Shown here: one piece after another, positions 1-34,039 of the stretch
Position numbering within the stretch: position 1 is the stretch's first letter
Layout: every line of letters begins with the position of its first letter
Assembly (NCBI GenBank): GCA_903869825.1
Contig: CAIQAL010000027.1
Location: forward strand, 1 to 34,039
Source of the DNA: an uncultured bacterium
Lineage (GTDB): Bacteria; Patescibacteriota; Minisyncoccia; Phycocordibacterales; UBA9973
DNA length: 34,039 nucleotides
Reading direction: 5' to 3'
Made by a program: the position numbers and the translations under genes
The notes under the pieces: model-generated
Told to the model about the DNA's origin: nothing
Databases searched by the model: none
Seen by the model: only the letters and a program-made list of their open reading frames with translations

Positions 1-71
1 GTAACTCCGTCATTTTTAATACGATTGATAATCTGCTCCTTCAAATCGGGAGCTATTTTGTGTCTTTTCAT
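1..71 (-). CDS. N-terminal fragment of a transposase-like HTH protein (runs off the window)
   Basis: Minus strand from ATG at 71 reads MKRHKIAPDLKEQIINRIKNDGV..., resembling N-termini of HTH transposases (IS3-type OrfA style). Below the ORF-track length cut-off. Confidence 0.5.
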   Translation of the reverse strand, partial: MKRHKIAPDLKEQIINRIKNDGV

Positions 72-241
72 ATACTTGTATGTTACTAAATTAATTAATA
101 ATTATACAAGGATGGTGTACTAATTTCGGGGGGAGGGCCACTGGGATAACCTTAAATGGTAGTAACCATGGAGATATCCAGATCAAACGGGAGTATATTA
201 TCCCGTTTTACTACCGGATAATCCGATATGGCTCTCTAGGC

Positions 242-1234
242 TTGGGAGAATCCTACATGGACGGATGGTGGACTTGCCAGGACAAACGGCTCGACATTTT
301 TTTTACGAAAATTTTGGGTGCCGGTCTGGACAAGACATCACACCCGTGGAGAATGGTTCTTCCGTTTCTCCAATCTGTACTCTTTAACTTTCAAACGCGT
401 TCCGGCGGGATGAAGGTAGTAAATAAACATTATAACCTATCTAGTGAGTTTTATGATACCTTCCTGGATAAAGAATACAAAAAGTATTCTTGCGCTTTTT
501 TTGAGAGCGATGAAAAAACTCTTGAACAAGCACAAGAAAACTGCTTAGAACTAAGTTCTCGGAAGATATATCTTTCGTCAGAAGACACTGTGCTTGACAT
601 CGGCTGTGGTAATGGTGGCTTTGCCAAGTTTGCCGCCACAAAATTTGGTTGCTATGTTTCCGGAATAAACATTTCCAAAGAACAAATAAAATCCGCTAAG
701 GAAATGACAGCGGCATTGCCAGTGGAAATAAAATTCATGAACTATCTGGATCTTGGAAAAGGAAAATTTACGAAAGTTGTAAGCTTCGGTATGGTTGAAC
801 ATGTCGGTTACAAGAACTACCGGGAATTTATGGAGAAAGCTCATGATTCTCTTTCGGATGGTGGCCTCTTCCTCTTGCATACCATTGCAGGGGTTGAATC
901 AACAACTCATACGGATTCTTGGATTGATAAATACATCTTCCCAAATTCAATGCTCCCTTCCCTAAAACAATTGACGAAGGCCGCAGAAGGATTATTTGTC
1001 ATTGAGGACATCCATAATCTGGGTCCTAATTATGACATGACTTTAATGCGTTGGAATGAGAGATTTCAACGTAACTGGTCAACCATTAAATCTTGGGGTT
1101 ACGATGAAAGATTCCATCGCATGTGGGAATATTATCTTCTAATGTGTGCTGGAGGTTTCAGGGCAAGGAAGCTCCAGCTTTACCAGCTGGTACTTGCAAA
1201 GAATCCAAAGGATGGATATATACCCGTAAGGTAA
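242..1234 (+). CDS. cfa: Cyclopropane-fatty-acyl-phospholipid synthase family SAM methyltransferase (5' end probably truncated)
   Basis: GESYMDGWW, VLDIGCGNGGFAKFAA, VSFGMVEHVGYKNY, YYLLMCAGGFRAR match Cfa. In-frame homology continues upstream (ATGITLNGSNHGDIQIK...GSLGLGESYMDGWW) but without ATG/GTG/TTG before 242. Confidence 0.85.
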   Translation: MGESYMDGWWTCQDKRLDIFFTKILGAGLDKTSHPWRMVLPFLQSVLFNFQTRSGGMKVVNKHYNLSSEFYDTFLDKEYKKYSCAFFESDEKTLEQAQENCLELSSRKIYLSSEDTVLDIGCGNGGFAKFAATKFGCYVSGINISKEQIKSAKEMTAALPVEIKFMNYLDLGKGKFTKVVSFGMVEHVGYKNYREFMEKAHDSLSDGGLFLLHTIAGVESTTHTDSWIDKYIFPNSMLPSLKQLTKAAEGLFVIEDIHNLGPNYDMTLMRWNERFQRNWSTIKSWGYDERFHRMWEYYLLMCAGGFRARKLQLYQLVLAKNPKDGYIPVR

Positions 1235-1252
1235 CATTTTTTAAATAACAGA

Positions 1253-1285
1253 AGCCTGTGAAAATTAATTTAATTTTCACAGGCT
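1253..1285 (+). terminator. Perfect palindromic terminator hairpin downstream of cfa
   Basis: AGCCTGTGAAAATTAATTTAATTTTCACAGGCT followed by ATTTTTATT. Confidence 0.7.
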
Positions 1286-1328
1286 ATTTTTATTCCACTT
1301 TAGTTAGTAAAATAGCTAAATAAAAAAA

Positions 1329-1362
1329 GGCTTACCGTCCGAAATAATTCGAACAATAAGCC
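1329..1362 (-). terminator. Rho-independent terminator for the methyltransferase gene
   Basis: Minus strand GGCTTATTGTTCGAATTATTTCGGACGGTAAGCC followed by TTTTTTTA. Confidence 0.65.
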
Positions 1363-1376
1363 CCTTAAAGATTTCT

Positions 1377-2234
1377 TTAATGCTTTTTGAAAAAAATAGC
1401 ATAATCACATACGGAGCCAACACCAGCTTGCCCAAACGAATCTGGAAGTATGATATCTTTATAGTCGAGTATATTGAATCCTCGACTTAAAAGATTACTG
1501 CCTAACTTGCCCGGACTGATTTTTTCGTGAGATTTAAAGCTATCAATATCAGTGTGAACCCCTAAACTGTAATTTGAAAGAAATAATATTCCAAAACCTC
1601 CTCTTTTAAGCACACGATTAAGCTCACTCAAGGCAGTATTCACATCGTGACACCAGTGCAACACCTTGCAGGATATTACTACGTCCATACTTTCACTTTT
1701 GAAAGGTAAATCTTGAAAATTGCATACCTTAAATATAAGGCTTGATTCTTTTTCATATTCAGTTTCATATCTCAACTTATTGTTTTGTGCTTGTTTCACC
1801 ATTAGAGGTGCAATGTCAGTACAATAAATTGATTCAATCCGTTCTCTGAAAGTTTGTTCAATAAACAACTCCATAAGCCCCGGACCAGAACCAATCCCTA
1901 AAATGTTTTTGATGGAACCAGCTTTTTCAAGCCAACTCGTAATTAAAGACATTTCAGCGTAGTAACTTGAGAATGATTCAAAGTATGCCCACCAAGACGC
2001 TTGACAATCCCATATCTTAGCTACATTATTTATTGCTTCGGGAAAAGTCCCCCAGTAACCGCCTGCTCCATTTGAAACATTCGGTAGTATCCGCAAAATA
2101 AATTGCAAAAAATCATGTCCTTTTTCAGTATTGTATTGGGACATTAGTTTTTTGACGGGCTTGTGTTGTTCCTTTTGAAATCGATTGTAAATCTCAGACA
2201 GATTGTAACTTCTGTTAATGTCGCTCATTTTCAT
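1377..2234 (-). CDS. Class I SAM-dependent methyltransferase (Methyltransf_11-like)
   Basis: ILGIGSGPGLMELF motif I; DVVISCKVLHWCHDVNTALSELNRVLKRGGFGIL. Confidence 0.8.
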   Translation of the reverse strand: MKMSDINRSYNLSEIYNRFQKEQHKPVKKLMSQYNTEKGHDFLQFILRILPNVSNGAGGYWGTFPEAINNVAKIWDCQASWWAYFESFSSYYAEMSLITSWLEKAGSIKNILGIGSGPGLMELFIEQTFRERIESIYCTDIAPLMVKQAQNNKLRYETEYEKESSLIFKVCNFQDLPFKSESMDVVISCKVLHWCHDVNTALSELNRVLKRGGFGILFLSNYSLGVHTDIDSFKSHEKISPGKLGSNLLSRGFNILDYKDIILPDSFGQAGVGSVCDYAIFFKKH

Positions 2235-2465
2235 TTTTTATGTGATTATAGTTAGTTTACTTGAATTACTTCAGACTCCAGTTGCAGAAGTACAAAGTAA
2301 TTCAAATAAATACAAATAATCTTTTATCAAATAACAATTTAAATACATAATAACATATTTAAAATATAAATCAAGTGTGATTATTTTTGATAGTTCTGGA
2401 AAAATATTAATAATTTTCGTAGACATTTTTATTCCACTTTAGTTTAGTAAAGTGGTTAAATAAAA

Positions 2466-2487
2466 GGCCTGTGTATATTTACAGGCC
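2466..2487 (-). terminator. Rho-independent terminator
   Basis: GGCCTGTAAATATACACAGGCC hairpin followed by TTTTATTT on the minus strand. Confidence 0.65.
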
Positions 2488-2522
2488 ATAAATCTTATGT
2501 TTGAAGAAGAAGAAACTAAAGT

Positions 2523-2921
2523 TTAATCCCGGAGTTTAATCCCGGGAATCCCATTCCCAAAATAGTTTGGGTGTCTGAGAATTTTATCTGTATTTTCATT
2601 TCTTTTGCTTATCACAAAAACATAGACAATGTCGAAGGTGACACAACAAAGAATAAGAAAGAAAATCATACCCAAACGATATTCCTCTACGAAAATTGCG
2701 TAGATACCGATGAAGTAAAATATTGCCGCTTGAACAACTAAAAGCAAAGATAAAAAAATTATTTTAAATTTGCCTTTTGGTTTATATCCTATCCATTTCA
2801 AAAAAAAGTAAAAAACAAAAGTGATAATAAACGTTGTGAGAAAGTAGCCAATCCATGCAAAACATATACCAGCTAGGTGACAAATAGAAATAACACTAAG
2901 TATTCTGTTCATACTGTTCAT
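2523..2921 (-). CDS. Small multi-pass membrane protein, unknown function
   Basis: 132 aa ORF with several hydrophobic segments and a terminator downstream; no recognised family. Confidence 0.6.
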   Translation of the reverse strand: MNSMNRILSVISICHLAGICFAWIGYFLTTFIITFVFYFFLKWIGYKPKGKFKIIFLSLLLVVQAAIFYFIGIYAIFVEEYRLGMIFFLILCCVTFDIVYVFVISKRNENTDKILRHPNYFGNGIPGIKLRD

Positions 2922-3051
2922 AATTGTTAGGTTTTAAGGGTGACCACAAAAGACTCTGTTAAATCAATTTTCTCTGGTCACCAATAAAACCTTTCTTTTT
3001 TTAAGAACAATTTTGTTTCCATTCTACTCCGTATTTTCAACAAGTCAAAAA

Positions 3052-4437
3052 CTATTTTTCTTCTTCAATAAATTTGAATAATGCTCGAACGGGAGTACCA
3101 AGTGCTCCCCCGGCCAAATATTCTCCTGCCATCGAAGTCATCCGAGGCGCTATATCAATATGAGCCCATTTGTAATCTTTGATAAATTGTTTCAAAAAGA
3201 TTGCTCCATAGGTTGCTCCACCATAACGAGAATCTTTATTATGAATATTCGTATAGTCGCCGAGGGTTCCCTTTATTTCATTTTCGTATTCTTCCCACAT
3301 TGGAAGTCGCCACATATAGTCTCCGGTCAGGTCACCTATTTTTTCAAGCATCAGGCACAATTCATCATCATCGGTAAATATAGCCGACATTCGCTCTCCT
3401 AGTGCCACCACAGCCGCCCCAGTCAGCGTCGCAACATCTATCACTACACTTGGATTGTATTTTTGAGCATAAGTAAGTGCATCAGCCAAAATGACTCGGC
3501 CTTCGGCATCGGTATTTAATACTTCGATTGTTTTCCCGGACATTGAACGGATAACATCGCCCGGACGGTAACTTTTACCTGAAATAAAATTCTCAACAGA
3601 AGGAATGAGCCCGATGACATTTTTCTTTAGTTTCATTTTAGCGACGAGAGCCATGGTGTGAATCACCGCCGAGCCACCTGACATATCCATATTCATTCCA
3701 GACATTGCGCCAGATGGCTTTAGGTTTAGCCCACCGGAATCAAAAGTGACCCCTTTTCCGACAAGAACAACGGGGCGTCCTTTTTTGCGACCTGCCTGCG
3801 TAGGCAGGCCAAAATATTCCATTATGATAAATTTTGATTCTTCGTCCGAGCCTCGGCCCACCGAAAGGATGGCATTCATTTTAAGACTTGCCATTTCTTT
3901 TTCACCAAGGACAGTAACCTTTACTGGCATTCCTTTTACGGCTTCTTTTGACTTCGCAGCCAAAATTTTTGGCGTCATATCTCCTCCTGGTGTATTTGAA
4001 AGATTTCGAGTTTTATTTACTTCTCCGGCAATGGTATGCCCTTTTAAAATTGCTTTTTCGATTTCAGAAGTAGCTCCCGAAATAAATACTTCTTCTACGA
4101 AATTGAAACCGTCTTTAGGTAGTGTCTTGTAATCGGTAAATTCATAATTTGCCAAATCAAGCTGGGTTCCGATGATTTCTCCAAGTTCTGTCTCAGAAAT
4201 TTTTATTCCTTTAAATTTTAAATCTGCAAAATCAAATGCAACCTTCTCAGCTTTAACTCCTTTCGCCATCGCAACGATCTTTCGTATAAGCAAAAACAAT
4301 TTTCGCAAAGTCATTTCTTCCTCGCACTTCAAAAAGAGAGTTTTTATACCACTCTCCTTAACGATTTCGTCTTTATTTTTAGGGTTAATATTTACAACTA
4401 GAGCATCCTTACCTGGTTTTTTAAAATTTATTTTCAT
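3052..4437 (-). CDS. pepA: Leucyl aminopeptidase, M17 family
   Basis: VGKGVTFDSGGLNLKPSGAMSGMNMDMSGGSAV and NTDAEGRVILADAL M17 signatures. Start placed at MKINFKK (4437) rather than the longest ORF start (4473). Confidence 0.92.
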   Translation of the reverse strand: MKINFKKPGKDALVVNINPKNKDEIVKESGIKTLFLKCEEEMTLRKLFLLIRKIVAMAKGVKAEKVAFDFADLKFKGIKISETELGEIIGTQLDLANYEFTDYKTLPKDGFNFVEEVFISGATSEIEKAILKGHTIAGEVNKTRNLSNTPGGDMTPKILAAKSKEAVKGMPVKVTVLGEKEMASLKMNAILSVGRGSDEESKFIIMEYFGLPTQAGRKKGRPVVLVGKGVTFDSGGLNLKPSGAMSGMNMDMSGGSAVIHTMALVAKMKLKKNVIGLIPSVENFISGKSYRPGDVIRSMSGKTIEVLNTDAEGRVILADALTYAQKYNPSVVIDVATLTGAAVVALGERMSAIFTDDDELCLMLEKIGDLTGDYMWRLPMWEEYENEIKGTLGDYTNIHNKDSRYGGATYGAIFLKQFIKDYKWAHIDIAPRMTSMAGEYLAGGALGTPVRALFKFIEEEK

Positions 4438-4500
4438 ATCAATTACTATATACTTATTCGAAAAAAATTTCAAAAGACCGTTCCTGCTAGGAAAAAACAG

Positions 4501-5163
4501 CTAAATAATATTTAAGTCTTCAAGTGTGAAATCTTTCAAGGAGTGAATTATCAGGTCAGCAATGCCAAACCTCTTGTCGTCAGCCGGCAAATCATGGGGC
4601 ACTGCCACACATTTCATTTTGGCCGCCTTGGCTGACAAAACTCCATTTGGAGAATCTTCAAAGGCTAAACATTGGTTTACAAATACATTCAATTTATTTG
4701 CTGCTGTGATATAAACGCCTGGGTGAGGTTTTCCCAAAGGTTCATGTTCTGCCGAATAAATAAATTTAATTTTATCTTTGATACCAATTTTTTCTATTAC
4801 TGCGTCTATTATCTCTTCCGCTGAAGACGATGCTATCGCAATAATAATTCCTTCCTTATATAAAAGATCAATTATTTCATGGACTCCTTCCATAATTTTG
4901 CCTTTAATTTTTATTAGGCTTATTATCTCCTTGATTATTTTTGTCGAAATTTCTTTTATGTCAGCTCCTTCAATTTTATATTTTACAAGCCAATACTCAA
5001 CAAATTCATCTACCCGGTAGCCCATTGTTTCTTTGCATTGGTCAACTGTCAACTTGAGACCTAACTCACTGAATACTTTTATCGTAGCCTCTCTCCAAAA
5101 TGGCTCCGAATCTATCAAGAGTCCATCCATGTCAAATATTACTGCTTTTATTTTGAGATTCAT
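4501..5163 (-). CDS. HAD-superfamily hydrolase, beta-phosphoglucomutase/2-deoxyglucose-6-phosphatase-like
   Basis: KAVIFDMDGLLIDSEPFW motif I, IAIASSS motif II, GKPHPGVY, FEDSPNGVLSAKAA. Confidence 0.85.
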   Translation of the reverse strand: MNLKIKAVIFDMDGLLIDSEPFWREATIKVFSELGLKLTVDQCKETMGYRVDEFVEYWLVKYKIEGADIKEISTKIIKEIISLIKIKGKIMEGVHEIIDLLYKEGIIIAIASSSAEEIIDAVIEKIGIKDKIKFIYSAEHEPLGKPHPGVYITAANKLNVFVNQCLAFEDSPNGVLSAKAAKMKCVAVPHDLPADDKRFGIADLIIHSLKDFTLEDLNII

Positions 5164-5169
5164 TTATTA

Positions 5170-5853
5170 TTATGGTCTTTTAATTATTAATTCTTCTTCT
5201 GGATTTTCTTTTTCAAGATTCTCAATTATTAAATTTGCTACGTAGCTTGGCTCCATAAATTCGATATACTTTTCTGGCTTAGCCTCATCAAAAAAATGAG
5301 TCTGCATTCCTCCAGGGTAAATATTAATTGTTTTTATATTATTATCCTTTACTTCTTTTCTCAAAGACTTTGTGAAGCCGGTCGCAGCATATTTACTTGC
5401 ACAATACCCAGATGATCCAGCTCTACCATCAAGGGCACTCGTAGACAAAATTGTTAATATTGTCCCTGAATTTTGCTTCTTCATTTGAATTAAAGCATAC
5501 TTTGATCCAAAAATAACCCCAAATAAATTAACTTCAATCATATCGTGCACCCTTTTCAAATCCATTTCTTCAATTAATTCATGGGGCAACCAGATCCCGG
5601 CGTCATTTATCCAAAAATCTATCCTGCCAAAATCTTTTACAACTTTTTCGGATAAATCTTGAATTTCATTTTCTTTTGTTACATCAACGGAAATAGCCAC
5701 AGCTCCAATTTCTATAGCAGTTTTTTCAAGTTCAATATTATCAAGAGAAGAAATAATTGTCTTTGCACCTTCTTTCACAAATAAAGTAGCCAGAGCTTTT
5801 CCAAGACCTTTACTTCCTCCGGTTATTACAACAACTTTATTTTTTAATTCCAT
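5170..5853 (-). CDS. Short-chain dehydrogenase/reductase
   Basis: VVITGGSKGLGKALA cofactor motif, NDAGIW, YCASKYAATGF catalytic YxxxK. Confidence 0.88.
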   Translation of the reverse strand: MELKNKVVVITGGSKGLGKALATLFVKEGAKTIISSLDNIELEKTAIEIGAVAISVDVTKENEIQDLSEKVVKDFGRIDFWINDAGIWLPHELIEEMDLKRVHDMIEVNLFGVIFGSKYALIQMKKQNSGTILTILSTSALDGRAGSSGYCASKYAATGFTKSLRKEVKDNNIKTINIYPGGMQTHFFDEAKPEKYIEFMEPSYVANLIIENLEKENPEEELIIKRP

Positions 5854-5858
5854 AGGAT

Positions 5859-7277
5859 TTAAAATTCTGCATTTTTAGGAGTTCTTGAAAATGGAATGAC
5901 ATCTCGAATATTTTGCATTCCAGAAAGATACATGAGAGCTCTCTCAAAACCTAAACCAAAACCAGCATGACGCACTCCACCGTATTTGCGTAAATCTAAG
6001 TACCACCAATAATTTTCTTTTGGCAATTTTAATTCAGCTATTCTTTTTTCAAGCATTTCCAAGCGTTCTTCACGTTGACTTCCGCCAATAATCTCTCCTA
6101 CGCCTGGCATAAGCAAATCCATCGCTGCCACTGTCTTGCCATCATCATTCTGACGCATATAAAAAGCCTTGATTTCTTTAGGATAATCAGTAACAAAAAG
6201 AGGACCATTTACAACTTCATCTGTTAAATATCTTTCGTGTTCCGTCTGAAGATCAATCCCCCACTTCACGGGGTAGTCAAATTTTTTACCGGATTTTTCT
6301 AAGATTTCTATCGCTTCGGTGTAAGTTAGATGTTTAAATTTTGCATCTTTAACTTTATTCAAACGCTCAAGTAAACCATTGTCTATAAATTTATTAAAAA
6401 ATTCCATTTCCTCCGGCAATTCACGTAAAACATAATTGATCAAATATTTCATCATTTCTTCAGCAAGGATCATGTCTTCTTCTAGTCCAGCAAAAGTAAT
6501 TTCTGGTTCAATCATCCAAAATTCTGATGCATGACGAGCAGTATGACTGTTCTCAGCGCGAAAAGTTGGACCAAAAGTATAAACTCGATTGAAAGCAAGC
6601 GCCATGGCTTCTGCCTCTAGTTGCCCGCTGACCGTTAGCCCTGCTTTTTTACCAAAAAAATCTTCCGCATAATCAACCTCTTCATTATCATTTTGCTTAA
6701 TATTTTTTAAATCTAAAGTCGTGACGTTGAACATCTCTCCAGCGCCTTCAGCGTCGGAAGTTGAAATAATTGGGGTATGCGCATAAACAAAACCTTTTTC
6801 TTGAAAAAATTTATGAACAGCAAAACTTAAAACGGAACGAAGTCTGAAAACTGCCTGAAAAGTATTACTACGTGGGCGTAAATGCGCTATTGTACGCAAA
6901 AATTCAAAACTATGACCCTTTTTTTGCAAAGGATAATCTGAATCCGAAGATGCAATTTCCAAAATTCCAATCGCTTTTAACTCAAATACCTGACCTTTCG
7001 CAGGAGATCCTTGTAATAGCCCTTTTATTATAATCCCAGAGTATGTAGGTAATTTTTCAATTTGTTCAAATGCCTCCGACAATACTTCATCATTTCTAAA
7101 AAATTTGGTATTCAAATCAAAAACTGCTTGTAAACTACGGAAAAAACTTCCATCCGTGATTTCTAAAAAACCAATTTTTCCAGAAGAACGGACAGTTTTT
7201 ACCCAGCCGTTGACTTCAATCTCTTTCCCAATATATTCTTTTTCGTTTCTATATAATTCTTTTATTTCTATTTTCAT
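5859..7277 (-). CDS. asnS: Asparaginyl-tRNA synthetase
   Basis: Class II aa[70 protein letters not shown]. Confidence 0.93.
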
Positions 7278-8671
7278 TTTTTGTTTAATTTTATTCCTAA
7301 ATCATTCAGTTGCTCTTCTGCAATTTCTGAAGGAGAACCCATCATTAAATCTTTGCCCTCCCCGGTTTTCGGGAAAGCGATAACTTCTCTAATATTGGGC
7401 TCATTTTGTAAAATCATAACTATTCTATCGATACCAGGAGCAAAACCACCATGCGGAGGTGCGCCATAGGTAAAAGCTTCGAGCATATGACCAAATTTTT
7501 TTTGTTGTTCTTCCTCAGAAATATTTAATAATTTAAAAACTTGTTTTTGCACATCACTTTCATGGATTCGAATTGAACCTGAAGATAATTCATAGCCATT
7601 AAGTACTAGATCATAGGCATTTGCTCGAATCGAGAACAAATCTTCTCCACGCATAAATTTATCTTTGTCTTCTTCCTTAATAGAACAAAATGGATGATGC
7701 ACCGCTTGCAGATTGCCTTCATCTGTTTTTTCGAACATTGGAAAATCCAAAATCCAACAAAAAGCAAGTTCGTTTGGGTTATTTTTATCTTCCCGCAAAT
7801 CAGGCTTATCAGTGCCATATTTTTCCATGGCTTCTTTATAAGTAATTCTCGGGAACGGAATTTTGGTAATTTTCTTATTAGAATAAAGATTATTTACCAA
7901 TTGAATAAACATTTTTTCGGTATATTCCAAAATTTCTTCTTGCTCTACGAAAGACATTTCATAGTCGAGTTGAGTAAATTCCGGCTGCCTGTCACCTCTG
8001 GTGTCTTCATCTCGCATACAACGAGCAACTTGAAAATATTTTTCAAAACCAGCCACCATGCAAAGCTGTTTGAATTGCTGAGGAGATTGCGGAAGCACAT
8101 AAAAATTTCCTTGCCAAAGACGCGACGGAACAACATATTCGCGACTTCCTTCCGGGGTACCTTTGGTCATCATCGGAGTTTCTATTTCAATAAAATCATT
8201 CTTGTGCATATAATCTCGGAAAAAAGAAATGATCTTATCTCTCATGCGAATATTTTTTTGCATCCTTTCAGTGCGCAGGTCGAGGTATTTATATTTCATT
8301 CTGATATCTTCGTTTATTCCGATAGTATTCTCATTTATTTGAAAAGGTGTAGTTTCTGCTTTGTTTAAAACTTCAATCTTTAAAACTTCAATTTCTAAAT
8401 CGCTATTTAAAAAATTTGCCTTTATGTCTTTCTCAGGTCTTTTGTTTACCATGCCGGTAACTTTCAAAACCCATTCGCTGCGGATTGTTTTTGCCACTTC
8501 TATCGCTTCCACGTGATTCGGTAATGTGACACATTGCACCCGCCCGGTCATATCGCGCATATCAAAAAATACCATTTTGCCTTGGTCGCGGCGTACGTCT
8601 AACCAACCGGCGATAATTATTTCGGTGCCAATATAGTCTTTTAAATCTTTGATATAAATTCTATTTCGCAT
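7274..8671 (-). CDS. aspS: Aspartyl-tRNA synthetase, short form lacking the GAD insertion
   Basis: RYLDLR-like [73 protein letters not shown]; 465 aa. Confidence 0.94.
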
Positions 8672-8705
8672 TTCTAAAATATATCATAAAATAGCTAATA
8701 AAAAA

Positions 8706-8729
8706 AGAGGTACCTTGTGTGGTTCCTCT
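8706..8729 (-). terminator. Rho-independent terminator
   Basis: Minus strand AGAGGAACCACACAAGGTACCTCT then TTTTTTTATT. Confidence 0.7.
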
Positions 8730-8730
8730 A

Positions 8731-9135
8731 TCAATTTTCTTGGGGCTCTCCAACAAAACACTGGAGGCCTTTGACTGATTTTAACACTTCCCATGAAAAT
8801 TTAATTCCAGGCAGCGAAATGTTTTCTTCAATTTCTTTTGAACAGTAATGTTCGATTGCTAAAATTAAATCACTTTTTTCACAACATTTAATTTTTTTTG
8901 TGAAGCCAGTAATGTCATCTAGCGAGAATCCTGAAGAAAGGGAATTTGGACAATCAGTACAGCCAAGCCTAGCAGCTAAGTAAGATACCGATTTCCAAAG
9001 CTGTAAATGATTCGATGTTACGACATCGATTTTCGAATCACTTTTTTCTGAAAAAAGATCTTTCAGCTCTATGGCAAGAGCATCTAAATTTTCCTCACTA
9101 ATTCCTAAGGGATTAATAAGCATAATTTTTTTCAT
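8731..9135 (-). CDS. Hypothetical protein, 134 aa, Cys-containing
   Basis: ORF followed by a terminator, with TGA stop; contains CTDCP and KCCEKSD; no family recognised. Confidence 0.6.
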   Translation of the reverse strand: MKKIMLINPLGISEENLDALAIELKDLFSEKSDSKIDVVTSNHLQLWKSVSYLAARLGCTDCPNSLSSGFSLDDITGFTKKIKCCEKSDLILAIEHYCSKEIEENISLPGIKFSWEVLKSVKGLQCFVGEPQEN

Positions 9136-9244
9136 ATTTTTTCAATAAGGGTTTGTAAATGAATTTTCTGTCCATAGCGTACTAAATATTTGATTTTTTG
9201 TCAAATTACATTAAATTAAAAATACCGAAAATTTTCAATAAAAA

Positions 9245-9271
9245 AAGAGGACTCATTGTTAGACTCCTCTT
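9245..9271 (-). terminator. Rho-independent terminator downstream of the PRPP synthase paralog
   Basis: Minus strand AAGAGGAGTCTAACAATGAGTCCTCTT then TTTTTATT. Confidence 0.7.
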
Positions 9272-9287
9272 AAGCAAATTACATGAA

Positions 9288-10298
9288 TTAACCCCACAGG
9301 TCAGAAATTTGAACTCCATTGTGAACATTGTCAATCACTTTCGCCAACAGTTTGGCAACTGAGATTAAAAAAATTTCTTTTCCACTTTTATGAAGCATTT
9401 TTAAAATTTGCTCAGTAATAGGTACAGTGTCTGTGATCCAAACTTCCTTGAACCTCGAGTTAATAATATTCTGGGCTGTTTCCTCACTGAAATCGGGATG
9501 GGTTGCTGCAGCATAATAATCTGTCACAAACGGGTACTTCTCACCAACTGCTTTTTCCGCTCCGAACATGCTTCGAAAAGTGCTTATTATATCGTCAATA
9601 AAAACGATGTTGGTTCTTTCTTCTGAAATTTCACCATAAGAATAAACTTTTATAGTTTCACTTTCGTTCGTTACCGGATCCCGATCTTTTTCAGTAATTA
9701 TAAGTGGTACTTTTAACTTGTTTGACACTTTTCTTGAAAAATATTTTCCTCCGCTTAAATCAGTGGCTGCTACAATTAGCTTTGAAAAATCAGGAAATTT
9801 CTCAATTATTTTATCAACAATTAAAAACGTTGTATCCACATTATCCATAGGAGGATCATCAGTGCAACTTGCAGGATTGTGTAGTTTGCAAGTTATAATA
9901 TAATCAGCACCAGCTGTTTTTAATAAATCCGCGTAAAAATTAGACAATTTTGGTTGTCGTAATTTGTAGTTTTGGACGTCCGCTCTTTGATGCGGAAATT
10001 TTGGCAACACTACTGTTATTCTGTGAGGATGCCCAGACTTGATGGCTCTTACAAAACGTAAATAATCAATCAGCCACTTGTCAATAACAGGACCATTTTG
10101 GCTTGTTAGAATTAAAAAAACATCTAAGCCACGCACAGTTTCAGTTTGATGCGGCATACGTTCGCAGTCGGAAAACGATACTATGCTAAACTTCCCTGAT
10201 TCAGTTTGCAAATAATTTGCTATTTTACTTCCTAGGGTTGTGTCATTGCCGAACACAAACACTTTAATTGGATAAGGATTTCCGAAATTTTTTTCCAT
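9288..10298 (-). CDS. Divergent ribose-phosphate pyrophosphokinase homolog
   Basis: Aligns along its length with the neighbouring Prs (NPYPIKVFVFG; ITVVLPKFPHQRA; DYIITCKLHNP; FIDDIISTFRSM; KVIDNVHNG) but lacks the RQD motif. Start set at MEKNFGNPYPI; the ORF track is longer (10409). Confidence 0.78.
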   Translation of the reverse strand: MEKNFGNPYPIKVFVFGNDTTLGSKIANYLQTESGKFSIVSFSDCERMPHQTETVRGLDVFLILTSQNGPVIDKWLIDYLRFVRAIKSGHPHRITVVLPKFPHQRADVQNYKLRQPKLSNFYADLLKTAGADYIITCKLHNPASCTDDPPMDNVDTTFLIVDKIIEKFPDFSKLIVAATDLSGGKYFSRKVSNKLKVPLIITEKDRDPVTNESETIKVYSYGEISEERTNIVFIDDIISTFRSMFGAEKAVGEKYPFVTDYYAAATHPDFSEETAQNIINSRFKEVWITDTVPITEQILKMLHKSGKEIFLISVAKLLAKVIDNVHNGVQISDLWG

Positions 10299-10390
10299 TT
10301 TTTTGGGGGGGTTAAATTTATATTTATTTTTCAATTTTCTATTTTTAGAATACAAAAAACTTAACCTTTTGTCAAATTGCTGTTTTTGAT

Positions 10391-11413
10391 TTATTTTTTT
10401 TCGTTCCAAAGAGCCGTGACTGATTTTCCGTTATGCAGATTATCTATCACTTGGGCAATGAGTTTAGAAGTAGGAATAATTTCCAGTTTTTTAATTTTAT
10501 TTGCAACAGCTTCTGAAAGACAAGTGTCAGTAAACCAAACACCAGAAAAAGAAGCGTCATTTAATCTTGGAATTGCTTCTCCCGACAAAACGGCGTGAGT
10601 AGAAAAAAAATAAACATCCAGGGCCCCGTTTTTCTTCAAAGTATCCAAGGACTTTACCGCCGTGCCACAAGTATCCGCCATGTCGTCCGGCATAATGCAA
10701 TTAAACCCTCGGGGGTCACCGATAACTTCCGTCACTTCACTTTGATTTGTTTTTTTCGGATCCCGATATTTATTTATGATAACAATATTCCCCGGAATAC
10801 CAAGCTTTTGAGCAAGCTTTCGACAAGATGGAGCCGCTCCTAAGTCTGGTGCCACAATTTTAAATTTATTTAAATCAAATTTTTTAGAACGAATGTGACT
10901 CACCAGTAAATCATCTGTCTCAACGTTCACAATAGGAATAGTCATCGGATGAGCATTATAACTACTAGGATTGTGCAACTTCACTACCACCACTCTGTGT
11001 GCTCCAGACATTTGTAAATACATTGGAATTTTTTGTGCTAAAACAGGTTCCCGATGATTGGAAGATTTGTCTTGTCTTGAATACGGCAAACAAGGAATCA
11101 CGACGGTAATGCGACTCGGTTCTCCTTGCTTTAAGGCAAAAACCAAAGATTCACATTCATCTATATCCGTTGAGAGAATTTCTTTATTTCCAAACCTTGG
11201 TTGAAAAACGATGTAAACATCGTGATCTCGGACAGACTCATTGTGGTGTAATAAAAACTCGCCACAACTAAAGGTTTTATAAGAACAAGGAGAAAGTTTT
11301 GTTTTTAGAAGTTTTGCAACTTTAAGTGCTAAATCCTGATTTATCCCGCTTGCGCTACCAAATATTTTTATCGGGTAAGGGTTTATTAAATTTGCGTGAT
11401 TTAAATTTTTCAT
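10391..11413 (-). CDS. prs: Ribose-phosphate pyrophosphokinase
   Basis: ITVVIPCLPYSRQDK, VVVVKLHNPS, IVAPDLGAAPSCRKLA, CIMPDDMADTCGTAV PRPP loop. Start set at MKNLNHANL; the longer ORF reads through a tRNA. Confidence 0.88.
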   Translation of the reverse strand: MKNLNHANLINPYPIKIFGSASGINQDLALKVAKLLKTKLSPCSYKTFSCGEFLLHHNESVRDHDVYIVFQPRFGNKEILSTDIDECESLVFALKQGEPSRITVVIPCLPYSRQDKSSNHREPVLAQKIPMYLQMSGAHRVVVVKLHNPSSYNAHPMTIPIVNVETDDLLVSHIRSKKFDLNKFKIVAPDLGAAPSCRKLAQKLGIPGNIVIINKYRDPKKTNQSEVTEVIGDPRGFNCIMPDDMADTCGTAVKSLDTLKKNGALDVYFFSTHAVLSGEAIPRLNDASFSGVWFTDTCLSEAVANKIKKLEIIPTSKLIAQVIDNLHNGKSVTALWNEKK

Positions 11414-11421
11414 TATAAATT

Positions 11422-11496
11422 TGGTGAGTGTGGATGGAATCGGACCATCGACCTCTGTCTTATCAGGACAGCGTTCTACCACTGAACTACACACTC
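11422..11496 (-). tRNA. tRNA-Ile(GAT), CCA encoded
   Basis: Minus strand GAGTGTGTAGTTCAGTGGTAGAACGCTGTCCTGATAAGACAGAGGTCGATGGTCCGATTCCATCCACACTCACCA; acceptor GAGTGTG/CACACTC, anticodon stem CTGTC/GACAG, loop CTGATAA. Confidence 0.9.
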
Positions 11497-11510
11497 ATGC
11501 TAAATATTTT

Positions 11511-11570
11511 TTATCAAGGACAGCGTTCTACTTAATCCCGCCTTGGCGGGACAAGCGAACTACACACTCA
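11511..11570 (-). pseudogene. Partial tRNA-Ile 5'-half copy interrupted by a GC-rich hairpin element
   Basis: GAGTGTGTAGTTC + GCTTGTCCCGCCAAGGCGGGATTAA + GTAGAACGCTGTCCTTGATAA. The flanks match the 5' half of the adjacent tRNA-Ile and no 3' half follows. Confidence 0.75.
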
Positions 11571-11624
11571 AATTTCCGTAAAGGTACATCTATTTATATC
11601 AAAAAATATTGTTTTACGCAAACG

Positions 11625-11652
11625 AAAAGACTGCCCTTGCGAGCAGTCTTTT
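11625..11652 (-). terminator. Terminator of the RRM protein gene (bidirectional in form)
   Basis: AAAAGACTGCCCTTGCGAGCAGTCTTTTTTT. Confidence 0.75.
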
Positions 11653-11668
11653 TTTGAGATTATCGAGA

Positions 11669-12016
11669 TTAGTATTCTCGGCGTGCACCACCGCGGGAAC
11701 CCCCGCCGTATCCACCGTTACCACCACCGTATCCTCCACCGTTACCACCAGTTCTTGGGGCTCGGGCTTCCATTGGGCGAGCTTCGTTCACTGTAAGCTT
11801 TCGTCCTTCGAATTCTTGTCCATTGAACATTGAGATTGCACTTTGTGCTTCCTCTTCAGTTGACATTTCAACGAATCCAAAACCTTTTGAGCGACCGGAC
11901 ATCTTGTCCATGATAATCACAGCGGAAGTAACACTTCCTGCTTGTGCGAAAAGCTCTTTAAGAGCTTCATCTTGGGTACTGTAAGGTAACCCTCCTACAT
12001 ATAGCTTTGTAGCCAT
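11669..12016 (-). CDS. RRM-domain RNA-binding protein with glycine-rich tail
   Basis: KLYVGGLPYSTQDEALKELF RNP2-like and KGFGFVEM RNP1; GGNGGGYGGGNGGYGGGSRGG tail. Confidence 0.93.
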   Translation of the reverse strand: MATKLYVGGLPYSTQDEALKELFAQAGSVTSAVIIMDKMSGRSKGFGFVEMSTEEEAQSAISMFNGQEFEGRKLTVNEARPMEARAPRTGGNGGGYGGGNGGYGGGSRGGARREY

Positions 12017-12212
12017 ATTATTTTTCTCCCGTTTTTAAAAACTGGGCAAAAACTACTTATAAAACGTAGATACTCTGACCGCTTACTTGGTTTCGTTGAT
12101 GCCAAACCTTTCTATACTCACAATTAAAACTTAAAAAGCTTATTGAGAAACTACTTTGGTAGTATATCATATTATCCGAAAAAAGCAATCCAATTTTAGT
12201 ATATATAAAAAA

Positions 12213-12247
12213 ATGCCCTTGCTTACGGTTACCGCAAGGAAGGGCAT
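12213..12247 (-). terminator. Rho-independent terminator
   Basis: ATGCCCTTCCTTGCGGTAACCGTAAGCAAGGGCAT then TTTTTTT on the minus strand. Confidence 0.7.
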
Positions 12248-12250
12248 AAA

Positions 12251-12511
12251 TTAGTTCGTTCCTCTTTTTGGCCATAAAAAAATGGTTAGTAAAATAATTG
12301 AAACGAAAATCATCATAAAAATTAGGAAAACTTCATTTATGGAAGCGCTTTCACGTATTTTGTCCCTTTGAAAGTCAAAATTCCGAACAAAGAAAAATAC
12401 TGCCACCAGTGAAGTTGTGATTAAATAACTCCACTTGTGTTTGCAAAAAAACGCTACCAGGAATGCTACCGAAATAGCTATTCCAAGAACAATAAGAACA
12501 AAATTTGTCAT
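12251..12511 (-). CDS. Small membrane protein, unknown function
   Basis: MTNFVLIVLGIAISVAFLVAFF... three hydrophobic segments; followed by a terminator. Confidence 0.55.
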   Translation of the reverse strand: MTNFVLIVLGIAISVAFLVAFFCKHKWSYLITTSLVAVFFFVRNFDFQRDKIRESASINEVFLIFMMIFVSIILLTIFLWPKRGTN

Positions 12512-12609
12512 AATATTTATTTTTAAGTTTCTAAGGTAGAATATATCACAATACTTTGATAAAGTCAAGTTTAGATTTTAAATATTATATCCAAACTTAG
12601 AACAACAAA

Positions 12610-13581
12610 TTAGTCCTCATCTTCGATGCCTGTTTCGCCTGAAATAAGTGCATCAAAAATCTCATCCATCTCCCCTTCCATTATTTTTGGTAGATTGTGC
12701 CAAGATTTTTTTATGCGGTGATCGGTAATGCGGTCTTGAGAAAAATTGTACGTGCGGATTTTTTCACTTCGGTCTCCTGTGCCAATCTGGTCCTTTCTAT
12801 TTGCGGAATATTTCTTTGCCTCTTTTTCTTCTTCAAGCTGTTGAAGCTTCGCAGTTAAAATCTGCAGTGCTTTCTCCCGGTTCGCAAGCTGACTGCGTTG
12901 GTTAGTAGAGCGGACATCGAGCCCGGTTGGAATGTGAATCAAGCGAACAGCCGTTTCAACTTTATTAACATTCTGTCCTCCCTTTCCGCCGGAACGAGAA
13001 TATTCCATCTCAATGTCAGCCGGATTGATTACAAAATTTACCTTTTTTCGAATTGGTAAAATCGCAACCGAGGCGGTGGAGGTGTGTACTCTTCCGTTTT
13101 TTTCAGTAGCGGGAACTCTCTGCACTCGGTGCACTCCAGTCTCATAACGCATTTTTTTATAGACATCCTTTCCTTTAATTTCAAAGCTAGCTTCTTTATA
13201 ACCACTTAAATCACTTTTTGATTCGTAGTTTGTCTTCCATTGCCATTTTTGGGCCTCAGCAAATTTTTCATACATATGTGCAAGCTCCCAAGCAAAAAGA
13301 GATGCTTCGTCTCCTCCAGCGCCAGCCCTAACTTCAAGGACTATCTCATTCGGTGATTCGTCTTCTTCTTTGTCTTTATCCAAAATATCCTGGATTTGTT
13401 TTTCCAGCTCTATTTTTTTTTCTTCGATTGATTTCATTTCAACTTGCACCATTTCTCGTAAACTCGCGTCCTTTGAAAGCATTTCAAGTACCTCTTTTTC
13501 TTCACTGATGAGCTGCTCCAAAACACCCGCTAAGTAGCTTGTGTTGTGGTTTTTTTTGAGTTCGTCTATGTTAAGACTCAT
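12610..13581 (-). CDS. prfA: Peptide chain release factor 1
   Basis: GGQ motif ([19 protein letters not shown]), PAT tripeptide-recognition motif ([17 protein letters not shown]), [11 protein letters not shown]. Confidence 0.93.
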
Positions 13582-13594
13582 AAAATTATACAAA

Positions 13595-13681
13595 AAAAAC
13601 TTCTTAAAATTTTTCGTTCCTTAGGGGCCCAACTCGTACTTGATGAAGAGCCGTAGGGAGGAAAAATTTTAAGAAGTTTTT
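13595..13681 (-). terminator. Large stem-loop (21-bp perfect arms) between rpmE and prfA
   Basis: Arms AAAAACTTCTTAAAATTTTTC (13595-13615) and GAAAAATTTTAAGAAGTTTTT (13661-13681). The T-tract follows on the minus strand. Confidence 0.6.
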
Positions 13682-13685
13682 GCCA

Positions 13686-13904
13686 TTATTTCTTTGCTTT
13701 TGTAGTTGCAGCTCGGCGTTTGTTGAAGCGTTCTACGCGTCCAGCGGTATCCATTATTTTTTCATTTCCAGTATAAAAAGGATGACAATTTGAGCAAATT
13801 TCAACTCTGATTTCAGGCATAGTTGAACCAACTTCAAAAACAGCTCCACAAGCACAGGTTGCTTTCGCTTTAATATCGTATTTTGGATGTATATCTTTCT
13901 TCAT
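13686..13904 (-). CDS. rpmE: 50S ribosomal protein L31
   Basis: [63 protein letters not shown]. Confidence 0.96.
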
Positions 13905-13942
13905 GCGTCTATCTTATCACAATTTTATATAATTTGCAAGAA

Positions 13943-15325
13943 TTACTGTTTCGAAACGCCATACTGGTTCAAGTAATCGATATTTGATTGAATCGTGGCT
14001 TTCAGCTTAGCTACGCTCTTTGAATAAGTACAAGTTGTGCCTCCTGAACCATAATATTTGCAAGCAGCTTTATTTTGGCCACTAGCACTATCGCCCACGG
14101 CCCCGAGATCAGTCAAATAAAGAGCAGAGGCCATAAAGGCATCTCTCGGAGCCCAAGGGTTCGCATCGTGGCCCAAATCAGCAAATAAACGACTTTCAAA
14201 TAATTTCCAGGTCGAAGGAATAAACTGAGCCGGACCCATCGCTCCACCGTAACCGGCCACCCCGGCAATCGGACACGAAACAACTGTCTTTAACGGATTC
14301 ATATTAAATCTGGCCGTAATATCCAAAAACGGTTGAATATCTCTTGATGGTTTCATTAAGTTTGACCAAGTCTTTCCGGTTGAAACGTTTACTCCGTAAC
14401 CAGCTTGTGGCCCGTCGGTATCGGTCAAATAACATTTTCCTACATTAGAACCTAAGTTACTTTCTTGGGTTAATATTGCAAGCAAAAATGCCTGGTCTAT
14501 TCCAGTTTTTTGACTCGCTTCGTTCGCATATTGGAGCGCGGTACCGAATTCAATTTTCTGAGCAATTCCAGCTAGTGAGAACAATGCGCTTCTTATTTTG
14601 TTTGCTTTCGCTTTTTGTTCATCAGCTAATAACTTATAAGCACTTTCTTTCTCCTTGCTTATAGCCAGTAATTTCTTTTTATCCTCTTCGCTTTGAGCGG
14701 CTTTTTTTTGGGCACTTTCAAGCTCTGCTTGCGCATCGGTTTCTGCGTTTTGTTTTACTTCCAAATCTTTTTTCTGAACTTCTGTTTCCGTTTTTACTCC
14801 GTTTATCATATCAACCGAAGCTTTAACGGCTTGCTTAATCGAATCGTAAGATTCGAGGTCCGAATAATAATTCGAAATTGTTGAATCGGATAAAATGAGG
14901 TGGACAATATTTTCATTATCAAACTCATTCGTATTTCTTAATAATTGCGCCAAAGATTCTTTTTCTCGGTCTATCTGACTGTTAAGCGTATTAATAGTAG
15001 AAACTTTTTGTTTTATTGAATTTTTTAATTTGGCTATAACCAAAGCCCGGGCTTTTATTTTAGCTTTTAGAGCATTTATTTGAGTAGTCAAATAAGTAAC
15101 GTCGCCTTTTAAAGTTCCGGTCTGTTTTTGTTGATCTTTTTGCTTGTTCAGCAAATCAGCCAACTGCGCTTCAATTTTATTTAACTCATTTTGACAATAA
15201 TCCTTGTCGGACTGGGTAACAATCTGTGAAGAAACTGAGCAATCCACCACTGCAACAGCCCTATTTACAAATGACCCGAGCAGAATAAACGGCAAAATAA
15301 TAAAAACTATGACTTTCTGTGCCAT
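13943..15325 (-). CDS. Secreted coiled-coil protein with C-terminal lytic-transglycosylase-like domain
   Basis: Signal peptide, long coiled coil, then FLLAILTQESNLGSN and GYGGAMGPAQFIPSTWKLF. Confidence 0.82.
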   Translation of the reverse strand: MAQKVIVFIILPFILLGSFVNRAVAVVDCSVSSQIVTQSDKDYCQNELNKIEAQLADLLNKQKDQQKQTGTLKGDVTYLTTQINALKAKIKARALVIAKLKNSIKQKVSTINTLNSQIDREKESLAQLLRNTNEFDNENIVHLILSDSTISNYYSDLESYDSIKQAVKASVDMINGVKTETEVQKKDLEVKQNAETDAQAELESAQKKAAQSEEDKKKLLAISKEKESAYKLLADEQKAKANKIRSALFSLAGIAQKIEFGTALQYANEASQKTGIDQAFLLAILTQESNLGSNVGKCYLTDTDGPQAGYGVNVSTGKTWSNLMKPSRDIQPFLDITARFNMNPLKTVVSCPIAGVAGYGGAMGPAQFIPSTWKLFESRLFADLGHDANPWAPRDAFMASALYLTDLGAVGDSASGQNKAACKYYGSGGTTCTYSKSVAKLKATIQSNIDYLNQYGVSKQ

Positions 15326-15361
15326 AGTTTTTATTTTAGCATATTTTCGTCAAACACTCTA

Positions 15362-16018
15362 TTATTTTTTTTCTTCAGTTGCAACTTCTGGAGTAACTCC
15401 TTCTTCTTCTTTCTTTCCTTTCTTCTCTACTTCAATAGCAGTAAGGTCAACTGGTGCAACTTCTTCAACTTCTTCTTTTTGTTCAGCGATGGCGGCCACA
15501 ACTTCTTCCAACTTTGTAACCATGGCTACACCTGAAGGAAGCGTAATATCAGAAACAAGGATTTGGCTATCTAAGGCAACTAATTTTGAAATATCAATTT
15601 CAAACGAGTGCGGCAAATCTGCAGGCAGTGCTTCCACCTCCACTTCGTGAAGCACTTTTACCAAAGTTCCGGTGCCACTTTTGACAACCTCCGAAATACC
15701 AACGAATTCAAGTGGAACTTCAACCTTGATTTTCTTATTCATATCAATAACCAAGAAGTCTACATGGATAGGTTCGTCACTAACAGGATCATACTGCACA
15801 TCATGAATCAAGGTATCAAAAACTCCGTTTGGAGTTTTAATATTAACAGTAGAAGACTCCCCCGCTTTATGCCAGATTTTCTTAAATTCGATTTTCGAAA
15901 TGACAATGGAAGTAGTTTGTGAGCCAGCACCATACAAAACAGCAGGCAATTCGCCCCCGCTTCTTAATTTTTTTAAATCCACTTTCTCTTCTCTACTTTT
16001 TGCAGTTAAAGATAACAT
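15362..16018 (-). CDS. rplY: 50S ribosomal protein L25/CTC family
   Basis: LRSGGELPAVLYGAG, DVQYDPVSDEPIHVDF, VPLEFVGISEVVKSGTGTL; acidic/Lys C-terminal tail. Start at MLSLTAKS. Confidence 0.93.
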   Translation of the reverse strand: MLSLTAKSREEKVDLKKLRSGGELPAVLYGAGSQTTSIVISKIEFKKIWHKAGESSTVNIKTPNGVFDTLIHDVQYDPVSDEPIHVDFLVIDMNKKIKVEVPLEFVGISEVVKSGTGTLVKVLHEVEVEALPADLPHSFEIDISKLVALDSQILVSDITLPSGVAMVTKLEEVVAAIAEQKEEVEEVAPVDLTAIEVEKKGKKEEEGVTPEVATEEKK

Positions 16019-16067
16019 AAGTAAGAGTATACCCGAAAATTTAAAAATTGCAACATTTACCGCTCTT

Positions 16068-17798
16068 TTACAAGATTTCCTTTCTATAGCAATCCTCACA
16101 GTATGGCTTGAAACCATCTAATTTTTTATAAGCCGATTCTATTTGCCTACCACAGGCATCACACATTTCTTCAAATACCTGAAAATTATTTAAAATTTTA
16201 TATCTATCGATAATCCGTGAATACGGAGTATCGGAAGGCAAAGCAATATTATTTTGTTTGTAAAATTTTATTTCTCTTTGATTTAGCTTAAATGGTTTTT
16301 TTGAGACAGCACCAATAATGGCTAAATTGCATAATTCATCCGTAACATCGGAGATATTGTCTGGTAACTCCGAGACATCAATACTTTTAAGATCTCTAGT
16401 ATCAACATTCGTCTCAATCTGCCAAAATATTCCTCGTTCTTTCGCTTCACTTTCTGTTAATGGATAAATAAAACTTGCCATAGTGCCGTTGTAAGCACAA
16501 GGAGAAAAAGTCATTGAAAAATATTCTCCATAAGAACCATCAAGAAGCATGCTTACTTTTATTTCATCTACTTTTTTAAAATATTCTTCCGGGGTATATT
16601 TTTTATTAAAAATCATGTAGGAGCCGTTATTAAGTCCTGCACAACCAAAACAGTCATGACAATTGGTGGAAGTCATCATATACTCACAGTTAGAAGATTC
16701 TTTGGTGGCAAAACTAAACTTCGTGTTCGATGACTTAGTGCCAACATTTTGGCATTCATATAATCGCTCCGAGGTTCCGGTGTGCCCAACATCCATAGAA
16801 TCTTTCATTCCCATAATGACAAATCCGGCATAGCGAACATTTTCTGAATCTTCTGTTTGGAAACAATGTTCGCAATTTTTTGAACGTTTTATGTCGTTGC
16901 CTGAGCAATTTACAGATTGATAAATTCTGGTTGCACGAACCGGATTGGTTTTTAAAAAATCCCAAAATTTATTTTTAGAATCTAGAAATATTTTTTGACT
17001 CCCTAGGTCCGTCTGATCTCTTCGTTTTTTATACTCTTCTTTTGACAACTGTTCGTTGAACCAACAATAATTTTTACTTCTCAAGTTCACACAGCCAAAA
17101 CAATTTTGGCAATTTCGGCAATCATACATAAAATCACAATCAATACAGTTTGAAGAAAAATAGGAATAGTTGCATTTAAAGCAATGGCTCGTTGTTACAT
17201 TGTCGTATACTCTTTCATCGTTACGAATAAAATAACAATCAGTACAATATTTAGAATCATAAATAGATGAACCAAACATAATGTCTTCGGATCTCCTCCC
17301 CCCGAAAACATAATAACAATCTTTCATATACTTCCCATAAAAACTAAATTCACTATTGGGAGACTCGGCGCCCCGAGGAACTGCTCTTATTGGAACTACC
17401 TTCAACAAATCCAAGTACTGTAAGAAGAACGGCTTGTTATCATCTATCTCCATAGCAAATGAACGTGCATCCCAAGTATCTCCGTAATACGTGGCATGAT
17501 CATAGGCAACCCAAGGGATGACCGGAGCAACGGCCGAAATCAAAATTTCGTTGTGCCTGGGCACATCACATTTTCTCCTATAGATTGTCGAATAATTGGC
17601 AGCAGACAATCTTCGTTGCTGTCGGCATCCCGGACAAAGCTTTGGGGGCGGCACCCGAAACATTTTGAAAAAATATATATCTCTTTCTTCAATTTGAAAT
17701 TCCTTTTTGCACTGGGCACAAATTCTTTGATGAGGGGTTAGTTCATTTAAAATTTTATCTATCAATATATCAAATTTTGGAGTTTTACTTTCGTTCAT
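16068..17798 (-). CDS. Large Cys-rich zinc-ribbon-like protein (CPR-type conserved family)
   Basis: Zinc-ribbon CAQC...CPGC near the N-terminus, repeated C-x(2-8)-C segments (CTDCYF, CFKCNYSYFSSNCIDCDFMYDCRNCQNCFGC), C-terminal CDACGR...CEDCYRKE. Confidence 0.75.
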   Translation of the reverse strand: MNESKTPKFDILIDKILNELTPHQRICAQCKKEFQIEERDIYFFKMFRVPPPKLCPGCRQQRRLSAANYSTIYRRKCDVPRHNEILISAVAPVIPWVAYDHATYYGDTWDARSFAMEIDDNKPFFLQYLDLLKVVPIRAVPRGAESPNSEFSFYGKYMKDCYYVFGGRRSEDIMFGSSIYDSKYCTDCYFIRNDERVYDNVTTSHCFKCNYSYFSSNCIDCDFMYDCRNCQNCFGCVNLRSKNYCWFNEQLSKEEYKKRRDQTDLGSQKIFLDSKNKFWDFLKTNPVRATRIYQSVNCSGNDIKRSKNCEHCFQTEDSENVRYAGFVIMGMKDSMDVGHTGTSERLYECQNVGTKSSNTKFSFATKESSNCEYMMTSTNCHDCFGCAGLNNGSYMIFNKKYTPEEYFKKVDEIKVSMLLDGSYGEYFSMTFSPCAYNGTMASFIYPLTESEAKERGIFWQIETNVDTRDLKSIDVSELPDNISDVTDELCNLAIIGAVSKKPFKLNQREIKFYKQNNIALPSDTPYSRIIDRYKILNNFQVFEEMCDACGRQIESAYKKLDGFKPYCEDCYRKEIL

Positions 17799-17850
17799 TT
17801 TTTTGTAATACAAATTATATCTTAAAAACAAAAAATATGAAATAAAAAAA

Positions 17851-17874
17851 ACAGCTTCCATAAACGAAAGCTGT
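17851..17874 (-). terminator. Terminator of hppA
   Basis: ACAGCTTTCGTTTATGGAAGCTGT then TTTTTTTT on the minus strand. Confidence 0.75.
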
Positions 17875-17896
17875 AGATAAGATGTATGAATCAGAA

Positions 17897-20329
17897 TTAA
17901 TCTCTGATACGCATTTTATGGAAAGAACGGTACACGAAGTACAGTGCAACGGCAAAAAATGCAAGTCCGATGTAGTGGGCTACCGGCCGGAAATTCGCAG
18001 ATAATGCGATCTCCATAGCCAGTAGGCCAAAGAGCGTTGTAAACTTAATGATAGGGTTCATCGATACAGACGAAGTATCCTTAAATGGATCTCCTACTGT
18101 GTCTCCGATGACTGCGGCGGCGTGAAGGGCTGTTCCCTTTTGCCTCATATCCACTTCGACAATTTTTTTAGCATTGTCCCAGGCACCTCCAGCGTTTGAC
18201 ATGAAGATGGCCTGATAGAGTCCAAAGAAAGCTATCGAAACAAGATAACTCACAAAAAGAGAGACCGGTGAAGCATGGTTCAACTTTTCCGCTCCGGTCA
18301 TTGAGTCAGTCAATCCTGTAGGAGACGAAAGAAAAGCGAACGCCAACGCAAATGAGAACACTGCGATGAAAATATTCAGCATCCCTTTTTGAGCGTAGGT
18401 GGTACAAATTTTTACTACTTCCTTGGATTTTTCCGTGTCCGCTTTTTTCGGCGCGTTCGGGTCAAGGTTAATGTTGCCTTTAATGTAAGCTACCGCTCTG
18501 CTGGCTCCTGTGGTAACTGCCTGGATTGAAGCACCCGAGAACCAATATATGACCGCTCCACCTAATAAAAATCCGAGGATAGTATACGGGTTCAGAAGGT
18601 TGAGAATCTGTTCCGGTTCTATGCCAATGGATTTTTTGATCACAAGAATAAGTGAAAAAATCATGGTGGTGGCACCAACCACTGCCGTACCGATAAGCAC
18701 CGGTTTGGCAGTTGCTTTGAAGGTATTGCCAGCACCATCATTTGCTTCGAGATAGTATTTTGATTTTTCAAAATCCGGTTTGAAACCAAAATCTTTTTCT
18801 ATCTCCTTGCTGATGTTTGGAATCTCCTCAATTAGAGACAGTTCGTAAATAGACTGAGCATTGTCGGTTACTGGTCCGTAGCTGTCAACTGCAATAGTAA
18901 CTGGTCCCATTCCAAGCATTCCGAAAGCAACCAGTCCAAATGCAAAAACAGATGGATAAACCATTAAGGTTGCCAATCCGAAAGTGCTTGTGTAGTAGGC
19001 AACAAACATCAGGGAGAAAAAAACCATCCCCTGCCAAAATGCGCTGAAATTTCCAGCAACCAATCCGGAAAGAATGTTTAATGAGGCTCCACCTTCTTCC
19101 GAAGCGACCACTACTTCTTTTACGTGGGCCGATTTCGGACTCGTAAAGAATTTTGTAAATTCGGGGATAAGAGCCGCTCCGAGGGTTCCGGCACTAATAA
19201 TAATCGACAAAACAATCCAAAGATTGTTCGGCAGGTTACGGATAGTGAAGTAACTAATCACAAACGTTACAAAAATAGATAACATTGAAGTTATCCAAAT
19301 CAAGGACGTAAGTGGTTTCTCGAAATCCAAGTCGTCTGCGTGACTATACTTGGCTTTGCTAATCATTCCGTTAAGATAGAAAGCAATAATGGATGTAACA
19401 ATCATGAATATTCTCATGATGAAAATCCATTTTAGTAATTGCACTTGGATTTGCGGATTGAAAACTGCCAAAACTATGAAAGTTATCAGAGCGACACCTG
19501 TCACTCCATACGTTTCAAAGCCATCGGCAGTCGGGCCTATACTGTCTCCAGCGTTGTCACCTACACAGTCCGCAATAGTTCCGGGATTTCTGGGGTCATC
19601 TTCCCCAATCTTAAAGATTACTTTCATCAAGTCTGACCCAATGTCGGCGATCTTTGTGAAAATCCCACCGGCAATTCGGAGGGCTGAAGCACCAAGGGAT
19701 TCACCGATAGCAAATCCGATAAAGCTCGCTCCGGCATATTCCCCAGGTACAAACATTAAGATAATAAGCATCATAAATAGCTCCAATGATATAAGAACTA
19801 CTCCGATGCTCATTCCAGCATTGAGAGGGATGTTCAGTAACTTAATTGGTTTCCTCTCTAAGGAGGCAAATGCCATTCTTGAATTGGCTAGTGTGTTCAT
19901 TCGGATACCGAACCAAGCCACACTGTAGGATCCTAAAATTCCGATCACAGTCCAACCAAGGATCATTAGCACACCACCGATGCCAAAACTAGCATCGGAA
20001 AGCCAACCAAAATAGATGGCAACAGCCGTGCCGATAAAGGCGAACAGAATCAGCAGAAATTTTCCTTGTTGGATTAGGTAGGTTTTTGCTGTTTCAAAAA
20101 TGACCTGAGCCACATCCAACATAGATGCATGCGCACGAATTTTTCGTAACTTCTTTTGTTGAAACCATCCAAACAAAAATCCCAGAAAGATGATGAGGAA
20201 GCCCCAATATAGGCTTGATTCACCTCTCACCCCTTTCGGGATTACCAGATTTGCTTCACTTGCGTGAAGTGTTGCTGACAAGAGCATTAAAGCTACGATT
20301 GACAGTAACGTTTTTTTAAGTCTACTCAT
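17897..20329 (-). CDS. hppA: Membrane-bound (ion-translocating) inorganic pyrophosphatase
   Basis: DDPRNPGTIADCVGDNAGDSIGPTADGFETY, DSYGPVTDNAQSIYE, GNTFKATAKP, NAGGAWDNAKK, DTVGDPFKDTSSVSMNPIIK. Confidence 0.93.
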   Translation of the reverse strand: MSRLKKTLLSIVALMLLSATLHASEANLVIPKGVRGESSLYWGFLIIFLGFLFGWFQQKKLRKIRAHASMLDVAQVIFETAKTYLIQQGKFLLILFAFIGTAVAIYFGWLSDASFGIGGVLMILGWTVIGILGSYSVAWFGIRMNTLANSRMAFASLERKPIKLLNIPLNAGMSIGVVLISLELFMMLIILMFVPGEYAGASFIGFAIGESLGASALRIAGGIFTKIADIGSDLMKVIFKIGEDDPRNPGTIADCVGDNAGDSIGPTADGFETYGVTGVALITFIVLAVFNPQIQVQLLKWIFIMRIFMIVTSIIAFYLNGMISKAKYSHADDLDFEKPLTSLIWITSMLSIFVTFVISYFTIRNLPNNLWIVLSIIISAGTLGAALIPEFTKFFTSPKSAHVKEVVVASEEGGASLNILSGLVAGNFSAFWQGMVFFSLMFVAYYTSTFGLATLMVYPSVFAFGLVAFGMLGMGPVTIAVDSYGPVTDNAQSIYELSLIEEIPNISKEIEKDFGFKPDFEKSKYYLEANDGAGNTFKATAKPVLIGTAVVGATTMIFSLILVIKKSIGIEPEQILNLLNPYTILGFLLGGAVIYWFSGASIQAVTTGASRAVAYIKGNINLDPNAPKKADTEKSKEVVKICTTYAQKGMLNIFIAVFSFALAFAFLSSPTGLTDSMTGAEKLNHASPVSLFVSYLVSIAFFGLYQAIFMSNAGGAWDNAKKIVEVDMRQKGTALHAAAVIGDTVGDPFKDTSSVSMNPIIKFTTLFGLLAMEIALSANFRPVAHYIGLAFFAVALYFVYRSFHKMRIRD

Positions 20330-20401
20330 AACAATTTAATTAAGGTTTAAAAATGAAAAAAATTATGAAAATTGATTGTAATAAATTTTTTATCAAAAAT
20401 A

Positions 20402-20418
20402 ACCTTGTTTAACAAGGT
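20402..20418 (-). terminator. Terminator of the aldolase gene
   Basis: ACCTTGTTAAACAAGGT then TATTTTTG on the minus strand. Confidence 0.65.
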
Positions 20419-20486
20419 ACTAGGCACTCTAATTTAGTATTAACAAAATATAGCTACTTTGTCAAAAGAGGCTTTTTCTGTAAAAA

Positions 20487-21359
20487 TTATTTAATATTAT
20501 TGAAAAGTTTCAAGCGCGCTTCTACTACGGTCTCTATTGCAAGAATAGCTGGCTTTAAGATTTTATATGGAGCTACTTCGTCCGGATTTTCTATTAAAGC
20601 TTTTTTGACCGCATCTCTATAAGCCACCCTAATTTCAGTATTAATGTGAACAATATCGATTCCTGCTTTAATACACGCAACAAAATCCTCATTCATCGAG
20701 CCCGAGCCACCATGCAAGACCAAGGGGATTCCAACAGCTTCTCTGATTGCTTTTACTCGCTCCGGATGAAGTCTTGGGTTTCCTCCTTTTACCATACCGT
20801 GAACATTCCCAACGGAAGGAGCAAGCAAATCGATTCCCGTCGCTTCCACAAAATGTTTTGCGTCTTCTGTCGAGGTCATAGTCGCTTCACTAACTCCTTC
20901 AGGCATTTTATCCAAAATTTTAGACGAAGTCCCAATAAATCCTATCTCAGCTTCAATTAAAATATCCCGATTCTCTTTTTTTGAAAGTTCACGAGCATAG
21001 TCCACACATTTTTTTGTAAGGGCAATATTTTCTTCTAAGGGCAACATTACCGCATCGATAATTGCAGCGTCATACCCAGCGTCAAGTGCGGCTTTTACTG
21101 ATTCAAAAAAATAATGGTGATCGGCATTTAAAAATATCGGATAGTTGTCTCGATTTCTGATGGCCCGAACAAGAGCCACTACTTCTTCTCTTCCGACAAA
21201 TTCTTCTTCCCCTTCTGAAACGCCAATAATTATCGGCAAATTTAATTTTCTAGCGGCATTATAAATTCCGTGCAAAGCTTCTAAATTTGAAATGTTAAAA
21301 TGGCCTATTGCAACTCCTTTTTCATCCGCTTCTTTGATATATTGACGTAATGTTTTCAT
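20487..21359 (-). CDS. Class II fructose-bisphosphate aldolase family protein
   Basis: AIGHFNISNLEAL, FLNADHHYFFESVKAALDAGYDAAIIDAV, EAEIGFIG, VGNVHGM, LVLHGGSG, INTEIRVAY. Confidence 0.9.
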   Translation of the reverse strand: MKTLRQYIKEADEKGVAIGHFNISNLEALHGIYNAARKLNLPIIIGVSEGEEEFVGREEVVALVRAIRNRDNYPIFLNADHHYFFESVKAALDAGYDAAIIDAVMLPLEENIALTKKCVDYARELSKKENRDILIEAEIGFIGTSSKILDKMPEGVSEATMTSTEDAKHFVEATGIDLLAPSVGNVHGMVKGGNPRLHPERVKAIREAVGIPLVLHGGSGSMNEDFVACIKAGIDIVHINTEIRVAYRDAVKKALIENPDEVAPYKILKPAILAIETVVEARLKLFNNIK

Positions 21360-21363
21360 TTAT

Positions 21364-22800
21364 TTATGATAACAAATTCTTTAATATTTGTTTAGCTATT
21401 TGTGGGTTCGCGGAACCTTTCGTCTCCTTCATCATAGTCCCTACCAAAGACATCAAAGCTACTTCTTTTCCTCCTTTGTAATCGGCAACTACTTTCGGAT
21501 TCTCATTAATTATTTTTTTTGCAATTTCTTTTAGCGCTCCTTCATCATTTTTTTGAAGCAAATCTTTTTCAATTGCAATTTTAAGCGGCGATTCATCTGC
21601 AATCACTATCATTGCCAAAATATCTTTAGCGACTCGGGAAGAAATCTTATTCTCATATATCATATTAACCAACTCGGTAAAATTCCAAGTCGAACCAGAT
21701 TTAAATTTATCTTTGTTTTTTAACCCCTGTAAATCAGACGTTAAGTAGTTAGACGCAATCTTAACTTTTTCTTTGTTAAACTCAAAATTTTTACAAACAT
21801 TTTCAAAAAATAAGCCCAAAATATAATCATTAATATACATCTCTATATCCTCATCTTTTATCCCAAAATCTTTTTTATATCTAGCACGTTTGGCCATAGG
21901 AAGTTCCGGTAAGACTTTTTTCATTTCTGCCAAATCAAAAACTTCATGTAATTTCATTTTTGGTAAATCGGGATCCGGAAAATATCGATAATCGTGACTT
22001 GATTCCTTCTTTCGCTGGGAAAATGTTTTTTGCTTTCCATCATCCCAACCACGCGTTTCCTGCACAATATCATTTTCTTTCCCTTCTTCGTGAAGTTTTA
22101 CCATCCGGTCAAGTTCAAATTTTATTGCTCGTTCCACGCTCTTAAAAGAATTTAAATTTTTTACTTCAACTTTTGTGCCTAATATTTTTGGATCTGACGA
22201 AACCGAAATATTTGCTTCTACCCGCATTTCCCCTTTTTCCATGTTTGCATCGGATACTCCCAAATACCACAAAATAAGTTGTAGTTCTTTGGCAAAGTTG
22301 GAAGCGCTCTTGGCTGCTTCTTCGTCCGCACCATCAAAGGTCTTTGGTTCAGTCACAAGCTCCATTAATGGCACTCCTGCGCGATTAAAATCAATTAAAG
22401 AGAAATCACCTCTGTCGTGCTTATTATTCGCTGTGTCCTCTTCCAAATGCACCCGAGTAACATCAAAGTCCGCTAAATGTCCCCCAGAGACAATTGGAAA
22501 TTTATACTGAGAAATTTGATATCCTTTCGGGATATCCGGATAAAAATAATTTTTACGGTCAAATTCGGTGAAATCAGCAATATTGTTTTCGCCGATTGAT
22601 AACCCCACCTTAATTACATTTTCGATTGCCTTTTTGTTTGGCACCGGCAATGCTCCGGGGTGAGCCATACATACTGGGCAAATATTTATGTTCGGTTTTT
22701 CTTCGTCAGGATCATTAAGACAAGCACAAAACATTTTCGTTAGTGTCTTTAACTCAGCATGTATTTCTAATCCAATTGTTGGATAATACTTTTTAACCAT
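21364..22800 (-). CDS. gatB: Asp/Glu-tRNA amidotransferase subunit B
   Basis: YYPTIGLEIHAEL, NICPVCMAHPGALPVPNKKAIE, FDRKNYFYPDIPKGYQISQY, DFNRAGVPLMELVTEP. Confidence 0.95.
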   Translation of the reverse strand: MVKKYYPTIGLEIHAELKTLTKMFCACLNDPDEEKPNINICPVCMAHPGALPVPNKKAIENVIKVGLSIGENNIADFTEFDRKNYFYPDIPKGYQISQYKFPIVSGGHLADFDVTRVHLEEDTANNKHDRGDFSLIDFNRAGVPLMELVTEPKTFDGADEEAAKSASNFAKELQLILWYLGVSDANMEKGEMRVEANISVSSDPKILGTKVEVKNLNSFKSVERAIKFELDRMVKLHEEGKENDIVQETRGWDDGKQKTFSQRKKESSHDYRYFPDPDLPKMKLHEVFDLAEMKKVLPELPMAKRARYKKDFGIKDEDIEMYINDYILGLFFENVCKNFEFNKEKVKIASNYLTSDLQGLKNKDKFKSGSTWNFTELVNMIYENKISSRVAKDILAMIVIADESPLKIAIEKDLLQKNDEGALKEIAKKIINENPKVVADYKGGKEVALMSLVGTMMKETKGSANPQIAKQILKNLLS

Positions 22801-22836
22801 ACACTATTATAGTATATTATTCCCCACGGCCATAGC

Positions 22837-23835
22837 CTACGGTCGAGACTTAAAAATTTTAACTAATACATCTCTGAATTTTTTCACCGATTTATCATCA
22901 TAAAGCGACAAAGTGTAAACTTTTTTCCCAAGCTTTTCGAATTCTTTAATTTTTTTTACAATAAATTTTGGATCCTCTATTACATCCGTTTTTGTCAGAA
23001 TTATTATTTCTTCTTTGGAAGCCAGGCCATCTTCTCCCAGTTTTAAATTCTTGTCATATTTTTCAAGTTCCTTTCTGATTTCTTTGTACGTTTTCAACAT
23101 ATTATTATTTTCAAAAGACACAAGATGCGCCAACATTTTAGTTCTTTTGATATGTCGCAGAAATTTTACTCCAAGTCCTTTGCCTTCTGAAGCGCCTTCA
23201 ATAAGGCCTGGAATATCGGCAATAATGTAACCATAAAAATCTCCCAAGTTTGGGTCAAGAGTAGTAAAAGCATAATCCGCTACTTTCGCTTCAGCGTTTG
23301 TAAGCGCATTCAAAAGTGACGATTTTCCAGCATTTGGTAACCCGATGAGCCCCATATCGGCAAAAAGTTCAAGTTCAATTTTAAAATCTCCGAACTCCCC
23401 GTCTTGTCCCGGGCGAAATTCTTGAGGAGCTACATTTATGGAACTTTTAAAATGCTCATTTCCAAAACCACCATAGCCACCACGGAGCAACAATACCTTT
23501 TGGTCTTCTTCGGTTAATTGCCAACTCTCTTCGGTCCCCAAATTTGTAATGATTGAGCCAATTGGTAATTCCAAAACATAATCCTCTCCGTTTTTTCCGT
23601 GAAGACTTTTCTTTCCACCATCTTCGCCTTTCACAGCTTCAAAGCTTTTTTTTGCTTTATATTTCGAAAGAATATGGATATCTCTGACAGCCAAAGCGAA
23701 AAAATCTCCTCCTCGGCCACCATCCCCACCGGATGGTCCCCCTTTCGGTACGAATTTCTCCTTCCGCCAACGAACAACCCCGTCTCCACCGCGTCCTGCT
23801 TTTGCGAATATTTTTATTTCATCTATGAATGCCAT
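22837..23835 (-). CDS. obg: Obg-family GTPase
   Basis: MAFIDEIKIFAKAGRGGDGVVRWRKEKFVPKGGPSGGDGGRGGD; GLIGLPNAGKSSLLNALTNA; DIPGLIEGASEGKGLG. Confidence 0.95.
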   Translation of the reverse strand: MAFIDEIKIFAKAGRGGDGVVRWRKEKFVPKGGPSGGDGGRGGDFFALAVRDIHILSKYKAKKSFEAVKGEDGGKKSLHGKNGEDYVLELPIGSIITNLGTEESWQLTEEDQKVLLLRGGYGGFGNEHFKSSINVAPQEFRPGQDGEFGDFKIELELFADMGLIGLPNAGKSSLLNALTNAEAKVADYAFTTLDPNLGDFYGYIIADIPGLIEGASEGKGLGVKFLRHIKRTKMLAHLVSFENNNMLKTYKEIRKELEKYDKNLKLGEDGLASKEEIIILTKTDVIEDPKFIVKKIKEFEKLGKKVYTLSLYDDKSVKKFRDVLVKIFKSRP

Positions 23836-23852
23836 ATATTTATAAAGTAACC

Positions 23853-24755
23853 TTACCCTAACAATGCTAATTCTGCTAATTTTATCGCTCCTTCCCTTGT
23901 TCGGGCTATCGCCATGAAGAGTCCTCGGTGACAAAAAATAGCATCCGAAACTCCTGTTATTTGGACTATCTCTTCATCTCGTTTCCCAGCCCACGCTTGA
24001 GGGAAATTTTTTCTATTTATAAAAGATTTAAAATTGTCTCTAACCGCCTCAACTTCCCAAAATTTATTTTCATCTTGTCTTTGAAAGACTACATACAAAG
24101 GTTCGGAAAAATTATTCAAAATTTCCTCATATGGGTATTTTTTGTCGAGAACAATAATTCTTTTATCCTCCGTGCTTTCATAAATTTTTACTAAAGTGTC
24201 TTTTGCTAAAAGCATATCTCTGGTTTGGATTATCTCACGTTTCAAGATTTCTTTGGCAATTTCAACTCCTTTCAAGAACATTTCATCAATCTTTGAACCA
24301 TCTTCTCGCCATGTCAGATGCATCGAAAGAAACATATGCTGAATCAAATAAGGCACCACTTTGTGCTTTAGTTCAACTAGATTCATTCCGTTATCAAAAG
24401 CATCTATCGGTTCTACCAGTCTTCTTTCAATAATATCTTTAGTCTCTTTTGAATCAGAAAGTGCCTCTCCAAATTTATCCCAAACTAGCCCAAAGGAAGA
24501 ATACTCAATACCGTCGTCATGTTTGCCGGCACCACCTTTTTGATGATGATCAAATCTATTTTTTTCGGGATCATATATTCCTCCCACGTCAAAAACATAA
24601 TCAGCTGATGTAATTATTCCTTCATCTCGAGTGCGAATTATTTCAAATTGTTCACTTTTTTTCTCAAGAAACAAGGACAAAGTAGCACAAGCAAAAATAT
24701 CATCCGTGTGAAAAGAGCCACTATGAGTTACTAATTTTTTATTATTTTGTGTCAT
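23853..24755 (-). CDS. MYG1-family (UPF0160) phosphoesterase/exonuclease-like protein
   Basis: THSGSFHTDDIFACATL, YVFDVGGIYDPEKNRFDHHQKG, YSSFGLVW. Confidence 0.85.
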   Translation of the reverse strand: MTQNNKKLVTHSGSFHTDDIFACATLSLFLEKKSEQFEIIRTRDEGIITSADYVFDVGGIYDPEKNRFDHHQKGGAGKHDDGIEYSSFGLVWDKFGEALSDSKETKDIIERRLVEPIDAFDNGMNLVELKHKVVPYLIQHMFLSMHLTWREDGSKIDEMFLKGVEIAKEILKREIIQTRDMLLAKDTLVKIYESTEDKRIIVLDKKYPYEEILNNFSEPLYVVFQRQDENKFWEVEAVRDNFKSFINRKNFPQAWAGKRDEEIVQITGVSDAIFCHRGLFMAIARTREGAIKLAELALLG

Positions 24756-25344
24756 AAAATTCCTCGAATATCTCATAAATCCAACCGACTAATTTATCAA
24801 AAAGGAAAAACGCGATTATTAACACTAATATTACAAAAGTAAATTTCCAGATTTCTCTACTTACGTGAATTGCGGTATAACTAAAGAAAAATCCGAGCAA
24901 GGTAACAAGTGGCGCCCATACTAAAGTAGAACTACCTTCTGCTTTTAGATAAGTTTTGTAATCAATTTTTTCATACCCAGCAAAAATAATAACCATATTG
25001 TTCACTCCAAAAATGAATTTTGAAGCAAAAATTGACCAAAAGGGTTTTTGCTTGAAATGCGGCATTACATTGGAAACTCTCTTTTCAACATATTTTACAA
25101 ATTTATTATTATTCCATTCCTTATAAATAAAAATTCCTATTTGATAACCAAGCAGTGTTTTGCCAATTAACCCAAGTACAATAGCCAATATCACTGGACC
25201 GATTTGAAGCGCACCCAAGTGCAACAAAATTCCACTTGAAATCAAAATCACTTCTCCCTCAAATATCAGTCCAATCAAAATGATAAAGTACACTAATATT
25301 TGATAATTTTCTACTAACTTAATTAAAAGCTTTACAGTATGCAT
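24742..25344 (-). CDS. DedA-family membrane protein
   Basis: FEGEVILISSGILLHLGAL, LGLIGKTLLGYQIGIF, FWSIFASKFIFGVNN; multi-pass. Confidence 0.75.
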   Translation of the reverse strand: MHTVKLLIKLVENYQILVYFIILIGLIFEGEVILISSGILLHLGALQIGPVILAIVLGLIGKTLLGYQIGIFIYKEWNNNKFVKYVEKRVSNVMPHFKQKPFWSIFASKFIFGVNNMVIIFAGYEKIDYKTYLKAEGSSTLVWAPLVTLLGFFFSYTAIHVSREIWKFTFVILVLIIAFFLFDKLVGWIYEIFEEFYDTK

Positions 25345-25347
25345 ATA

Positions 25348-25797
25348 TTAGAATGAAGCATCTACTGCTTCTTTTACTACCATTCCTTCAGCCTTTCCTT
25401 TTAAGTCCTTCATAACTTGCGACATCAACTTCCCTTTTTCTTTCGGATCTGTGATACCGAGTTCTGTTTTTTTGGCTAAAACAATTTTTACAATTTCACT
25501 TTTATCCATCAGGCTTGGCAAATATTTTTCCAAAATCGCAAGTTCTGCTTCTTCTTTTGCTACCAAATCTTCCCTATTCCCCTTTCTGAATTGTTCAATT
25601 GAATCTTTTCGCTGTTTGGAAAGGCGGGTTACAACAGCGAGAGCTTCGTCATCGGAAAGCATTTCGCTCGGCTTTTTGCCTCTGGACACAAGTTCGTTCG
25701 TAAAAGCCGAAACCATTCCACGGTAAGTTTCAAGTTTTAATGAATCTTTTGCCATCATTGCTTCTTTTATTTTATTTTTGATTTCTTCGTGTAACAT
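25348..25797 (-). CDS. GatB/YqeY domain protein
   Basis: EEIKNKIKEAMMAKDSLKLETYRGMVSAF, QRKDSIEQFRKGNREDL, LEKYLPS. Confidence 0.9.
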   Translation of the reverse strand: MLHEEIKNKIKEAMMAKDSLKLETYRGMVSAFTNELVSRGKKPSEMLSDDEALAVVTRLSKQRKDSIEQFRKGNREDLVAKEEAELAILEKYLPSLMDKSEIVKIVLAKKTELGITDPKEKGKLMSQVMKDLKGKAEGMVVKEAVDASF

Positions 25798-25827
25798 AGA
25801 CTAGATTATAACAAAATATGGTAAAAT

Positions 25828-26550
25828 ATGGAAATGAAAAATATAATATTTTTTGACACGGAGACCACTGGCGTAAATAGTACCGATTTTTTGTGCCAAT
25901 TTGCTTATAAATTAGAGAACGAAAAATTTTGTAAATTATACAAACCAGAAATAAAAATCCCAACGGAAGCTTCTGCAATCCACCATATTACCAACAAAAT
26001 GGTTGAGGATAAAACTTCTTTTAGAGAAAGTGATGATTTTGAAAAAATAAAGAATTTATTTGAAGACGAAAATAGTATAGTTGTCGCCCACAATGCCAAA
26101 TTTGACCTCGCTATCATCGAAAAAGAAGGAATTTTTCCCAAAAATCACATTTGCACTTTGCGAGTGGCTCGAGCGCTCGACAAAGAAAATAAAATTCCCC
26201 AACATAAATTACAATTCTTGCGTTATTTCCTAAATATTGAAATAGAGGCCACGGCTCATGATGCCTTGGGAGATGTATTCGTATTAGAGAAATTATTTGA
26301 AAGACTTTTTGAGAAAATAAAAAAAGAAAATAATATAAATGATGAAGAAACACTAGAAATGATGATGGAAATATCGTCAAAACCTTCTCTTATGCATTCG
26401 TTTTCTTTTGGTAAACATATTGGCAAAACAGTGGCTGATGTGGCAAAAATTGATCCAGGTTATTTAAAATGGTTTCTCGAAACAAAAGAACGAGAAAACC
26501 CGGAAGACGAAGATTGGATATATACCTTAAAGCATTACCTCGAAAAATAA
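25828..26550 (+). CDS. DnaQ-like 3'-5' exonuclease with C-terminal DUF3820-like domain
   Basis: IIFFDTETTGV Exo I, VAHNAKFDLAI Exo II, HDALGDV Exo III; C-terminal FGKHIGKTVADVAKIDPGYLKWFL. Confidence 0.88.
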   Translation: MEMKNIIFFDTETTGVNSTDFLCQFAYKLENEKFCKLYKPEIKIPTEASAIHHITNKMVEDKTSFRESDDFEKIKNLFEDENSIVVAHNAKFDLAIIEKEGIFPKNHICTLRVARALDKENKIPQHKLQFLRYFLNIEIEATAHDALGDVFVLEKLFERLFEKIKKENNINDEETLEMMMEISSKPSLMHSFSFGKHIGKTVADVAKIDPGYLKWFLETKERENPEDEDWIYTLKHYLEK

Positions 26551-26621
26551 AAATCTCATTAATTCGATGCAATGGGACGTTATTTGGTAAAAAAAGTTGC
26601 TTTATATGTTAAAATATAATC

Positions 26622-27671
26622 ATGCAAAATATTTTGTGGATTGTGATAGCAGTTTTACTGGGAGGCATTATCGGTTATTTTTTATTTAGTAAAAGGAAAG
26701 AGGCCGGTGAAAAAAGTGACACAGGATTACAACTTATTCTGACTCAACTTAATGAACTTTCAAGAACCGTCGATAATAAAATCGGGGAATCTCACAAACA
26801 AATGAATGAGAGTCTGCAATTCCACTCCTCTGAATCGAATAAAATAATCCGCGATGTGACAGAAAAATTGACTCGCCTCGATGAGACAAATAAGCAAGTC
26901 ATTTCTTTTGCGGATCAATTGCAAAGCTTGCAAGATATTTTAAAAAATCCAAAACAGCGTGGCATTCTTGGTGAATATTATCTGGAAACGGTATTAAAAA
27001 ATGTTCTTCCCCCAGGTTCTTATCAAATGCAATACACCTTCCCCGATGGCAACATTGTAGACGCGGTAGTTTTTGTAAAAGATAAAATTATTCCTATTGA
27101 CTCGAAGTTCTCACTGGAGAATTACAATCGAATGACTGAAGAGCGAAACTCGGCCGAAAAGAAAAAATTGGAAACTATTTTTGTAAATGATTTAAAAAAC
27201 CGCATTACCGAAACTGCCAAATATATTCAACCAGACCAAAATACTACTGATTTTGCATTTATGTTTATTCCCCATGAAGCAATCTACTACGACCTTCTTA
27301 TAAACAAAGTTGGCTCTCAAGACGAAAGTGCCGAGAATTTAATTCAACGCGCTTCCGGCAAATACAAAGTCATTATCGTCTCCCCTACTTCTTTTCTCGC
27401 ATATTTGCAAACTGTCCTTCAGGGATTAAAAGCAATGCAGATAGAAGAGTCTGCCAAAGAAATCATCAAGAAAGTCGGCGATCTTGGGAAGCATCTGAAA
27501 TCTTATGATGAGTACCACACCAAGCTCGGCAATGCCCTTGGCACCGTGGTAAACCACTACAACACTTCCAATAAAGAACTTCGTAAGATTGATAAAGATG
27601 TTTTGCGCATTGCCGGAACAAGCCCCGAACTTTCGCAACTAGAAATAGAAAAACCAAAAATCGAAGATTGA
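26622..27671 (+). CDS. rmuC: RmuC family protein
   Basis: N-terminal TM, coiled coil, RGILGEYYLETVLKNVLPPGSYQMQY, DAVVFVKDKIIPIDSKFSLENY, AFMFIPHEAIYYDLL. Confidence 0.92.
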   Translation: MQNILWIVIAVLLGGIIGYFLFSKRKEAGEKSDTGLQLILTQLNELSRTVDNKIGESHKQMNESLQFHSSESNKIIRDVTEKLTRLDETNKQVISFADQLQSLQDILKNPKQRGILGEYYLETVLKNVLPPGSYQMQYTFPDGNIVDAVVFVKDKIIPIDSKFSLENYNRMTEERNSAEKKKLETIFVNDLKNRITETAKYIQPDQNTTDFAFMFIPHEAIYYDLLINKVGSQDESAENLIQRASGKYKVIIVSPTSFLAYLQTVLQGLKAMQIEESAKEIIKKVGDLGKHLKSYDEYHTKLGNALGTVVNHYNTSNKELRKIDKDVLRIAGTSPELSQLEIEKPKIED

Positions 27672-27745
27672 CAAACTTTCTTTTTTTATATATAATCTTT
27701 ATAGATTACAAGTTCACTGATAACTAACCAACTAAAGCAACCACA

Positions 27746-28255
27746 ATGCCACAATTTCCAATTGAATTTTTGACTCCTAGCAGTCAAAAAATTATTAAGA
27801 GAGAATTTTATTCTCTAACAAAAGAACATCAACAACTTACTTCTCGCGAAGATTCTGCCAAAGAAGTTAAAAACCAGGAAATGACTCACTTTGAAAGAAC
27901 AAAAGTGGTTCAACAACGAATTAATCAATTAAAAGAAAGTTTAAAACTTCCTGTTGTAAAAGTTGTTGAACAAAACGAGCAAATATTGCCAGGCAATGGC
28001 GCTCGAATCAAAATTAACGGTGAAAGTTTCTTCATTGTTTTGGATGGTGTATGTGTCTGTAAGCGTTCCCTCCCTCCAGGTCATTTGACTGTGAGTGCAA
28101 ACTCACCACTCGGGGAGCTCTTAATGAGAAAAAAAGTATCTCAAACTGGATCTTACATTGTAGGATCGATAAAAAAGAATTTCTGCATCGACGAGATAAT
28201 TCTGCCTTCCAAAGCCCAGTGGCTCTTGGAATACGAAAACCCAACGGTGGGCTAG
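27746..28255 (+). CDS. GreA/GreB C-terminal-domain-like protein
   Basis: N-terminal helical part, then LTVSANSPLGELLMRKKVSQTGSYI resembling the Gre C-terminal 'SPLGxALLGKxxGD' motif. Confidence 0.55.
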   Translation: MPQFPIEFLTPSSQKIIKREFYSLTKEHQQLTSREDSAKEVKNQEMTHFERTKVVQQRINQLKESLKLPVVKVVEQNEQILPGNGARIKINGESFFIVLDGVCVCKRSLPPGHLTVSANSPLGELLMRKKVSQTGSYIVGSIKKNFCIDEIILPSKAQWLLEYENPTVG

Positions 28256-28278
28256 TTTCAAAATAACTAGCACCACTT

Positions 28279-28308
28279 AGCGTGTTCACCTTCAAAGGAG
28301 AACACGCT
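28279..28308 (+). terminator. Rho-independent terminator
   Basis: AGCGTGTTCACCTTCAAAGGAGAACACGCT then TATTTTTTT. Confidence 0.8.
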
Positions 28309-28360
28309 TATTTTTTTGATTTTAATAATAATAATGTTATATTTTTTCTATTGGCCATAT

Positions 28361-28432
28361 GGCCCTATCGTCTAACGGTTAGGACGTATCCTTCTCAAGG
28401 ATAAAATTCGGGTTCGATTCCCGGTAGGGTCA
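28361..28432 (+). tRNA. tRNA-Glu(CTC)
   Basis: GGCCCTATCGTCTAACGGTTAGGACGTATCCTTCTCAAGGATAAAATTCGGGTTCGATTCCCGGTAGGGTCA; anticodon stem TATCC/GGATA, loop TTCTCAA. Confidence 0.92.
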
Positions 28433-30089
28433 CACTTAGAGATTTTGTTCTCTTAAATTCGTCAGATAGCTTATACGGTAAAGATAATTTTGGTGTTCCA
28501 TTAAGTATTTCTTCATATGTGGGTAATTCCTCAAACACAAGGCTAAACAAACCTCTTAAAGCACTCAAATTCTTTTGTTTTACAAGCCTTTCTACTGGGT
28601 GTTCCATTAAATTTTTTACATATCTCACAAAAGCATTAATATCGTCTTCTTGAACTTCTATGCCATTTCGTTGTTTTCTAATATTAACAATCTGTAAATG
28701 TAAGTCGTTAATTTTCTTTTCAAGTTCGGTCCGTATGATTTCATTTTTTGTTGAAGTAAAAGCTTCTATGTTTTGTTTCTTCTCCGCTTCAAGCTCTATG
28801 ACAGTAGTACCAACCTGTGAAGAAAACTCACCAAGTTCTTTTTCTTTTTCTCTGAATTTATTTATTAAGGTAGCTTCAAACGCTTTAAAAAAATGCTTGT
28901 CTTTATATTTTAATTTAGCTACTAAGTTTGTAAGTTGTTTCTCAAATTCTACTTTACTGACTCCATAGTATTTATGATTTCTTGCACAATGATAAGTAGG
29001 AAAGGTTTGCCCTGATTTTCCCTTAGGTGAACTACCGAGAAATGGTTTTGGAATTACACAAACAGGACACAAAACAACTTCTTTGTGTGGAAACAAGGGA
29101 TTATCCTTCATTCGTTTCAATAGATGAGGATTATAATCTTTGTGAATTTGAATTGTGCCGTCCTTCTTTTCTTCAACATATACCTTGCCTTTATTTGCCT
29201 TATTAAATGTATCAATGCTTATAAGTCCTTTGTATTGGGTCCTAATAGGCGTTTTAAGCCATTTTTCATTGTTTACCCCGCAATAAATAGTTCTTTTCCT
29301 GTACTCTTGTAATCGTTTAACCGTAAGTCGCACACCCCCTTTTGTGCCAATAATTTTAGTTTTTGATTTGGACCACATTTTTTGCTCTTTTGAGCGATAA
29401 CCCATAGCATTTATATGGTCAACAACTTCTTGGTCTGTGTTAGTTATACTCATATCAAACATTTTGATAAAGAACTTTGCTCTGATGGGGTCTGGTTTTT
29501 GAATTACTTTTTTCTTGCCTTCTACAAAAACTTTTTCGTTTATATAACCATCATCTGCCTGTCTAACTTTATAACCCTCTCTCACTAAGTTTATTTCAGC
29601 ACCAATCATTCTAGTAAGAATTGTGTTAACCTCACTCTTGCCTTGTTGAGCCATAACGAGCTCTGTTATTTCACTAGGGCGTGTGATACTCCAATCGTAC
29701 TCAACACCAAGATGCTCAAGGGTATTCTTTGAGGGTTGTATCACTCCATTCGCATCAATTAAGCTCACACCATATTGGGCTAATCTTTGTTTTAAACTTT
29801 CGTAGCCAAGTGTTCCATTTCTCGTAAAACGGTCAATAGCACGAAAGATAAGAAATTTAACTTTATTTGGATGACTTTTAATATAGGAAACAATATCTTC
29901 AATAACAGGTCTTTCGTTTTTTCTACCAGAAAATTGTTCGGGAAAAACGTCCAATACATTAAGGTTATATCTTTTTGCCACAATTTCACAAATATTTTTT
30001 TGGTCCTCAATGCTCTCTCCTTGTTGTGCTTGTTTTGCAGAACTCACACGAAGATATATAAGACAATGTTTTTGAACAATATTTTCCAT
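28395..30089 (-). CDS. Large serine recombinase (resolvase + recombinase + zinc-ribbon + coiled coil)
   Basis: IYLRVSSAKQAQQGESIEDQ catalytic Ser region, FLIFRAIDRFTRN, CPVC...CARNH, coiled coil. The final VTLPGIEPEFYP is translated from the antisense of tRNA-Glu. Confidence 0.93.
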   Translation of the reverse strand: MENIVQKHCLIYLRVSSAKQAQQGESIEDQKNICEIVAKRYNLNVLDVFPEQFSGRKNERPVIEDIVSYIKSHPNKVKFLIFRAIDRFTRNGTLGYESLKQRLAQYGVSLIDANGVIQPSKNTLEHLGVEYDWSITRPSEITELVMAQQGKSEVNTILTRMIGAEINLVREGYKVRQADDGYINEKVFVEGKKKVIQKPDPIRAKFFIKMFDMSITNTDQEVVDHINAMGYRSKEQKMWSKSKTKIIGTKGGVRLTVKRLQEYRKRTIYCGVNNEKWLKTPIRTQYKGLISIDTFNKANKGKVYVEEKKDGTIQIHKDYNPHLLKRMKDNPLFPHKEVVLCPVCVIPKPFLGSSPKGKSGQTFPTYHCARNHKYYGVSKVEFEKQLTNLVAKLKYKDKHFFKAFEATLINKFREKEKELGEFSSQVGTTVIELEAEKKQNIEAFTSTKNEIIRTELEKKINDLHLQIVNIRKQRNGIEVQEDDINAFVRYVKNLMEHPVERLVKQKNLSALRGLFSLVFEELPTYEEILNGTPKLSLPYKLSDEFKRTKSLSVTLPGIEPEFYP

Positions 30090-30093
30090 AATT

Positions 30094-30252
30094 TTAATTA
30101 TAACTCTTTTTTTCCTTAATGTTATCTAGCCACATATTAAAAAATATCTCAGCTTCTTGGTCTTGCTGGTCACGTAGTTTTAAAATTTCTTCTTCAGATA
30201 ATTCGTGAGCTAAGTTTCCCAATATTTTTTTATATTCAGATAAATCAATCAT
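30094..30252 (-). CDS. 52-aa acidic small protein immediately upstream of the recombinase
   Basis: MIDLSEYKKILGNLAHELSEEEILKLRDQQDQEAEIFFNMWLDNIKEKKSYN*; ends 4 nt before the recombinase ATG. Missed by the ORF-track length cut-off. Confidence 0.65.
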   Translation of the reverse strand: MIDLSEYKKILGNLAHELSEEEILKLRDQQDQEAEIFFNMWLDNIKEKKSYN

Positions 30253-30330
30253 AATTTATGTCTATAAAAAATATCGTACCAGTTAGACATAAACAAAAAG
30301 TGACATTTTTGAATTTTTCAAAAAGAAAAA

Positions 30331-30350
30331 GACCTTTGTAAATTAAGGTC
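30331..30350 (-). terminator. Terminator hairpin overlapping the stop of the 290-aa ORF
   Basis: GACCTTAATTTACAAAGGTC followed by TTTTTC on the minus strand; T-rich on both sides. Confidence 0.55.
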
Positions 30351-31215
30351 TTTTTTTGCTTAAAAAAATTTTTCTCTCTCGTTCTTTTTTTCTTTGTTTT
30401 TGTTTTTTTAATTTATTTTCATGTTTTTTTAATTTTACCTTGTCGTCTTCATCTGGATACATATCAGCTACTAGCTGTTTAAAAGTAATTTTCTCTTTAA
30501 TTTCTTTTCCGTCTTCTATGTATTTTGCATATTGACCCTGCTTGGAAATGTACGGCATATTTTTATAAAGTTTAGATGTATGAGGTCTGTCTGGTGAACT
30601 TTTTATATCTTTCTTGATTTTATCCATTCTTTTGGATAACATCTTTTTGCTGTACTTTTTTGAAAGTAAATCAGTATCGCTTGTAAAATATTCAAGCAAT
30701 AGTTTCTTTTCACCAGCAGTCAACGTCATATTTTTAATAAATTTAGGATATTTTATCAAGATAAGAATATCATCTAGTGAATATGTTACGTTCCATGTTG
30801 GTTTACTCTTGTAAAGTAATCTATATATTACATAATCTCGAAATGAAAAACTGACATTGAACTTTTCCATTGTCCCAAAAACATTTTCTAGAAAGAGTTT
30901 TCTAATCTTATTTTCATTTTTCAAATTATCCTCTAGAGATATTTCAATATCTTTTAAAGTTAATGTGCTAATACCCTTGTTGTTTTTAGTGAATAAGTCA
31001 AATAAAAAAAGCGAGTTAAAATATGCTTCTTCATCAAAAAAATCTTCATCTGGATTTAGTCCGCATATATTGTACTTGTTGCGAGTAGTCGTAAGTTCAT
31101 CTTCAAAAATAATGCTAGTATCAATAAAATCCATCATCTCTCCACGTAAATTTTTTACTCTTTCCAAAAGATGTTTTGTGTGAGTAATATCTTTTTTTAG
31201 TAGTTCAATAATCAT
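30343..31215 (-). CDS. Hypothetical protein, 290 aa, Lys-rich C-terminus
   Basis: Long ORF with downstream terminator; basic tail KKHENKLKKQKQRKKERERK; no family recognised. Confidence 0.65.
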   Translation of the reverse strand: MIIELLKKDITHTKHLLERVKNLRGEMMDFIDTSIIFEDELTTTRNKYNICGLNPDEDFFDEEAYFNSLFLFDLFTKNNKGISTLTLKDIEISLEDNLKNENKIRKLFLENVFGTMEKFNVSFSFRDYVIYRLLYKSKPTWNVTYSLDDILILIKYPKFIKNMTLTAGEKKLLLEYFTSDTDLLSKKYSKKMLSKRMDKIKKDIKSSPDRPHTSKLYKNMPYISKQGQYAKYIEDGKEIKEKITFKQLVADMYPDEDDKVKLKKHENKLKKQKQRKKERERKIFLSKKRP

Positions 31216-31320
31216 TTATCTAAAATAGAGTATGCAAAATCTATCATTAACTCTGTAATTATTATCATAAATAAATTATACCATGGACCATAAAACATAG
31301 TGATTTTGCCAAACGAGATT

Positions 31321-31335
31321 TTGTATCGGATACAA
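31321..31335. promoter_or_regulatory. Operator-like perfect inverted repeat in the divergent intergenic region
   Basis: TTGTATC-G-GATACAA between divergent ORFs starting at 31215 (-) and 31586 (+). Confidence 0.5.
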
Positions 31336-31400
31336 AGTATCTAGATTTTAAATAAAAAAAAATATATACTGTACATACAATTAAATAAATAAACCTAACC

Positions 31401-31575
31401 CTTTCGGATTTTATTCGAGAGATATGGTTGCAAAACGTCGTAAACAAAAACCCCATCATTAGGGCGTACGTTTACGACGTTGCAACGGGAAACTGTTGCA
31501 GACCTTCGGGTCAAAGCACTAGTGGTGGGATTTTTGTGTCTCAGGTACTAGTTTTATAAATAAACACAAAAACCA
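31401..31575 (+). ncRNA. Candidate structured RNA / structured 5' leader
   Basis: 17-bp stem with 2-nt bulge 31427-31445/31470-31486; UUCG hairpin 31501-31512; loop 31445-31458 complementary to 31525-31538 (13 of 14 including one G-U); hairpin CTTTCG/CGAGAG near 31401-31421. Confidence 0.5.
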
Positions 31576-31585
31576 TATTTAATTT

Positions 31586-32560
31586 ATGGCATCAAAACAA
31601 TTAGTTTGTACGGTATGTGGATACGTTGGAGAACCTAAAAGTGCAATCGAAGGAAGCGGGTGTGTTGAAGTTCTTCTTTGGCTTTTCTTTATTATTCCTG
31701 GCTTAATTTATTCAGTGTGGCGTTCGTCTTCAAGGCACAAGGTATGCCCCAAGTGTCATAACAAGTCTCTCATACCGATTGACTCCCCAAGAGCAAAAAC
31801 AATCATGGCGGAGAGTACTACAAAGGAAGAAGGTTTGAAAAAAGAAGAAATTACGAACAGTGAAAACAAAACTGAGACAGATGAGGAATTACCCAAATAT
31901 CTTAAGTGGTGGGGCTGGTGTAAGAAACACCCAATTTGGTCAATCGTGATTTTATTGTTTGGAGCTCCGATGGTGTTTGGAATGATTTCAGGAATAGTAA
32001 GCCCAACAGATAAGAAACAAACACCGCCACCAGTCGTAGCACCATCAAAGCCTGTCTCAATGCCAACAATTACCGAAATATTAAAAAAAGCAAATATTGA
32101 CCCGTATTGGACTAGCAATAAAGTAGAAGATTATTCTGATACAACCAAACTACAAGTTGCCTCAGTTATATTTTCTAGTTATGCCGATGACGTGATAAAA
32201 GGAGAAAAAAGTTCTTCTGACGAAGATAAAAAACTAGCCTCAGAACTTAGAAAAAAGTTAGTTGCAAAACAGGTAAAAGAATACCCAAAGATGAGACAGG
32301 CTTATGCCAAATACGCTCATGACTTGCTGTGGGAGCAAGATATTGACGTGACAGCGTCAGGCTCATCAAGTACTACTTTGACGCTTGTAGGGGGCATCTT
32401 TGCCTCAAATAAAGGCATTGCTTCTATTGAAAACAACATTGAAGAAATGCTTAAAGAGCTAAGGTTTAAGAGAGTAAATTATAAATGGATACCGCATGAT
32501 GAAGACTACCAATATTTTGATTTGAAGACTCCGAGCGATGGAGAATTGAAACCTGTTTAG
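31586..32560 (+). CDS. Zinc-ribbon N-terminal, membrane-anchored hypothetical protein
   Basis: CTVCGYVGEPKSAIEGSGCVEVLLWLFFIIPGLIYSVWR...CPKCHNKSLIPIDSP, then TM segment and Pro-rich linker. Confidence 0.75.
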   Translation: MASKQLVCTVCGYVGEPKSAIEGSGCVEVLLWLFFIIPGLIYSVWRSSSRHKVCPKCHNKSLIPIDSPRAKTIMAESTTKEEGLKKEEITNSENKTETDEELPKYLKWWGWCKKHPIWSIVILLFGAPMVFGMISGIVSPTDKKQTPPPVVAPSKPVSMPTITEILKKANIDPYWTSNKVEDYSDTTKLQVASVIFSSYADDVIKGEKSSSDEDKKLASELRKKLVAKQVKEYPKMRQAYAKYAHDLLWEQDIDVTASGSSSTTLTLVGGIFASNKGIASIENNIEEMLKELRFKRVNYKWIPHDEDYQYFDLKTPSDGELKPV

Positions 32561-32562
32561 TA

Positions 32563-33369
32563 TTAATTTGATGGAATTTTGTAATTAGTAATTATGAGCT
32601 CTTTCCCTTTTGCTGCTGTTTTTTGTTTATAATTATTCATACCATATTGAAATTCCCAACTAATTATATTAGCGAAAGAGAATAATTTTCTAACTTCTGG
32701 ACAGTCATCATACGTTATCATCCATTTATGTTTAGACTTTTTCATTATTTCAGCAAATCTATAATGGTCAAATCCTTTATGTAAGTCACCCTTTTTCCCA
32801 TAAAGTTTAGACTCAGTTGCAGAAAGATACGGTGGGTCCAAAAAAATAAAAACATTTTTCCCTTCTTTTTTAATTAGTTTTTCGTAATCAAAGTCAGTTA
32901 TTTTTGTATTACTTAGTATCTCGCTGAATGGCTTTAACCTTTCTATTGATGATTGTGTAAACCTAGCCTCGAAAGCCCCTTGAGAATAACCACCTGAGTC
33001 TATCGTTCCCGAAAAGGTAATTCTATTTAAAACAAAAAATCTAGTAGCTTTATCTAAAAGATTTTTAGGGATATTTTTAACAAAATTCTTATGTAAAAGT
33101 CTGCCGTCTTTTTCATTGTCTTTTATCTTTTGTATTTCCTTTATAAGTTTTTTTGAATTATCTCTTAATTCAACCCAAAAACTATACAAGTCATTATTGA
33201 GGTCATTAATCCAAAATTTCTTATTTGGATATGTCTGTTTTAATGCAATAAAAACAGAGCCGCCACCCAAAAATGGCTCCCTAAATTCTTCAAAATTAGG
33301 CACTAACGGTAATATCTTTTTTAATGCCTTAGCTTTTCCGCCAGGGTATCTTAATGGAGTAGTAAACAT
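32563..33369 (-). CDS. D12-class N6-adenine DNA methyltransferase
   Basis: PLRYPGGKAKALKKI, FREPFLGGGSVFIAL, FIFLDPPYLSA (DPPY). Confidence 0.92.
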   Translation of the reverse strand: MFTTPLRYPGGKAKALKKILPLVPNFEEFREPFLGGGSVFIALKQTYPNKKFWINDLNNDLYSFWVELRDNSKKLIKEIQKIKDNEKDGRLLHKNFVKNIPKNLLDKATRFFVLNRITFSGTIDSGGYSQGAFEARFTQSSIERLKPFSEILSNTKITDFDYEKLIKKEGKNVFIFLDPPYLSATESKLYGKKGDLHKGFDHYRFAEIMKKSKHKWMITYDDCPEVRKLFSFANIISWEFQYGMNNYKQKTAAKGKELIITNYKIPSN

Positions 33370-33372
33370 ATT

Positions 33373-34039
33373 TTATTTATTGGGAATTATATTTATATTA
33401 TAGTCATTCTCAACCGCCTCTTCATTGAGAAGTATTAGCAATTTTTTTTCTGAGTCAGATAAATTTTCCAAATCAAAAAAAGCTTTAATTTTAGAGACTT
33501 TATTAGGAAGAGTAAGGCTCGAGGAAAGATTACCCGATAATTTTAATCCAACTTTATATGAATAATCAATATTATCTATTTTAATATACTTAATTTGAGA
33601 AAATAAAAGTATTTTAAATAGTCCGTCTTTCACATCTGCTATTCCTGGTAATTTACCATTTGTACTATTTTTAGCTTCTGTAATTGTAATTTTTTTACCC
33701 TTAATAACTAATTCATCAGATGTAAGAAAATAACTACCCCCTAAATTATTCTTCATTTCAAATACTGGTTTTTCACTTTCTAAAGAAAGGTGCTCAAGCT
33801 TATGATTTGTAGCAATCTCTCTATTCGCAGCTAGTTTTGATTTTGAGAGTGTTATCTCTGCAAACTTATTTAAGTTTATGATATTCTTATCAGAGTCATC
33901 TATTATTTTATTTAAAAAATTGATATGGTCCGATGTTTTATGAAGCTTAACAGACAAAGAATTTGATATCTTTTCATACGAGGAAACGGCCTTTTTATAT
34001 ACAGGAATAAAGTCTTTAATAAAATGCTCATTATTCCAA
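33373..34039 (-). CDS. Probable type II restriction endonuclease (5' end beyond window)
   Basis: Adjacent upstream of the methylase; DELVIKGKKITITEAKNS resembles PD-(D/E)xK. The frame stays open from 33957 to the window edge (WNNEHFIKDFIPVYKKAVSSYEKISNSLSVKLHK...). Confidence 0.6.
   Translation of the reverse strand, partial: WNNEHFIKDFIPVYKKAVSSYEKISNSLSVKLHKTSDHINFLNKIIDDSDKNIINLNKFAEITLSKSKLAANREIATNHKLEHLSLESEKPVFEMKNNLGGSYFLTSDELVIKGKKITITEAKNSTNGKLPGIADVKDGLFKILLFSQIKYIKIDNIDYSYKVGLKLSGNLSSSLTLPNKVSKIKAFFDLENLSDSEKKLLILLNEEAVENDYNINIIPNK

Follow-up and report, generated by a model that had tools for sequence, protein, structure and literature searches.

LOOT is a structured RNA named in Rfam 14, in Rfam 15 and in a structure-prediction paper (PMC7779021, PMC11701678, PMC7657543). 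No function is given for it in these three sources. Rfam holds the family as RF03000, of type 'Gene; sRNA', with a gathering cut-off of 46.4 bits. Its traits are five helices, P1-P5, of which P4 is capped by GAAA, and an internal loop of the form CCUAA/AUGG. The 11-nt GAAA tetraloop receptor reads CCUAAG/UAUGG; measurements also exist for a form with one extra A (PMC11381326).

The window (the whole stretch of DNA analysed, 34,039 nucleotides) carries a LOOT RNA at 31392-31512 on the + strand. The Rfam scan matched the model over its full length, 1-121, with 69.8 bits and an E-value of 2.5e-11, and all of the RF03000 traits are present in the match. The first-pass annotation had put the region forward as a candidate novel RNA of no known class, which it said a known Rfam family would speak against; the match refutes that claim. 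The dense pairing it had noticed is genuine, with a minimum free energy of -66 kcal/mol against a mean of -38.8 for shuffled sequences (z = -6.9). It had missed the promoter and the 5' part of the RNA, namely P1/P2 with the tetraloop receptor (31392-31429).

LOOT is widespread among the Patescibacteria. It is found in 30 of 60 genomes of relatives, with at most seven copies per genome, and in 83 of 380 genomes (22%) sampled across the group. A pattern scan of public genomes gave hosts in Nomurabacteria, Taylorbacteria, Zambryskibacteria, Kaiserbacteria and Vogelbacteria, and further ones in WWE3, Woesebacteria, Uhrbacteria and other Patescibacteria. The sole pattern match in Bacillota (L064) lacks the LOOT fold, and a phage origin was considered and rejected, with three matches in a viral collection. 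The comparisons below draw on 200 distinct copies with their flanks, almost all from Patescibacteria. The genome of the window has a second copy (G000:C13:23477-23600, L001), with the promoter and both pseudoknot strands and with no ORF close downstream. One locus found through the promoter motif described below, L225, looks by eye like a LOOT leader with every element, the pseudoknot strands included, yet falls below the Rfam gathering score. At L146, two copies stand in a row about 240 nt apart, and behind each lies a small ORF (57 and 77 aa), the two being homologous; leader and gene are thus duplicated in tandem.

The helices of the Rfam model are placed in the window as follows.

31392-31395/31426-31429, + strand: P1, from the Rfam alignment
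31400-31406/31416-31422, + strand: P2, from the Rfam alignment
within 31392-31429, + strand: P1/P2 internal loop, CCUAAC...UAUGG, an 11-nt GAAA tetraloop receptor
31436-31445/31470-31479, + strand: P3, the Rfam consensus helix, present in nearly all copies
31481-31500, + strand: P4, with its GAAA cap at 31489-31492
31501-31512, + strand: P5, hairpin GACC-UUCG-GGTC, the last helix of the Rfam model

The two sides of the receptor go together: 125 copies combine CCUAAA with CAUGG, 35 combine CCUAAC with UAUGG, and nine are crossed. The loop of P4 is GAAA in at least 184 of 199 copies, as read by a parser that gave GAAA no preference, and it is predicted to dock into the P1/P2 receptor. The P5 hairpin had been recognised correctly in the first-pass annotation. 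Of the main stem described there, the inner part, CGTCGTAAAC/GTTTACGACG (31436-31445/31470-31479), is P3, but the consensus has no place for the outer extension GTTGCAA/TTGCAAC, which takes up nucleotides of P1 and P4. The stem TGCAAC/GTTGCA (31481-31486/31495-31500) exists as well, not as an alternative to the main stem but as the consensus P4.

Four further elements involve the apical loop of P3 and the sequence beyond P5.

31443-31458, + strand: pseudoknot strand 1, in the P3 apical loop, pairing with 31523-31538
31523-31538, + strand: pseudoknot strand 2, beyond the Rfam model, placed by covariation
31451-31464, + strand: P3b, a hairpin in the P3 loop, CCC 31451-31453 with GGG 31462-31464 (3 bp, weak here)
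31518-31552, + strand: P6, ACTAGT 31518-31523 with ACTAGT 31547-31552, holding pseudoknot strand 2 in its loop; optional

The pseudoknot is conserved and covarying, and the whole helix lies beyond the last position of the RF03000 model. When the P3 apical loop of each copy was scored against the downstream strand of every copy, own pairs had a median of 27 and swapped pairs one of 14, and in 182 of 195 copies the own loop and strand scored above 95% of dissimilar swaps. Among 47 diverse rows, the pair counter found 88.0% of the pseudoknot cells paired and all 16 of 16 pairs changed on both sides; the covariation score over the 47 distinct rows was 0.691, compared with at most 0.234 for slid partners. 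In MAFFT columns picked blind to pairing, the inner pairs were 96-100% paired over 76 copies, more than in shuffles and with several pair types each. The helix is broken at 31451/31530, which is paired in about half of the copies and often has an A facing a C. The pseudoknot had thus been seen correctly at the outset, but two positions too high on its 3' side: 31445-31458 pairs with TGGTGGGATTTTTG at 31523-31536 and not with 31525-31538.

The same loop can also fold on itself. P3b reaches a hairpin score of at least 8 in 88% of copies and in 28% of shuffled loops, and its 5' strand falls within the 5' strand of the pseudoknot in 98%. P3b and the pseudoknot share nucleotides and are therefore mutually exclusive. 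P6 belongs to part of the family, with an own pairing score of at least 14 in 34% of copies, against 10% when swapped.

Upstream of the fold lie a promoter and a probable transcript start.

31365-31370, + strand: TATACT, the -10 box of the LOOT promoter (pattern match 31365-31387)
31377-31387, + strand: ACAATTAAATA, probable first 11 nucleotides of the transcript, motif ACAAYTNAATA, with the start placed by spacing

The promoter is of the sigma-70 type. The motif, with at most one mismatch, occurs in 124 of 193 copies; a distant control window has it in 2 of 193. With the motif as anchor, the 124 copies line up an extended -10 (TGnTATAAT) and a -35 upstream, both correctly spaced; the -35 of the window copy is weak by eye. 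Because the -10/-35 spacing is right, ACAAYUNAAUA should be the first 11 nucleotides of the RNA. A search of 41 relatives for a -10 followed by the motif gave 23 sites, compared with 6 for the reversed pattern, and in the genome of the window both such sites are its two LOOT copies. Outside the earlier LOOT scan, 7 of 11 such loci are SAM riboswitches (RF00162, Rfam), so that the putative transcript start is common to LOOT and to known gene leaders. These SAM leaders, with the motif directly after the -10, are L218, L221, L228, L229, L232, L236 and L237. In more distant members of the phylum, the motif also stands ahead of T-box-like leaders and of tRNA genes (L241, L242, L244, L256). It may mark transcript starts more generally and perhaps has to do with antitermination.

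Downstream, LOOT is closely tied to genes. The surroundings in the window are these.

31586-32560, + strand: downstream ORF, 324 aa, zinc-ribbon and membrane protein
32563-33369, - strand: D12-class adenine methyltransferase, beyond the LOOT gene
28361-28433, + strand: tRNA-Glu gene
28395-30089, - strand: large serine recombinase, 564 aa, its 3' end overlapping the tRNA-Glu gene

A co-directional ORF of at least 60 codons starting with ATG lies no more than 80 nt downstream in 87% of 190 copies, compared with 16% for divergent and 18% for random controls. In the window, the ATG at 31586, correctly chosen in the first-pass annotation, gives LOOT the position of a 5' leader to a co-directional gene, as is typical of riboswitches. 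Homologues of this ORF in two other genomes (L047 and L118) also stand directly behind LOOT, and its only match is a weak one to Pmp3, below the cut-off. The genes as a whole are diverse: 97 of 187 downstream ORFs are singletons and the rest fall into 21 small clusters. Among Pfam families, DNA methylases and staphylococcal-nuclease-like proteins are the commonest, with 5 of 140 each, and the downstream genes share no pathway. With no recurrent partner protein family, the suggestion that the RNA is an antitoxin or guide RNA is not supported; LOOT also brings a promoter and a downstream gene of its own, and every helix varies freely.

The proposal that the region belongs to an integrative element fares better. 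LOOT lies beside the large serine recombinase and the tRNA-Glu gene, so an element is plausible, and the overlap of these two genes is a possible integration site. The D12-class methyltransferase beyond the LOOT gene also fits an element; with an uncharacterised neighbour (together 32563-34038, - strand) it may make up a restriction-modification pair that the element carries.

Some LOOT copies have one of their own strands repeated immediately 5' of the start codon of the gene that follows. The window has one such feature.

31564-31574, + strand: ACACAAAAACC, which repeats the 5' strand of the pseudoknot ahead of the start codon and can pair with 31531-31539

Ahead of the start codon, 20% of copies repeat 8 nt or more of the 5' strand of P3 exactly, compared with 0.8% of swaps. 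The repeats mostly end 1-5 nt from the start codon and come from many families of Patescibacteria. Over 37 copies, the median duplex energy with the P3 3' strand is -19.8 kcal/mol for P3 and -18.8 kcal/mol for the start copy, and this near equality is as expected of a two-state switch. The window copy has no P3 repeat ahead of its start codon, like about three quarters of all copies, and no single mechanism was found for these three quarters. Among copies without the repeat, no part of LOOT pairs with the start region beyond chance except the pseudoknot strand, the exception being P6 and a distal stem in near relatives. This distal stem, GGATTTTTGTGT/ACACAAAAACC (31528-31539/31564-31574), had been proposed from the window alone. 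It exists, and in near relatives its letters change together (CGT class, 4 of 19 own pairs and 0 of 111 others), but across the family own pairings are no better than swaps, and it was rejected as a family-wide feature. The broader description is supported: the RNA is structured and pseudoknotted, some of its pairings exclude one another, it lies just 5' of an ATG, and it is probably a switch.

A leader that carries such pairings need not switch, and LOOT might instead be a constitutive structural leader, giving RNA stability or a landing pad for ribosomes. The unrelated genes behind it would suit such a role, as would the scarcity of Shine-Dalgarno-like sequences ahead of the starts (2.7-11%). 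The lack of an obvious ligand pocket points the same way: no conserved one was recognised, and apart from the receptor and the tetraloop few unpaired positions are conserved. However, a static element needs neither of two mutually exclusive pairings, and both are conserved; nor does it need start-site copies nearly equal to P3 in energy. A leader without switching is thus unlikely.

A second alternative is that the promoter yields a short, trans-acting sRNA and that the nearby ORF is incidental or reached by read-through. The Rfam type agrees with this, and so does the second copy in the window's own genome (C13), where the want of a gene close behind also runs counter to a leader function. 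However, the gene linkage is constant, and a trans-acting RNA is disfavoured for that reason; the ORF within 80 nt is several times as frequent as in the controls, the P3 copies are placed at the neighbouring gene's start codon, and no conserved terminator was noted ahead of the ORF, the U-run not being conserved. An sRNA of this kind appears quite improbable.

The remaining alternative, that the pseudoknot helix is an intrinsic terminator (a stem followed by CUUUUUG) and LOOT a transcription attenuator, is decidedly doubtful and was rejected as a general explanation. In its favour, the stem is G+C-rich, and 130 of the 187 copies scored (about 70%) close the strand with four or more T. Against it, many copies have TTTGTG or TTAGTG in place of the U-run with the partner strand matching, which indicates a helix with covarying pairs. 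The hairpin would also enclose P3', P4 and P5, and the SAM leaders with the same start have ordinary terminator-like hairpins further on (by eye).

The reading preferred here is that 31377 to about 31585 forms the 5' leader of the gene at 31586 and that its LOOT RNA is a cis-acting switch on accessory genes, which seems fairly likely, with the start of translation as the probable site of action. LOOT would be transcribed from its own promoter, the P1/P2 receptor would hold the GAAA loop of P4, and P3 would run into the pseudoknot as one quasi-continuous helix, so that the whole is compact. The same nucleotides could form either P3b or the pseudoknot. Some members of the family would have a further choice, with the P3 3' strand (or that of the pseudoknot) leaving its partner for the copy that stands right ahead of the start codon. 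By passing from one state to another, the RNA would uncover or mask the start region and thereby determine the expression of the adjacent accessory gene, in response to a trigger that may be a metabolite, an ion, a protein or temperature. LOOT probably turns the gene that follows it on and off; the direction of control, and action on translation rather than on transcription, we infer from the sequences. More tentatively, and with somewhat less than even confidence, LOOT may be a widespread gene-control RNA of the Patescibacteria, a tetraloop-docked, pseudoknotted leader that acts by strand exchange between P3 and its start copy at the translation start of horizontally gained genes, under some signal.

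These features turn a catalogued orphan RNA into a testable regulator, a gene leader with a promoter, a transcript start, a pseudoknot and start-site copies, and the defined extent of LOOT allows constructs for probing and for reporter assays to be designed precisely. The Patescibacteria are a huge group with very few genetics tools. Many of the LOOT genes look like accessory or defence functions, such as DNA methylases, nucleases and surface proteins, and the signal sensed by LOOT could reveal how acquired genes are controlled in these bacteria.

Compared with known systems, the window copy is like RF03000 in P1-P5, the GAAA-capped P4 and the 5' internal loop. The RF03000 model ends at P5, whereas the start motif, the promoter, the pseudoknot, P6 and the start-site copies lie beyond it. 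The c-di-GMP-I riboswitch and other RNAs with an 11-nt receptor have the CCUAA...AUGG receptor and a GAAA tetraloop in neighbouring helices, as LOOT does. LOOT differs from these RNAs in the order of its helices and in its P3-pseudoknot arrangement, and no ligand site was recognised in LOOT. The SAM-I riboswitch leaders of Patescibacteria (RF00162) resemble LOOT in the promoter with the ACAAYUNAAUA start and in the structured leader directly 5' of a gene. No similarity in the aptamer was observed, however, and the genes behind LOOT are accessory and unrelated to methionine.
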